Source: Acidimicrobiaceae bacterium (GTDB lineage Bacteria; Actinomycetota; Acidimicrobiia; Acidimicrobiales; RAAP-2). From it: a stretch of 58,822 bases of DNA. Positions 1-58,822 of the stretch are shown piece after piece. The stretch is taken from NCBI GenBank assembly GCA_003142095.1, contig PLON01000074.1:1-58822 (forward strand). Direction: 5' to 3'. A program made the position numbers and the translations under genes. Under the pieces are notes generated by a model. That model saw only the letters and a list, made by a program, of their open reading frames with translations. It was not told the DNA's origin and ran no database searches. Positions within the stretch are counted from its first letter, which is position 1. Each line of letters begins with the position of its first letter.

Positions 1-365
1 CGCCAGACCGTCTCGGTCTGGGGCTCAACGCCGGCCACGGCGTCAAAGACGGCAACCGCGCCGTCGAGCACTCGAAGCGAGCGCTCGACTTCGACGGTGA
101 AGTCGACGTGGCCGGGGGTGTCGATGATGTTGATGCGGTTGCCGTTCCAGTAACAGGTGGTGGCGGCGGAAGTAATGGTGATGCCACGCTCTTGCTCTTG
201 GACCATCCAGTCCATGGTGGCGGCGCCTTCGTGGACCTCGCCGATTTTGTAGTTCTTGCCCGTGTAGAACAAGATGCGCTCGGTCGTGGTGGTCTTGCCC
301 GCGTCGATGTGGGCCATGATGCCAATATTGCGAACTTTGTCCAGGGGGTATTCGCGTGCGGTCAT
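1..365 (-). CDS. fusA: Elongation factor G, N-terminal part (runs off the window edge)
   Basis: This is the first 121 codons of translation elongation factor EF-G, the GTPase that drives ribosome translocation. The reading frame begins at ATG 365 and stays open to the window edge. The G1 loop (AHIDAGKTT) and G3 motif (DTPGH) are visible, together with the switch region containing RGITI. It is the third gene of the str operon rpsL-rpsG-fusA, starting 22 bases after the rpsG stop. The C-terminal remainder lies outside the window. Confidence 0.97.
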
Positions 366-387
366 TTCTCTTACAAACTCTCTTTAA

Positions 388-858
388 TTACCAGCGATAG
401 TGGGCAAAAGCCTTGTTGGACTCGGCCATCTTGGCCATGTCCTCACGGCGCTTCACCGCCGCGCCCACGCCGTTGCTGGCGTCAATGATCTCGTTGGCCA
501 AACGGTCGGCCATCGTCTTTTCGCGGCGCTTTTTCGCGAAGTCGGTTAGCCATCTTATAGCGAGCGTCGTCGAACGACGCGGGCGAACCTCGACGGGCAC
601 CTGGTAGGTCGTGCCACCGACGCGGCGCGAACGCACCTCGAGCTCGGGACGGACGTTTTCGAGGGCGCGCTTCAAGGTGGCGACGGGGTCGGTGCCGGTC
701 TTCTGTTCGACCTGCTCGAGGGCCGAGTAGACAATGCGCTCGGCGATGGTGCGCTTGCCGCGCTCCAAGATCTTGTTGGTGACCTGGGTCACGAGAACCG
801 ACTTGTAGATCGGGTCGACCGGGATCTCCCGGCGTACGGCGGGGCCTTTACGAGGCAT
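388..858 (-). CDS. rpsG: 30S ribosomal protein S7
   Basis: This 156-residue protein has the full bacterial S7 length and begins [12 protein letters not shown]7 nucleates assembly of the 16S rRNA 3' domain and contacts the E-site tRNA. Family blocks such as the [11 protein letters not shown] region and [14 protein letters not shown] are present. Its ATG shares a base with the TAA of rpsL (TAATG), so translation of the two is probably coupled. fusA follows immediately. Confidence 0.98.
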
Positions 859-1229
859 TATTTCTCCCTCTTGGCGCCGTAGCGACTACGGGCCTGCTTA
901 CGATCGCGCACACCAGAAGTGTCGAGCGCGCCGCGGATGATCTTGTAACGCACACCCGGGAGGTCCTTCACGCGTCCTCCGCGCACGAGCACGATGGAGT
1001 GCTCTTGGAGGTTGTGGCCCACGCCGGGAATGTAGGCCGTGACTTCCACGCCCGAGGTCAGGCGCACGCGGGCCACCTTACGCAGAGCGGAGTTGGGCTT
1101 CTTGGGCGTGACGGTGTGCACGCGGGTGCAGACCCCACGTCGTTGCGGGGCCCCCTTCAGGGCCGGCGTCTTCGTCTTTGAAACCTTGTCCTGTCGGCCC
1201 TTTCGGACCAACTGTGCGATTGTGGGCAC
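858..1229 (-). CDS. rpsL: 30S ribosomal protein S12
   Basis: This is S12, the decoding-centre protein of the small subunit. I place the start at GTG 1229 (protein [12 protein letters not shown]), because this is the usual family N-terminus and an AGAGAGG ribosome binding site lies 6-7 bases upstream. The frame continues upstream to ATG 1253, but that would add eight atypical residues. The two streptomycin-related lysines sit in unaltered contexts ([11 protein letters not shown] and [11 protein letters not shown]). It is the first gene of the str operon. Confidence 0.97.
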
Positions 1230-1293
1230 GCGGAACCTCTCTTGTTGGTACAACTCGTTAGCCCGCCGGCGTCAGCCAGTGGGCGGACTGTCA

Positions 1294-1323
1294 ATCCTAC
1301 GACAAATATCCGTCGTACGGCAA
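1294..1323 (-). promoter_or_regulatory. Predicted sigma-70-type promoter of the str operon
   Basis: On the minus strand TTGCCG is followed after 18 bases by TAGGAT, about 65 bases upstream of the rpsL start. It separates rpsL-rpsG-fusA from the upstream rpoBC transcript. The spacer contains the short inverted pair ACGAC/GTCGT. This is assigned by consensus only. Confidence 0.5.
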
Positions 1324-1328
1324 GCCCG

Positions 1329-1351
1329 CCGCCGCCCGGCGAGAGCGGCGG
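1329..1351 (-). terminator. GC-rich hairpin after rpoC
   Basis: A 7-bp inverted repeat (CCGCCGC and GCGGCGG, 9-base loop) lies just after the rpoC stop and before the str promoter. It lacks a U-tract, so it is at best an imperfect terminator or a 3'-end stabiliser for rpoBC mRNA. Confidence 0.35.
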
Positions 1352-1363
1352 CGCGCTTACGCG

Positions 1364-5388
<4,025 letters not shown>

Positions 5389-5392
<4 letters not shown>

Positions 5393-8300
5393 GACAACTT
5401 CCTTTCGGCGGCACGTCGAGCGTCTTCTTCGTCACTGCCACGCTCGGGACGACTGATGTCGATTCCGAGTTCGCGCGTGACCGAGAAGAAGTCCTCTTCG
5501 GTGTCGGCCAGATCAACGTGGGCGCCAACCTTGTCGCGCACTTCCACGTTCAAACAGAGCGACTGCATTTCTTTAATGAGCACCTTGAACGATTCGGGGA
5601 TTCCCGGCTCGGGCAGGTTCTGACCCTTCACGATGGCTTCGTAGGCGCGTTCGCGACCCTTCATGTCGTCCGACTTCACCGTCAACAGCTCCTGCAGGGC
5701 GTAGGCGGCACCGTAGGCCTCGAGGGCCCACACTTCCATCTCACCGAAGCGCTGGCCACCGAACTGGGCCTTACCACCGAGGGGCTGGGCCGTGATCATC
5801 GAGTACGGGCCGGTCGAACGGGCGTGGATCTTGTCGTCGACCATGTGGGCGAGCTTCAAGATGTAGGCGTAGCCCACCGAGATCGGACTGTCGTAGGCCT
5901 CACCGGTGCGACCGTTGTAGAGCGTGACCTTGCCGTCGTTGTCCCCCGCGAGCATGCGCTTGCCGTTTTGACCGTCGACGTTGAGCGTCTCGAAGGTGTG
6001 CTGAATCGTCGGCTTGTCCTTCGCGCGCTCGGTCTCGTCCCAGTGGGCGCCGTCGAAGGACGGCGTCGCCACGTAGACGGCGGGCTCGGTGCGCGGACGG
6101 GTCTTGCGATACGGACGGGTCACGGGGTCGCGCTGGTCGTCGTGACCAGAGGTCCCCACGGCCGGGTTGACTTCAAGGCCGGCCCAGCCGTGTCGCGCGG
6201 CGTAACCCAGGTGACTCTCGAGCACCTGGCCCACGTTCATACGACTCGGCACCCCGAGCGGGCTCAAGATGATGTCGATCGGCGTACCGTCGGACAGGAA
6301 GGGCATGTCCTCTTCGGGCAAGATCTTCGAGATGACGCCCTTGTTGCCGTGGCGTCCGGCGAGCTTGTCGCCCTCGGAGATCTTGCGCTTCTGAGCGACG
6401 TAGACCTTCACCAACTGGTTGACGCCGGGCTGCATTTCGTGGTCTTCGTCACGGCTGTAGACCTTGACGTCGATGACCTTGCCGGACTCACCGTGGGGAA
6501 CCTTCAGCGAGGTGTCGCGCACTTCGCGCGCCTTCTCACCAAAGATCGCACGCAAGAGGCGCTCTTCGGGGCTCTGCTCGGTCTCACCCTTCGGGGTGAC
6601 CTTACCGACGAGGATGTCGCCGGGCTCAACTTCGGCGCCGATGCGCACGATGCCGAGGTCGTCGAGGTCGGCGAGGATGTCGTCGGGCAGGTTGGGAATG
6701 TCGCGAGTGATCTCTTCGGCACCGAGCTTGGTGTCGCGAGCGTCGATCTCGTACTCCTTCACGTGGATCGACGTCAAGACGTCGTCGCGCACGAGACGCT
6801 CATTCAAGATGATCGCGTCTTCGTAGTTGTAGCCCTCCCACGGCATGTACGCCACGAGCAAGTTCTTGCCCAGAGCCAACTCACCGTTGCTGGTGCTCGT
6901 ACCGTCGGCCAACAGATCACCGGCCGTGACGGTCTCGCCACCGAAGACGAGGGGCTTCTGGTTGATCGACGTGTCCTGGTTAGAACGACGGAACTTGTTG
7001 AGGTTGTACGTCTTGCGACCGAAGGCCTTCCCGTAACGGTCGACGGCGTCCTTTTCGTACTCAACGACGATGCGGTCGCCCGAGACGGACTTGACGACAC
7101 CGCTACCTTCGGCGATCAACACGTCACCGGAGTCGAGCGCGGCGCGCGCTTCCATACCGGTGCCCACGAAAGGAGCCTCGGGCATGATGAGCGGCACGGC
7201 CTGCTTTTGCATGTTCGCACCCATGAGGGCGCGCTGGGCGTCGTCGTGCTCGACGAACGGAATGAGCGACGTCGCGACCGAGATGATCTGCTTCGTCGAC
7301 ACGTCCATCAACTCGACTTCGTCGGGCTTCACGAAGTCAATCTCCGACGTGGTCGAGGACGACTTGTTCGTCGAACCGACGCGCAGACCCGTACCCACGG
7401 GACCGCGGCGTACGAGGACGCGCTCGGAGTTGATCTGACCGTGCTCGTCGACTTCGGTGTTGGCCTGGGCGATGACGTACCGCTCTTCTTCGTCGGCCGT
7501 GAAGTACTTGATCTCACCGGTGACCTTGCCGCCGGTGACCACGCGGTACGGCGTTTCGATGAAGCCGTACTCGTTGATACGTGCGTAGGTCGCGAGGTAG
7601 CCAATAAGACCCACGTTCGGGCCTTCGGGCGTCTCGATGGGACACATGCGTCCGTAGTGCGAGGAGTGGACGTCACGAACTTCAAGTCCGGCGCGCTCAC
7701 GTGAGAGTCCGCCTGGTCCGAGAGCCGACAAGCGGCGCTTGTGGGTTAGACCCGAGAGCGGGTTGTTCTGGTCCATGAACTGGCTGAGCTGGGAGGTCGC
7801 GAAGAACTCCTTGATCGCCGACATCACGGGACGGATGTTGATCAACGTCTGGGGCGCAATAGCTTCGACGTCCTGGGTGTTCATGCGCTCGCGCACGACA
7901 CGCTCCATACGCGACAGACCGGTACGCAGTGCGTTTTGGATCAGTTCGCCCACGCTGCGGATACGGCGGTTCGCGAAGTGGTCCTGGTCGTCGATGCGGT
8001 ACGTGGTCTCCTTCGCGGTGCGGTCGCGCGCGAGGTTCAACAGGTACGTGGCGGTCGCTAAGACTTCGGCCTTCGAGAGAACGTGCAAGGCGGTGTTCGG
8101 ACGCTCGAGCAGGTCGCCGAAGAGTTCGAGGTTCTTCGCGACTTCCTCGCCGAGCTTGCGGTCGAGCTTGTAGCGACCAACACGACTGAGGTCGTAGCGC
8201 TTCTCCGAGAAGAAGGCGCCCTCGAAGTACTGACGCGCCGCTTCGACGGTCTGCACTTCACCGGGACGCGCGCGACGGTAGATCTCGAGCCACGCGGTCT

Positions 8301-9072
8301 CTTGACTCGCGCGCACAAAGTTCTCGGGCGTGTCTTCGATGTTGAACTTCTCCATGTGCTTGGAGATTTCGAGGTGGGCCTTCTTCCAGTCCACGTGGAA
8401 CTGGTCCTCGAGGAAGTCGAAGTGCGCGATGAACTTCTCGAAGAACTTCTCGTCCATTGAGGTGTCGAGGGCGCGCAGCAGAGTAAAGATTGAAATGCGA
8501 CGCTTGCGCGCAATACGCGCACCGGCGTTGGCCGACTTGTTTTTCTTCTCTTCGAGGTCGACCTGGAGCCACTCACCGCGGCTCGGGTGAATCGTGCCTT
8601 CGAAGGCAACCTTCTCGTCCTTGCCGGGCTGGAACAACACGCCGGGCGAACGCACGAGCTGGCTGACAACAACGCGCTCGGTGCCGTTGATGATGAATGT
8701 TCCCTGTTCGGTCATGATCGGGAAGTCGCCCATGAAGACGGTCTGCTCTTTGATCTCACCGGTTTCGGAGTTGAGAAAGCGCGCGCGCACGAAGATGGGC
8801 TGGGAGTACGTCGTGGCGCGCTGGCGGCACTCTTCCACGGTGAACTTCGGCGGACTCTTCAAGTCGGCGTCATCGGGGTCGAACTCAAGTTCGAGCGAAA
8901 GTCGACCGGTGAAGTCGGTAATTGGTGAAATCGCCTCGAAAGCTTCACGCAGGCCCTGCTTCATAAATAAGTCGAAGCTGTCGCGCTGAATTTCAAGAAG
9001 GTTAGGCAGGGGGTGGGCTTCACCCAATGCCGAGAAGTTAAAGCGCTCCGGGCTAGTGGACCGAGACGTCAA
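5389..9072 (-). CDS. rpoB: DNA-directed RNA polymerase subunit beta
   Basis: This is the 1227-residue beta subunit. The start is TTG 9072. The codon two upstream is a TGA stop, and a GGAGG site lies 7-8 bases before the TTG. The ATG at 9079 belongs to another frame that stops after eight codons. The rifampicin pocket (about residues 428-460: [11 protein letters not shown], then [12 protein letters not shown]) carries the residues of a sensitive enzyme. It has its own upstream promoters and overlaps rpoC by four bases. Confidence 0.98.
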
Positions 9073-9175
9073 CGGTCATCCTCCGTGTGAGTGGGTGGCT
9101 ACTAATACGCGCCGAGTCAAAGCACAAAACGGCGTCAAGGGATGACGAAGTTGAGGGCAGGAACACGGTCATACA

Positions 9176-9205
9176 ACTCTAGTGGTTCTGCCGGAGAATG
9201 CGCAA
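9176..9205 (-). promoter_or_regulatory. Second candidate rpoB promoter
   Basis: TTGCGC, 18 bases, then TAGAGT on the minus strand, about 100 bases before the rpoB start. It lies downstream of a stronger match at 9253-9281. It is a consensus-only prediction. Confidence 0.35.
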
Positions 9206-9252
9206 CTGGCGCTCTCGATAGAGAAACGCGGCCGTCCGAAACGGTTGCGCTT

Positions 9253-9281
9253 ACCCTAGGCAGAATCACCGCTCAGGTCAA
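9253..9281 (-). promoter_or_regulatory. Predicted principal rpoB promoter
   Basis: TTGACC, 17 bases, then TAGGGT on the minus strand is a near-ideal housekeeping sigma-factor promoter. It is placed between the rplL hairpin and rpoB, so rpoBC can be expressed apart from rplJL. Confidence 0.6.
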
Positions 9282-9303
9282 GTATTTCTCGACCCAAGGA
9301 GGT

Positions 9304-9331
9304 GGTCCCGGCCGGCGAACCGGCCGGGACC
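9304..9331 (-). terminator. Perfect 12-bp hairpin between rplL and rpoB
   Basis: GGTCCCGGCCGG and its exact complement flank a TTCG tetraloop on the transcribed strand, 18 bases after the rplL stop. There is no U-tract. It is probably an attenuator, a processing site or an mRNA-stabilising 3' hairpin for the abundant rplJL message. Confidence 0.55.
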
Positions 9332-9348
9332 CCTTATAACTCTTGAAA

Positions 9349-9741
9349 TTACTTGAGTTCTACCGTGGCGCCGGCGGCCTCAAGGGCTGCCTTCGCCTTC
9401 TCGGCGTCGGCCTTGGAGACCTTCTCAAGAACGGGCTTGGGTGCGCCGTCGACGAGGTCCTTGGCTTCTTTCAGGCCCAGGCTGGTCAGTGAACGCACTT
9501 CCTTGATCACCTGGATCTTCTTGTCGCCACCGCTCGTCAAAATAACGTCAAAGTCGCTCTTCTCTTCTGCGGCGTCAGCGGCGTCGCCGCCACCGCCGGC
9601 CGGGGCCGCAGCAACGGCCACGGGGGCCGCGGCGGTCACGCCAAACTTCTCTTCAAACTCTTTGAGAAGTTCGCTCAGCTCAATCACGGACAACTCCGCG
9701 ATTCCGTCGAGAATCTGCTCCTTGGTCAGGGTTGCAGCCAT
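9349..9741 (-). CDS. rplL: 50S ribosomal protein L7/L12
   Basis: This is the 130-residue stalk protein L7/L12, which recruits translational GTPases. The N-terminal dimerisation helix ([15 protein letters not shown]), the Ala/Gly-rich hinge ([17 protein letters not shown]) and the globular C-terminal domain ([22 protein letters not shown]) are all present. It has an AAAGGA site six bases before the ATG. It follows rplJ by 31 bases, as usual for the L10-(L12)4 stalk pair. Confidence 0.98.
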
Positions 9742-9772
9742 GGTGATTCCTTTCTCTTCTTACTTCGTTGGG

Positions 9773-10486
9773 TTATTCGGCCGGTTCTTCCGCGGCGTCA
9801 ACTGACGCCTCGGGCGTTTCGGAGTCGGACTCAACCGCGGGGGCTTCGTCCTCAACCTCCGCGACGGGCGTCGCGGTGTCGTCGCTCGCTGGCGAACCAG
9901 CTTCCTCGACCCCGGCCGGAGTCTCGGCGGTCTCGGGGGCAACGCTCGCCTCGGGAGCGGGTGCGCCGCCCTTCGAGTCGATCAGGGCCGAGAGACCGTA
10001 GGCGAAGTTTTGCGGGATGGCCTTCAAGAGACCGGCCATCGTGGTCATCGGCGAGGCGAGCAGGCCGGCGAAACGCGCGAGCAAGACGTCGCGGCTCGGC
10101 AGGTCGGCGAGCGCCGTCAAGTCCTTCAACGACAGGGACTTGCCGTCGAGCACGCCACCCTTGACGACGAGCGTCGGCGTAACCTTGGCGAAGTCGCGCA
10201 GGGCCTTCGCGACAGCTGAGACGTCACCGTTCACGAAGGCAATGGCCGTCGGGCCGTCGAGGAACTCCTCGAGGGGCTGCACCGAGGTGCCCGCAATGGC
10301 GCGGCGCACGAGCGTGTTCTTAAAGACCTTGTAGTCGGCGTCGAGCGTGCGCAACTGACGGCGAAGCGTCGAAATCTGAGCAACGGTCATACCGCGGTAC
10401 TCGGTCACGACGGCCGTCGAGGTGGCGCCGACCTTCGCCTTCAGCTCGTCGACCGTGGCGACCTTCGCGGTGCGTACCTTGTTCAT
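9773..10486 (-). CDS. rplJ: 50S ribosomal protein L10 with a long acidic C-terminal tail
   Basis: L10 anchors the L7/L12 stalk to 23S rRNA. I start it at ATG 10486 (MNKVRTAKV), which has a GAAGGAGA site. The open frame reaches 10534, but that extension lies in the leader. Residues 1-175 are a standard L10 body (TEYRGMTVAQ, FKNTLVRRA). The last roughly 60 residues are rich in Ala, Glu, Pro, Asp and Ser. They lie beyond the helix that binds L12 and have no obvious counterpart in the canonical protein. Confidence 0.95.
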   Translation of the reverse strand: MNKVRTAKVATVDELKAKVGATSTAVVTEYRGMTVAQISTLRRQLRTLDADYKVFKNTLVRRAIAGTSVQPLEEFLDGPTAIAFVNGDVSAVAKALRDFAKVTPTLVVKGGVLDGKSLSLKDLTALADLPSRDVLLARFAGLLASPMTTMAGLLKAIPQNFAYGLSALIDSKGGAPAPEASVAPETAETPAGVEEAGSPASDDTATPVAEVEDEAPAVESDSETPEASVDAAEEPAE

Positions 10487-10520
10487 CGTGTCTCCTTCGC
10501 CGGATGCCGCCCGGGAACGG

Positions 10521-10621
10521 GCCGAAGACATCAACAGCGAACGAGTTTCAACGAAACTCGAACTCCCTCGTCAGGCGGACCAACGTCCCTTAAGCACTCG
10601 CGTGCACCGGATGTCTTCGGC
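10521..10621 (-). ncRNA. Ribosomal protein L10 leader (rplJL autoregulatory mRNA leader)
   Basis: The roughly 200-base gap upstream of rplJ contains a perfect 12-bp closing helix, GCCGAAGACATC at 10521-10532 paired with its complement at 10610-10621. Inside it is an 8-bp hairpin at 10542-10560 with an AAC loop. L10 leaders are known to bind the L10-(L12)4 complex and repress rplJL translation. The position and the GAAGACA/TGTCTTC helix fit that class. The assignment is by architecture, not by covariance search. Confidence 0.7.
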
Positions 10622-10694
10622 GTTCTTCAAATCTGTGGCACTGGCTTCGTGCGGGTTCTATCGTAGTGAGCCGCTCGCGCGGCGTCAAAAGCAG

Positions 10695-11411
10695 TTAAGC
10701 CGTGGCCAACACCTCATCGACGGCGCGCGTGCGAGCCGGGTCAATCTTGACTCCGGGACCCATCGTCGATGAAACGGTGACGCTCATCAAGTAGCGACCC
10801 TTGGCGCTCGCGGGCTTGACCCGGACGATCTCGTCAATGACGGCCTGCACGTTACGTGCGAGGTCCTCGAGCGAGAAGCTGACCTTGCCCACGCGAAGCT
10901 GTACGTTGCCGATCTTGTCGGTGCGGTACTCGACTCGTCCGCCCTTGAACTCGGCGACGGCCTTCGCGACATCCATCGTCACGGTGCCCGTCTTGGGGTT
11001 CGGCATGAGGCCTCGCGGACCAAGAACTCGACCGAGTCCACCGACTTGACCCATGAGGTCAGGGGTCGCGATGGCGACGTCGAAGTCGAGGAATCCGCCG
11101 GCGACTTTGGCGACGAGGTCCTCGGCGCCCACTTCGTCGGCGCCCGCATCGCGAGCGACCTGGGCGGCCTCACCGGCGGCGAAGACCGCTACGCGGTTCG
11201 TCTTGCCAGTCCCAGCGGGCAACGACAGCGTGCCACGCACGATCTGTTCGGCCTTGCGGGGGTCGACGCCCAGGCGAATCGCCAGTTCGACGGTCTCGTC
11301 AAACTTGGCGGTCGAGAGAGTCTTGACCTTTTCGAGGGCCTCGGGGATGGTGAGCAGCTCTTCGCGGTCCACCTTCGCCAATGCGTTCTTGTAGTTCTTA
11401 CCGTGCTTCAT
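10695..11411 (-). CDS. rplA: 50S ribosomal protein L1
   Basis: This 238-residue protein is L1, which controls the mobile stalk near the E site and represses its own operon. Conserved segments include [29 protein letters not shown], the [11 protein letters not shown] loop and the C-terminal [12 protein letters not shown]. It has an AGGAG site and begins seven bases after the rplK stop, forming the usual L11 operon. Nothing is missing. Confidence 0.98.
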
Positions 11412-11418
11412 TATTCTC

Positions 11419-11844
11419 CTAGCCCGCGACCTTGATACCCATTGAGCGCGCGGTGCCGGCCACTTGGAGCTTGGCCATCTCGACGTCGTCGGTGTTGAGG
11501 TCCTTCAGTTTGGTCTTCGCGATCTCTTCGACCTGGTCCATCGTGACGGTCGCGGCGACTTCGCGACCCGCGAGGTGCGCGCCCTTCGCGATACCCGCGG
11601 CTTGGCGCAACAGCACCGGCGTGGGCGGGGTCTTCAAGATGAACGTGAAGGTGCGGTCTTCGTAGATCGAGATCTCGACGGGAATGACCGTGCCCCGCAT
11701 CGACTCGGTCGCGGCGTTGTACTGCTTGCAGAACTCCATGGTCTGTACACCGTGGGGTCCCAGGGCCGTACCGACCGGCGGCGCGGGCGTTGCCCCACCC
11801 GCTTCGAGCTGAATTTTGACGACTGCTACAACGTTCTTGGCCAT
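11419..11844 (-). CDS. rplK: 50S ribosomal protein L11
   Basis: This 141-residue protein is L11, which forms the GTPase-associated centre with 23S rRNA. It shows the family opening [16 protein letters not shown], the thiostrepton-region proline pair, and the C-terminal RNA-binding end ([12 protein letters not shown]). AAGGAGA lies ahead of its ATG. It stands between nusG and rplA in the standard order. Confidence 0.98.
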
Positions 11845-11865
11845 GGCCGTTCTCCTTAATTCGTT

Positions 11866-12528
11866 CTAGAGCTTCGTGACCTGCGTGAAGTCGAGCTCCA
11901 CTGGGGTCTCGCGCCCGAAGATGTCGACCAGTACCTTGACTTTCAACTGGTCTTCGTTGATCTCGGCCACGTGACCCGAGAAGGTCGCAAAGGGGCCGGT
12001 CTTGATCTGCACCGTGTCGTTAACTTCGAACTCGTGGGTCGGCATGCGTCGCTTCGCGACGGGCTGCTCGACCCCTTCGACGTGGGGACGAATGATGTTG
12101 TCGACCTCGCGGCGCGTCAGCGCGGTGGGCCTGGTCTTCTCGGCGCCGACGAACCCGGTGACGCCGGGGGTGGAACCGATCACGTAGAAGATTTCGGGGT
12201 CGGGCTCGCAGCGAATCAAAAGGTAGCTCGGGAACATGCGCTTGGAGACGGTGACCTTCTTACCCGACTTGAACTCGGTCACGTCCTCTTCGGGCAGGTA
12301 GATCTCGTAGATCGACTCGCTCAGCTCGCGACTCTTGATGATGTTGTTGAGCGCTCCGATGACCTTTTGTTCGTGGCCGGCGAAGGTGTGCACGATGTAC
12401 CAACGACCGGGCCGGTCGAAGGCGCTCTCGACAATGGGCTCGTCGTCTTCGTCGATGATGGTGACGTCGAGAATCTCCTCACCGTCAGTGGGGTCGTTTA
12501 CGTCTATGTGGATTTCTACGTCGCTCAT
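11866..12528 (-). CDS. nusG: Transcription termination/antitermination factor NusG
   Basis: This 220-residue NusG has an N-terminal NGN domain (WYIVHTFAGHEQKV) preceded by an acidic extension of about 40 residues. A C-terminal KOW domain follows (DTVQIKTGPFATFSGHVAEI). NusG binds RNA polymerase and couples it to Rho or the ribosome. An acidic N-terminal extension is common in actinobacterial NusG. It starts six bases after the secE stop. Confidence 0.97.
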   Translation of the reverse strand: MSDVEIHIDVNDPTDGEEILDVTIIDEDDEPIVESAFDRPGRWYIVHTFAGHEQKVIGALNNIIKSRELSESIYEIYLPEEDVTEFKSGKKVTVSKRMFPSYLLIRCEPDPEIFYVIGSTPGVTGFVGAEKTRPTALTRREVDNIIRPHVEGVEQPVAKRRMPTHEFEVNDTVQIKTGPFATFSGHVAEINEDQLKVKVLVDIFGRETPVELDFTQVTKL

Positions 12529-12534
12529 ACTCGC

Positions 12535-12831
12535 CTACTTTGTAAAGAGAAACGACACGAAGTGGGAAAAGCCAAGTCCCAAACCAAAAATCAGTGACGT
12601 CATGAAGATCAGTACGAAAAGAACAATTGAGGTGTAGTTCACGACCTCCGGGCGGGTGGGCCAGGAGACTTGGCGCATTTCTTCGCGGACTTGGCGGAAG
12701 AACTCGCGCGGGGTGGCGCGATCGCTGCGACGGCGCTGGACGTCTTGCGCCGAGGTACGACGGGCCGTGGGTGCACCGTCGGCACCCACCTGACCTTGTC
12801 GCTGCATCATGCGCTTTTGTTCGCGATTCAC
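12535..12831 (-). CDS. secE: Protein translocase subunit SecE
   Basis: This 98-residue SecE starts at GTG 12831. It has a basic, polar N-terminal half, the family signature FRQVREEMRQVSWPTRPEV, and one C-terminal transmembrane helix (SIVLFVLIFMTSLIFGLG). SecE clamps SecY in the general secretion channel. It lies directly between tRNA-Trp and nusG, the usual place. The nearby ATG at 12839 is in another frame. Confidence 0.95.
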   Translation of the reverse strand: MNREQKRMMQRQGQVGADGAPTARRTSAQDVQRRRSDRATPREFFRQVREEMRQVSWPTRPEVVNYTSIVLFVLIFMTSLIFGLGLGFSHFVSFLFTK

Positions 12832-12881
12832 CGTTCATCTCTCGTTCGTACTTCGTTACCGCGTCGAAAACCATCTTCGAG

Positions 12882-12954
12882 CAGGGCAGGAGGGACTCGA
12901 ACCCCCAACCACCGGTTTTGGAGACCGGTGCTCTACCAATTGAGCCACTGCCCT
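12882..12954 (-). tRNA. tRNA-Trp (CCA anticodon)
   Basis: A 73-base cloverleaf. The acceptor AGGGCAG pairs with CTGCCCT. The anticodon loop is CTCCAAA with anticodon CCA, and the T-arm is GGGGGTTCGAGTCCCTC. The discriminator is G and the 3' CCA is not encoded. It precedes secE. Confidence 0.97.
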
Positions 12955-13050
12955 TTGCGGGCGCAACCGAAATTTGGCCGTGCCCCCAGGGACGTCAATC
13001 TTAACACCACCGCCGAAACCCAATTTCGCCGGCCCGGCCCCCGAGCGTTA

Positions 13051-13299
13051 CTAGGCCTTTCTTCGCGCGCGTGCGGCCGAGAGTGCGAGCGTCACCACGC
13101 TCAAGACGACGAGCGTAACGTAGGCGAGCGCGTTCACGTGGGCCACATCGCGCAGCAGGGCCACGACCCCCACGATCACGATGACCGCCACGGTGATCTC
13201 GGGCGTGTCGCCCACCAAAAAGTCCCACCAAAATCGGCCAAAGCCGCTCAGGAGGCGCCAGATCAAGGGTCGATCGCCCGAGGTGTCCTGCGCACTCAC
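13051..13299 (-). CDS. Small two-helix membrane protein of the iron operon
   Basis: This is an 82-residue protein of unknown function. It has two predicted transmembrane segments (ITVAVIVIVGVVALL and LAYVTLVVLSVVTLAL) and a basic C-terminal end (ARARRKA). Its GTG overlaps the stop of the upstream FTR1-like gene (GTGA), so it is the last member of a tightly coupled operon with an ABC transporter. I recognise no family. A role as an accessory subunit of the transport system is inferred from position only. Confidence 0.7.
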   Translation of the reverse strand: MSAQDTSGDRPLIWRLLSGFGRFWWDFLVGDTPEITVAVIVIVGVVALLRDVAHVNALAYVTLVVLSVVTLALSAARARRKA

Positions 13300-14060
13300 G
13301 AATTGACCGCCTTTGCCGTAGAGGAAGTTGAGACAAGAATGCGCACAATCACGGCCGCCGCGAGCGCGTAGATAACGACGAGCCCGAGAAGCATCACGTC
13401 ATCGCCAGGCCAGCGGACCTTTAACCCCTCTCCCGTCCAAAAGGTGCCGTAACTCACGAGCATGATGCCGACCGCCATTTTCATGGCGTTCTCGGGAACG
13501 TTCGAGAGTTGCTTGGCAACAATGACGCCCACGATGCCCACCAACACGACCGCCACTCCCGCCACGGCTGCGGCGAGTCCGAGTCGATGCGCCGACGTGC
13601 CGAGGGTCAAGACGGCGATCACGATCTCGAGCCCCTCGAGAAACACGCCCTTGAAAGCAACGACGAAGGCAACCCCGTCTCGTCCCGGGCGCTCACCGGT
13701 CAGGGCCAGCGACGCCACGGTTTCGCGATAGATGGCGTCCTCGTCGTGCTTCGCCTTGTAGCCACTCGAGCGAAGGACGGCCTTGCGTAGCCACTGGAGG
13801 CCAAATATCAAAAGGACGATCCCGACAATGAGGCGAAGCGTCGAGAGAGGGACCTCCACCAACGCGGGACCGAGTACCGCCACCAGTGCCGCCAAGGCAA
13901 CGAGGGCGACACCTACGCCTTCAAAGGCCGAGCGCCATCCGCGCGTGTGTCCAACCGCGAGCACAATGGTGAGGGCTTCCACCATCTCCACCGCGGCCGC
14001 CAAGAACACGGCTCCGACCAGAACGATCGTGGCCGACGTGGCGTTCACTGTGGCGATCAT
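13296..14060 (-). CDS. FTR1-like / COG4280-type polytopic membrane protein
   Basis: This is a 254-residue protein of about seven transmembrane helices. Two halves carry related acidic helices: VEMVEALTIVLAV near residue 25 and VFLEGLEIVIAVLT in the second half. The latter resembles the REGLE helix of FTR1 iron permeases. The ATG overlaps the stop of the ABC ATPase gene (ATGA) and has an AAGGAGGAG site. Next to a ferric-type ABC transporter, a metal-handling role is likely. The family assignment is from memory of motif layout and not searched. Confidence 0.65.
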   Translation of the reverse strand: MIATVNATSATIVLVGAVFLAAAVEMVEALTIVLAVGHTRGWRSAFEGVGVALVALAALVAVLGPALVEVPLSTLRLIVGIVLLIFGLQWLRKAVLRSSGYKAKHDEDAIYRETVASLALTGERPGRDGVAFVVAFKGVFLEGLEIVIAVLTLGTSAHRLGLAAAVAGVAVVLVGIVGVIVAKQLSNVPENAMKMAVGIMLVSYGTFWTGEGLKVRWPGDDVMLLGLVVIYALAAAVIVRILVSTSSTAKAVNS

Positions 14061-15169
14061 CTCTTCTCCTCCTTCGTAGAGTTCATAACAAAACAGGCCG
14101 ACGGCTCCAGCGACACCCGCACCGCGGCGTCGCGATCATATCGACACTTCGAAAATACCTTGGTGAGCTCGGCCCCCTCACCGAGGGTAACGACGTGCTC
14201 GTACCCACGGCCGTTAAAGGCGACGTCGCGCACCACACCGCGCAGTCCCGCGCCCTCGTCGCTGCTGCGCAGAGACACCCCCGACGCGCGTACGAAGAGA
14301 CGTCGCGACGTTTCATCAGTCCCCCCGAGATCAACGGCGGTGATGGTCGTGTCGGGAGCGATCGGCATCGTCACCTCGACGTGACCGTCGCCGGAGGAGC
14401 GAACGCTAGAGATCGCGAAGTCGCCGGCGACGCCCGTGAAGCGCGCTACGAAGTCGTTCGCCGGTCGCCGGTAAATCGTCTCGGGCGTGTCGAACTGCAC
14501 CAGCGAACCTCGCTGGAGAACCCCCACTCGGTCGGCCAGCGCGAAGGCCTCGCTCTGATCGTGGGTGATGTAGATGGCCGTTGCTCCGGCGTCGCGCGTC
14601 AAGGTTGCGATCTCGACGCGTAGCTGCTCGCGCCGATCGGCGTCGAGGTTGGAGAGTGGCTCGTCGAAGAGAATGAGTCCGACGTCGGCCGCGAGCGCTC
14701 GCGCCAACGCCACGCGCTGTTGCTCGCCGCCGGAAAGGTCATTGGGGTAAGACTCGGCGAGGTGCGCAATGCCGACTTTTTCGAGCAGACCCTCCACCCG
14801 ATCGCGGCGTGCGTCTTTCGAGAGAGCCGACTCAGCGAGCGGGAACGCGACGTTTCGTCGCACCGTCAGGTGCGGCCACAGCGCGTAGTCCTGAAAGACC
14901 ATGGCGACGCCACGGCGCTCGGGCGGGAGGAAGACGTGGGGCCCCACGACTATTTTTTCCCCGAAGGTGATCGCGCCACCGCTCGGTCGTTCGATCCCGG
15001 CGACGCAGCGCAGCAGCGTCGTCTTTCCCGAACCGGACGGACCGAGCAGGACCACGAAAGTGCCAGGCTCGATATACAGATCGACGGACTTGAGCGCCAC
15101 CGTCGTCGCGAACTCCTTCGTTAATCCTTCAATCGCGACGGGGAAGGGTTCGACGCGCTGTCCCTTCAT
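14057..15169 (-). CDS. ABC transporter ATP-binding protein (ferric iron/polyamine-type)
   Basis: This is a nucleotide-binding subunit of an importer. It has Walker A GPSGSGKT, a Q-loop (VFQDYALWPH), the signature LSGGEQQR, Walker B LILFDEP and the H-loop ITHD. A C-terminal TOBE-like domain follows. The chosen start is ATG 15169 (MKGQRVEP), which overlaps the permease TGA. The frame extends to 15199 but would run into the permease gene. It resembles FbpC/PotA-type ATPases. The substrate is inferred from neighbours. Confidence 0.88.
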   Translation of the reverse strand: MKGQRVEPFPVAIEGLTKEFATTVALKSVDLYIEPGTFVVLLGPSGSGKTTLLRCVAGIERPSGGAITFGEKIVVGPHVFLPPERRGVAMVFQDYALWPHLTVRRNVAFPLAESALSKDARRDRVEGLLEKVGIAHLAESYPNDLSGGEQQRVALARALAADVGLILFDEPLSNLDADRREQLRVEIATLTRDAGATAIYITHDQSEAFALADRVGVLQRGSLVQFDTPETIYRRPANDFVARFTGVAGDFAISSVRSSGDGHVEVTMPIAPDTTITAVDLGGTDETSRRLFVRASGVSLRSSDEGAGLRGVVRDVAFNGRGYEHVVTLGEGAELTKVFSKCRYDRDAAVRVSLEPSACFVMNSTKEEKR

Positions 15170-16974
15170 CGCACCACACTCCAACCGACCCGACGCCACC
15201 CCACGGGCGTAAAGAGTCGATAGAGACCGAGCGCGATGAGGATGACGCCGAACATCTCGGCCAGTGTCAGCACCGTCATCGCGGTACCGGACCCCGACTG
15301 AAAGTTCCCGAGGTAGGACTGAATCGTTACCGAGGCCGGCTCCTGGCTCGGCGGATAGAGAATCTGCGAGATCGCGAGTTCAGAAATTGTCTTCGCGAAC
15401 GTAAGGAGCCATCCCCACACGAGCACCCTCGACATCAAGGGAAGATTCGTCGTACGCCACGCCCGAAGACGCCCGGCGCCGTGAACTCGTGCGGCGTCGC
15501 CGAGCGACGCTTGAAGTTGGCTGACCGGGCCCGCCATAAATCGGGTCTGGCCCGGCAGAGCAGAGGCCACGAGCCCGAGCATCAACAGTGGCAACGTCTT
15601 GTAGATATCGACCACGTTGTGCGTGATGAAGCTGAGGTTGTAAAAGAAGATGTATCCGACACCGAGTACGACACCCGGGATAGCGACGGAACCCAAGAGA
15701 AAAATGTCGGTGATGCGCTGGCTCCATCCTCCGTTCGTCGCGATGAGACGTCGCGCCAGAATCACCGCCATGACGCCGGTGCCCGTCGCGACGACGAGAC
15801 CCAACTGGTTCGACAGCAACAGTGGCGAGCCCAGTCCATTGTCGACGAGAGCGGGATGGAACACTTGGTTGTAGTAGCTGAGCGTGAAGTGAACGGCCGG
15901 TCCGGCGGCGTCACCGAGATTTTGGACGAAGGAACCGACGACGGCGCCAAGGATCGGCACGCCGAGGGCGAGGACCACGATGACACCGATTCCGACTGAT
16001 ACGTACAGACGTGGCAAGGGTCGAAACTCTCGCCGGCGCGGCACGCGAGTTCGCCCCGACAACACGGCGTACGACTTCGAACGACGCATCACCATCGACT
16101 GCGCCGCGATCGGGGGCACGGTTGAGAGAATGAGGACCCCGGCAATGACGGCCGCGACGGAGAAGTTGGCGGGAAAGTTCGAGATGGAGTTGAAGAGCGT
16201 GTACGTCGCCAAGGGAAAGTGCGCGTGGTAGCCGAGCGTGTCGGCAACTCCGAAGTCACTGATCGTCTCGGCGAAGCTGATGGCGAGCGCGCTCAACAGG
16301 GCGGGCGCCACGATCGGCAGCACGGTCCTCATAGTTCGAGCGCGCCCCGCGCCGTGGATGCGCGCCGCGTCCTCGAACTCTCCCCCCAACCCCTGGAGCC
16401 CGGCCGCCACGATGAAGTACGCGAACGGTAACGCCGACGACGTCAGGACGATGACAATACCGAGAGGCCCGAAGAATTCACCGTAGAGCCAATGGGTGTT
16501 CAGACCCATGGCGTGCGCCGCGCCGTAGGGCTCTAGAAGATCGGTCCACCCGAGGGTCATCATCCAGGTCGGCATGAGAAGCAACAGCCACATGGCGATC
16601 GCCCACACGCGACGTCCGGCGACGTTGGTGCGGTGAATGAGCCACGCGAGCATTGTCGCGATCGAGACCGCCAGCAACGCAACCAGGGTGGAGACCCACA
16701 ACGAATTGAATATTCCCTGACCCGTGGAGCCTTGAAACGCCTCGCCGATGAAGCGAAAGGTAAACCACTGCGAACCCTGACCAAAGAGCCGGGGACTGAC
16801 CGCGAGCGTCAAAAAGCATCCGACCGGAGCGATGATGAGCAAGAAGAGAACGATCCAGATCAGGGTCGAACTCGCCGACGGTCGTCGTCGACGACGGGCC
16901 GATGGTTCGGCGACGGGCAGATCGACCAGAACTGTCTCGAGCGCCTCGCTCGTCGCAAGAGTTAGTTCGGTCAC
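15166..16974 (-). CDS. ABC transporter permease, fused two-domain (FbpB/AfuB type)
   Basis: This 602-residue permease contains two BPD-type transmembrane domains in one chain, each ending in the EAA loop (EFEDAARIHGAGRARTMRTV and LGDAARVHGAGRLRAWRTT). Fused permeases of this kind are typical of ferric-iron importers. It starts at GTG 16974, 66 bases after the binding-protein stop, and overlaps the ATPase start. An Arg-rich cytoplasmic N-terminus precedes the first helix. Confidence 0.87.
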   Translation of the reverse strand: MTELTLATSEALETVLVDLPVAEPSARRRRRPSASSTLIWIVLFLLIIAPVGCFLTLAVSPRLFGQGSQWFTFRFIGEAFQGSTGQGIFNSLWVSTLVALLAVSIATMLAWLIHRTNVAGRRVWAIAMWLLLLMPTWMMTLGWTDLLEPYGAAHAMGLNTHWLYGEFFGPLGIVIVLTSSALPFAYFIVAAGLQGLGGEFEDAARIHGAGRARTMRTVLPIVAPALLSALAISFAETISDFGVADTLGYHAHFPLATYTLFNSISNFPANFSVAAVIAGVLILSTVPPIAAQSMVMRRSKSYAVLSGRTRVPRRREFRPLPRLYVSVGIGVIVVLALGVPILGAVVGSFVQNLGDAAGPAVHFTLSYYNQVFHPALVDNGLGSPLLLSNQLGLVVATGTGVMAVILARRLIATNGGWSQRITDIFLLGSVAIPGVVLGVGYIFFYNLSFITHNVVDIYKTLPLLMLGLVASALPGQTRFMAGPVSQLQASLGDAARVHGAGRLRAWRTTNLPLMSRVLVWGWLLTFAKTISELAISQILYPPSQEPASVTIQSYLGNFQSGSGTAMTVLTLAEMFGVILIALGLYRLFTPVGWRRVGWSVVR

Positions 16975-16986
16975 GCTACAGGGGCT

Positions 16987-17026
16987 CGCGGCGACACCGA
17001 GGGGGGAGGTTCTCGGCGCCGCCGCG
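16987..17026 (-). promoter_or_regulatory. Hairpin between binding protein and permease
   Basis: CGCGGCG plus CCGAG pair with CTCGG plus CGCCGCG around an A/G-rich loop. Such intercistronic hairpins often protect the binding-protein mRNA and lower permease expression. That role is inferred. Confidence 0.4.
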
Positions 17027-17040
17027 TGATGCTACGACGG

Positions 17041-18138
17041 TCAACTTGGAATGACGTTTTGGTCGAACCAGGAGTTAATCGAGCTTTCCAACGGTCCCCA
17101 CACGTAGGGGTTGATGGTGATGGCATGGGTGGCCGAGAGCGCCGGGATGACCTTGTTCGCGGGGTTTTCGCCGTTCAGCACCGGCCAGAAGAGCGAGTCA
17201 CCCTGAGGGTCACCCGTCTGCATGACCTTTTGGCCGGCCGGCGCCATCACCCAGTCGACAAACTTCTTGGCGTCGTCGCGTACGATCAGCGGCTGCTTCG
17301 CGTCAATGCCGATGGCGCTCGGCAGGGCGATGGAGTAGTTGAGGTACTTCACGCGAATCGTTGGAAAGGAACCGTTCAACTCGTCGCCGTAACAGGCCGA
17401 ACTCTGGACGACGGCCATGCTGATCGAACCCTGCTCCATCGCGCCGAGGGTTGGACCGTTGGTCGAACTCACGAGGAGACCGTTCTTCGCGAGCTTCGAG
17501 AAGAAGGTCTTGCCTGCGGCAACGGCTTTCGATGTCGATCCGCTCTTGTAGGCACCAACTTCATTCATCACGCCGGCGATCAACGGGAACGTGGGACCCG
17601 ACTGCGCGGGGTCGTTCATTCCGAGTACCCCGTTGTACTTGGCTTCGCTCAACTGCGCCCAGGTGCTCGGCAACTGGTTGGCCTTTACGACCGCCGAGTT
17701 GTAGCAGAGGGCTCCCGTCACGGTGAGACCCGTCGGGGTGTAGCTACCGTCGGAGGGAACATTGGCTTTGCCGAGCGGGTTAAAACTCACGTTCGGCACG
17801 CTGTGCTTCTCGAGCAGTCCCCGATCGTCGAGTTCGGCGAAGGCCGTGGCCCCGTCGACCCAGAGGACGCCCCACTTGGGGTTATCGCCCTCGGCTTGAA
17901 TCTGTTCAAGAAGCGGACCCGTGGAATTGTCGTTCAACGTCACGGTGAAGCCCGGGTGTGTTGCGTTAAAGGCAGTCACCGCGGCGTGGTCGTACCCCTG
18001 AGCGGAATAGAGCACGAAGCCCGGATTCGACGCGCCGTGTGCAGACCCGGCAAGAACGGTTAGTGATGCTGCAAGGGCAGCACCTGCGGCGCCCGCGCGA
18101 AGCCAGGCAGTTCGGTAACGGCGTTGGAGTGGTCTCAT
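17041..18138 (-). CDS. ABC transporter substrate-binding protein (ferric-type)
   Basis: This 365-residue secreted binding protein has a basic N-terminus, a hydrophobic signal peptide and an Ala-rich cleavage region (SAHGA) near residue 36. The mature part follows the bacterial type-1/AfuA-like fold: FVLYSAQGYDHAAVTAF, then a domain crossover, and LIVRDDAKKFVDWVMAPAGQ near the C-terminus. It is the first gene of the operon with permease, ATPase and FTR1-like protein. Iron is the best guess. An aminoethylphosphonate- or thiamine-type ligand cannot be excluded. Confidence 0.82.
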   Translation of the reverse strand: MRPLQRRYRTAWLRAGAAGAALAASLTVLAGSAHGASNPGFVLYSAQGYDHAAVTAFNATHPGFTVTLNDNSTGPLLEQIQAEGDNPKWGVLWVDGATAFAELDDRGLLEKHSVPNVSFNPLGKANVPSDGSYTPTGLTVTGALCYNSAVVKANQLPSTWAQLSEAKYNGVLGMNDPAQSGPTFPLIAGVMNEVGAYKSGSTSKAVAAGKTFFSKLAKNGLLVSSTNGPTLGAMEQGSISMAVVQSSACYGDELNGSFPTIRVKYLNYSIALPSAIGIDAKQPLIVRDDAKKFVDWVMAPAGQKVMQTGDPQGDSLFWPVLNGENPANKVIPALSATHAITINPYVWGPLESSINSWFDQNVIPS

Positions 18139-18152
18139 GACACACTTTTTAC

Positions 18153-18178
18153 GGTCACCGATTTAACGCAGGGTGACC
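18153..18178 (-). promoter_or_regulatory. Inverted repeat in the iron-operon promoter
   Basis: GGTCACC and GGTGACC, separated by 12 bases containing GTTAAAT, lie 15-40 bases before the binding-protein start. The arms could be an operator straddling the -10 element. It does not match the DtxR/IdeR consensus. Confidence 0.4.
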
Positions 18179-18252
18179 AACGTTCGCCGAGGGTTCGAAA
18201 CCTTTGAGCCGTGGCCGTCACTCACTGAGGACGCCCACAGCAAATGGCCCGG

Positions 18253-18417
18253 CTAGCGGGTCTCCTTGTGCAGCGTGTGCTTGCGCTCCCACTGACAGAA
18301 CTTCTTCATTTCGATGCGCTCACGGTCGTTGACCTTGTTTTTGGTCGTGATGTAGTTGCGACGCTTGCAGTCCTCGCACGCGAGGGTCACCTGCACTCGC
18401 TTTTCGTTCTTCGCCAT
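18253..18417 (-). CDS. rpmG: 50S ribosomal protein L33
   Basis: This 54-residue L33 starts at ATG 18417 ([12 protein letters not shown]), preceded by AAGGAGAGA. The longer frame runs back into tRNA-Met. The first zinc-ligand pair is intact (C14, C17 in CEDC), but the second pair reads C41-QW-E44 instead of CxxC. The zinc ribbon is therefore incomplete, midway between the zinc-binding and zinc-free forms. It follows tRNA-Thr and tRNA-Met, an order common in Actinobacteria. Confidence 0.95.
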
Positions 18418-18456
18418 TCTTCTCTCCTTGGTACTTCGTGGGCCCAACATTGTGCC

Positions 18457-18533
18457 TGGTAGCGGCGGCGGGACTCGAACCCGCGACAACACGATTATGA
18501 GCCGTGTGCTCTGACCACCTGAGCTACGCCGCC
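18457..18533 (-). tRNA. tRNA-Met (CAT anticodon), elongator-like
   Basis: The 5' acceptor GGCGGCG pairs with CGCCGCT (one G-U). The anticodon loop is CTCATAA with anticodon CAT, and the T-arm is GCGGGTTCGAGTCCCGC. The 3' end ACCA is encoded. The G1-U72 pair argues against an initiator tRNA. Lysidine-type Ile(CAU) is not excluded. Confidence 0.93.
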
Positions 18534-18538
18534 TGGCG

Positions 18539-18610
<72 letters not shown>

Positions 18611-18697
18611 GTTCGCAAATAAAAAAAGCCGCGAGGGGAAATTGTAGTGCCTGAAACCCCAATTATTCCAACTAGTCGGGGACTACCCTGGACGCCT

Positions 18698-19231
18698 ATG
18701 AGAACGCGCCTGGTGGAGGTAGATGACGCCACAGCGCTCATGAACATCTTGAACCCCGAAGTCGTCGAGCGCTCCATCTCCTTCGAACTCGTGCCCAAGT
18801 CGCTCGAGGAACAGCGCGAGTGGATCCGCGAGCACCAGGCGACCCACCTTTGCCTGGTGGCGGTCAACACCGACGACGACCTCGGTGAAATAGGCCCTCG
18901 AAACGAGCGAATTCTCGGCTTCGCCTCGGTGTCACCCTTTCGCGAGCGTCCGGCCTACGCCACGACCGTTGAAAATTCCGTTTACGTCCACCGCGGCGCG
19001 CGCGGCCGTGGAGTGGGAGAACTGTTGCTGAACGACCTCATCGCGACGGCGAAGAACTCGGGATTTCACTCGATCATCGCGCGCATCGTCGGCGAGAACG
19101 CCAGTTCCATCCGTCTGCACGAAAAGTGCGGTTTCACATTGGTGGGGACGGAAATAGAAGTCGGGCGCAAGCACGGACGCTGGCTCGACGTCGTTGAGTA
19201 CCAGTACGTGATGCCCGATACGGCGCGTTAA
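18698..19231 (+). CDS. GNAT-family N-acetyltransferase
   Basis: This 177-residue acetyltransferase of the phosphinothricin/RimI-like group has VYVHRGARGRGVGELLLNDL (acetyl-CoA loop RGRGVG) and the end motif ASSIRLHEKCGF. I start it at ATG 18698, because family members begin just before RLVEVDDATALM and TACCCT lies 8 bases upstream, as in other leaderless genes here. A GTG at 18647 with an AGGGG site is the alternative and would add 17 Pro-rich residues. Substrate unknown. It overlaps the convergent mannosyltransferase by four bases. Confidence 0.88.
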   Translation: MRTRLVEVDDATALMNILNPEVVERSISFELVPKSLEEQREWIREHQATHLCLVAVNTDDDLGEIGPRNERILGFASVSPFRERPAYATTVENSVYVHRGARGRGVGELLLNDLIATAKNSGFHSIIARIVGENASSIRLHEKCGFTLVGTEIEVGRKHGRWLDVVEYQYVMPDTAR

Positions 19232-20958
19232 GTCGCCGCTCCGGGCGAGAGTTCTGTCGCCACCGCGCTCGGCGCGGGACCCGAAGAGATCTCTGGAGTG
19301 CGAGGCGCCAGATCCTGCTCGTCGGCAATCTCTTCGCCGGCTTCGCGCAGCGCCCGCTCGCTCTCGGGCCACGACCACCGGGTCCAGCGACCCATCGGCG
19401 CAATCAGCACTCCGCCGAGAATCGCCACCGCCACCGCAATGAGCAGCGGATTCGAGTGCACGAGGCCGGCGAGCAACTGACGACCACCCGGCAGGCCAAT
19501 GAAGGGTCCGGTGATCGAGAGCAGAAGAAGCCAGAAGTGCTCCCGGCCTCGATAGCTCGCGGCAAATATCACGAGTCCCCAGGCCAGATACCAGGGCTGC
19601 ACGACGGGACCGAGGATGACGAATAACAACAAGGCGAGCCCCAGCGAACGAACCCATCCGCGCTCGGGTGAATGCCACAGCAGCCAGAGCGTGAAGGCGG
19701 CGGCAATCACCAACCCCAGGAATCGCGTCACTGAGAGCACCGGCGCGAGTGAGACGCTGTGCTGACCAACGGCGTGCAAGATATTCGTGATCGCCATGCC
19801 TGCGCCCGTCGCGGGGGCCGCCCAGGACCTGACGGTGCCATTGCTCAGGAGGTTGTCGACCCAGCCAAAACCGAATCCGGCCATCAGCGTCGCGACGCCG
19901 AGCACGGCGGCCGCGACCACTCCACCTATGGCGAACGGTCGAACTCTCTCCTTCAATGTCGCACTCGGGGGCGCCCAGTTCCACGCCACGAAGGCGAGAC
20001 CAATTGCCGCCGGTGCCTTGATGGCCGTCGCGAGCGACACGAAGAACAGCGCCCAGACCGGATGTCGTTGCACGGCGAGACCGAGGCCAATGACTAAGAA
20101 CCCCGTCATGAGGGCGTCGTTGTGCGCGCCGCCAATGAGCGTGAGCAACACGAGCGGATTCATCGCGGCGAGCACGAAGGCTTCACCCGGGTCACGACCG
20201 AGACCGCGAGCCAACAAAATAACGCCGTAGCCAATCATCGCGACAGCGATTACTTCGAGTAGCCGCAGTCCGACGACGGTCCAGAGTTGGTGGTGCATGC
20301 TGATCTTGTCGATGGTGCTGTCGACGAAGAGAAAGAACGGTCCGTACGGCGCGGGAGTGTTGCTCCAGAGTGGATCGACCGGCCGCGTCCAGACGTTGCT
20401 CGCCGCGCCGAGTGTGTAGGGCCCATAAAGATACGGGTTGATGCCGTGCGCCGTCATCTCGCCCTGGGCGGCGTAACTGAAGACATCGCGAGAAAAAAGC
20501 GGCGGAGCCACGATCATCGGCACCGACCAGAGTCCGAAGATCCACCAGAGCTTCTTGAGCGACACCCCCGCGTGATGTTTCATGACTTCGGCGAGCCGTA
20601 ACCACACCCGCATCAATAACAACAGTCCGCCGTAGACGAGCACCACCGACACGATGTACTTGGTCACGCTGGGCGTGCCGACGGCGTTGGCCGCCGGTTC
20701 CCCGAAGAACCAGGTACCGGTGAAGTTGAACTTAAACGGCGAGTTGGTAAAGGAAGAGCCCGCGAGAATGGCCGTCAGCGCCGCGAAGCCGAGCAACGCC
20801 GGCTGCCACAGAAAACTCCACCCCTCGAAAGGTCCGGGAGTGAATCGGCCCAGCGGCGTGTAGCGCTGTTCGAGGAGTTCCACACCCGACTCGAAACGAG
20901 TGGCGCCGCGCTCGTAGGTCCTTCGAACCCAGTTCGCCCACGAGTTCACTCGACCCAC
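19228..20958 (-). CDS. Polyprenol-phosphate-mannose-dependent alpha-1,6-mannosyltransferase (MptB-like)
   Basis: This integral membrane GT-C glycosyltransferase has about a dozen transmembrane helices. Family marks are RDVFSYAAQGEMTAHGINPY with the following TPAPYGPFF, the acidic loop that binds the lipid-linked sugar, and GGAHNDALMTG. Relatives build mannan/lipomannan backbones in Actinobacteria. The frame runs back over tRNA-Tyr, so I place the start at GTG 20958 with AGGAG four bases upstream. GTG 20949 is an alternative. The C-terminal tail is acidic and cytoplasmic. Confidence 0.85.
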   Translation of the reverse strand: MGRVNSWANWVRRTYERGATRFESGVELLEQRYTPLGRFTPGPFEGWSFLWQPALLGFAALTAILAGSSFTNSPFKFNFTGTWFFGEPAANAVGTPSVTKYIVSVVLVYGGLLLLMRVWLRLAEVMKHHAGVSLKKLWWIFGLWSVPMIVAPPLFSRDVFSYAAQGEMTAHGINPYLYGPYTLGAASNVWTRPVDPLWSNTPAPYGPFFLFVDSTIDKISMHHQLWTVVGLRLLEVIAVAMIGYGVILLARGLGRDPGEAFVLAAMNPLVLLTLIGGAHNDALMTGFLVIGLGLAVQRHPVWALFFVSLATAIKAPAAIGLAFVAWNWAPPSATLKERVRPFAIGGVVAAAVLGVATLMAGFGFGWVDNLLSNGTVRSWAAPATGAGMAITNILHAVGQHSVSLAPVLSVTRFLGLVIAAAFTLWLLWHSPERGWVRSLGLALLLFVILGPVVQPWYLAWGLVIFAASYRGREHFWLLLLSITGPFIGLPGGRQLLAGLVHSNPLLIAVAVAILGGVLIAPMGRWTRWSWPESERALREAGEEIADEQDLAPRTPEISSGPAPSAVATELSPGAAT

Positions 20959-21038
20959 GAAACTCCTCTCGCCACGCAAATGACACCGTACTGCTCCGAC
21001 TCCACGTCGGACGTGGCCAACCCCGACGGGATTGACCA

Positions 21039-21123
21039 TGGTGGGCCAGGAGGGATTTGAACCCCCGTAGGCTAAGCCGTCTGGTTTACAGCCAGATCCC
21101 ATTGGCCACTCGGGCACTGACCC
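21039..21123 (-). tRNA. tRNA-Tyr (GTA anticodon)
   Basis: An 85-base class II tRNA with a long variable arm. The acceptor GGGTCAG pairs with CTGGCCC. The anticodon loop is CTGTAAA with anticodon GTA. ACCA is encoded at the 3' end. It sits just upstream of the mannosyltransferase gene. Confidence 0.96.
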
Positions 21124-21242
21124 GTCGAAAATTCTACAGCGTGGCTCCCGCCGCGACCAATGGAGGAGTTCGCGAAGCCGACGACTCCGAAATATCCGGC
21201 ACTCACGACGCGACTTTTTGCGCGACGCTCTAGATTTGTCGC

Positions 21243-21731
21243 ATGCCAAGTTTTGACGTCGTCTCCGAGATCGACTTACAAGAAGTGCGAAACGCCGTGG
21301 ATCAGACCAACCGCGAAGCAGGGACGCGCTTTGACTTCAAAGGTACCAACGCGCTGATTGAATTCTCGGAGAAGGAACTGACACTCAGCGCCACCACCGA
21401 AGATCGACTGAGGGCTCTGTATCAACTGTTGGAAGAGAAGCTCGTCAAGCGGTCGGTCTCGCTCAAGACGCTCGACGCCGGAAAGATCGAAGAGGCTAGC
21501 CACAACAGCGCCCGTCAGAAGGTGTCCCTAAAAGCCGGGATCAGCCAAGAAGTTGGCAAACAGATCAACAAACTCGTGAAGGACATGGGCGCCAAAAGCC
21601 TCAGTTCGTCTATCCAGGGTGACCAAGTCCGCGTCACGGGCAAACAGCGCGATGACCTTCAGCGCGCGATGACGGTCTTCAAAGAGGCCGACCTCGCGGT
21701 CCCTCTGCAGTTCACCAACTTTCGCGACTAA
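21243..21731 (+). CDS. yajQ: YajQ-family nucleotide-binding protein
   Basis: This 162-residue YajQ/UPF0234 protein begins MPSFDVVSEIDLQEVRNAV and ends LPLQFTNFRD-like (VPLQFTNFRD), the family termini. These proteins bind nucleotides (cyclic-di-GMP in some species) and RNA. TAGATT lies six bases before the ATG, so the mRNA is probably leaderless. Its end overlaps by four bases the convergent GtrA gene. Confidence 0.95.
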   Translation: MPSFDVVSEIDLQEVRNAVDQTNREAGTRFDFKGTNALIEFSEKELTLSATTEDRLRALYQLLEEKLVKRSVSLKTLDAGKIEEASHNSARQKVSLKAGISQEVGKQINKLVKDMGAKSLSSSIQGDQVRVTGKQRDDLQRAMTVFKEADLAVPLQFTNFRD

Positions 21732-22234
21732 GGCGTTCTCTCCTCTTCGACGCGCAGGTGCTCGTCGATTTCTTCTAATCGCTGCACCTGAAAGATGCGG
21801 TTGAAGACGATCAACTTCAACACCCAAAACACGGCAAAGCACAAGAGATTGGCGCCTGAGACGAGGGCCGTGTTGGTGAGATGCGACCAGTGATGGGACT
21901 TCGTTTCGTTGCGCGCCCACCACGCGCCGAGTTGAGAGAACGCAATGCCGAGGACGGACATCGTCAAGAACGGCGCAATCTCGCTGCGAAAGTGACTCCG
22001 TCCACGTTTGCCCCACGTCCAACGACGATTGAGTTGATAGGCCGGAATCATGCCCACGATGTTGCCGGCGAGCGTGGCCCAGATGGCGTCGGGAATAAGT
22101 CGAAAACCGTAGAAGGCACTAACGGCGCTGAGGGAAACGATCGTCGTGATCGCCGAGGCGGCAGTGTAACGAATGAGTCGCTTTCCATTGTGGGTGCGAC
22201 TCCACGCGAGTAGTTCTCGGGGCAAATACTTCAT
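21728..22234 (-). CDS. GtrA-family membrane protein, copy 1
   Basis: This protein of about 168 residues has four transmembrane helices and belongs to the GtrA/DPMS family (flippase-like or accessory proteins in polysaccharide and lipid-linked sugar export). The start is ATG 22234 (MKYLPRELL). TAGTTT lies seven bases upstream, and the TTG at 22243 is unlikely. The block NRRWTWGKRGRSHFR between helices is nearly identical in the next gene. The charged C-terminal tail (EEIDEHLRVEEERTP) is cytoplasmic. Confidence 0.9.
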   Translation of the reverse strand: MKYLPRELLAWSRTHNGKRLIRYTAASAITTIVSLSAVSAFYGFRLIPDAIWATLAGNIVGMIPAYQLNRRWTWGKRGRSHFRSEIAPFLTMSVLGIAFSQLGAWWARNETKSHHWSHLTNTALVSGANLLCFAVFWVLKLIVFNRIFQVQRLEEIDEHLRVEEERTP

Positions 22235-22269
22235 CGGGGCCAAACTACTTGGCCGAGCGAATCGTGAAT

Positions 22270-22773
22270 TTAGATCGCCGTTTCTTGTTGCAGGGCGAGA
22301 TCTTCGACGTCGTCGGGTTGGGCCACGTGAAAGATTCGGTTAAAGACCATCAGCTTCAAGAGGAAGAAGATGGCGAAACAGAGAACATTGGTCCCCGAGA
22401 CGACCCCCGTCGCTTCGAGGCGACTCCAGTGGTGAGTGTGAACTTCGTGACGTGCCCAGAACGCGCCGAGCTGCGAGAAGGCAATGCCGAGAAAAGCCAT
22501 TGACCAGTAGGGAACGATCTCGCGACGGAAGTGACTCTTGCCACGCTTGCCCCACGCCCACCTCCGGTTCCAGTAGTACGAAGGGACAACGGCCACGAGG
22601 TTTCCACTCAAGGTCGCCCATATCACGCCCGGGATAATGTGCAGCCCGTACATGATGGTGATCCAGGCGAAGGAGACGCCCGTCGTGACAACCGAACCGA
22701 GAAGGTAGCGCGTTAATTTCTTACCTTGGTGCGACTTGGTCCACGCGATGACCGTGCGGATTCGTGCGCTCAT
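22270..22773 (-). CDS. GtrA-family membrane protein, copy 2
   Basis: This is a 167-residue four-helix GtrA protein and a paralogue of the gene 35 bases downstream. Shared blocks include IWATLSGN, NRRWAWGKRGKSHFR and LGIAFSQLGAFWAR. Its own leaderless signal (TAGACT, seven bases before ATG 22773) shows the copies can be transcribed separately. It is divergent from tesB. The partner glycosyltransferase is unknown. The mannosyltransferase at 19228 is a nearby candidate. Confidence 0.9.
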   Translation of the reverse strand: MSARIRTVIAWTKSHQGKKLTRYLLGSVVTTGVSFAWITIMYGLHIIPGVIWATLSGNLVAVVPSYYWNRRWAWGKRGKSHFRREIVPYWSMAFLGIAFSQLGAFWARHEVHTHHWSRLEATGVVSGTNVLCFAIFFLLKLMVFNRIFHVAQPDDVEDLALQQETAI

Positions 22774-22833
22774 TAGATCGAGTCTACCGGTTCACTCCGA
22801 ATCTACTTTGCGGTGAAAGTGCAACAATGGGCC

Positions 22834-23688
22834 ATGTCTGAAGCGCTGGAGTTTCTCGTTCGTCTACTGGACATCGAGACAATCGACGCCGACGTCTACC
22901 GGGGCACGAACCCCAAAGAAGAGCGCCAGCGCACGTTCGGCGGACAAGTCGCGGCGCAAGCCCTGATGGCGGCGGGTCGCACGATAGAACGTGGTCGCGT
23001 GCATTCGCTGCATTCCTACTTTCTGCGCCCCGGCGACCCGACGACGCCCATCCTCTACGAAGTGGACCGCATTCGCGACGGCAAAAGCTTCTCAACACGT
23101 CGCGTCGTCGCTATTCAGCATGGCCGAGCCATCTACAACATGCAGGCCAGTTTTCACACTGACGAAGTAAGCATCGAGCATCAGATCGCGATGCCCGACG
23201 TACCCGCACCCGAGACGATCCGGCCCCTGCGCGACATTGTGCTCGAAAATGACGTTGCGAATGAATGGTTCATGCAGCCGCGTCCGATCGACCAGCGCTA
23301 CATCGGCGAAATACCGTGGCATCCGGATCGCTCCAAGGATCCACGCCAACAGTTATGGATCCGCGCGGACGGCACGTTGCCCGACGACCCGTTACTGCAC
23401 GCCTGCGTCGTGACCTACGCGAGTGACATGAGCTTGATGGACGCCATCTTGAAGCCTCACGACATCAATTGGGGAGATGGCACCTTCATGGGTGCGAGCC
23501 TCGACCACTGCATGTGGTTCCACCACGACCTTCGCGCCGACGAGTGGCTCCTCTACGACGCAGAATCCCCTATCGCCTTCGGTGGACGTGGTCTCGCGCG
23601 AGGGTTCTTATTCTCCAGAGACGGCGAACTCAAGGTGTCGGTGGTCCAGGAGGGCCTCACCCGACTGATCAAACCAGCGAGCGCCTAG
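22834..23688 (+). CDS. tesB: Acyl-CoA thioesterase II
   Basis: This 284-residue double-hotdog thioesterase hydrolyses acyl-CoA to free acid and CoA. Family marks are FGGQVAAQALMAAGRT, HSLHSYFLRPGDP, then LDHCMWFHHDLRADEWLLY and GRGLARGFLFSRDGEL. I use ATG 22834 (MSEALEFLVRLLDIE), the usual N-terminus. GTG codons at 22813 and 22819 lie in frame, and TACTTT at 22804-22809 could make one of these a leaderless start. Its stop overlaps the convergent citrate synthase gene. Confidence 0.93.
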   Translation: MSEALEFLVRLLDIETIDADVYRGTNPKEERQRTFGGQVAAQALMAAGRTIERGRVHSLHSYFLRPGDPTTPILYEVDRIRDGKSFSTRRVVAIQHGRAIYNMQASFHTDEVSIEHQIAMPDVPAPETIRPLRDIVLENDVANEWFMQPRPIDQRYIGEIPWHPDRSKDPRQQLWIRADGTLPDDPLLHACVVTYASDMSLMDAILKPHDINWGDGTFMGASLDHCMWFHHDLRADEWLLYDAESPIAFGGRGLARGFLFSRDGELKVSVVQEGLTRLIKPASA

Positions 23689-24956
23689 ACCCGTTTGGCC
23701 ATTGGCACGAAGTTTCGCTCTTCGGCGCCGATGTAGAGCTGACGCGGCCGTGCAATCTTGGTGTCTTGTCCGAGCAGTTCTTGATAGTGCGCCAGCCATC
23801 CCGAGGTGCGAGGAATGGCGAATAGAACGGTGAACATCTCGACCGGAAAGCCCATTGCCTGGTAGATCAGACCCGAGTAGAAGTCCACGTTGGGGTAGAG
23901 CTTGCGCGAGATGAAGTAGTCGTCGGCCAACGCGACTTCTTCGAGCTTGAGCGCGATATCGAGCAGCGGGTTCTTTCCCGTCACTTTGAACACGTCGTCG
24001 GCCGTCTTCTTAATGATGGTCGCTCGCGGGTCAAAGTTTTTGTAGACGCGATGTCCGAAACCTTCGAGCATCGTCTTACCTTGCTTTACCGTCTCGACGA
24101 AGGCCGGCACGTTCTCAATACTGCCAATTCTGTTGAGCATCTTCAAGACTGCTTCGTTGGCGCCACCGTGACGCGGTCCATACAGCGCGGCCGCGGCGGC
24201 GGCAGTGGCCGAGTACGGGTCAGTGTGCGACGAACCGGCCACGCGCATGGCTGTGGTGCCGCAGTTCTGTTCGTGATCGGCGTGCAAGATAAAGAGGACA
24301 TCGAGCGCGTGGGCCAGAACCGGGTCCGGCTCGTAGCGTGGTTCGGCGACCTTCCACATCATCGAGAGAAAGTTCTGCGCGTAGTCCATGGAATTATCGG
24401 GGTAGACGAAGGGCATCCCCACGCTGAAGCGGTGCGCCGCGGCGGCAAGAGTGGGCATTTTCGCGATCAGACGCACGATCTGCTTGTGCAAGGTCTCGGG
24501 GTCGTCGAGAATCTTGGCTTCTTTGTAATAGGTCGACAACGCAGCCACGGCCGAGACCAGCATGCCCATCGGATGCGCGTCGTAGTTGAAACCTTCGAGG
24601 AAGCGCTTGCGCACATTCTCGTGAATGAACGTGTGATACGTGACCTCTTTCTTCCACGCCGCGAACTCTTCCGCGTTGGGCAGTTCGCCGTGGAGCAAGA
24701 GGTACGCGACTTCGACGTAGGTCGACTTTTCGGCGAGCTGTTCAATTGGATACCCGCGGTAGCGAAGGATGCCCGCGTCGCCGTCAATGTACGTGATCGC
24801 GGACTCGGTCATTGCCGTCGTCATGAATCCGGGATCGTAGAACCAGATGCCGGGGAGCAACTTCGACCATTCGCTGGCGGCGACGCCGCCATCGGTGATA
24901 GGAATTTCTCGCGTCTCACCGGTGCGATTGTCGGTCACGGTAATGGACTGCGTCAC
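23685..24956 (-). CDS. gltA: Citrate synthase
   Basis: This is a type I/II hexameric-like citrate synthase of about 423 residues, condensing oxaloacetate with acetyl-CoA. The catalytic motifs are HADHEQNCGTTAMR, GPRHGGANEAV, the GFGHRVYKNFDPRA loop and DFYSGL. I start it at GTG 24956, which has a GAGGA site. A TTG at 24971 would place that site inside the gene. As an acetyl-CoA consumer it links functionally to the ethylmalonyl-CoA genes further along. Confidence 0.95.
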   Translation of the reverse strand: MTQSITVTDNRTGETREIPITDGGVAASEWSKLLPGIWFYDPGFMTTAMTESAITYIDGDAGILRYRGYPIEQLAEKSTYVEVAYLLLHGELPNAEEFAAWKKEVTYHTFIHENVRKRFLEGFNYDAHPMGMLVSAVAALSTYYKEAKILDDPETLHKQIVRLIAKMPTLAAAAHRFSVGMPFVYPDNSMDYAQNFLSMMWKVAEPRYEPDPVLAHALDVLFILHADHEQNCGTTAMRVAGSSHTDPYSATAAAAAALYGPRHGGANEAVLKMLNRIGSIENVPAFVETVKQGKTMLEGFGHRVYKNFDPRATIIKKTADDVFKVTGKNPLLDIALKLEEVALADDYFISRKLYPNVDFYSGLIYQAMGFPVEMFTVLFAIPRTSGWLAHYQELLGQDTKIARPRQLYIGAEERNFVPMAKRV

Positions 24957-24987
24957 AGTTCCTCGATTCAAAGTTAGGGGCGTGGCT

Positions 24988-25015
24988 ATCGTAGGCGAAC
25001 TGACCAGTAACTCAA
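24988..25015 (-). promoter_or_regulatory. Predicted citrate synthase promoter
   Basis: TTGAGT, 16 bases, then TACGAT on the minus strand, ending about 30 bases before the GTG start and overlapping the end of the upstream gene. Confidence 0.45.
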
Positions 25016-26016
25016 TGCTGCTTGGTGTTTCCCGAGGGCGACATCTCGAGCCGGTAGTGCTCTACGGTCACCTCTCCGACGGCCGCGCGAGCGCCAACAA
25101 CGCGAATGACGACGCTCGCTCGCTCGCTCGCCGCGGTCGTGAGAACCGGCGGCACAAAGGCGAACGCGCCGAGTGGCCCGAGGGTGGCCGACATCCGACT
25201 GGAGTACGCGACGCCCCGATGATTGAGCGGCGTCACGTGGATTGTGATCGTCACGGGCTGGGTGTCGTAGCTCGCGTTGAGCACCGAGACGCCGAGTTGC
25301 ACGCTCGTCACCGGCGGCAACAGCATCACGCCCGTGGCGGCGGGAAGTGCGGCGGGAGAGACCCGAACGGCGTCGATCGATACAGCTCGCACGAGCGCGA
25401 GCGACGACGACTGCGTCAAGAGGCTCACCCCGTGTGCCGCAAAGTACCGCGCGCTCGAGGCGCTCGTCGCGTCGAGGCGAACGTGGCCCGGCTCTTTGCG
25501 CAGCGAGTATCGATCGACGTTCCAACGTTCACTCGTGGCCACCAGAGTCGCCGCGGGATTGGCGACGGGCACGAGCGCTGTCGTCGTCCAGGGAAGGTCC
25601 AGGGCGCGCGCGACGTCGCCGAGAAGAGTTTGATAGGCGGCTACCCGCTCTTCGGTAAGTGTTCCGATCGTTTCGTTCACGTTGTGCGCCAACGTCGGGT
25701 GACGGAGGAGGTTGCCCGCGACGCTCCAGTTCGAAAGTTGGTCGTTCAATTGGTAGAGGCGAGCTGCGAAGACAACGCGTCGAAGGGTCGTTCCCTGAGA
25801 AAGCAGCGTCGCGAGACGGCCGTCAAACTGATTTTCTTGGGTGAGGAGAGAGTTCGCCAACGCGGCGAAACTTGTGTCCTCGCTGCTCCGGGGGCCTCCC
25901 GAGCCGTGCGCAGAACGCGACACGTCGCGAGTGAAGACCAGCACGACGAGCGTGATGGCGAGCGCCAGCGTAATAAACAACGTATGTCGACGACGTTGCG
26001 CGCGAGTACGAGCCAC
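25012..26016 (-). CDS. Membrane-anchored extracytoplasmic protein of unknown function
   Basis: This 334-residue protein is not recognised. A basic N-terminus (MARTRAQRRRH) and one transmembrane helix (LFITLALAITLVVLVF) anchor it. The rest is predicted outside the membrane. It has a helical half (residues about 45-165) and a beta-rich half containing VTSVQLGVSVLNASYDTQPVT, which suggests an Ig-like domain. It starts at GTG 26016, eight bases after TAAGTT. It lies between rmuC and citrate synthase on the same strand. Confidence 0.8.
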   Translation of the reverse strand: MARTRAQRRRHTLFITLALAITLVVLVFTRDVSRSAHGSGGPRSSEDTSFAALANSLLTQENQFDGRLATLLSQGTTLRRVVFAARLYQLNDQLSNWSVAGNLLRHPTLAHNVNETIGTLTEERVAAYQTLLGDVARALDLPWTTTALVPVANPAATLVATSERWNVDRYSLRKEPGHVRLDATSASSARYFAAHGVSLLTQSSSLALVRAVSIDAVRVSPAALPAATGVMLLPPVTSVQLGVSVLNASYDTQPVTITIHVTPLNHRGVAYSSRMSATLGPLGAFAFVPPVLTTAASERASVVIRVVGARAAVGEVTVEHYRLEMSPSGNTKQH

Positions 26017-26044
26017 GCTGAAAGAACTTACTCGTCAACGATTT

Positions 26045-27361
26045 TCAGTTCGTTTCCTCAAGACTCTCGAGATCCAAGACGTCCGCGACGCCCTCGGGTA
26101 AGGGGTTGGCCGCATCAATGCCCCACTTCGCTTCGTCGATCCGTGACGTCAGGCGATCAACGATGCTGAGCTCGGGCAGTTCTCTCGCGTGCGCTGCACC
26201 ACCGAGCTTCTGCAGACCCCGCGCACTGACGATGAGTCGCGTCTCGAACGAGGCCACCATCCGGTTGTACTCCTTCACCTGGGAGTCGAGCGCCTTACCC
26301 ATCGCCGCCACCGGTTCGGCGACGTAGCGAATACGGTCGAAGATGGTTTCGGCGACCTTGTAGATCTCTTCGGCGTTGAGCGCGAGCTTTTGTTGGCGCA
26401 TCACCATCGCCACCGACCAGAGCAGCGAATAGAGGTTCGTAGGTCCCACGATCAACACGCGTTCCGTCGCCGCGAAGCGCAACAACTCCGGGTCGGCGTC
26501 GAGCGCCACGCTAACCGCCTCGTCGCTCGGCACGAAACAGACCACGAACTCTGGCGCCGGAGTGACCGACTCCCAGTACGCCTTATCGCGCAGAGTCTTG
26601 ACGTGAGCGCGAAGATCCTTCGCGTGCTTCTCTTCGAGCGCCTTGCGCTCGAGCGCGTCCTCGGAGGAGAGCGCCTTCTCAAACGCGTCAAAGGGAAACT
26701 TCGCGTCGATAGCGACGTGCGCGCCGTTGGGCATATTCACGACACAGTCGGGGCGTTGGGTACGGCCTGACTCCCCCGTCGAAGAAACCTGAAGTTGGTA
26801 GTCGAGGTGTTGGTGCAGTCCGGACGCCTCGAGCACGTTGGCGAGCTGTACCTCGCCCCAGCGACCACGGTGGTCGCTGCGACCGAGGAGTTGGTTCAGT
26901 CGACGGGTCTCGTCTTGACTCTTGCGCTGTTCGAGCAACAGCTCCTCGGCGCGACTCTTCACTTCGCCGAGCGCGCCCACGTGTTGCTTATCGAAGTCCG
27001 CCAGATTGCGCTTGTACTCGTCGAGCAGATCCGCGAGCGGCTTCAAGGTGCGGTCGAGAGTCGTCTCTCGCTCCTTCATGACCTGCTCTTGGGACTGGTT
27101 GAACTGCTGCACCGTCTCTTGGAGAACCCGGTGCGAAAGGCTTTCGAAGACCGGCCCAAGGTTCTTCAGCTGTTCGTCGTGCTCTTGGCGAAGTCGCTCG
27201 ACGTTGTCACGGGCACTCGCGAGTTCCGACTCTCGCACCGCGAGCAGCGATTTGAACTCACCGGCGGCTTCGCGCGTGGTCTGCGAACGGCGCTGGGTGA
27301 AGGACCACGTGAGTCCCGCACCCACGACGAGGCCGATCACCGCACTGAGAACTACGATCAT
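26045..27361 (-). CDS. rmuC: DNA recombination protein RmuC
   Basis: This RmuC-family protein of about 438 residues has an N-terminal membrane helix, a long coiled coil (residues about 30-150) and the nuclease-like RmuC domain (GRWGEVQLANVLEASGL, CVVNMPNG, VAIDAKFPFDAF, LIVGPTNLYSLL). RmuC limits inversions at repeats in E. coli. ATG 27361 is preceded by AAAGG. A GTG two codons upstream is possible. It is divergent from the PhoU-like gene. Confidence 0.92.
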   Translation of the reverse strand: MIVVLSAVIGLVVGAGLTWSFTQRRSQTTREAAGEFKSLLAVRESELASARDNVERLRQEHDEQLKNLGPVFESLSHRVLQETVQQFNQSQEQVMKERETTLDRTLKPLADLLDEYKRNLADFDKQHVGALGEVKSRAEELLLEQRKSQDETRRLNQLLGRSDHRGRWGEVQLANVLEASGLHQHLDYQLQVSSTGESGRTQRPDCVVNMPNGAHVAIDAKFPFDAFEKALSSEDALERKALEEKHAKDLRAHVKTLRDKAYWESVTPAPEFVVCFVPSDEAVSVALDADPELLRFAATERVLIVGPTNLYSLLWSVAMVMRQQKLALNAEEIYKVAETIFDRIRYVAEPVAAMGKALDSQVKEYNRMVASFETRLIVSARGLQKLGGAAHARELPELSIVDRLTSRIDEAKWGIDAANPLPEGVADVLDLESLEETN

Positions 27362-27428
27362 GCTCACCCTTTCGTTCGACTACTTCCACCCTAGAGAAGG
27401 GCTGTCACCTGGTACTAGCCTTTGGAAC

Positions 27429-29128
<1,700 letters not shown>

Positions 29129-29133
29129 TTAGA

Positions 29134-30351
29134 TCACTCGGCGTCGAGGCCGAACGCGCTGTGCAGATGGCGAACGGCGTCGCCAACTTTGTCCGCGTGC
29201 AAGACACACGAGATGCGAATCGAACTCGTCGAGATCATTTCGATGTTGATGCCGTTGTTGTATAGCGTCTCGAACATCAGTGCGGTAACTCCTGGGCTCG
29301 ACTTCATTCCCGCGCCCACGATCGTCACTCGACCGATCTGGTCGTCGCTCGTCACGGTGACGGCGCCGATCTCTTGTTGGACCTTCTGACACGCCGTCAT
29401 GGCCGCCTCGAGTTCGATCTTCGCGACCGTGAATGAGATGTCCGTCACGTTGTGCAGTGAGGTGTTCTGCACGATCATGTCCACGTTGATTCCGTTGTTG
29501 GCCAACTCTCGAAAGAGCGTGGCCGCGACTCCCGGACGGTCCGGCACGCCGGCCACCGTGATCTTCGCTTCTGACGTGTCGTCGGTGATCGCCGAAACGA
29601 TGGCCTCTTCCATTGTGGGGTCCTCCTCCACGATCCAGGTTCCTGGCTCCCAGGTAAAACTCGAACGCACGTGTATCGGAACGTTGTGGCGACGCGCGAA
29701 CTCGACCGATCGCAGCATCAACACTCGTCCGCCGGTCGCGGCGATCTCCATCATCTCGTCAAAGGAGACGGTGGTGAGCTGGCGCGCTTTGGGCGCGACG
29801 CGCGGGTCAGCGGAGAAAACCCCCGTCACGTCGGTGTAGATCTCGCAGACATCGGCCTTCAGGGCCGCGGCGAGAGCGACGGCCGTGACGTCCGAACCGC
29901 CGCGCCCGAGCGTCGTGATGTCGCGCTCGGTGGACACACCTTGAAAACCCGCGACCACGGGCACTAATCCATCGTCCAGCGCTTCGCGGATTCGATCTGG
30001 CCGCATTTCGAGAATTTTCGCCCGTCGGTGGGTGGTGTCGGTGATGATGCCCGCTTGGCTGCCGGTAAAGGAGGCCGACTCGACTCCGACGGTGCTGAGA
30101 GCCATGGACACGAGGGCCATGGAGATTCGCTCGCCGGCCGTGAGCAGCATATCCATTTCACGGTCCGGATTATTCGGCGATATCTGTTCCGCGAGCACAA
30201 TGAGATCGTCGGTGAATTTACCCATCGCCGAGACAACCACCACAACTTCGTGACCGTTGTGGCGGGTTTGCGCAACGTGCTGGGCGACCGCGCGGATACG
30301 TTCGGCGTCGCTGACGGACGTACCTCCATACTTTTGCACGATGAGCGCCAT
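29134..30351 (-). CDS. lysC: Aspartokinase
   Basis: This 405-residue aspartate kinase begins MALIVQKYGGTSVSD. It has the kinase core (VVVVSAMGK, GRGGSDVTAVALAAALKAD) and two C-terminal ACT domains (ITVAGVPDRPGVAATLFREL and VTIVGAGMKSSPGVTA), which mediate feedback by lysine and threonine. The frame continues far upstream over the divergent cyclophilin gene, but ATG 30351 is the family start and has TATCCT eight bases upstream. asd follows. Confidence 0.97.
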   Translation of the reverse strand: MALIVQKYGGTSVSDAERIRAVAQHVAQTRHNGHEVVVVVSAMGKFTDDLIVLAEQISPNNPDREMDMLLTAGERISMALVSMALSTVGVESASFTGSQAGIITDTTHRRAKILEMRPDRIREALDDGLVPVVAGFQGVSTERDITTLGRGGSDVTAVALAAALKADVCEIYTDVTGVFSADPRVAPKARQLTTVSFDEMMEIAATGGRVLMLRSVEFARRHNVPIHVRSSFTWEPGTWIVEEDPTMEEAIVSAITDDTSEAKITVAGVPDRPGVAATLFRELANNGINVDMIVQNTSLHNVTDISFTVAKIELEAAMTACQKVQQEIGAVTVTSDDQIGRVTIVGAGMKSSPGVTALMFETLYNNGINIEMISTSSIRISCVLHADKVGDAVRHLHSAFGLDAE

Positions 30352-30408
30352 GCGTATCAAGGATAGTTGCGCTTCTAGAGCGCTCCGGGGGCCTAGTAAT
30401 GTCGCCAC

Positions 30409-31257
30409 ATGGCAACTTCCAAACGTGAACGGCAGAAGGCGGCCCGCCGCGAAAAACTTGATCGGATGCAGCGCCACCAGCAGCGTCGCAGGAACGTCCG
30501 TCGCGGCGTGATCGTGGCGGTGGTGGCGGCCCTCGTCATCGGAATTGGCGCCTTCCTCTTCTCTGGCGGCAAGACGCCCACGACCACCACCACGACGCCG
30601 GCCGCGGCGGCGGCGACCACCACCACGATTGCTGGCGAGACCTCGGCCGACCTCGCGGCCCAGACCGCCTCGAACGCCAAGGCCGTGGCGTACGGATGCC
30701 CCGCCTCCACCAGCACCCGCGTCAACACGCTGTCGTGGAAGACGGCACCGCCCATGACCATCGACACGGCGAAGACCTACGACGCCGACTTCGATACCAC
30801 GGCCGGCGACTTCGTCGTCCAACTCAATGCGGCGACTGCTCCGATCACGGTTAACAACTTCGTCTTCTTGGCGCAACACAACTTCTACAAGTGCGTCATC
30901 TTCCAACGCGCGATTCCCGGCTTCATGATTCAAGGCGGCGACCCCACCGGCTCCGGCGCCGGAGGACCGGGCTACACGATCGCCGACGAGTACCCCAAGG
31001 CCGGTAGTCCGACCTACCCGCTCTATTCCATTGCGATGGCCAACACGGGCGCCGCCCACACCGGCGGTAGCCAATTCTTCATCGTCAGCGGCTCGTCCGG
31101 TGAAACGCTCTCGCCGACGTACTCGCTCTTTGGCAAAGTCATCAGCGGCGTTAACGTCGTGAAGACCATCCAGAACGCCGGTAACCCCAGCGAGGCGTCG
31201 AACGGAACTCCCCCTCTCGTTACCTATCGCATTTTGAACATCACGATTAAGGACTAG
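30409..31257 (+). CDS. Membrane-anchored cyclophilin-type peptidyl-prolyl isomerase
   Basis: This 282-residue protein has a strongly basic N-terminus, one transmembrane helix (VIVAVVAALVIGIGAFLF), a Thr/Ala linker and a cyclophilin domain (VNNFVFLAQHNFY, GFMIQGGDPTGSGAGGPGY, MANTGAAHTGGSQFFI). It probably folds exported proteins. TAATGT lies six bases before ATG 30409, so the transcript is likely leaderless. A second cyclophilin follows after three bases. Confidence 0.93.
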   Translation: MATSKRERQKAARREKLDRMQRHQQRRRNVRRGVIVAVVAALVIGIGAFLFSGGKTPTTTTTTPAAAAATTTTIAGETSADLAAQTASNAKAVAYGCPASTSTRVNTLSWKTAPPMTIDTAKTYDADFDTTAGDFVVQLNAATAPITVNNFVFLAQHNFYKCVIFQRAIPGFMIQGGDPTGSGAGGPGYTIADEYPKAGSPTYPLYSIAMANTGAAHTGGSQFFIVSGSSGETLSPTYSLFGKVISGVNVVKTIQNAGNPSEASNGTPPLVTYRILNITIKD

Positions 31258-31260
31258 CTC

Positions 31261-31809
31261 ATGACCGACCTCCCAAACCCCGATGGTTCCAGCTCCCAGC
31301 GTCAGAAGTTCGACGCGGAGCCCGAAATGATCATCGACACGGCAAAGACCTACACCGCAACGATGGTGACCTCAAAGGGCACGATGGAAATCGTCCTCGA
31401 TCCCCTGGCCGCGCCCGCGACGGTCAACAGCTTTGTCTTTCTCGCACGCTGGCACTATTTCGACGGCATCGTTTTTCACCGCATCATTCCCGGCTTCGTC
31501 TTGCAAGGGGGCGACCCCACGGGCAGCGGCGCCGGAGGACCGGGGTATCGCTTCAACGATGAACTACCCAAGCCCGGACGCTACGAAGTCGGCTCACTCG
31601 CCATGGCCAATGCGGGCCCGAACACCAACGGTTCGCAGTTCTTCGTTATCTCCGGTCCCGACGGAGTGCGTCTTCCTCCGCTCTATTCACTCTTCGGCAA
31701 AGTGGTGAAGGGCCTCGACGTCGTATCGACGATCAACGAACTCGGATCGTCCTCGGGCAAACCCCGCGAGAATGTCGTCATCGAGTCGGTGACGATCGCC
31801 GAGAGTTAA
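31261..31809 (+). CDS. Cytoplasmic cyclophilin-type peptidyl-prolyl isomerase
   Basis: This 182-residue cyclophilin has no signal or membrane segment. It keeps the same motifs as its upstream neighbour (GIVFHRIIPGFVLQGGDPTG, NTNGSQFF), including the Arg in FHRIIPGF, which the membrane-anchored copy also shows as FQRAIPGF. The pair arose by duplication and appears to be cotranscribed, one for each side of the membrane. Its stop overlaps the convergent downstream gene by four bases. Confidence 0.93.
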   Translation: MTDLPNPDGSSSQRQKFDAEPEMIIDTAKTYTATMVTSKGTMEIVLDPLAAPATVNSFVFLARWHYFDGIVFHRIIPGFVLQGGDPTGSGAGGPGYRFNDELPKPGRYEVGSLAMANAGPNTNGSQFFVISGPDGVRLPPLYSLFGKVVKGLDVVSTINELGSSSGKPRENVVIESVTIAES

Positions 31810-32426
31810 AGCTCAACCGGTTCGTGACCCCGCGTCGCCGTGACCTCACCGGTGACGATGCGCCAACGCTCTCCATCTCCGTGCAGAACCCCACTCGGTC
31901 CGAGAACCGCGAGGATCTGGTTGTCGCCGAGCAGAGTCCGCGTACGAGAAAGCTGCTCTTCACTGGCTGAGGTCGCGAGGACAATTCCGTGGCGATAGCC
32001 GAGGCCCGTCGTTGGCGCGCCGCCACGCGGATCGATCATGGTGTCGCCGAGGACCGACGCCACCGAACCGATCGCGATAACGAACTGGGCGTCTCGAATC
32101 GCCTCACCAATGTGCGTCTCGTGCCACACACTTCTCGCGTGCAACGCTGATCCGTCACTCAAGACAACGACATCGGCCTCGCGCACACGCGTGGCGAAGT
32201 ACGGCTCGTCGCTCGATGAGCGATCGATGTGCATCAGTGCTTCGACGTGAGCTCCACTCGTTTCAAAGAGCACCGAGAGCTCAATGGCGGCTTCGGTCGC
32301 GCCGATAAATGCTGCAGCCGTGGGAAGAACGACAACGTCAGACTCACCAGTCACCACGAGAAGTTCGCCGCGCGTCACGACGTCGTCGAGCGCCGCAAGT
32401 GAACCCACCGCCATCGTCGTTTGCAC
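31806..32426 (-). CDS. Peptidase S51/cyanophycinase-like protein lacking the nucleophile
   Basis: This 206-residue Rossmann-like protein has VVVLPTAAAFIGATEAAIEL near the N-terminus and ADVVVLSDGSALHARSV followed by VIAIGSVASVLGDTMIDPRGG. The layout recalls peptidase E/cyanophycinase (S51) proteins. Where those have GGDQ and the nucleophile GxSAGA, this protein has SDGSALHARS and GSVASV. Catalytic activity is therefore doubtful. The start GTG 32426 has only a partial -10 match (GAGACT) six bases upstream. Confidence 0.6.
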   Translation of the reverse strand: MQTTMAVGSLAALDDVVTRGELLVVTGESDVVVLPTAAAFIGATEAAIELSVLFETSGAHVEALMHIDRSSSDEPYFATRVREADVVVLSDGSALHARSVWHETHIGEAIRDAQFVIAIGSVASVLGDTMIDPRGGAPTTGLGYRHGIVLATSASEEQLSRTRTLLGDNQILAVLGPSGVLHGDGERWRIVTGEVTATRGHEPVEL

Positions 32427-32477
32427 GCTTCGAGTCTCTCACACGAGGTTGAAGAGACCGGACGCTAATGTTCCCAC

Positions 32478-33332
32478 ATGACCTTCGAAAAAATAGGCGT
32501 CGTGGGTTCGGGCATCATGGGAAGCGGCGTCGCCGAAGTCTGCGCCGCGACGGGCGCCGAGGTCATCGTGCGTGCGCGCACCACCGAGGGCGCCGACGCG
32601 GTCCTCGTCGCCGTCGACGCCTCGCTCGCGAAACAGGTCGACAAGGGCAAGCGCGACGTTGAAGAGGCCGCCGACATTCGACGGCGCCTGCGCGTAACAA
32701 CTGAACTGAGCGACCTCGCCCAGTGCGATTTCGTGATCGAGACCGTCGTCGAGGATCTGGTCGTGAAGATAGGCTTATTTCGCGCCCTTGACGCGGTGGT
32801 CGGGCCCACCACGATTATCGCGACGTGCACGTCGACGTTGCCGATCATCGATCTCGCGATGCAGGTGTCGCGACCCGAGCGAGTCTGCGGGGTGCATTTC
32901 TTCAACCCAGTGCCGGTCATGACGCTCGTCGAAGTCGTCCGTCCGATCAGCGCGAGCGACGAGACCATCGACGCCGTGACCGAGTTCGTGCGAGCCTGTG
33001 AAAAGGAACCGATTGAAACCAAGGACCAGGCCGGCTTCATCGTGAACGCGCTGTTGTTTCCATACTTGAACAACGCCGTGCGTCTCTTGGAACATGGCGT
33101 GGCGACCAAAGAAGGCATCGACGCCGCGATGAAGGGCGGGTGCGGATTCCCGATGGGGCCCTTTGCGTTGCTCGATCTGGTGGGGCTCGACACGTCGGTC
33201 GCCATCCTCGATGCACTCTACGCCGAGTACGCCGATGCCAACTACGCTCCCGTGCCGTTGTTGCGACGGATGGTGAGCGCCGGGCAACTCGGACGCAAGT
33301 CGGGTGCCGGTTTCTACGTGTACGGACAGTGA
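32478..33332 (+). CDS. 3-hydroxybutyryl-CoA dehydrogenase
   Basis: This 284-residue enzyme interconverts acetoacetyl-CoA and 3-hydroxybutyryl-CoA with NAD(P)H. It shows the dinucleotide loop GSGIMGSG, CTSTLPI, the catalytic region GVHFFNPVPVM and the C-terminal QLGRKSGAGFYVYG. TAATGT sits six bases before ATG 32478. Ethylmalonyl-CoA mutase follows after 10 bases on the same strand. The context makes it the reductive step feeding crotonyl-CoA to Ccr, though beta-oxidation use is equally possible. Confidence 0.93.
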   Translation: MTFEKIGVVGSGIMGSGVAEVCAATGAEVIVRARTTEGADAVLVAVDASLAKQVDKGKRDVEEAADIRRRLRVTTELSDLAQCDFVIETVVEDLVVKIGLFRALDAVVGPTTIIATCTSTLPIIDLAMQVSRPERVCGVHFFNPVPVMTLVEVVRPISASDETIDAVTEFVRACEKEPIETKDQAGFIVNALLFPYLNNAVRLLEHGVATKEGIDAAMKGGCGFPMGPFALLDLVGLDTSVAILDALYAEYADANYAPVPLLRRMVSAGQLGRKSGAGFYVYGQ

Positions 33333-33342
33333 CTGGAGAGCG

Positions 33343-35310
33343 GTGAAGGAGCGATCCAAGCCCTGGGTGATGAGGACCTACTCGGGGCATTCGAGCGCCG
33401 TCGCGTCGAACGCGCTCTATCGCGCCAACCTGGCGAAGGGTCAGACGGGACTTTCGATCGCCTTCGATCTGCCGACGCAGATGGGCTACGACCCGGACGA
33501 CGCCTTAGCCGCCGGTGAGGTCGGCAAGGTCGGCGTGCCCGTGACGCACCTCGGCCATATGCGCCAACTCTTCGACGGCATTCCCCTGGCGGACATGAAT
33601 ACCTCGATGACGATCAACGCCACGGCCGCGTGGCTGTGGGGTCTCTACCTCGCCCTCGCCGACGAGCAAGGCGTGGATTTCGCCGAACTCCAGGGCACAA
33701 CGCAGAACGACATCGTAAAGGAGTACCTCAGTCGCGGGACGTACATCTTCGCGCCCGAACCCTCGAAGCGCCTCATCGCCGACATGATCGCCTACGGCAT
33801 TCACCACGTCGTGAAGTGGAATCCGATCAACGTCTGCAGCTACCACCTGCAAGAGGCGGGCGCGACGCCGGCCCAAGAGATCGCCTACGCGCTCGCGACG
33901 GCCATCGACGTGCTCGACGCCGTGCGTGACTCGGGCAAGGTCGACGCCGCGTTGATGCCTGAGGTCGTGGGGCGGATCTCTTTCTTCGTAAACGCGGGCG
34001 TTCGCTTCGTCGAAGAAGTTGCGAAGATGCGCACCTTCACCGCGATGTGGGATGAGATCTGTCGCACGCGCTATCACGTCGACGACCCCTCGCTGCGACG
34101 CTTTCGCTACGGCGTGCAAGTGAACTCACTCGGACTCACCGAGCAGCAGCCCGAAAACAACGTGCAGCGCATCGTCCTCGAAATGCTCGGCGTCACCTTG
34201 AGCGCCGACGCCCGAGCACGCGCCATTCAACTCCCGGCGTGGAACGAAGCACTCGGTCTACCGCGCCCGTGGGACCAGCAGTGGAGTCTGCGCGTGCAAC
34301 AGGTGCTCGCCTTTGAGAGTGACCTCCTCGAGTATCCCGACATCTTCGCCGGATCACGGGTCATGGAAGCTATCGAACACGACATCTACGTCGCGGCGCA
34401 GAGTGAGCTCGACGAAGTGCTCGCCATGGGCGGCGCATTTAGCGCCATTGAGGAACTGAAGAGCCGTCTCGTCGATAGCCAGTCGGCACGAATCGAGCGA
34501 ATCGAGTCGGGCGAGCAAACGGTCGTCGGCGTCAACCGGTTCGTCGAAACCGCCAAGTCGCCGCTCACCAACGACGATTCTCTCGAGTCCATCATGACGG
34601 TCGATCCGCGAATCGAACAGGAACTTATCGACGATGTGCTGACCTGGCGCGCGAATCGCGACTATGACGCGGTGCGCGACGCGCTCGACGAACTACGCCG
34701 CGTGGCGAGAAGCGATGACCCTGCGGACAACATCATGGTTCCCACCATCACCCTGGCCAAGGCCGGCGGAACGACCGGCGAGTGGGCCGGGGCGCTACGA
34801 GAAGTGTTCGGTGAGTACCGCGCGCCGACCGGTGTGCACGGAGGTGTCGCGGATCGTGGCGCCTACTTCAACGAACTGGTCGAACGCTCGAAGGCCCTCT
34901 ACGAACGTCGCGGCACACCGCCCAAGCTTCTAGTCGCCAAACCCGGGCTCGACGGCCACTCCAACGGGGCCGAACAGATTGCCGTCGCCGCGCGCGACGC
35001 GGGCTTCGAAGTCATCTACCAGGGCATCCGACTCTCTCCCGAAGAGATCGTGGCCGCCGCGCGCGATGAGGACGTCGATGTTGTAGGTCTTTCGATCTTG
35101 TCGGGTTCACACCTCGCTCTCGTGCCGCGAGTGATCGCCGGACTGCGTGAAGCGGGCGTGAACGCCAAAGTCGTGGTCGGAGGCATCGTGCCCGACGACG
35201 ACGCACGCACCTTAAAGGCCGATGGGGTTGCCGCGGTCTACACGCCGAAGGACTATTCAATGGCCACCATCATGGCCGACCTGTTAGATCTGATCGAGTC
35301 GTCTAGTTGA
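33343..35310 (+). CDS. ecm: Ethylmalonyl-CoA mutase (adenosylcobalamin-dependent)
   Basis: This 655-residue mutase has a TIM-barrel acyl-CoA domain (PWVMRTYSGHSSA, GLSIAFDLPTQMGYD, QGTTQNDIVKEYLSRGT) and a C-terminal B12 domain with the DxHxxG lower-ligand motif (GLDGHSNG, about residue 535) and LSILSGSHL. The RTYSGHSSA stretch and overall sequence match Ecm/MeaA proteins rather than methylmalonyl-CoA mutase. It rearranges ethylmalonyl-CoA to methylsuccinyl-CoA. GTG 33343 has a GGAG site. The neighbours Ccr and epimerase support the assignment. Confidence 0.92.
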   Translation: MKERSKPWVMRTYSGHSSAVASNALYRANLAKGQTGLSIAFDLPTQMGYDPDDALAAGEVGKVGVPVTHLGHMRQLFDGIPLADMNTSMTINATAAWLWGLYLALADEQGVDFAELQGTTQNDIVKEYLSRGTYIFAPEPSKRLIADMIAYGIHHVVKWNPINVCSYHLQEAGATPAQEIAYALATAIDVLDAVRDSGKVDAALMPEVVGRISFFVNAGVRFVEEVAKMRTFTAMWDEICRTRYHVDDPSLRRFRYGVQVNSLGLTEQQPENNVQRIVLEMLGVTLSADARARAIQLPAWNEALGLPRPWDQQWSLRVQQVLAFESDLLEYPDIFAGSRVMEAIEHDIYVAAQSELDEVLAMGGAFSAIEELKSRLVDSQSARIERIESGEQTVVGVNRFVETAKSPLTNDDSLESIMTVDPRIEQELIDDVLTWRANRDYDAVRDALDELRRVARSDDPADNIMVPTITLAKAGGTTGEWAGALREVFGEYRAPTGVHGGVADRGAYFNELVERSKALYERRGTPPKLLVAKPGLDGHSNGAEQIAVAARDAGFEVIYQGIRLSPEEIVAAARDEDVDVVGLSILSGSHLALVPRVIAGLREAGVNAKVVVGGIVPDDDARTLKADGVAAVYTPKDYSMATIMADLLDLIESSS

Positions 35311-35491
35311 GGTGGTGCGGACGTCGCAGTGCGTAGGGCCCGGAGTTAAACCAACGACCCGAAAAGCGCCACGCCGGCGGCTTGTCCTTGACGCGACGGC
35401 GCTCTTGCTTGAGCAACTCTTCGGCCGCGGCGATGAGTGCGGCCATCTCTTCGGGCGGTAGCGCCGGGCGTGGAGCGAGGCCGTAGTTCAT
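35303..35491 (-). CDS. Acyl-CoA carboxylase epsilon-like subunit
   Basis: This 62-residue protein has a helix (PPEEMAALIAAAEELLKQ), a basic stretch and the Trp-rich end WRFSGRWFNSGPYAL. That layout is typical of the small epsilon subunits that stabilise actinobacterial acyl-CoA carboxylases. Its ATG overlaps the stop of the carboxylase beta gene (ATGA). Its 3' end overlaps the convergent ecm gene by eight bases. Identification rests on size, position and the Trp motif. Confidence 0.75.
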   Translation of the reverse strand: MNYGLAPRPALPPEEMAALIAAAEELLKQERRRVKDKPPAWRFSGRWFNSGPYALRRPHHLN

Positions 35492-37044
35492 AGTGGTACG
35501 TTTCCGTGCTTGCGCTTGGGAAGTTCTTCGCGCTTACCGCGGAGAAGATCGAGCGAGCGCGCAAGCACTTGGCGCGTCTCAGCAGGATCGATGACGTCGT
35601 CGATAAATCCGCGCTCGGCCGCGATGTACGGCGTCGCATAGCGCTCCTCGTACTCCTCAGTGAGCTGGGCGCGCAGAGCAGCGGGATCATCCGAGGCGGC
35701 GAGGTCGCGGCGATAGACGATGCCCACCGCGCCGGAAGCGCCCATCACCGCGAGTTCGGCCGTGGGCCAGGCGAAGGCGAGGTCCGCACCAATGGACTTC
35801 GAGTTCATGACCACGTACGCTCCGCCGTAGGCCTTGCGCGTAATGACCGAGATGCGCGGCACCGTGGCCTCGCAGAAGGCGTAGAGCAGTTTGGCGCCGT
35901 GACGGATGATGCCGCCGTACTCCTGCTCAACGCCCGGCATAAAGCCCGGCACGTCGACGAAGGTAACGATCGGCACGTTAAAGGCGTCACAGGTTCGAAC
36001 GAAGCGCGCCGCCTTTTCCGAGGACTCGATGTCGAGCACTCCGGCAAGGATCTGGGGCTGATTCGAGATGATGCCGATGGTGTGTCCGTCGAGGCGCGCG
36101 AAGCCGCAGGTCACTTGCTGGGCGTAGTTCGCGTGGACTTCCATGTAGTCGCCCCCGTCGACCACCGAGGTGATGACCTTCTTCATGTCGTAGGGCTGGT
36201 TCGGCGAATCGGGTAACAGTTCGCGCAGGTTTTCGCAGAGCCGGTTCGGGTCATCGCCGGTCATGATGCGCGGCGGTTCTTCCATGTTGTTCGACGGCAA
36301 GAACGACAAGAGATAGCGCACTTCGTCGAGCACACTCTTCTCGTCGGGGAGTACGAAACTCGCGACCCCCGATTTCGTCGCGTGAGTCTGTGCGCCGCCG
36401 AGCTCTTCGAGGGTCACGTCTTCGCCGGTCACCGACTTCACGACATCGGGCCCCGTAATAAACATGTGGCTCGAGTCCTTCACCATGAAGATGAAGTCCG
36501 TCAGCGCCGGTGAGTAGACGCCTCCTCCCGCGCACGGACCAAGGATGACCGAGATCTGGGGCACGACGCCCGATGCGCGCACGTTGCGGCGAAAGATCCC
36601 GCCGTAAGCGTTCAGCCCCGCGACACCCTCCTGGATGCGAGCGCCACCGCCGTCGTTGAGCCCGATGATGGGCAGGCCCATGGTCGTGGCGAGGTCCATA
36701 ATTTTTTGTATTTTTTCGCCGTGCGTTTCGCCGAGCGCGCCACCGAAGACGGTGAAGTCTTGGGAGTAGACGCAGACCTTCCGGCCGTCGATCTTGCCGT
36801 AGCCGGTAATGACACCGTCGGTGTAAGGCCGCGACTCTTCGAGTCCCATGCCTGACGCCACGTGACGATTCAGCATGTCGAGTTCTTGGAACGAGTCTTC
36901 GTCGAGAAGGTATTCGAGACGCTCGCGCGCGGTCATTCGACCTTTCGCACGATGACGCTCAATCGCTTTCTCTCCGCCGGCGACTCGGGCTTCGGCTTTG
37001 AGGGCCTCTAACTCTTTAAGACGTTCCGCCATTGAATGCTCCAT
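35488..37044 (-). CDS. Acyl-CoA (propionyl-CoA type) carboxylase beta subunit
   Basis: This 518-residue carboxyltransferase transfers CO2 from carboxybiotin to acyl-CoA. It has the two crotonase-fold halves: GLNDGGGARIQEGV with GPCAGGGVYSPALTDF, and VDVPGFMPG with ITRKAYGGAYVVM. The residues fit PccB/AccB proteins. ATG 37044 lies eight bases after TAGCCT, so it is likely leaderless. A biotin-carrying alpha subunit is not in the window. It is coupled to the epsilon-like gene and would make methylmalonyl-CoA from the propionyl-CoA released by the pathway. Confidence 0.93.
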   Translation of the reverse strand: MEHSMAERLKELEALKAEARVAGGEKAIERHRAKGRMTARERLEYLLDEDSFQELDMLNRHVASGMGLEESRPYTDGVITGYGKIDGRKVCVYSQDFTVFGGALGETHGEKIQKIMDLATTMGLPIIGLNDGGGARIQEGVAGLNAYGGIFRRNVRASGVVPQISVILGPCAGGGVYSPALTDFIFMVKDSSHMFITGPDVVKSVTGEDVTLEELGGAQTHATKSGVASFVLPDEKSVLDEVRYLLSFLPSNNMEEPPRIMTGDDPNRLCENLRELLPDSPNQPYDMKKVITSVVDGGDYMEVHANYAQQVTCGFARLDGHTIGIISNQPQILAGVLDIESSEKAARFVRTCDAFNVPIVTFVDVPGFMPGVEQEYGGIIRHGAKLLYAFCEATVPRISVITRKAYGGAYVVMNSKSIGADLAFAWPTAELAVMGASGAVGIVYRRDLAASDDPAALRAQLTEEYEERYATPYIAAERGFIDDVIDPAETRQVLARSLDLLRGKREELPKRKHGNVPL

Positions 37045-37091
37045 ATCGTCTCAGGCTAGCCACGCCGATAGTACGAAGGAAAGTGTTCACG

Positions 37092-37108
37092 TGCGCCAAC
37101 ACGGCGCA
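37092..37108. promoter_or_regulatory. Short hairpin upstream of the carboxylase beta gene
   Basis: TGCGCC-AACAC-GGCGCA is a perfect 6-bp inverted repeat in the mce-carboxylase gap, about 50 bases upstream of the beta start. It could end the ccr-mce transcript or be an operator. There is no U-tract. Confidence 0.3.
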
Positions 37109-37137
37109 AAACGCGCATCGCCGCGTCGCCACATGCG

Positions 37138-37175
37138 TTACCGAGAAGTAGGAATTTTTTGTTACCCGCAAGTAA
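37138..37175. promoter_or_regulatory. Paired TTAC-N6-GTA(A/G) sites, candidate regulator operator
   Basis: Two copies of a palindromic half-site pattern occur 24 bases apart: TTACCGAGAAGTAG at 37138-37151 and TTACCCGCAAGTAA at 37162-37175. They are embedded in the longer direct repeat GTTACC-N3-AAGTA-N2-AAT. They lie 90-130 bases upstream of the carboxylase beta start, just after mce. Palindromes of this type are typical TetR-family operators. No regulator gene is adjacent. Confidence 0.45.
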
Positions 37176-37214
37176 AAATCTTCCAACTCGCGAATAACCG
37201 CGAAAGCTGTCGAG

Positions 37215-37628
37215 CTAGTCGTTCTCTTGTACCAGCTCGATTAACGTGGAGAAGCCCGCCTGGGGATGAATGAATGCAACGGTGGTGTTACGCGAGCCCG
37301 GTCGCGGCACGTTATCGATCACGCGCGCACCTGATTCCTTCACGATCTCGAGCGCCGCGGCGCAGTCGGCGACACGATAGGCAATGTGATGCAAGCCCTC
37401 GCCGCGCTTGGCCAGGTACTTCGCCACGGGCGAATCGTCACGGGTCGGCGTGAGCAGTTGGATGTAGGAATCGGCGACGCGCACGAGCGCCTCTTCTACT
37501 CCGTCGGACTCCACGACCTCACGATGCGTGACGTCTGCGCCAAAGACGTCCGCGTACCAGGCGATCGCGGCGTCGAGGTCATTCACCGCGATGGCCACGT
37601 GATCTATTTCGGTGAAGAGCGACGTCAC
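37215..37628 (-). CDS. mce: Methylmalonyl/ethylmalonyl-CoA epimerase
   Basis: This 137-residue vicinal-oxygen-chelate protein interconverts the (R) and (S) forms of methylmalonyl-CoA or ethylmalonyl-CoA. It begins EIDHVAIAVNDLDAAIAWY and contains the metal ligands His in DHVAIAV, His in GEGLHHIAYRV and Glu in STLIELVQ. The start GTG 37628 overlaps the ccr stop (GTGA). Coupling to ccr is biochemically sensible, because Ccr makes (S)-ethylmalonyl-CoA while Ecm uses the (R) form. Confidence 0.93.
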   Translation of the reverse strand: MTSLFTEIDHVAIAVNDLDAAIAWYADVFGADVTHREVVESDGVEEALVRVADSYIQLLTPTRDDSPVAKYLAKRGEGLHHIAYRVADCAAALEIVKESGARVIDNVPRPGSRNTTVAFIHPQAGFSTLIELVQEND

Positions 37629-38971
37629 GAGCGCTCTTTGTCATGACGTCGAAAGATCGTGAGTCGATCGCCCAGTCGATCGCGTGTCTCGTGGTCGCTC
37701 ACGCCGAGTCCTTCACGCGGCGCTAAACAGAGAACGCCGATCTTGCCCTCGTGTCGATTGTGCTGCACTTCGAACGCAGCCTCGCCGGTCGATTCGAGAT
37801 CGAACACGGCCGAAAGAGGCGGCACGACTTTTGCGTCAATGATCGCTTGGTTCGCCGCCCACGCTTCTCGGTAGTTGGAGAAGTGCGAACCCTTGATCGT
37901 TTTCAATTTCATCCAGAGGTGACGATTGTCGTACTCGACCATGTAGCCACTCGTCGCGGCACACGTGACAATCGTGCCACCGCGCTTGGCGACAAAGACG
38001 CTCGCGCCCATAGTGGAACGCCCCGGGTGTTCGAAGACGATGTCGGGGTCCTCACCGATCAACGCACGAATGTCCTTGCCGAGTCGGCGCCACTCGCTCT
38101 CGTCTTGAGTGTGTTCGTCCTTCCAGAAGCGATAGTTCATGGCCTCGCGGTTGATGACGTGTTCGCACCCGAGTTCGCGCAACGTCTCCGCCTTCGACTC
38201 GCTCGACACCACGCCGACGGGCACGCCTCCCGAATTGAGCACGTGCTGAACCGCGAACGATCCGAGTCCCCCCGAGGCCCCCCAAATTAAAACCTTGTCG
38301 CCTTGAGTAACCGGCGCGCCGTTGCGTGAAGCGAGCATGCGATACGCGGTCGAGTTACACAGCGCGTTCACGGCCGCTTCCTCCCACGTCAGATGGCGAG
38401 GCTTCGGCATGAGTTGGTTGGCCTTCACAACGCAGACGTCGGCGAGACCGCCAAAGTTGGTCTCGAAGCCCCAGATTCGCTGGTTACTCGCGAGCATCGA
38501 ATCGTCGTGGCCGCTCGGGTCTTGATCGTCGACGTAGTTGCAGTGAACGGTGACTTCGTCGCCAATCTTCCAATTGCGCACGGCCGAGCCGGCGCGAAGT
38601 ACCACTCCGGCGGCGTCTGATCCGACAACGTGGTAGTCGAGCGCGTGGCGCTTTCCCCAGACGGACTCTTTGCCGAGACGATCAAGAAACCCGAATGTCG
38701 AGAGCGGTTCGAAAATGCTCGTCCAGACGGTATTAAAGTTGATCGATGACGCCATCACCGCGACGTACACCTCGTTGGGCGCGAGTTCGGGAATAGGAAC
38801 CTCGCCTACGTGAAGGCTCTCACGCGGATCCTTGTCGGCGCTCACCACTCCCTCGAACATGTTCTCGTCTTCGCGGCGCACGAACACCGCCCGGGTCACT
38901 TCGGGCATAGGCGTGGCCGACAATATCTCGGGCGACGCTCCCGCCAGGACGGCGTCGAGAAGTTCACTCAT
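37625..38971 (-). CDS. ccr: Crotonyl-CoA carboxylase/reductase
   Basis: This 448-residue MDR-family enzyme reductively carboxylates crotonyl-CoA to ethylmalonyl-CoA with NADPH and CO2. The four residues described for CO2 binding in this family are present: Asn in SSINFNTVW, Phe-Glu in WGFETNFGG and His in IKGSHFSNYREAW. The NADPH site is WGASGGLGSFAVQ. I start it at ATG 38971 (MSELLDAVLAG), seven bases after TAGTCT. The frame continues to 39316 over the divergent thiolase, which is not credible. Confidence 0.95.
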   Translation of the reverse strand: MSELLDAVLAGASPEILSATPMPEVTRAVFVRREDENMFEGVVSADKDPRESLHVGEVPIPELAPNEVYVAVMASSINFNTVWTSIFEPLSTFGFLDRLGKESVWGKRHALDYHVVGSDAAGVVLRAGSAVRNWKIGDEVTVHCNYVDDQDPSGHDDSMLASNQRIWGFETNFGGLADVCVVKANQLMPKPRHLTWEEAAVNALCNSTAYRMLASRNGAPVTQGDKVLIWGASGGLGSFAVQHVLNSGGVPVGVVSSESKAETLRELGCEHVINREAMNYRFWKDEHTQDESEWRRLGKDIRALIGEDPDIVFEHPGRSTMGASVFVAKRGGTIVTCAATSGYMVEYDNRHLWMKLKTIKGSHFSNYREAWAANQAIIDAKVVPPLSAVFDLESTGEAAFEVQHNRHEGKIGVLCLAPREGLGVSDHETRDRLGDRLTIFRRHDKERS

Positions 38972-39076
38972 CTGGGCGAGACTACTTGGCGCCACCGCAG
39001 AACCTCGCCACGGCCACAGTGACGAGTCGATCGACAAAGCGTCTATCGTCCTTATTGGATCCGCGTAAGGAGTCAT

Positions 39077-40255
39077 ATGTCTAAAAGTGTCATCGTCACC
39101 GGTAGTCGCACCGCCATTGGCAAGCTCGCCGGCGCTTTCGCCACGTTGAGTGCCCAGGACCTCGGTGGCGCCGCGATACGCAGCGTTCTCGAGAAGTCTG
39201 GACTCGATCCCGCGAGCGTCGACGCCGTTCTGATGGGCCAGGTACTTCAGGCCGGTCAAGGCCAGATCACGGCCCGCCAGGCCGCACAGAAGGCCGGTAT
39301 TCCTCTCAGCGTCCACGCGACCACTGTTAATAAGGTGTGCCTCTCGGGCCTGCAGACCATCTACCTCGCGGACCTCATGATTCGCGCCGGTGAAGCCGAC
39401 ATCATCATCGCCGGCGGCATGGAGTCGATGACCAACGCTCCCTATCTCCTACCCGGGGCGCGGGCCGGATATCGCATCGGTGATCAGAAGGTCGTCGACT
39501 CGATGATGTTCGACGGGCTGACCTGCGCCTTCGACCAGTGCGCGATGGGACTCGCCACCGAGCGCTACAACGCTGGCCAGATCACTCGCGCGCGTCAAGA
39601 CGAGTTCTCCGCGCGAAGTCACCAGCTCGCCGCTGCCGCGATCGCTGCGGGCAAGTTTGATGAGGAGATCACCGGCGTCGCCGTACCCCAACGAAAGGGT
39701 GACCCGACCATCGTCTCGCGCGACGAGGGCGTGCGCGAAGAGACCACTTCTGACGGACTGAGCCACTTGCGTCCCGCCTTCGACAAAGAGGGCACGATCA
39801 CCGCGGGAAACGCCTCGCAGATCTCCGACGGCGGTGCCGCCGTCCTCGTGATGTCCGAAGAGCGCTGCGCCCAGCTCGGGCTAACACCGATCGGCGAACT
39901 CGTGAGCTACGGCCAGGTCGCGGGGCCCGAGACGTCGCTCCTCACGCAACCCTCGCGAGCGATTTTTCAAGCGACGAAGAAAGCCAATATTGACGTGCAG
40001 TCCATCGATCTGTTCGAGATCAATGAAGCCTTCGCCGCCGTGGGGCTCGCGTCGGCCGACGACCTCGGAGTGAGCGAAGAGAAGATCAACGTGAACGGTG
40101 GGGCCATCGCCCTGGGCCACCCGGTCGGCATGTCAGGTACTCGTCTCGCTATCACGGCGCTGCTGGAGCTTCGCCGCCGCGGTGGTGGCGTCGCGGCCGT
40201 GGCGCTCTGTGGTGGTGGCGGCCAGGGCGACGCGGCAATATTGCGCTCGCTCTAA
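39077..40255 (+). CDS. Acetyl-CoA C-acetyltransferase (thiolase)
   Basis: This 392-residue thiolase has the nucleophile Cys in VNKVCLSGLQ, His in NGGAIALGHPVGMSGTR and the C-terminal Cys in LCGGGGQGDA. It joins two acetyl-CoA into acetoacetyl-CoA, the first step before 3-hydroxybutyryl-CoA dehydrogenase and Ccr. Unlike most neighbours it has a classic AAGGAG site before ATG 39077. It is divergent from ccr across a 105-base promoter region. Confidence 0.95.
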   Translation: MSKSVIVTGSRTAIGKLAGAFATLSAQDLGGAAIRSVLEKSGLDPASVDAVLMGQVLQAGQGQITARQAAQKAGIPLSVHATTVNKVCLSGLQTIYLADLMIRAGEADIIIAGGMESMTNAPYLLPGARAGYRIGDQKVVDSMMFDGLTCAFDQCAMGLATERYNAGQITRARQDEFSARSHQLAAAAIAAGKFDEEITGVAVPQRKGDPTIVSRDEGVREETTSDGLSHLRPAFDKEGTITAGNASQISDGGAAVLVMSEERCAQLGLTPIGELVSYGQVAGPETSLLTQPSRAIFQATKKANIDVQSIDLFEINEAFAAVGLASADDLGVSEEKINVNGGAIALGHPVGMSGTRLAITALLELRRRGGGVAAVALCGGGGQGDAAILRSL

Positions 40256-40261
40256 AACCGT

Positions 40262-40774
40262 TTACTCCGGGACGTAGCGCCTCACGAACTCGTAGGGACC
40301 CGGGCCGACGGGCTCGTCGTCGCGCAGCTCTAACACGTACGCCGCGGCGAGCGGGTATTCGTCTTCGAACTCCGGCGGCAAGTCGCGCGTGATGGTGAGC
40401 AGTAGTTCCAGCACCGTGGGGTTATGGCCGACCACGAGCAGTGAGGTCCTCAGCGGATCAATCGCGGCGAGATTAACGAGGACGTCCTCGGCCGACACAT
40501 GGCGCCGTCCGTTGTAGATCAGAGAGCTTTCGCTGCATTCGTTGACGAACCCCGTGCCTTCGAAGGCTCGTCGAAAGGTCTCAGTGGTGCGCGCGGCGGC
40601 ACTCACGAGCGCGGTCGTCGGACCGAAACGACCGAGTTCGTTCTCGTCACTGGCCCAGGCGCGAAGTTGCTCGCATTGGCGACGACCGCGTCCATTCAAC
40701 GTACGGGTGAAGTCGCTTCCGTCGTCGGAATCCTTCTCGGCCTTGGCGTGGCGAACGATCGTCAGATAGCGCAC
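40262..40774 (-). CDS. sixA: SixA-type phosphohistidine phosphatase
   Basis: This histidine-phosphatase-family protein of about 170 residues has the catalytic RHA motif at the N-terminus (LTIVRHAKAE) and the second His in LLVVGHNPTVLELL. SixA removes phosphate from phosphohistidine in phosphorelay or PTS proteins. I place the start at GTG 40774 (VRYLTIVRHAKAE), because the phosphate loop is always near the N-terminus. The near-consensus CAAACT lies six bases upstream. It is divergent from uppP. Confidence 0.88.
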   Translation of the reverse strand: MRYLTIVRHAKAEKDSDDGSDFTRTLNGRGRRQCEQLRAWASDENELGRFGPTTALVSAAARTTETFRRAFEGTGFVNECSESSLIYNGRRHVSAEDVLVNLAAIDPLRTSLLVVGHNPTVLELLLTITRDLPPEFEDEYPLAAAYVLELRDDEPVGPGPYEFVRRYVPE

Positions 40775-40832
40775 TGCGACAGTTTGGCACCGTTCGCGCA
40801 ACTCAGTTTGCTCGCTGGTTTAACGTGGTTCA

Positions 40833-41732
40833 GTGCACGCATCCCTGAGTTATTTCCAGGCCATCGTGATGGGCATCGTCCAGGGCCTCACCGAACTCTT
40901 TCCGGTCTCCAGTTTGGGCCACGGTGTGCTGGTGCCCGCCCTCCTTGGATGGCACAACCTCGTCAGTTCCCAGAGCGCCACGCAGTCGTTCTTCTTGGTG
41001 TTTCTCATCGGGCTTCACGTCGGCACGGCGCTCGGTCTGTTGCTCTACTACCGGCGAACGTGGATCGCGCTTTTTCGCGGTCTTGGTGTCCAACTCGGTC
41101 GCACCCGCGGCGAGGGCGTCTCGAGTCTGTGGCGTCTCACCGATGATCGAATCGACAAGAACTATCGACTGCTCTTCCTGCTCGTCGTCGGGTCGATCCC
41201 CGTCGGAATTGTCGGCATACTCTTGCAGAACAAGCTCCGCGAACTGTTCGCGAAGCCGCTCGCGGCGGCCATCTTCTTGATGGTCAACGGACTCATCTTG
41301 CTCGTTGGCGAAGCACTACGGCGAGGACGCGGTCGACACGCATCGTTCGCGAAGCTTGATACGTTAGCCCCGCGTAGTGCGTTCGCGGTGGGGAGCGCAC
41401 AGATCCTCGCACTGTTCGCGGGCATTTCGCGCAGTGGCGTCACGATGGTCGCCGGCCTCATGAGTGGACTCGACCACGAGGAGTCCGCGAACTTCGCGTT
41501 CTTGCTCGCGACGCCCGTCATCTTGATGGCCGGCCTCTACAAGCTGCCCGAACTTCTCGGCCCACTCGGCCATGGGGTGCGCATGCAGACCCTGGTGGGT
41601 GCGCTCTTCGCCCTCGTTACGGCCTATATTGCCGTGCGGTTTCTCACGCGCTGGTTTCAAACGAAGACCCTCACACCCTTCGCCATCTACTGCCTGATCG
41701 CCGGGGCGCTCTGCGTCGTGCGGTTCGCCTAG
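40833..41732 (+). CDS. uppP: Undecaprenyl-diphosphatase
   Basis: This 299-residue BacA/UppP membrane phosphatase recycles undecaprenyl diphosphate for peptidoglycan and other envelope polymers. Both active-site segments are present: QGLTELFPVSSLGHG near the N-terminus and GISRSGVTMVAGL in the middle. About eight transmembrane helices are predicted. Start GTG 40833 lies exactly six bases after TAACGT. Its stop overlaps recR by four bases (convergent). Confidence 0.95.
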   Translation: MHASLSYFQAIVMGIVQGLTELFPVSSLGHGVLVPALLGWHNLVSSQSATQSFFLVFLIGLHVGTALGLLLYYRRTWIALFRGLGVQLGRTRGEGVSSLWRLTDDRIDKNYRLLFLLVVGSIPVGIVGILLQNKLRELFAKPLAAAIFLMVNGLILLVGEALRRGRGRHASFAKLDTLAPRSAFAVGSAQILALFAGISRSGVTMVAGLMSGLDHEESANFAFLLATPVILMAGLYKLPELLGPLGHGVRMQTLVGALFALVTAYIAVRFLTRWFQTKTLTPFAIYCLIAGALCVVRFA

Positions 41733-42331
41733 TCGCTCAACACCCGTCGGCCGTCGAGCGCACGGCCCAGTGTCAAGTCGTCGGCGAATTCGAGGTCTCC
41801 TCCGACCGGTAGCCCGCTCGCGGGCTGAGACACGATGAGCCCCGGTACCTGCAGGAGTCGTGAGAGGTACATCGCGGTGTGGTCACCCTCAACGTTTGAG
41901 TTGAAACAGAGAATGACTTCCTTCACCGGACCGTGCAGGCGCTGGATGAGTTCTTGAATCTTCAACCGATCGGGCGTGACGCCCTCAAGGGGATTGAGCA
42001 CGCCGTGCAACACGTGATACGTCCCGTGAAACGCGCCGGAGCGCTCGACGGCCGCGACGTCCGGTGGACTCTCCACGACACAGATTGTCGTCTGATCTCG
42101 GCGCGTGTCCGCGCAGATCGGACAGAGTCCCCCGGATTCCGCGATGTTGCAACACCTCTCGCAGAATGAGAGCTTGATCTTCATTTCGCCCAGGGAGTTC
42201 GCGAGGCGGTCGACGTCTTCGCTGGGCTGGCGCATCAACCAAAAAGCGATGCGTTGCGCGGACTTGGGGCCAACGCCGGGAAAACGTCCGAGTTCGTCCA
42301 CGACTGCCTGCAGGGCGGGCGGATAGCTCAC
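41729..42331 (-). CDS. recR: Recombination mediator RecR
   Basis: This 200-residue RecR has the helix-hairpin-helix (FPGVGPKSAQRIAFWLM), the zinc motif CERCCN...CPIC and a Toprim domain (ICVVESPPDVAAVERSG). With RecO/RecF it loads RecA at gaps. The ATG overlaps the dnaX stop (ATGA), the conserved dnaX-recR coupling. Confidence 0.97.
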   Translation of the reverse strand: MSYPPALQAVVDELGRFPGVGPKSAQRIAFWLMRQPSEDVDRLANSLGEMKIKLSFCERCCNIAESGGLCPICADTRRDQTTICVVESPPDVAAVERSGAFHGTYHVLHGVLNPLEGVTPDRLKIQELIQRLHGPVKEVILCFNSNVEGDHTAMYLSRLLQVPGLIVSQPASGLPVGGDLEFADDLTLGRALDGRRVLSD

Positions 42332-44055
42332 GAAATCTCCTCCGCTCCGGGAAACATCTCAGTAATAAGGTGATCGGCCACCGAGTCGACGACCACCGAC
42401 ACGTCAGCGTCAACTTCGACGGCGTGATCGGGCTCTTCGGCGACGGGCTTTGGCGCCCGACGCGTGGGGGCCGGTTCGGCGACGAGCGACGGGTTGACGG
42501 TCCACCGCAACGTGAGCGCGACTTTGAATTCGTGTTCCAGTGCGCCCTTCAGACCTTGAGCGATGAGTTCGGTGTTCTGGCGCATCTCTTCACTGGGCAC
42601 GGCGATTGTGAGCAAGAGCCCGTCGAGTGACTCAACGCGGGCCGAGCGCAAAAGCAGCTGTGCCGCCCGTGACGTGCGTGGCACGACCCGCGTCGTAAAG
42701 CGGTCGCGCACCTCTTCGAGCGACAGGGCGAGCGTGCCGCTGGCTACGGGTGCGCCGGCGGCGTCAGATTCGGATGTGGACACCGGAGAAGACGACATCT
42801 CGACGGGCACAGATCCGTTCGTGATGGCACCCTGGGACGGCGTCGAAGGAGTTGGCGTCGGTTCGCTCACCGAAGAGGCAATGGGGCGCAGCGCCGGAGC
42901 ACTGGGTGCGGGTGCGCTTGGGCGACTGGCCCCGCGCTCGAGTCGGGTCAGGCGCTCGTCCAAGGATTCGAACGAATGATCGAGTTCGGGCTTCGTCAAG
43001 CGCACCATGGCCACTTCTAGCATCACGATTTTCTCCGGGGCGCTCTTCATCTCACGAATAGTGCGCCCAACGGTCTCGAGAATGCGCACGCTGCGCGCGA
43101 GACCGAGCTGCTCGCCCCACTTAAGAAGCCGAGCACGGTCGGCGTCCACCGCGTCGGCGACCTCGGGCGCCACTTGCAGCAAAAATGCTTGGCGAACTTC
43201 GCCGGCGAAGTTCTCAGCCAGTTGTTCCGGGTCCCAACCCTCGCGCGCGAGCACCGCGAGAGTGCGAAGGGCGCCGACCGCGTCGTCGTGGGCGAGGGCG
43301 TCGAAGAGTCCGTCGAACTCGGGTTGGGTTTCACTGATCGTGCCCGTCGCGAGGAGTTGGTCGAGCGCGCTAAGCGCGTCGCGCGCGGATCCCCGTCCGA
43401 GACGAACGGCCGCTTCGATGGTCGCGTCATCGGCGCCGAGCCCGGCCGCCCCCTTCACGTCGTTCAACAATGTCGCGAGGGTGTCGGCGCCGATGAGTCG
43501 GAACTCAAGGTGCTGGGTGCGCGAGCGAATCGTCGGAAGGACTTTGTGCGGGTCGGTGGTGGCGAGAACGAAAACGACGTGTGGCGGCGGTTCTTCCAGG
43601 GTCTTTAAGAGAGCCGCCGACGACGCTTTCGAAAGCTGGTGTACTTCGTCGAAGATGTAGACCTTCCAGCGTCCGGGCGTTCCGTGCCAGGCACCGGAGA
43701 TGATGTCGCGAATATCGTCAACGCCATTGTTTGAGGCGGCGTCGAGTTCGATCACGTCGAGCGACGTGCCCTTCGCGATGGCGAGGCAACTGGCACATTT
43801 TGCGCAGGCGTCTCCGTCGACGGGATTCTCACAGTTGAGCGCCTTCGCGAGAATCCGGGCAGTGGTGGTTTTGCCCGTTCCTCGAGGTCCCGAAAAGAGG
43901 TACGCGTGAGAAATTCGCTCGTTTTTGACGGCTCCCTGCAAGGCTCGCACGACGTGGTCTTGACCGCGCAGTTCGGCGAAGCGACCCGGGCGGAAACGCC
44001 GGTAGAGCGAAGTCACTCCGTCGAGGGAAGTGGGGATTTCTTTCGCGTCAGCCAT
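42328..44055 (-). CDS. dnaX: DNA polymerase III subunit gamma/tau
   Basis: This 575-residue clamp-loader ATPase has Walker A GPRGTGKT, a four-cysteine zinc site (NCEN...CAKCASC), the DEVH box (YIFDEVHQLSK) and sensor 1 LATTDPHK. The C-terminal third is a Pro/Ser/Thr-rich linker followed by a conserved domain and an acidic tail. ATG 44055 is six bases after TAGCAT (leaderless). The SRP RNA gene lies immediately upstream on the same strand and recR overlaps downstream. Confidence 0.96.
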   Translation of the reverse strand: MADAKEIPTSLDGVTSLYRRFRPGRFAELRGQDHVVRALQGAVKNERISHAYLFSGPRGTGKTTTARILAKALNCENPVDGDACAKCASCLAIAKGTSLDVIELDAASNNGVDDIRDIISGAWHGTPGRWKVYIFDEVHQLSKASSAALLKTLEEPPPHVVFVLATTDPHKVLPTIRSRTQHLEFRLIGADTLATLLNDVKGAAGLGADDATIEAAVRLGRGSARDALSALDQLLATGTISETQPEFDGLFDALAHDDAVGALRTLAVLAREGWDPEQLAENFAGEVRQAFLLQVAPEVADAVDADRARLLKWGEQLGLARSVRILETVGRTIREMKSAPEKIVMLEVAMVRLTKPELDHSFESLDERLTRLERGASRPSAPAPSAPALRPIASSVSEPTPTPSTPSQGAITNGSVPVEMSSSPVSTSESDAAGAPVASGTLALSLEEVRDRFTTRVVPRTSRAAQLLLRSARVESLDGLLLTIAVPSEEMRQNTELIAQGLKGALEHEFKVALTLRWTVNPSLVAEPAPTRRAPKPVAEEPDHAVEVDADVSVVVDSVADHLITEMFPGAEEIS

Positions 44056-44084
44056 GTTCCGATGCTAACGGGAGCCTCTCTCGT

Positions 44085-44216
44085 GCCGAGGTCCAAAGCG
44101 GTGGTCAGGCGATCCGTGGCACCCAACACAGTTCGCTGAGAGCTGCTGGCTTCCACCCCTGACTCGGTTCACGAAAGGTCGTCGCACGGGACCCGACCAC
44201 CGCTTTCGACCTCGGC
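44085..44216 (-). ncRNA. ffs: Signal recognition particle RNA, small bacterial (4.5S) type
   Basis: A roughly 130-base RNA folds into one long hairpin. The outer stem pairs 44085-44106 with 44195-44216 over 21 base pairs with one mismatch. The apical part, read on the minus strand, contains the SRP core GTCAGG-N4-GGAAG-N2-AGCAGC (44142-44163), the Ffh-binding region with the conserved asymmetric loop. Location next to dnaX and a tRNA-Ser gene is typical of Actinobacteria. End positions are approximate. Confidence 0.88.
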
Positions 44217-44294
44217 GAACTTAGGTTACCGGAGAACCACCTAACCGGACTCAGGTAGCCTTGCGGGCCGGTATTCATTTCGCGATGAATACCT

Positions 44295-44384
44295 CTGGAG
44301 GAGTGCGAGAGCGGCCGAATCGGCACGATTGGAAATCGTGTGAAGGGAAACCTTCCGTGGGTTCAAATCCCACCTCCTCCGCCA
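44295..44384 (+). tRNA. tRNA-Ser (GGA anticodon)
   Basis: A class II tRNA. The acceptor GGAGGAG pairs with CTCCTCC. The anticodon loop is TTGGAAA with anticodon GGA, and the variable arm is long. CCA is encoded. It is divergent from the SRP RNA. A decayed Fic gene begins 6 bases after its 3' end. Confidence 0.97.
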
Positions 44385-44389
44385 TTGCC

Positions 44390-44752
44390 TTAATCGCCAA
44401 GTGCAGCCCCGGCCTCAAGTCCGGAAACGAGTTCGAGAAGATCTCGTGCTTCCCAGGCCCGGTTTCTCTTCCTCTCCGAGATTGGCGAAAGCACTCCAAC
44501 GTCTATCAGCTGCTGGATTGCCTGGTTTACAGCAGCCTTCGATCGCTTCACCATCGCTGTTGCGGTAGCCAGCGTGACAACCGGTTCGCCGGCAAGGGCG
44601 TCGATCAACCGCCACTCATCCGGCACCACTGCGGTTACGCGTCTACTTCGCGAGCAACAGCATGAGCCTGACGTCGTCCACCAGGGCACTCAGTCTTCAG
44701 CGCGCGAAGCGTGAGCCAGTACCTCGCGGGCCACTTCTTGAAGCTGCGAGTG
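44390..44752 (-). pseudogene. Decayed 3' part of a Fic-family protein gene
   Basis: Pieces of the C-terminal region of a Fic/AMPylation-family protein remain in different frames. SQLQEVAREVLAHASRAED ends in TGA. ALVDDVRLMLLLAK, in the next frame, ends in TAG. DEWRLIDALAGEPVVTLATA onwards covers the terminal winged helix (AAVNQAIQQLIDVGVL). At least two frameshifts separate them, and no Fic catalytic motif (HPFxxGNGR) is found in the window. It abuts tRNA-Ser(GGA), a common site of foreign DNA insertion, and is probably the residue of an acquired gene. Confidence 0.7.
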
Positions 44753-44835
44753 TCGGTCTCATTGTCCGAACTCGGAGAGGGCGTGATGATCGCGTCGGCG
44801 AGTGCCGCGAAAAATCGCGTCGTCGTCGTGACGAC

Positions 44836-45903
44836 CTAGGAGAGTCTCGCCGCGTCGTGATGGTTTCCCTCGGCGAGAAGGAGTGCTTCTTTAACCGGAA
44901 GACCCCATCGATAGCCACCGAGTGAGCCATCACGACGAATGACGCGGTGACAAGGAACGGCGAGGGCAACGCTGTTCGCCGCACACGCCGAGGCCACCGC
45001 GCGAACCGCGCGAGGTGATCCGATCTGGTTCGCCACGTCCGAGTACGTTCGGGTCTCGCCCGCCGGAATGGTGCGTAGTGCCTCCCACACGCGAATCTGA
45101 AAGGCGGTGCCCGCAAGATCGAGGGGCAATGCGCCCGCGTCGGCATCGCCATGTATCGCGCCAGCGAGGATGAGGGCAACATCGCTGAGTCCCTCATCGT
45201 CGCGCTCGATGAGCGCGCCAGGGAACTCCTTGTGTAGGTCCTGCGTCAAGACCTCTTCGTCGCGGCCGATACGGATCGAGCAGACACCTCGGTCGGTGCT
45301 CGCGGCCAGCACGATGCCAACCGGAGTCTCCACGGATGTGTAACGAATTAGCTCACCGCGGGCCCCGTCGCGATAGCGAGCGGGCGTCATACCTAGTCGC
45401 GGGGCAGCGCGCTCGTAAAAGGCACTCACTGACCTGTACCCCGCGTCGAAGACCGCGTCGGTTACTGACACACCGCTGCGCAGTGTTTCGCGAACACGAT
45501 CTGATTGGTACTCGCGCACGTAGCTCGCCAGAGAGACACCAACCACCGCGCGAAAGCGACGACGCAGGTGACCCTCGCTGTAGCCCAGTTGACCGGCGAG
45601 TGCCCCGACCTCGATGCCACCGCGCGTCCGTTCGATTTCTCGGCACGTCGCAATGACGGCGTCGGTTGTTCGATCGACACGGCGGACTTCGTCCGGGCGA
45701 CAACGAGCGCACGCGCGATAACCCGCGGCCAGCGCGTCACCATTGGTCGAGAAAAATTCGACGTTCGCGCGAAGCGGATGTCGTGCGCCGCAGCCCGGTC
45801 GACAGTACACGCCAGTGGTCCTGACGGCGTAGACGAAACATCCGGTCATCGCGGCGTCGCGCGACCGGACTGCGTTCCAGCGGATTTCGTTCAGATCATC
45901 CAT
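44836..45903 (-). CDS. ada: Bifunctional Ada: methylphosphotriester repair regulator and O6-methylguanine methyltransferase
   Basis: This 355-residue protein has the complete Ada architecture. The N-terminal zinc domain has cysteines 34, 38, 65 and 68. An AraC-type helix-turn-helix follows (LGYSEGHLRRRFRAVVGVSL), then the C-terminal methyltransferase with PCHRVIRRDGSLGGY. It repairs alkylated DNA and activates repair genes when methylated. I start it at ATG 45903 (MDDLNEIRW), seven bases after TAAAGT. The frame reaches 45933. Confidence 0.95.
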   Translation of the reverse strand: MDDLNEIRWNAVRSRDAAMTGCFVYAVRTTGVYCRPGCGARHPLRANVEFFSTNGDALAAGYRACARCRPDEVRRVDRTTDAVIATCREIERTRGGIEVGALAGQLGYSEGHLRRRFRAVVGVSLASYVREYQSDRVRETLRSGVSVTDAVFDAGYRSVSAFYERAAPRLGMTPARYRDGARGELIRYTSVETPVGIVLAASTDRGVCSIRIGRDEEVLTQDLHKEFPGALIERDDEGLSDVALILAGAIHGDADAGALPLDLAGTAFQIRVWEALRTIPAGETRTYSDVANQIGSPRAVRAVASACAANSVALAVPCHRVIRRDGSLGGYRWGLPVKEALLLAEGNHHDAARLS

Positions 45904-46058
45904 ACGTCGCACTTTAGGGACGATGATCCGCACACGCTTTCTGAATTACGACATTGAATTTTTCTTGAAAAAATCTGTTGCACGTTGGTCGCCGAGTTGG
46001 TCCGCGACTCTTGCGAACCGATCACTTGATTCTTATTTAGAGCACGTACGTTCGCAGT

Positions 46059-46265
46059 ATGACTCGCAAAGTGACGTGGCGGACGTTCCGAGGACTCGCC
46101 CACGGCCTCAGCGTTGGTCGAAGCGAAATGACTGCTCCGGACGTTCTCTCGCCGTTGTTACGCGAGCGAACGTCGTGGGACGCTTCGTCGTCACCGTTCG
46201 ACCAGTGGCGCGCGCTCGAATTTCGAATTCTCACCCCTCCGTCGAACGAGGGCTGGCCGCACTAA
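46059..46265 (+). CDS. Possible small protein of 68 residues, unknown
   Basis: This is the only candidate gene in the 443-base gap between ada and the secreted protein gene. It begins MTRKVTWRTFRGLAHG and has no signal peptide or known motif. Support is indirect: TACGTT stands exactly six bases before the ATG, the arrangement of leaderless genes in this window, and third codon positions are GC-rich. The rest of the gap holds the ada promoter and an A/T-rich palindrome near 45957. It may be spurious. Confidence 0.3.
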   Translation: MTRKVTWRTFRGLAHGLSVGRSEMTAPDVLSPLLRERTSWDASSSPFDQWRALEFRILTPPSNEGWPH

Positions 46266-46346
46266 CGCCTCGCGACGAGGTAATCGTCACGAACCTGTCA
46301 TCGACATTGGCGGTAAGTACTGCCCGCGGGCGCACAGTCGTAAGGT

Positions 46347-47273
46347 ATGAACACATTGAGTACTTCCTTTCGTAGCGCTTCGCGGCGCTCTATTCGCGGC
46401 CTCATCGGCCTCGTCGCAGTCACCGCGGGGATTGCGACGGCCCTACCGGCGTACGCGTCAACGACCGGACCCTCCAACGCGCAGCGCCTGGCACTCGCGA
46501 AACACGAGCTCATCTTTCTCTTCTCTGCTGCCCCTCTCCCCCCAGGCTCGCGACAGATCACTGCGGCCGTCGCGGAAGAGACGAAGCCGTTCACGGGGTC
46601 GAAGTCCACCACCTACGGCGGAAACGAAGTCGGCGCGACGAAGTTCTTCGTCGCGCCCTCCGCGAGTGCGTCACTCACTTGGCTCGCCAGTCAACGACTC
46701 GACGGCCACGCCTCCCCCAGTATGGGCGCGTCGGGTACAACACACACTCTGATCTACCTCCTAAGCAACACCACCGTGCTGGAGCAGCCGGAAGTCGTCT
46801 ACATCACCTCCACCAGACCAAATGGAACCCTCGAATTCAGCGTGATCGCGACCGTCTGGTGGCGCTCACAGAAGTCGGCCAGTGCCGTTGTCACCCCGGG
46901 AGCCACAAAACTCACAGTGAAGCTCAACCGGGGCCCCAACGCCAAGACCGACCGGACGTCGACCGCGACGAGCGACAACAAGTCCCAGATCGCTTCGATC
47001 ATCGCCCACATCAATGCCCTGCCCGTGCCGAGCCCGTTGCCCATGAGCTGTCCGATGGACGTGGGCGCCTCGCTCACCATGAGTTTCTATTCCGGAGGCG
47101 CCCAGAAGCCCTACGCCGTCGTGGTGGCCGACCCGGGCGGTTGCGGAACAGTTACGATCAGCAGCTACAACGCCAGCCACACACTCACCTCAGCAAGTGA
47201 CGTCGCCGGCGGTGTGGCGCTCTCAAACTTCGTCGCGACCCAGCCAGGTCTGAAGAACCTCAGCCCCGCTTAG
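46347..47273 (+). CDS. Secreted protein of unknown function
   Basis: This 308-residue protein has a clear signal peptide: basic start, hydrophobic GLIGLVAVTAGIATAL, cleavage after AYA near residue 37. The mature part carries no family I recognise. It contains a Pro/Gly stretch (APLPPGSRQ), Ser/Thr-rich segments and two late cysteines (SCPMDVG and PGGCGTV) likely forming a disulphide. It ends in ALSNFVATQPGLKNLSPA. The ATG is preceded by TAAGG with very short spacing, so initiation is unclear. Confidence 0.82.
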   Translation: MNTLSTSFRSASRRSIRGLIGLVAVTAGIATALPAYASTTGPSNAQRLALAKHELIFLFSAAPLPPGSRQITAAVAEETKPFTGSKSTTYGGNEVGATKFFVAPSASASLTWLASQRLDGHASPSMGASGTTHTLIYLLSNTTVLEQPEVVYITSTRPNGTLEFSVIATVWWRSQKSASAVVTPGATKLTVKLNRGPNAKTDRTSTATSDNKSQIASIIAHINALPVPSPLPMSCPMDVGASLTMSFYSGGAQKPYAVVVADPGGCGTVTISSYNASHTLTSASDVAGGVALSNFVATQPGLKNLSPA

Positions 47274-47349
47274 GGCTCTTTCCTCCGTCACCGCGTTTAC
47301 CCGGTCTGTTCACCAGAACTTTGCCCCACTCTCATCCCTGTCTTACGCG

Positions 47350-47375
47350 CTCGCCGTAGCATCACCAACGGCGAG
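47350..47375 (+). promoter_or_regulatory. Inverted repeat before phnZ
   Basis: CTCGCCGT and ACGGCGAG flank a 10-base centre and end next to the GAGAGGAG ribosome binding site of phnZ. It may be an operator or an mRNA hairpin controlling the oxygenase. Confidence 0.4.
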
Positions 47376-47384
47376 AGGAGAACT

Positions 47385-47966
47385 GTGCACACGCCCGCAA
47401 CCACCAATGATCTCTTTCGGCTGTACGAATCAAAGGGCCACGAACCCTACGGTGAAGCGCTTACCCAAACCGAGCACGCGCTGCAGTGTGCGGCCCTCGC
47501 CAGAGAAGAAAACGCCAAGGACGCGATGATCGTGGCCGCGCTCTTTCACGACGTGGGACACCTCATCGTCGACATTCAAAACGGCGAGAACGTGCGCATC
47601 GATGAAGTCGACGACGATCACGAAGCCGTGGGAGCTCGCATTCTGTCACCCCTCTTCGGCCCCGCGGTCGCTCAGCCCGTCTCGTTGCACGTCACGGCGA
47701 AGCGCTGGCGCTGCACGCGCGAACTCGCGTACTACGACCGACTCTCGGAAGCGTCGAAACTGTCGCTCAAAGCACAGGGTGGTCTCTTGAGCGACGAGGA
47801 CTGCCTGCGCTTTGAAGAACACCCGGGCTTTCCTGACGCCCTTGCGCTACGCACCTGGGACGACGAGGGAAAGGTTGTCGGACTCGAAGTAGGAACGCTC
47901 GACGACTACGTCGGAATTGTCAATTCGTTGGCCGTGGCGTGGTCACGAGGACGTCACGAGCATTAA
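47385..47966 (+). CDS. phnZ: PhnZ-type HD-domain mixed-valent diiron oxygenase (phosphonate cleavage)
   Basis: This 193-residue protein resembles PhnZ, which oxidatively cleaves 2-amino-1-hydroxyethylphosphonate to glycine and phosphate. Expected iron ligands align: H31 (TEHALQ), H55-D56 with H59 (FHDVGH), H79, H102 and D159 (TWDDEGK). The substrate lysine is K106 (HVTAKRW). Also conserved are YYDRLSEASK and the QGG loop. Start GTG 47385 has a GAGAGGAG site. Its 3' end overlaps the convergent ABC ATPase gene by 47 bases. No PhnY partner is present. Confidence 0.88.
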   Translation: MHTPATTNDLFRLYESKGHEPYGEALTQTEHALQCAALAREENAKDAMIVAALFHDVGHLIVDIQNGENVRIDEVDDDHEAVGARILSPLFGPAVAQPVSLHVTAKRWRCTRELAYYDRLSEASKLSLKAQGGLLSDEDCLRFEEHPGFPDALALRTWDDEGKVVGLEVGTLDDYVGIVNSLAVAWSRGRHEH

Positions 47967-49023
47967 CGCTCACGTCAACGCGTGTACCCAGCTCGAGGTC
48001 ATCCGCGTGAGTGCTGCGTACGTCGACGCGTAGGTTCGCCCCGGCGATGCCGACGCCAATGCGCGTCGTCGCCCCAAGAAAACTCCGGTGCGTGACGACG
48101 CCGAGTCCGCTCGGGTTGACCACGACGTTGAGGTCCTCGGGACGCAGGAGGGCTTCCAGTTCGCCCGCGGGCACCGCGTTGAGGTCACCGCGGATCGGTA
48201 CCTCGCGTCCGAGTACTTCAACGTGATCACCGTGGCGGGTCACGGCGACGCGACTCGAGACACCGACAAACTGTCCCACGAAGGGTGTCGCGGGCTGTGA
48301 GTAGAGGACCGACGGTGTGGCCACCTGCTCAACGCGTCCTTGGAGCATGACGCACACGCGATCAGCCATGGACATCGCCTCTTCTTGGTCGTGCGTGACG
48401 AAGACCGTGGTGATGGCGAGACGCTGTTGGAGCGCACGAATCTGATCGCGTAGTTCGGCGCGAACCTTGGCGTCGAGTGCGGAGAGCGGCTCGTCGAGGA
48501 GCAGCACGCGCGGTTCAATGGCGAGGGCGCGCGCGAGTGCGACGCGCTGTTGCTGTCCGCCCGACAGCTGATGGGGATACTTGGTCACGTGATCCGCCAG
48601 ACCGACCAAGTCCAACAGTTCACTGGCCTTAGCGCGGCGCTGCGAGGCCCGCTGGTGGCGAATCTGCAGGCCGAAGGCGACGTTGTCGCGTGCGTTCATG
48701 TTCGGAAAGAGCGAGTAACTCTGAAAGACCATTCCCATGTCGCGACGTTGCGCCGGCACGTGCGAGACGTCCTTCCCGTCAACGAGCACGCGGCCGTTGT
48801 CGGGACGATCGAAGCCCGCGAGCACCCGCAGTGCGGTGGTCTTGCCGCACCCTGAGGGACCGAGCAGCGCCACGAGTTCGCCGGGCGCGATGTCCAGCGA
48901 AAGTCGGTCGAGTGCCGTCGTTGCGCCAAAACGACGCGTGAGGTTGTCAAAGACAACGGGGGCGCCCCCCAGAGACTGACTGTCAGAGCCAATCGTCGTC
49001 AGTGAGTCGGTTGCCAGGGCCAT
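47920..49023 (-). CDS. phnT: Phosphonate (AEP-type) ABC transporter ATP-binding protein
   Basis: This 367-residue ATPase has Walker A GPSGCGKT, VFQSYSLFPNM, the signature LSGGQQQR, Walker B VLLLDEP and the H-loop FVTHDQEEAMSMADR. C-terminal TOBE regions follow. It resembles PotA/PhnT proteins of 2-aminoethylphosphonate importers. ATG 49023 overlaps the permease stop (TAATG) behind an AGGAGGAG site. The substrate assignment comes from the linked catabolic genes. The gene symbol is by analogy. Confidence 0.8.
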   Translation of the reverse strand: MALATDSLTTIGSDSQSLGGAPVVFDNLTRRFGATTALDRLSLDIAPGELVALLGPSGCGKTTALRVLAGFDRPDNGRVLVDGKDVSHVPAQRRDMGMVFQSYSLFPNMNARDNVAFGLQIRHQRASQRRAKASELLDLVGLADHVTKYPHQLSGGQQQRVALARALAIEPRVLLLDEPLSALDAKVRAELRDQIRALQQRLAITTVFVTHDQEEAMSMADRVCVMLQGRVEQVATPSVLYSQPATPFVGQFVGVSSRVAVTRHGDHVEVLGREVPIRGDLNAVPAGELEALLRPEDLNVVVNPSGLGVVTHRSFLGATTRIGVGIAGANLRVDVRSTHADDLELGTRVDVSVNARDVLVTTPRPTN

Positions 49024-49877
49024 TAGCTCCTCCTAGAGTTTCGAGACTGTGAGCGATCCAACGTAACAATGAGCGTCAGCACTACGCAGGTCGCGAGCAA
49101 GGCGACCATTGCGACCAACGTAGTAATCCGGGGGTTGTCGGTGGTGGGAGCGTTGTAGATCCAGACCGGAAGCGTGGTCCAGTTGTCGACGTTCGCGATC
49201 GTGAACTCGCCAAAGACCAACGCGATCGTCAACACGGACGCGGACATGAGCGCGGAGCGCAAGTTCGGAACGAGAACCCGCCAGATCGTGGAGATCCAGC
49301 CCGAACCGAGCGACCTGGACGCCTCCACCAAAGTTTTGAGATCCAGCGCCCCGAGGCCAGAGTCGAGGGAGCGGTACACGTAGGGCATCGCCAAGATGAC
49401 GTAGACGATCGCGAGCAGATACTGCGACGACCTCAACCACGCGGGTGCCGACTCCAACACGCCCGTGGCGTAGGCGATGGGGGGAATGATGATCGGCAGA
49501 ATGGTGATCACTTCCATCACCCGTCGAAAACGAGGCATTCGCAGGTGCACGTAGATGACGGTCGGCACCATGAGCAGCATGACTCCCGCCATGGTGATCA
49601 CGGCCATTTGCGTGGAGAGCCAGAGAGCCGAGATGAAACCGGGGGCGGAGGCGATCTGACTGAGTGGGGTGAGCGAGAAGCCTCCTGTGGGCTTTTGTAA
49701 GGAGAAGGCCATCGCCGCGTAAAACGGGACAATGAAGTACGCCGCGGCGAGCACGAGAATGACGCCGCGACCCCAGCGAATCTGGCGACGTCGTCGAGTT
49801 ACCGGGACGTCCGCCCTAAACGGCTGGTCGATGGTCGAGGGATCGGCAACCAGGGTGCCGAGTTCTAGCGAAGCCAT
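49023..49877 (-). CDS. phnV: ABC transporter permease, PhnV-like
   Basis: This 284-residue inner-membrane permease has six predicted helices and the EAA loop region KTLVEASRSLGSGWISTIWRV. It forms the pore with the other permease. It starts at 49877, 13 bases inside the upstream permease gene, and overlaps the ATPase start, so the operon is tightly coupled. Assignment to the phosphonate importer is by context. Confidence 0.8.
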   Translation of the reverse strand: MASLELGTLVADPSTIDQPFRADVPVTRRRRQIRWGRGVILVLAAAYFIVPFYAAMAFSLQKPTGGFSLTPLSQIASAPGFISALWLSTQMAVITMAGVMLLMVPTVIYVHLRMPRFRRVMEVITILPIIIPPIAYATGVLESAPAWLRSSQYLLAIVYVILAMPYVYRSLDSGLGALDLKTLVEASRSLGSGWISTIWRVLVPNLRSALMSASVLTIALVFGEFTIANVDNWTTLPVWIYNAPTTDNPRITTLVAMVALLATCVVLTLIVTLDRSQSRNSRRS

Positions 49878-50803
49878 CGCGACGTCCTTCGCCGTAGGAG
49901 AACATATCCAACGACGGTAATGAGCAAGATAACGATCATCGCGAAGGCCAGGGCGTAGGCGATGTTGTTCTCACCAGCGATCACGTTGCCCTGCAAGATG
50001 GAGCCGATTTGAATCGGCGTGATCGAGATGGTGCCCGTGGTCAACGCCTCGGCGGTGGCGTAGGCCGAAAACCCGCTGCCGAAAAGCAGAAACATGCTGC
50101 CCAGGATCGCCGGCGTCAGCACCGGTATGCCCACGTGGCGCCAGTAGCGCCACCGCGACGCACCGAGGTTCTCCGCCGCCTCGCGCCAGGCGGGGTGCAG
50201 CCCCGCGAAGGCGGGGGTGATGATGAGCACCATGAGCGGAATTTGGAAATACATGTAGACGAAGGCCACGCCCCAGAACTTGTAGAGGTCGAAGCCGTGA
50301 CTCCACGGATCGACCCCGATGGCGTTCAGCCACTTCGTGGCGACGCCCACAAAACCGAAGGACGCAATGAACATGAACGCGAGGTTGACGCCGCCGAACT
50401 GCGCGAGAACACCGGACGTGGCCGCCGAGATGCGTTTGAATGGCGCGTGCGAGGACGTTGAGATGGCGTAGGCGATGAAGGTCCCGAGGATTCCGGGAAT
50501 GATCGCCGTCACCAGCGCCAATTTGAGACTCGTCTCAAATCCGGTGCGAAACTGGCCGCCCGACAGAATGGTGTGAATGTTTTGCCAGGTGAAATGACCT
50601 GAGTTCGATCGAAACGCGTAGTTGATAATCGCGACCGTGGGCACCCCGAGTACCAAGATGACGTAGGACAAAAAGGGCAACACGGGAGCGCTGGTTCGCA
50701 ACCTACGAACCAGCGCTCCCCCGCCACCAGATCCGCTCTTTCCGTTCAGGCTCGAGACCCCGAGTGGGGGCGTTCGAGAGGCGGAATCAGAGAGGACCGT
50801 CAT
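49865..50803 (-). CDS. phnU: ABC transporter permease, PhnU-like
   Basis: This 312-residue permease begins with a cytoplasmic Ser/Gly-rich segment, then six helices. Its EAA loop reads WREAAENLGASRWRYWRHVGIPVL. Unlike the iron-type system earlier in the window, the two permease domains are separate genes here. It follows the binding-protein gene by 14 bases. Confidence 0.8.
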   Translation of the reverse strand: MTVLSDSASRTPPLGVSSLNGKSGSGGGGALVRRLRTSAPVLPFLSYVILVLGVPTVAIINYAFRSNSGHFTWQNIHTILSGGQFRTGFETSLKLALVTAIIPGILGTFIAYAISTSSHAPFKRISAATSGVLAQFGGVNLAFMFIASFGFVGVATKWLNAIGVDPWSHGFDLYKFWGVAFVYMYFQIPLMVLIITPAFAGLHPAWREAAENLGASRWRYWRHVGIPVLTPAILGSMFLLFGSGFSAYATAEALTTGTISITPIQIGSILQGNVIAGENNIAYALAFAMIVILLITVVGYVLLRRRTSRWLR

Positions 50804-50817
50804 GATTCAGGGCTCGG

Positions 50818-51948
50818 CTAGCTTCCGCTGACCGCTGAAGCCCAGTTCGCGTCCACCGTTGCGCCGGCCGCAGTCACCTGAGCTTGCGTCGGCAACGTGA
50901 GCGCCGCCGCCGGAGCCGCGGGCAGAGCCGCGACCCACGTCTTGTTGACGGTGTTGTTCGCCGTCATGGCCGCCAACTCAATGGGCCGCGCTTGGCCCTG
51001 GAGGAACAGGTTCTGACCGGTGACCGAGTACAAGTACTCCTCCCAGAGACGAGCGGCCGCCGGGTCCGGTGCATCTTTGGTGATCGCCTGGGTGTAGTAC
51101 GCCGCAATCGTGCCGTCCGTAGGAATGACCAACTTCCAGCCGGGCACGCTCGCCGCGACGCCGCCTTCCAAGTAGTCCCACCAAATAAGGATTGGCGTCG
51201 CACCCGAGGCGGCCGTGGCCGCCGTACCACCGGGTACGAAGTTGCCATCCTTGTTCAGGGTCGCGAAGAAGTTGATGCCGGGCTGAATGTTGCTGAACGA
51301 TCCGCCGTTGGCGATCGACGCCGCCCAGACGGCGTAGAACGCCGCCGACGCGGAGGTCGGGTCCTCGTTAATGGCGACCTCGTTCTTGTACATCGGGTTC
51401 GTCAGCTGCGCGAAGGACGTAGGACACGTGGTGACGATCTTGGTGTCACAGCCGATCGCGACGTAGCCGCCGTAGTCGTCGTACCAGCGCCCACTCGCGT
51501 CTTTGCCCGCGGTCGGGATGTCGGCCCAGGTCTGCACCTTGTACGGAGCCCACAGGTTCTCGTTGCCGGTGGCGTAGCTCGTACCGACGTCCACGACGTC
51601 CGGCGCGTCCCCGCGACCCTTTTGCGTGTTAATGGCGGTGATCTCTTCAGCGCTCGAACCGTTGGGGTTCTGGTCGTTGATCTTGATGCCGTACTTCTTG
51701 GTGAAGTCCTTCATAATGGCGCCATAGTTGGCCCAACCCGAAAGAGGAATGGTAATCACGTTGACGTGACCCTCTTTCTTCGCGGCTTTGATCAGCGCGC
51801 TCATTCCGCCGCCGGCCGTCGCCGAGGTCTCCTTCGACCAATTAACCGTCTTCGTCGCCGCGTTCGCGCCGCCAGCGACAGAGAGCGTCGTGAAGACTGT
51901 CCCTACCAGGCCGGCCGCGAAGGCGATCCTTAGTTTGTTTGAAATCAC
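50818..51948 (-). CDS. phnS: Phosphonate-type ABC transporter substrate-binding protein
   Basis: This 376-residue binding protein has a signal peptide (LRIAFAAGLVGTVFTTLSVAG, cleavage after ANA). The mature part has the two-lobe type-1 fold (VNVITIPLSGWANYGAIMKDF, APDVVDVGTSYA, LIWWDYLEGG). It is the first gene of the importer operon. Start is GTG 51948 with TAGGAGG about nine bases upstream. Family relatives transport 2-aminoethylphosphonate or other small anions. The exact ligand is not visible. Confidence 0.8.
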   Translation of the reverse strand: MISNKLRIAFAAGLVGTVFTTLSVAGGANAATKTVNWSKETSATAGGGMSALIKAAKKEGHVNVITIPLSGWANYGAIMKDFTKKYGIKINDQNPNGSSAEEITAINTQKGRGDAPDVVDVGTSYATGNENLWAPYKVQTWADIPTAGKDASGRWYDDYGGYVAIGCDTKIVTTCPTSFAQLTNPMYKNEVAINEDPTSASAAFYAVWAASIANGGSFSNIQPGINFFATLNKDGNFVPGGTAATAASGATPILIWWDYLEGGVAASVPGWKLVIPTDGTIAAYYTQAITKDAPDPAAARLWEEYLYSVTGQNLFLQGQARPIELAAMTANNTVNKTWVAALPAAPAAALTLPTQAQVTAAGATVDANWASAVSGS

Positions 51949-51985
51949 GCCTAAAGCCTCCTAAAAATGAGCGCACCTCGTTGAT

Positions 51986-52017
51986 GACTCGCCACGAGAG
52001 TAAGAGTCGCGAGTAAG
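51986..52017. promoter_or_regulatory. Repeat cluster in the importer promoter region
   Basis: The arms ACTCGC and GCGAGT and a direct repeat (CGAGAGTAA and GCGAGTAAG) crowd into 32 bases, 40-70 bases upstream of the binding-protein start. This is the only structured element in the 134-base gap between the two phosphonate gene groups. It is a plausible operator, without a known regulator match. Confidence 0.3.
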
Positions 52018-52082
52018 CGCAACGTGACGTCAGCGCGCAGCGTCGGTGTGCGGTCGTGAAATTTCTTGGGAGCGTTGAGTGA

Positions 52083-52751
52083 CTATTGCGCGACGAGAAT
52101 GTCAAGTCGCGCGAGATCTACAACGGTGTCGAGAACGCAGTCCGCACCGCTCTCGAGCAGTCGCGCTTCATCGTCGGTACCGCTTAAGACGCCAACGCAC
52201 TGGCCCACGCCCGCGCGGCGTCCGGCCTGCATGTCCGAGGCCGTGTCGCCCACCACCATGATCGTCTGAACCGCACTGACGCGCGAGCGAAGGGCGCAGA
52301 GAAGAATCATGTCCGGTGCCGGACGACCACGTCCCGCATCCGCCGGCGAGACGCGCAGACTAAACAGTTCCGACCAGTCGAGAATGTCAATCAAGACTTC
52401 GCGCGTCGCCGGGGAGAATCCCGTCGTCAACGCCACCGCGATACCGCGGCTCTTCAGTTCTTCCACGGCTTCTCGAGCTCCGGGTATTTCACTCACCCCG
52501 ACTTCTTGGGCCGCTGTCACAAAATGGCGCTCGAATGCGTCATTGGCGGCGTTCGCCCGAACGTCGAAGAGTTCGGTGAAGACTTCGATCTTCGACTGAC
52601 CCATCGTCTCGATGACGTATCCTTCCGCCTCGCGCGCGTCCTCGCCCGTGACACCGAGTTCGTCGATCGTACGACGGAACGCGTCGAGCACCAGGCCCTG
52701 GTCGTTCACCGTCGTACCGGCCATGTCAAAGCAGATCAACTCAATGGTCAT
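52083..52751 (-). CDS. Phosphonatase-like HAD hydrolase (PhnX-like)
   Basis: This 222-residue HAD protein has the distinctive phosphonatase motif FDMAGTTV (nucleophile D9) in place of DxDx(T/V), and VVGDTASDMQAGRRAG near the C-terminus. The cap contains MGQSKIEVF. K54 aligns with the Schiff-base lysine of true phosphonoacetaldehyde hydrolase (MGxxKI). Families of this type cluster with an FAD oxidoreductase, as here. Its ATG overlaps that gene's stop. A role in C-P bond cleavage of an aldehyde intermediate is inferred. Confidence 0.85.
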   Translation of the reverse strand: MTIELICFDMAGTTVNDQGLVLDAFRRTIDELGVTGEDAREAEGYVIETMGQSKIEVFTELFDVRANAANDAFERHFVTAAQEVGVSEIPGAREAVEELKSRGIAVALTTGFSPATREVLIDILDWSELFSLRVSPADAGRGRPAPDMILLCALRSRVSAVQTIMVVGDTASDMQAGRRAGVGQCVGVLSGTDDEARLLESGADCVLDTVVDLARLDILVAQ

Positions 52752-53878
52752 ATAAAACTCTCCTCCGCGATGGCTGGCGCCAACGTCATTCCTCGTCCGC
52801 CCGCGCCGGTAATGGCGGTGACGCCGCGCGCGAGATCGCGGCGGTAGTAAATCTCGTCGACGGCGGGCACCACCTGGTGATACACACCACTCCAGCGTCG
52901 CTCGATGGCCGGCAAGTCATCACCGATCAACTCACGAGCCGCCTGCACGATAAGCGTCATGGGCGCGTCGTAGGTCTCGAAGAGCCCCGGCTCATCCGCC
53001 TCGTGAGTATCGCCGATGGTGAGTCCTCCGTGTAGTCGCTGCTGGCACAGCAGCTGAACGGCGTAGCGACTCGCGAGCGACTCCTGTGGATCGAGCAGTT
53101 CGCTAGCGTCCGCTCGAAATCCTGGGTAGTAGCGAAAGGAGTCGCCGTTCGCGACCGACGTTGTTAGCGTTCGCTGCAAGGGCTCGGTCTCGGCCATGTT
53201 GAGGCGAACGCGACGTAGCGGTTCTCCTTCGAACAGTTCGGCCGCGAAGCCACTGATGGTGGCACCCACGCAGAGCCACACCTGATCGCCGCGATGGTGG
53301 ACGCCGCGATGATCGACAACCTCGTGGTCCGCCATCCCGACCAGTTCTCGTCCCGCTAGGTACTCGTAGCGTCCCGTCGCGGCCATGGCGTCACGTAACG
53401 CTCCGAGCGCGACGCGCGATTCAACGGCCGCGTCGCGATCGCAAAGGAGGCCGGCCTCGAACGTGCCGCGCAGCGCGGGGTTTCGCTTCACCACGTCGTT
53501 GCGACTCAGCAGTTCAAAACCGCGTTCGTCCGCGTCGTCGCGCGCGAGGGCGCGCTTGGCAACCTGCATTTCGGCGTCGGTATTCACCAACGACAGCGAG
53601 CCGTTCGCTCGAAACCCGACGCCGGGAACACGCTCGCCAATCTCCTGCCACAGTTCGCGTGACCGCAGCGCGAGCTTGAGTTCCGCGCCCGACGCGCGTC
53701 CGCTCACCCAGATCAGTCCGAAGTTGCGCACGGTTGCGCCATGGGGGGCGAGGTCGCGCTCAAGATGCACAACCTCAGCCCCGCGCATCAGCGCGAAGAG
53801 TGCGTGGACGGTGCCAAGAACGCCAGCTCCCACCACCACCGTGCGCTGGCCGTCGAGGGTTCCGTCGTCGTTCAACAC
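52748..53878 (-). CDS. FAD-dependent oxidoreductase of the phosphonate-associated (TIGR03364-like) family
   Basis: This 376-residue DAO-fold flavoenzyme has the FAD-binding GAGVLGTVHALFALMRG near the N-terminus and GAGGRGMTLAPAIAEE at the C-terminus. DAO enzymes oxidise amines. Relatives beside PhnX-like hydrolases are thought to convert aminophosphonates to phosphonoacetaldehyde-type products. The frame runs back over tadA, so the start is GTG 53878, seven bases after TAGTTT and behind GAGG. It overlaps the hydrolase gene by four bases. Confidence 0.85.
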   Translation of the reverse strand: MLNDDGTLDGQRTVVVGAGVLGTVHALFALMRGAEVVHLERDLAPHGATVRNFGLIWVSGRASGAELKLALRSRELWQEIGERVPGVGFRANGSLSLVNTDAEMQVAKRALARDDADERGFELLSRNDVVKRNPALRGTFEAGLLCDRDAAVESRVALGALRDAMAATGRYEYLAGRELVGMADHEVVDHRGVHHRGDQVWLCVGATISGFAAELFEGEPLRRVRLNMAETEPLQRTLTTSVANGDSFRYYPGFRADASELLDPQESLASRYAVQLLCQQRLHGGLTIGDTHEADEPGLFETYDAPMTLIVQAARELIGDDLPAIERRWSGVYHQVVPAVDEIYYRRDLARGVTAITGAGGRGMTLAPAIAEESFI

Positions 53879-53937
53879 TGTCCTCAAACTAAACGTGACA
53901 CGTTGCGCACGCGTGACCGATCGGTGTACGTTCGTCG

Positions 53938-54393
53938 CTATTCCCCGCGACGCTCGACAAAAAACTCGCGCAGCAGTGTCGCCGACTCGTCGGCCAACAC
54001 GTCGTACGTGAGCGACACCTCGTGTAGGAGCCGAGGATCGCTCAAGAGGTTGTAGCGCGAACCCACCGCGCCCGCTTTCTCGTCGAGCGCACCGATCACG
54101 AGACGCGCGACGCGAGCGTTGAGAAGCGCGCCGGCGCACATCGCGCAGGGCTCGAGCGTGACGTAGACCGTCACATCGTCCAGGCGCCAGTGACCTCGCT
54201 GGCGCGCCGCTTCGCGCAACGCCACGATCTCGGCGTGAGCGGTCGGGTCGTGATCGAACTCGCGCCGATTTTCGCCACTCCCGACGACAACGCCGTCCGC
54301 CACGATCACACAACCAATCGGCACGTCGTCGTGAGCCTTGGCGCGCGACGCCTCCACGAGGGCCTCTCGCATAAAGCGTTCGTCGTCACCCAT
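53938..54393 (-). CDS. tadA: tRNA-specific adenosine deaminase
   Basis: This 151-residue deaminase makes inosine at tRNA wobble position 34. The zinc-site motifs are TAHAEIVALR and PCAMCAGALLNAR. The start ATG 54393 (MGDDERFMREAL) is the family N-terminus. A GTG one codon upstream stands six bases after TACGAT and may be the leaderless start. The long upstream frame covers tRNA-Ser and is not coding. Confidence 0.95.
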   Translation of the reverse strand: MGDDERFMREALVEASRAKAHDDVPIGCVIVADGVVVGSGENRREFDHDPTAHAEIVALREAARQRGHWRLDDVTVYVTLEPCAMCAGALLNARVARLVIGALDEKAGAVGSRYNLLSDPRLLHEVSLTYDVLADESATLLREFFVERRGE

Positions 54394-54463
54394 CACGCAA
54401 AAATCGTAGGACACCGCGCCGCGCCCAAAATTCGTCGGGGACCACAGGGGTAGACTTCTCAAC

Positions 54464-54551
54464 GGAGGGGTGCGAGAGCGGCCGAATCGGGCAGTCTCGA
54501 AAACTGCTGTGTCTACGGGCACCGTGGGTTCAAATCCCACCTCCTCCGCCA
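54464..54551 (+). tRNA. tRNA-Ser (CGA anticodon)
   Basis: A class II tRNA. The acceptor GGAGGGG pairs with CTCCTCC (one G-U). The anticodon loop is CTCGAAA with anticodon CGA, and the variable arm is long. CCA is encoded. A terminator hairpin follows three bases later. Confidence 0.97.
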
Positions 54552-54553
54552 GC

Positions 54554-54585
54554 GAAAGACGGGTGACGTTTGTCACCCGTCTTTC
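54554..54585 (+). terminator. Terminator after tRNA-Ser(CGA)
   Basis: A perfect 14-bp stem (GAAAGACGGGTGAC and its complement, loop GTTT) starts right after the tRNA 3' end. The descending arm ends CTTTCCCATTT, giving a weak T-rich tail. Confidence 0.75.
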
Positions 54586-54652
54586 CCATTTCCTCGCCAC
54601 ACCCGGGCCAGTACGCTGGATTTGTCGCACGACCGCCAACTCAGGAGATCTC

Positions 54653-55990
54653 ATGGTTTCGTCACTCACCACGCACGTGGGCACCGAGCGCAAAGTCATC
54701 ACCGAACTGCCCGGACCTAAGTCCCAAGAGCTCCACGAACGCCGCAAGGCCGCCGTTAGTGCGGGACTCACCGTTGGATTCCCCGTGTACATCGATCGCG
54801 CCGAAGGCGCCATCTTGGTCGACGTCGACGGAAACCAGTTGCTCGACATGGGTTCGGGCATTGCGGTCACCGGCATCGGCCACGCCGCACCCGCTCTCGT
54901 GGACGCCGTCAGTCGCCAGGTAGCGAGCTTCACGCACACCTGCTTCATGGTGACGCCCTACGAAAGCTACGTCGAAGTGTGCGAAGCGCTCAGCGAACTG
55001 ACCCCCGGCGATCACGCGAAGACTTCGGCGCTGTTCAACTCAGGCGCCGAAGCGATTGAGAACGCGGTAAAGATCGCACGACTCGCCACCGGCAAGAGTG
55101 CCGTCATTGTCTTTGAACACGCGTACCACGGGCGAACGAACTTGACAATGGCTCTTACCGCGAAGAACATGCCCTACAAGGATCGCTTCGGGCCCTTCGC
55201 ACCCGAGGTGTATCGCGTTCCCATGAGCTACCCCTTCCGAGACGGGTTGAGTGGCCCCGACGCCGCGGCGCGCGCGATCAAGATCATCGAAACCGACATT
55301 GGCGTGCACAACGTCGCCGCGCTCCTCATCGAGCCAATCCAGGGCGAGGGCGGTTTCGTCGTTCCCGCGGACGGATTCCTGCCCGCACTGTCGAAGTGGA
55401 CGACCGACAACGGCGTCGTCTTCATCGCCGACGAGATTCAGAGTGGTTTCGGGCGCACCGGTGACTGGTTCGCGGTTAATCACGAGGGCGTCATTCCCGA
55501 CATCGTCACGACCGCCAAGGGCCTCGCCGGAGGCATGCCCCTCGCGGGCGTCACCGGTCGTGCGGAGCTCATGAACGCCGTGCACGAAGGTGGACTCGGT
55601 GGTACATACGGCGGCAACCCGGTCGCGGCCGTAGCGGCCCTCGCCACGATTCAAACCCTCAAAGAGCAGAACCTGCTCGAGCGCGCGAAGGAACTCGGCG
55701 AGATCATGTTGGCGTCGCTTCACTCGCTGGCGAAGGACGTTGCCATCATCGGAGACGTCCGCGGACGCGGCGCCATGATCGCCATGGAACTCGTCCAGCC
55801 CGGCACGAAAACGCCCAACGCCGCTGCGGCGAAGGCCGTCGTGAACTACTGCCAACAGCACGGCGTGATCGCGTTGATCTGTGGCACCGACGGCAACGTC
55901 ATTCGATTGCTTCCTCCGCTGATCATTAGTGACGACCAACTCGCCGATGGTCTCGCAGTGGTCGGCGCTGGGGTTCGGTCCGTTCGCTAG
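54653..55990 (+). CDS. gabT: 4-aminobutyrate-type aminotransferase (class III, PLP)
   Basis: This 445-residue class III aminotransferase has NSGAEAIENAVKIAR, the PLP contact EHAYHGRTN, FIADEIQSGFGRTG and the Schiff-base lysine in TTAKGLAGGMPLAG. The sequence fits bacterial GabT (GABA to succinate semialdehyde), though other omega-amino acids are possible. ATG 54653 has a clear AGGAG site and TACGCT further upstream. An aminophosphonate substrate would be a guess from proximity. Confidence 0.9.
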   Translation: MVSSLTTHVGTERKVITELPGPKSQELHERRKAAVSAGLTVGFPVYIDRAEGAILVDVDGNQLLDMGSGIAVTGIGHAAPALVDAVSRQVASFTHTCFMVTPYESYVEVCEALSELTPGDHAKTSALFNSGAEAIENAVKIARLATGKSAVIVFEHAYHGRTNLTMALTAKNMPYKDRFGPFAPEVYRVPMSYPFRDGLSGPDAAARAIKIIETDIGVHNVAALLIEPIQGEGGFVVPADGFLPALSKWTTDNGVVFIADEIQSGFGRTGDWFAVNHEGVIPDIVTTAKGLAGGMPLAGVTGRAELMNAVHEGGLGGTYGGNPVAAVAALATIQTLKEQNLLERAKELGEIMLASLHSLAKDVAIIGDVRGRGAMIAMELVQPGTKTPNAAAAKAVVNYCQQHGVIALICGTDGNVIRLLPPLIISDDQLADGLAVVGAGVRSVR

Positions 55991-56024
55991 TTCGTCGCCG
56001 TTCGGTGATTTTCGACAGGAGTTC

Positions 56025-57068
56025 ATGAATCGAGGTGTAAGACGCGTGCGCACGGGGTTGCGCATTGGCGTGGGTCTCGCCGCGGGCGCGGTGATTCTCG
56101 CGAGTTGTGGGACAACCGCCGTCGCGCCCCCGGTGCACCTCAGCGGGACACCCGCACTGAGTTTTGACGTGCCCCTGACCAACGTGGCCTGCACACTGAA
56201 TGACGTGTGCGTCGCGCTCGGCACGTCGAGCGCCGGCTCGGGGCCAACCTCGGTGGCGGAGTTCTCGACACCGCACGGCGACTGGCTCAACCTCGCCCTC
56301 CCCTCGGGCCCTTCGACCTTGTTGACAACGACCGCCTGTTCTGGGTCGCAGTGTCTGATCGGCGGATCACGTCCGGGTAGTGATCTCTTGTGGCTCTTCG
56401 ACTCCCACGGAGATTCGCTCAGCGCACTCACCGCGCCGGCGCAGGGCATCGGCGTGAGCTCGTTGACGTGCAACGCACTGGTCTGCGCGATGCTCGACAC
56501 CGGCCCCGGCGGCGTGCCGCGCTTCAGCGTGAGTTCCGACGTGGGGACGACGTGGTCGACGCCCGAACCTCTCGCCTTCGCCAAGGGTGACGCCGTGACT
56601 GCGTTCTCCTGCGGAACGACCGCAATCTGCGCGCTCGGACTGATGACGCCCGCACACGTGTTTGCGCTCTACGTGACCAGCGACGTTGGTGCGACCTGGA
56701 ATGAGCAAGCGACACCGAGTTCGTGGACGACGTTGACGTCACTGTCGTGTCAGCAGCGTCGTTGCGTAGCCCTCGCCGCGACGGCGACGGCGTCGCTCCT
56801 CGTGCGATCGTCGACTTTTACGCGAACCTGGAAAGTAACGACTTTGACGCACCGGGCGAGCGCACTCGCCTGTACGCCACTCCAGCAATGCGTCGTCGTG
56901 GGTCAGCGATCGGATGACGACCCCTGGCTCGCCATGGTGCACGACAAAAAGACCACCGCTGTGAAGTTGCGCTACGTCCCCTCCCCTCTTCTCGACGTGG
57001 CGTGCGGATCAAAGGTCTGCGCCGCGATTGGCATCACGACTCTTCTTAGTGTTCCTTCCAATACATAA
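56025..57068 (+). CDS. Secreted lipoprotein with a predicted seven-bladed Cys-pair beta-propeller
   Basis: This 347-residue lipoprotein has a lipobox (VILASC, Cys near residue 28). It then carries seven repeats of the form x-C-(4-6)-C-hydrophobic, for example ACTLNDVCVALG, ACSGSQCLIGG, TCNALVCAMLD, SCGTTAICALG, SCQQRRCVALA, ACTPLQQCVVVG and ACGSKVCAAIG. Each pair is likely a disulphide within one blade. Similar repeats occur in actinobacterial sialidase-like propellers. ATG 56025 follows AGGAG. The ligand or enzyme activity is unknown. Confidence 0.85.
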   Translation: MNRGVRRVRTGLRIGVGLAAGAVILASCGTTAVAPPVHLSGTPALSFDVPLTNVACTLNDVCVALGTSSAGSGPTSVAEFSTPHGDWLNLALPSGPSTLLTTTACSGSQCLIGGSRPGSDLLWLFDSHGDSLSALTAPAQGIGVSSLTCNALVCAMLDTGPGGVPRFSVSSDVGTTWSTPEPLAFAKGDAVTAFSCGTTAICALGLMTPAHVFALYVTSDVGATWNEQATPSSWTTLTSLSCQQRRCVALAATATASLLVRSSTFTRTWKVTTLTHRASALACTPLQQCVVVGQRSDDDPWLAMVHDKKTTAVKLRYVPSPLLDVACGSKVCAAIGITTLLSVPSNT

Positions 57069-57113
57069 AGGACTCGCGATCTTCGCGTCACGCGGCTATG
57101 GGAGGCTGGAAGG

Positions 57114-57725
57114 GTGAGTACGTCGGCCACGAGCCCCATTCCGCCCGGCTGGTATCCGGATCCCGCTGGGGCTCGCGAGTGGCGAGTCTGGACGGGCACA
57201 ACCTGGTCTGAGGTGACCCGACCGTACGGCGAACCCGTGAAGACGCCTCGGCTGGCGACAAGTTTCTCGTTGCTCTTGGCCCTACGACGAGTGCAGAACG
57301 TCGGCATCGTGGGGGTGCTCGGCGGACTCGGCCTGCTCGTGAGCGTCCTCGCACACTGGCCCGGAACGGCGCACCCGACACCCGAGTGGTTCGCCATTGT
57401 CGCCAGCAACGTTGCGGTGGCGTTCCTCGTCGTCGGAACAGCCGCCTGCGCCTTCGGGGTGAAGGAACTCGAGGGACGTTGGTCGCTCGCCGCGTTCGCG
57501 CCGGGAGTGAATCTCTTCATCGCGAGCGCCCTCGTCCGTCAACGACTCGGCATCCGCCCGGCGTGGCGAATCATCTCCGAGATCGCCCTGCTCGCCGTGT
57601 TTGTCGCCTCGTCGCGCGACGACCTCTGGCTGTGCGTAGGACCGGTCATCGTGGCGTACCTCGAATCAACTTGGTTCAGCACCCTCATCGACGGTCTCAG
57701 TGGTCGAGCCAACGTCGAGGGATAG
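57114..57725 (+). CDS. DUF2510-domain membrane protein
   Basis: This 203-residue protein opens with a DUF2510 motif (PPGWYPDPAGAREWRVWTGTTW), a short actinobacterial module usually tethered to the membrane. About four hydrophobic helices follow (VGIVGVLGGLGLLVSVLA, NVAVAFLVVGTAACAFGV and two more). Start GTG 57114 has GGAGG eight bases upstream. Function unknown. Confidence 0.85.
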   Translation: MSTSATSPIPPGWYPDPAGAREWRVWTGTTWSEVTRPYGEPVKTPRLATSFSLLLALRRVQNVGIVGVLGGLGLLVSVLAHWPGTAHPTPEWFAIVASNVAVAFLVVGTAACAFGVKELEGRWSLAAFAPGVNLFIASALVRQRLGIRPAWRIISEIALLAVFVASSRDDLWLCVGPVIVAYLESTWFSTLIDGLSGRANVEG

Positions 57726-57746
57726 AGCGCCCACCACGTCGTGACG

Positions 57747-58559
57747 TCAGCCCTGGTCGAGGGCTACGCGCAACTGTTCAGCGACGCCCGTCCAGCCCTT
57801 GTACGACTGCACCGACGCGGGGGCGGTGTCGAGGGAGTGCAGCAGTGTCGACACGAAGGTGTCGTCACGCTCGCGAAGCGTCGCGGCCGACGTGACGTGC
57901 GTGCGAATCGTAAATACCACCGCGTTCGTGCGCGGCAGTGCTCGCAGTGTCTGTCGTTCCACGCGGAAATACCAGTCCTCGAGTTTTCCGCCGGGGCTGC
58001 GGCGCGCGACCGCGGGTTGGTACAAAGCGGGGCTGTCGAGCAACGTCCAGTTGAGTCGCCAGAACGCGCGATCCGGTTTCAACCGATCGAAGAATGCGTT
58101 CGTGGGACGCGCGAGTTCGTCGTCGTACCCCGGCACCGGCCGGTGAATGTCATCGAGGGTCGCGCCAATCTTTGTCGCTAAGTTCCAGCGAGAGGGGAAA
58201 CAGACGCACGCCGCGCGCAGTCGCCACACGTCGTCGCGCACCAGCACACAGAGATCTTCTTGTACCAGTCGACTGGCCGCGACGATTGCGTGCTCACGTT
58301 CGTGGGGTGGCGTCGCGACACCCCAGTGGTGCGCACGAAGGTTCTCGCGGATCTCAGCTAGCAACTCGAGGCTCGCCTCGTCGCCTTCGGGCTCTGTCGC
58401 CACCACGACGTCGTAGCTCTCATCTAGCAACTGCGTCTTTAAGGCGATTTCCTCTCCGTAGTGTTCGTCGATCTCGAGCCACGCGGCGAGTTCCAGTGGA
58501 CGCAGCCCCATCGCGAGACGCCATCCCCCCGCGTCGAGTGGCACGTAGGGGAACGTCAA
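57747..58559 (-). CDS. DUF3445 (heme-dependent oxidative N-demethylase-like) protein
   Basis: This 270-residue protein has the DUF3445 block CVCFPSRWNLATKIGATLDDIHRPVPGY, then the DRLKPDRAFWRLNW region. The family includes the alpha subunit of a heme-dependent oxidative N-demethylase that releases methyl groups from dimethylamine, but many members are uncharacterised. The start is TTG 58559, 6 bases after the stop of a small membrane-protein gene with which it is probably coupled. No other demethylase subunits are seen before the window ends. Confidence 0.85.
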   Translation of the reverse strand: MTFPYVPLDAGGWRLAMGLRPLELAAWLEIDEHYGEEIALKTQLLDESYDVVVATEPEGDEASLELLAEIRENLRAHHWGVATPPHEREHAIVAASRLVQEDLCVLVRDDVWRLRAACVCFPSRWNLATKIGATLDDIHRPVPGYDDELARPTNAFFDRLKPDRAFWRLNWTLLDSPALYQPAVARRSPGGKLEDWYFRVERQTLRALPRTNAVVFTIRTHVTSAATLRERDDTFVSTLLHSLDTAPASVQSYKGWTGVAEQLRVALDQG

Positions 58560-58565
58560 CGCGAC

Positions 58566-58724
58566 TCAGCGTCCTCGGTTGCGACGCACGACCAGTAGAT
58601 AGAAGAGCAGCACCGCGACGGGAACGGCAATAACGATGATGCGACCTTCGGGCAGAACAACGCCGCGATGGACGTCGACGACCATCTGGGTGCTTGCCTG
58701 AAGCGACGCGAACCAGCCACTCAT
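58566..58724 (-). CDS. Small single-span membrane protein (52 residues) upstream of DUF3445
   Basis: This is a short open frame from ATG 58724 to TGA 58566. It begins MSGWFASLQASTQMVV, contains one transmembrane helix (IIVIAVPVAVLLFYLLVV) and ends with the basic tail RRNRGR, so it is probably anchored with the C-terminus inside. A GGAG site lies eight bases before the start. The sequence is unrecognised. Position and spacing tie it to the DUF3445 gene, perhaps as a membrane anchor. The rest of the window (58725-58822) shows nothing coding. Confidence 0.65.
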   Translation of the reverse strand: MSGWFASLQASTQMVVDVHRGVVLPEGRIIVIAVPVAVLLFYLLVVRRNRGR

Positions 58725-58822
58725 GAGGGAAACTCCACTCCTCTAATCTGACACGTCGCCCGCATCACGAAATCTCTCTCGCCTCAATACTCCTTAAATG
58801 AGGGACTCCTCGGGTTCCCGTG

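Follow-up and report, generated by a model that had tools for sequence, protein, structure and literature searches.

The window (the whole stretch of DNA analysed, 58,822 nucleotides from an Acidimicrobiaceae bacterium) carries a gene encoding a predicted lipoprotein of 347 amino acids, in which 14 cysteines form seven short-spaced pairs, one for each blade of a predicted beta-propeller. A preliminary description, made from the DNA letters, had placed this gene at 56025–57068, and these coordinates are exact. The features of the gene and of its two neighbors are as follows; the cysteine pairs are assigned to blades by the alignments and the structural model described below.

54470..55990, + strand: gabT, 4-aminobutyrate transaminase, upstream gene (TIGR00700 and NF004714 above cut-off; the true start is probably after 54470)
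56025..57068, + strand: gene of the predicted stapled propeller lipoprotein, 347 a.a. (ATG at 56025, stop codon at 57066–57068)
56025..56105, + strand: predicted signal peptide, residues 1–27 (basic start, hydrophobic core, LAS directly before C28)
56106..56108, + strand: lipobox cysteine C28, expected lipidation site (Cys in 30/30 best-scoring and 45/47 aligned orthologues)
56136..56165, + strand: N-terminal strand region, residues 38–47, with a conserved G41-x-P43 (G41 in 46/47, P43 in 45/47)
56190..56210, + strand: blade 1 pair, C56–C62
56337..56354, + strand: blade 2 pair, C105–C110
56469..56486, + strand: blade 3 pair, C149–C154
56532..56555, + strand: Asp-box motif SSDVGTTW of blade 3, residues 170–177 (within the profile match to sialidase 3h6j/2w38, residues ∼163–231)
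56610..56630, + strand: blade 4 pair, C196–C202
56676..56699, + strand: Asp-box motif TSDVGATW of blade 4, residues 218–225 (T218 in 47/47, G222 in 46/47, W225 in 45/47)
56748..56765, + strand: blade 5 pair, C242–C247
56871..56891, + strand: blade 6 pair, C283–C289
56973..56981, + strand: YVP motif, residues 317–319, in the loop into blade 7 (Y317 in 47/47, V318 in 44/47, P319 in 47/47)
57003..57020, + strand: blade 7 pair, C327–C332
57114..57725, + strand: DUF2510 protein of 203 a.a. with hydrophobic stretches, downstream gene (PF10708 above cut-off)

An AGGAG sequence ends three bases 5' of the ATG of the propeller gene; gabT ends 34 bases ahead of the gene, and the DUF2510 gene begins 45 bases after it. 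On the minus strand, the region 47920–54313 holds an apparent 2-aminoethylphosphonate cluster (ABC transporter subunits, a PhnX-like hydrolase and a TIGR03364-type oxidoreductase; none of the NCBIfam matches named for phosphonate reaches its cut-off), and 57747–58559 encodes a protein similar to the alpha subunit of haem-dependent oxidative N-demethylase (PF11927, E 3.7e-59), which is matched in 14 of 15 related loci.

The residues L25-A26-S27-C28 fit [LVI][ASTVI][GAS]C, given as the bacterial lipobox motif in the portion of PMC8038367 covered here. The lipobox is conserved (L128 is an orthologue without its cysteine), which agrees with the earlier reading of the protein as a lipoprotein, the lipidation being predicted. 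All 14 cysteines of the mature part (319 residues after the lipobox Cys) are within seven C-x(4-5)-C pairs (56/62, 105/110, 149/154, 196/202, 242/247, 283/289 and 327/332), with 49, 44, 47, 46, 41 and 44 residues between successive first cysteines. The seven repeats of the preliminary description thus hold, with steps of 41–49 residues, but its spacer of four to six residues does not: the spacers of the window protein are four or five. Seven such pairs arose in one of 100,000 composition-preserving shuffles of the mature sequence, a count that leaves the regular spacing out of account.

All 15 cysteines (lipobox included) are invariant in the 30 best-scoring orthologues. We also aligned 47 sequences: the 30 best scorers, 15 weaker ones, and L049 and L050 from genomes G169 and G039 (genome G027, with two contig-end fragments, is omitted). 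Each propeller-cysteine column has Cys in 46 or 47 of these 47 sequences, and all seven pairs are found in 46 of them; the remaining one (L116) starts at a contig end. L050 has longer spacers that shift three Cys columns, with its seven pairs all there, and in four others (L120, L122, L123 and L125) the blade-5 spacer is three residues: the pattern counts six pairs, and 14 cysteines are present in each. Counted directly, the doubtful rows have seven pairs each except L116, with spacers of three to eight residues.

AlphaFold2, given the window protein and 15 orthologues (from Acidimicrobiaceae or Acidimicrobiales MAGs), produced a seven-bladed beta-propeller with a mean pLDDT of 85.5 and a pTM of 0.81; residues 1–33 are the sole segment with pLDDT <50. 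The DSSP strand list has seven units of four strands, the last with three C-terminal strands, and from it we take the N-terminal strand (near residues 38–47) to complete blade 7 in the model. In all seven units strand A ends with the first cysteine, and strand B begins with the second. Structure prediction therefore returned the beta-propeller that had been proposed, and the sequence count and the model agree in pairing the cysteines, one pair per blade; neither of the results named in advance as refuting, a fold other than a propeller and cysteines outside pairs, was obtained. Foldseek matches in the PDB include Sec12 (E 3.4e-9), DAIP (1.6e-8) and Ycf48 (2.3e-8), and VIA-align matches include CylK (Z 27.5) and Sec12 (Z 25.8); DAIP is not among the best 50 VIA-align rows listed and may stand further down. 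We take these four to be propellers or proteins with propeller domains, and a fold in common with them is no proof of function.

The conservation differs among the elements of the fold: the mean entropy is 2.17 for the loops inside the Cys pairs (among the most variable elements of the orthologues), 2.26 for the B-C loops, 1.47 for the D-A loops and 1.03 for strand B. Among the residues of the more conserved D-A loops are W234, Y317-V318-P319 and several prolines. In the usual propeller convention, these loops and the highly variable B-C loops are on one face, so that no clear whole conserved binding face was found. The only charged positions kept in at least 28 of 30 orthologues are D220 (in an Asp box) and R261; no other arginine reaches this level (R9 is found in 25 and R166 in 24), and no histidine reaches 24 of the 30 best-scoring orthologues. 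The earlier remark that no active-site residues stand out is borne out in these 30 orthologues, where a conserved catalytic set is absent, and an enzyme is unlikely because so few charged residues are conserved.

The two SxDxGxTW-type motifs point to the Asp-box propellers, and one to three Asp boxes are found per member across 30 members. The window protein misses the Pfam cut-offs of BNR_2 (PF13088; 16.4 vs 31.4 bits) and Sortilin-Vps10 (PF15902; 14.9 vs 33), and neither PF14870 nor NF010237 matched it at E ≤1. Among the 30 members, weak matches at E ≤0.1 were obtained to BNR_2 in 16, to BNR (PF02012) in 16 and to PSII_BNR (PF14870) in one. By its two motifs and its profile matches to sialidases, the window protein is related to the Asp-box (BNR/Ycf48-like) propellers, yet it is no Pfam member; we use 'related' because its Pfam scores are below the curated cut-offs.

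Within the genus, 47 out of 61 genomes (its own included) have a match to the propeller gene and 14 have no clear match; one propeller match was counted per genome, and second rows, weak rows and genome G045 (E 0.003) were dropped. Peat is a frequent origin of the close relatives (palsa, bog or fen occurs in the titles of 11 out of 15 MAGs). A scan of the genome_contigs collection with the single window protein found no relative, whereas a closer alignment of 10 rows did find relatives; a scan of viral_contigs gave no match. The DUF2510 gene is downstream in 15 out of 15 related loci and gabT is upstream in 14, the other locus (L045) ending at a contig end. Three further loci (L089, L090 and L092) keep gabT and the DUF2510 gene without the propeller gene. 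Because of these three loci and the 14 genomes without a match, the propeller gene is dispensable. Genomes without it are somewhat smaller (mean 1.88 vs 2.18 Mb; Mann–Whitney p 0.03 on rounded sizes).

At the level of the order, 55 out of 298 genomes match the orthologue profile at E 1e-4, and among them are long propeller-like proteins (25 loci, L051–L075) that match it down to E 4e-23. Like the window protein, they have one Cys pair per repeat, and the number of pairs is mostly 7 or 14: in 17 out of 25 loci the count of C-x(4-6)-C pairs is exactly 7 or exactly 14, though the counts are provisional because most of these ORFs remain open on one or both sides of the locus. The other eight comprise L051 and L054, whose repeat span contains 28 cysteines, three ORFs left open where the locus ends (L052, L056 and L060), and three that do not simply fit the rule of 7 or 14 (L065, L070 and L072). 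Unlike the window protein, a single-propeller lipoprotein, many of the long relatives contain the set of seven repeats twice, and some carry extra regions. Four long relatives were scanned against Pfam: three are above the BNR_2 cut-off and all four above that of PSII_BNR. One long relative, L057, has no PDB match at E 0.001. By its one short-spaced pair per repeat, the window protein can be assigned to this stapled propeller-like group of the order.

Stapled proteins are found more widely. In a sample of the phylum, a profile built from the long proteins matches 55 out of 396 genomes at E 1e-12. Among 12 of these loci, five are stapled (L098 with 7 pairs, L100 with 14, L101 with 7, L102 with 8 and L107 with 14; L100–L102 come from the window's own family) and seven (L103–L106 and L108–L110) have Asp boxes but no staples, which indicates that Asp-box propellers do not have staples as a rule. 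L098, L100, L102 and L107 have an Asp-box pattern count of 0 and three of them have a W[ND]GxxW-type motif; from these motifs, they are possibly a second stapled lineage. L103–L106 look alike by eye: they are ORFs of 398–434 residues with 5–6 Asp boxes and 4–8 cysteines, from genomes of 7.8–9.9 Mb.

Paralogues in the window's own genome were also searched for, as the preliminary description had suggested. None was found with the protein itself (E ≤1) or with the orthologue profile (E ≤1e-4), but the wider profile of the long relatives found three distant stapled ORFs and overturned the result that the genome has no paralogue. By pattern count, these have seven pairs (L111, G000:C45), nine pairs (L112, G000:C62) and four pairs (L113, G000:C26); L113 has three further longer-spacer pairs by eye, making seven. 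In L111 the seven pairs come after a long N-terminal region that includes a hydrophobic stretch. The repeats of L113 are very similar to each other, which suggests a recent amplification.

The fold, the positions and conservation of the cysteines, the conservation of the lipobox and the lack of a conserved catalytic set are supported by computation, and the evidence places the protein outside the cytoplasmic membrane; we infer, as the preliminary description had ventured, a cell-surface protein with a binding or scaffold role. The protein is probably a non-catalytic binding scaffold, a disulphide-hardened propeller tethered outside the membrane. The signal peptide would be cut before C28, and the lipidated C28 would anchor the protein to the outer face of the cytoplasmic membrane. 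The remainder would fold as one seven-bladed Asp-box-like beta-propeller, in which a putative disulphide in each blade shuts the hairpin of strands A and B, so that the disc is pinned seven times. Such a rigid scaffold may bind another protein or a cell-wall component, by analogy with the assembly factor Ycf48, and the staples may help it to withstand acid, proteases or unfolding once it is exported. A point against the non-catalytic reading is that propellers can be enzymes with unusual residues, as is CylK, the best VIA-align match. The dispensability of the gene and the lack of a clear conserved binding face also count against the scaffold reading.

The alternatives to the non-catalytic scaffold differ in what they make of the fold, the cysteines and the gene neighbors. 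It is very unlikely that the protein is a sialidase/BNR-type glycoside hydrolase acting on glycans: its best PDB profile matches are indeed sialidases (3h6j, E 4.7e-5 and 5.5e-6 with two profiles) and its only NCBIfam match is a glycosylhydrolase family (E 0.0012; 18.1 bits vs a cut-off of 175), but the matches fall at residues ∼163–231, the Asp-box blades. Sialidases have a conserved arginine triad and acid/base residues, and this GH33 set has no counterpart here, R261 being the sole arginine kept in at least 28 of 30 orthologues. Even less probable are cysteine pairs that stay reduced or serve as ligands of a metal or cofactor in place of forming staples. Paired cysteines alone do not prove disulphides, but the protein is exported, the pairs are at neighboring strand ends in the model and no histidine is kept in as many as 24 out of 30 orthologues; moreover, the window genome has two matches to VKOR and three to the DsbA family above cut-off, which make extracellular disulphide formation plausible.

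A partnership with a membrane protease is improbable as well, though it has more in its favor: placed next to a MarP-like protease on the outer side of the membrane, the propeller would recruit, present or restrain the substrate of this protease under acid or envelope stress. In L040 and L042 a gene for such a protease (labeled MarP-like from its domains) is between gabT and the propeller gene on the opposite strand, and the L042 protease (L042:3711-4865, minus strand) has Trypsin_2 and Colicin_V domains above cut-off; an aldehyde dehydrogenase-like gene comes next, on the opposite strand, in L036 (Aldedh match) and L042 (by eye). The propeller and protease genes are head-to-head in 25 out of the 36 same-genus genomes with both (G050 and G028 included), with 46–141 bases between the matched ends, a shared region that could hold a common promoter; among these is G039, whose orthologue is the most diverged (29% identity). 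Two further points in favor come from the literature, in the portions of the papers covered: MarP, an acid-resistance protease of Mycobacterium tuberculosis with four putative membrane helices, processes RipA (PMC6628586), and DAIP, a Streptomyces protein and one of the fold matches, triggers autolysis of metalloproteases (PMC4757070). Against the partnership, the genes are not head-to-head in 11 of the 36 genomes (one of them, G034, is uninformative, its propeller match being at a contig end), and the window genome itself has its protease match on another contig (G000:C70), with gabT directly upstream of the propeller gene instead. Co-occurrence in the 61 genomes is not significant (36 with both, 11 with the propeller only, eight with the protease only and six with neither; Fisher p 0.18), which weakens a strict partnership. 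Moreover, L090 and L092, which lack the propeller gene, retain a protease-like ORF with gabT on one side and an aldehyde dehydrogenase-like gene on the other, so the linkage may be an inherited gene order. The protease-partner role is a lead, with moderate support from gene order and none from co-occurrence.

A slightly less likely and more specific proposal would be novel: the protein would be the dedicated outer-face partner of a MarP-like acid-stress protease, expressed together with it from one divergent promoter in most species of the Acidimicrobiales genus, and would also be a compact, lipidated representative of a large and undescribed group of disulphide-stapled propellers made of seven-blade units. 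In the open-access literature searched, judged by titles and the openings of abstracts, we found no description of bacterial propellers that have one disulphide per blade; in a survey of repetitive propellers (PMC9218822), a term search of the main text found neither 'cysteine' nor 'disulfide'. We found no name for the exported stapled group in Acidimicrobiales.

A pair in each blade, kept in 46 out of 47 orthologues and mostly numbering 7 or 14 in the relatives, points to a rule by which nature builds tough exported scaffolds. The Cys pairs may give the blade count of stapled propellers from the sequence alone, and a stapled propeller may provide a natural template for stable designed propellers. 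The protease linkage, if functional, would mean that a kind of protease known for its part in acid survival has a further regulator.

Compared with known Asp-box/BNR propellers, the window protein has the predicted propeller and the two Asp boxes in common; unlike them, it has no such motif in its other five blades and has a Cys pair in each A-B hairpin. DAIP (PDB 5fzp and 6fhp) is likewise an exported actinomycete protein of similar length, ranking second in Foldseek with 18–19% identity, whereas the TM-score is 0.54–0.56; the profile match of DAIP to the window protein is weak (E 0.04–0.06). Ycf48, a photosystem II assembly factor, is also a seven-bladed propeller lipoprotein (E 2.3e-8 to 1.6e-7 among the Foldseek matches listed), but its identity to the window protein is 11–15% among those matches, and a photosystem partner is not expected here. 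In the portion of PMC8038367 covered, Ycf48 is a lipoprotein propeller and assembly factor, whose lipidation is described for Synechocystis and whose lipobox is present in most cyanobacteria; no mention of staples was found there. Ycf48 is the closest working analogue, alike in general design; by the tests made, the window protein is not a member of the Ycf48 family. An Asp-box-like propeller lipoprotein is a known kind of protein, of which a form with a staple in each blade, the staples mostly coming in sevens, is a variant.
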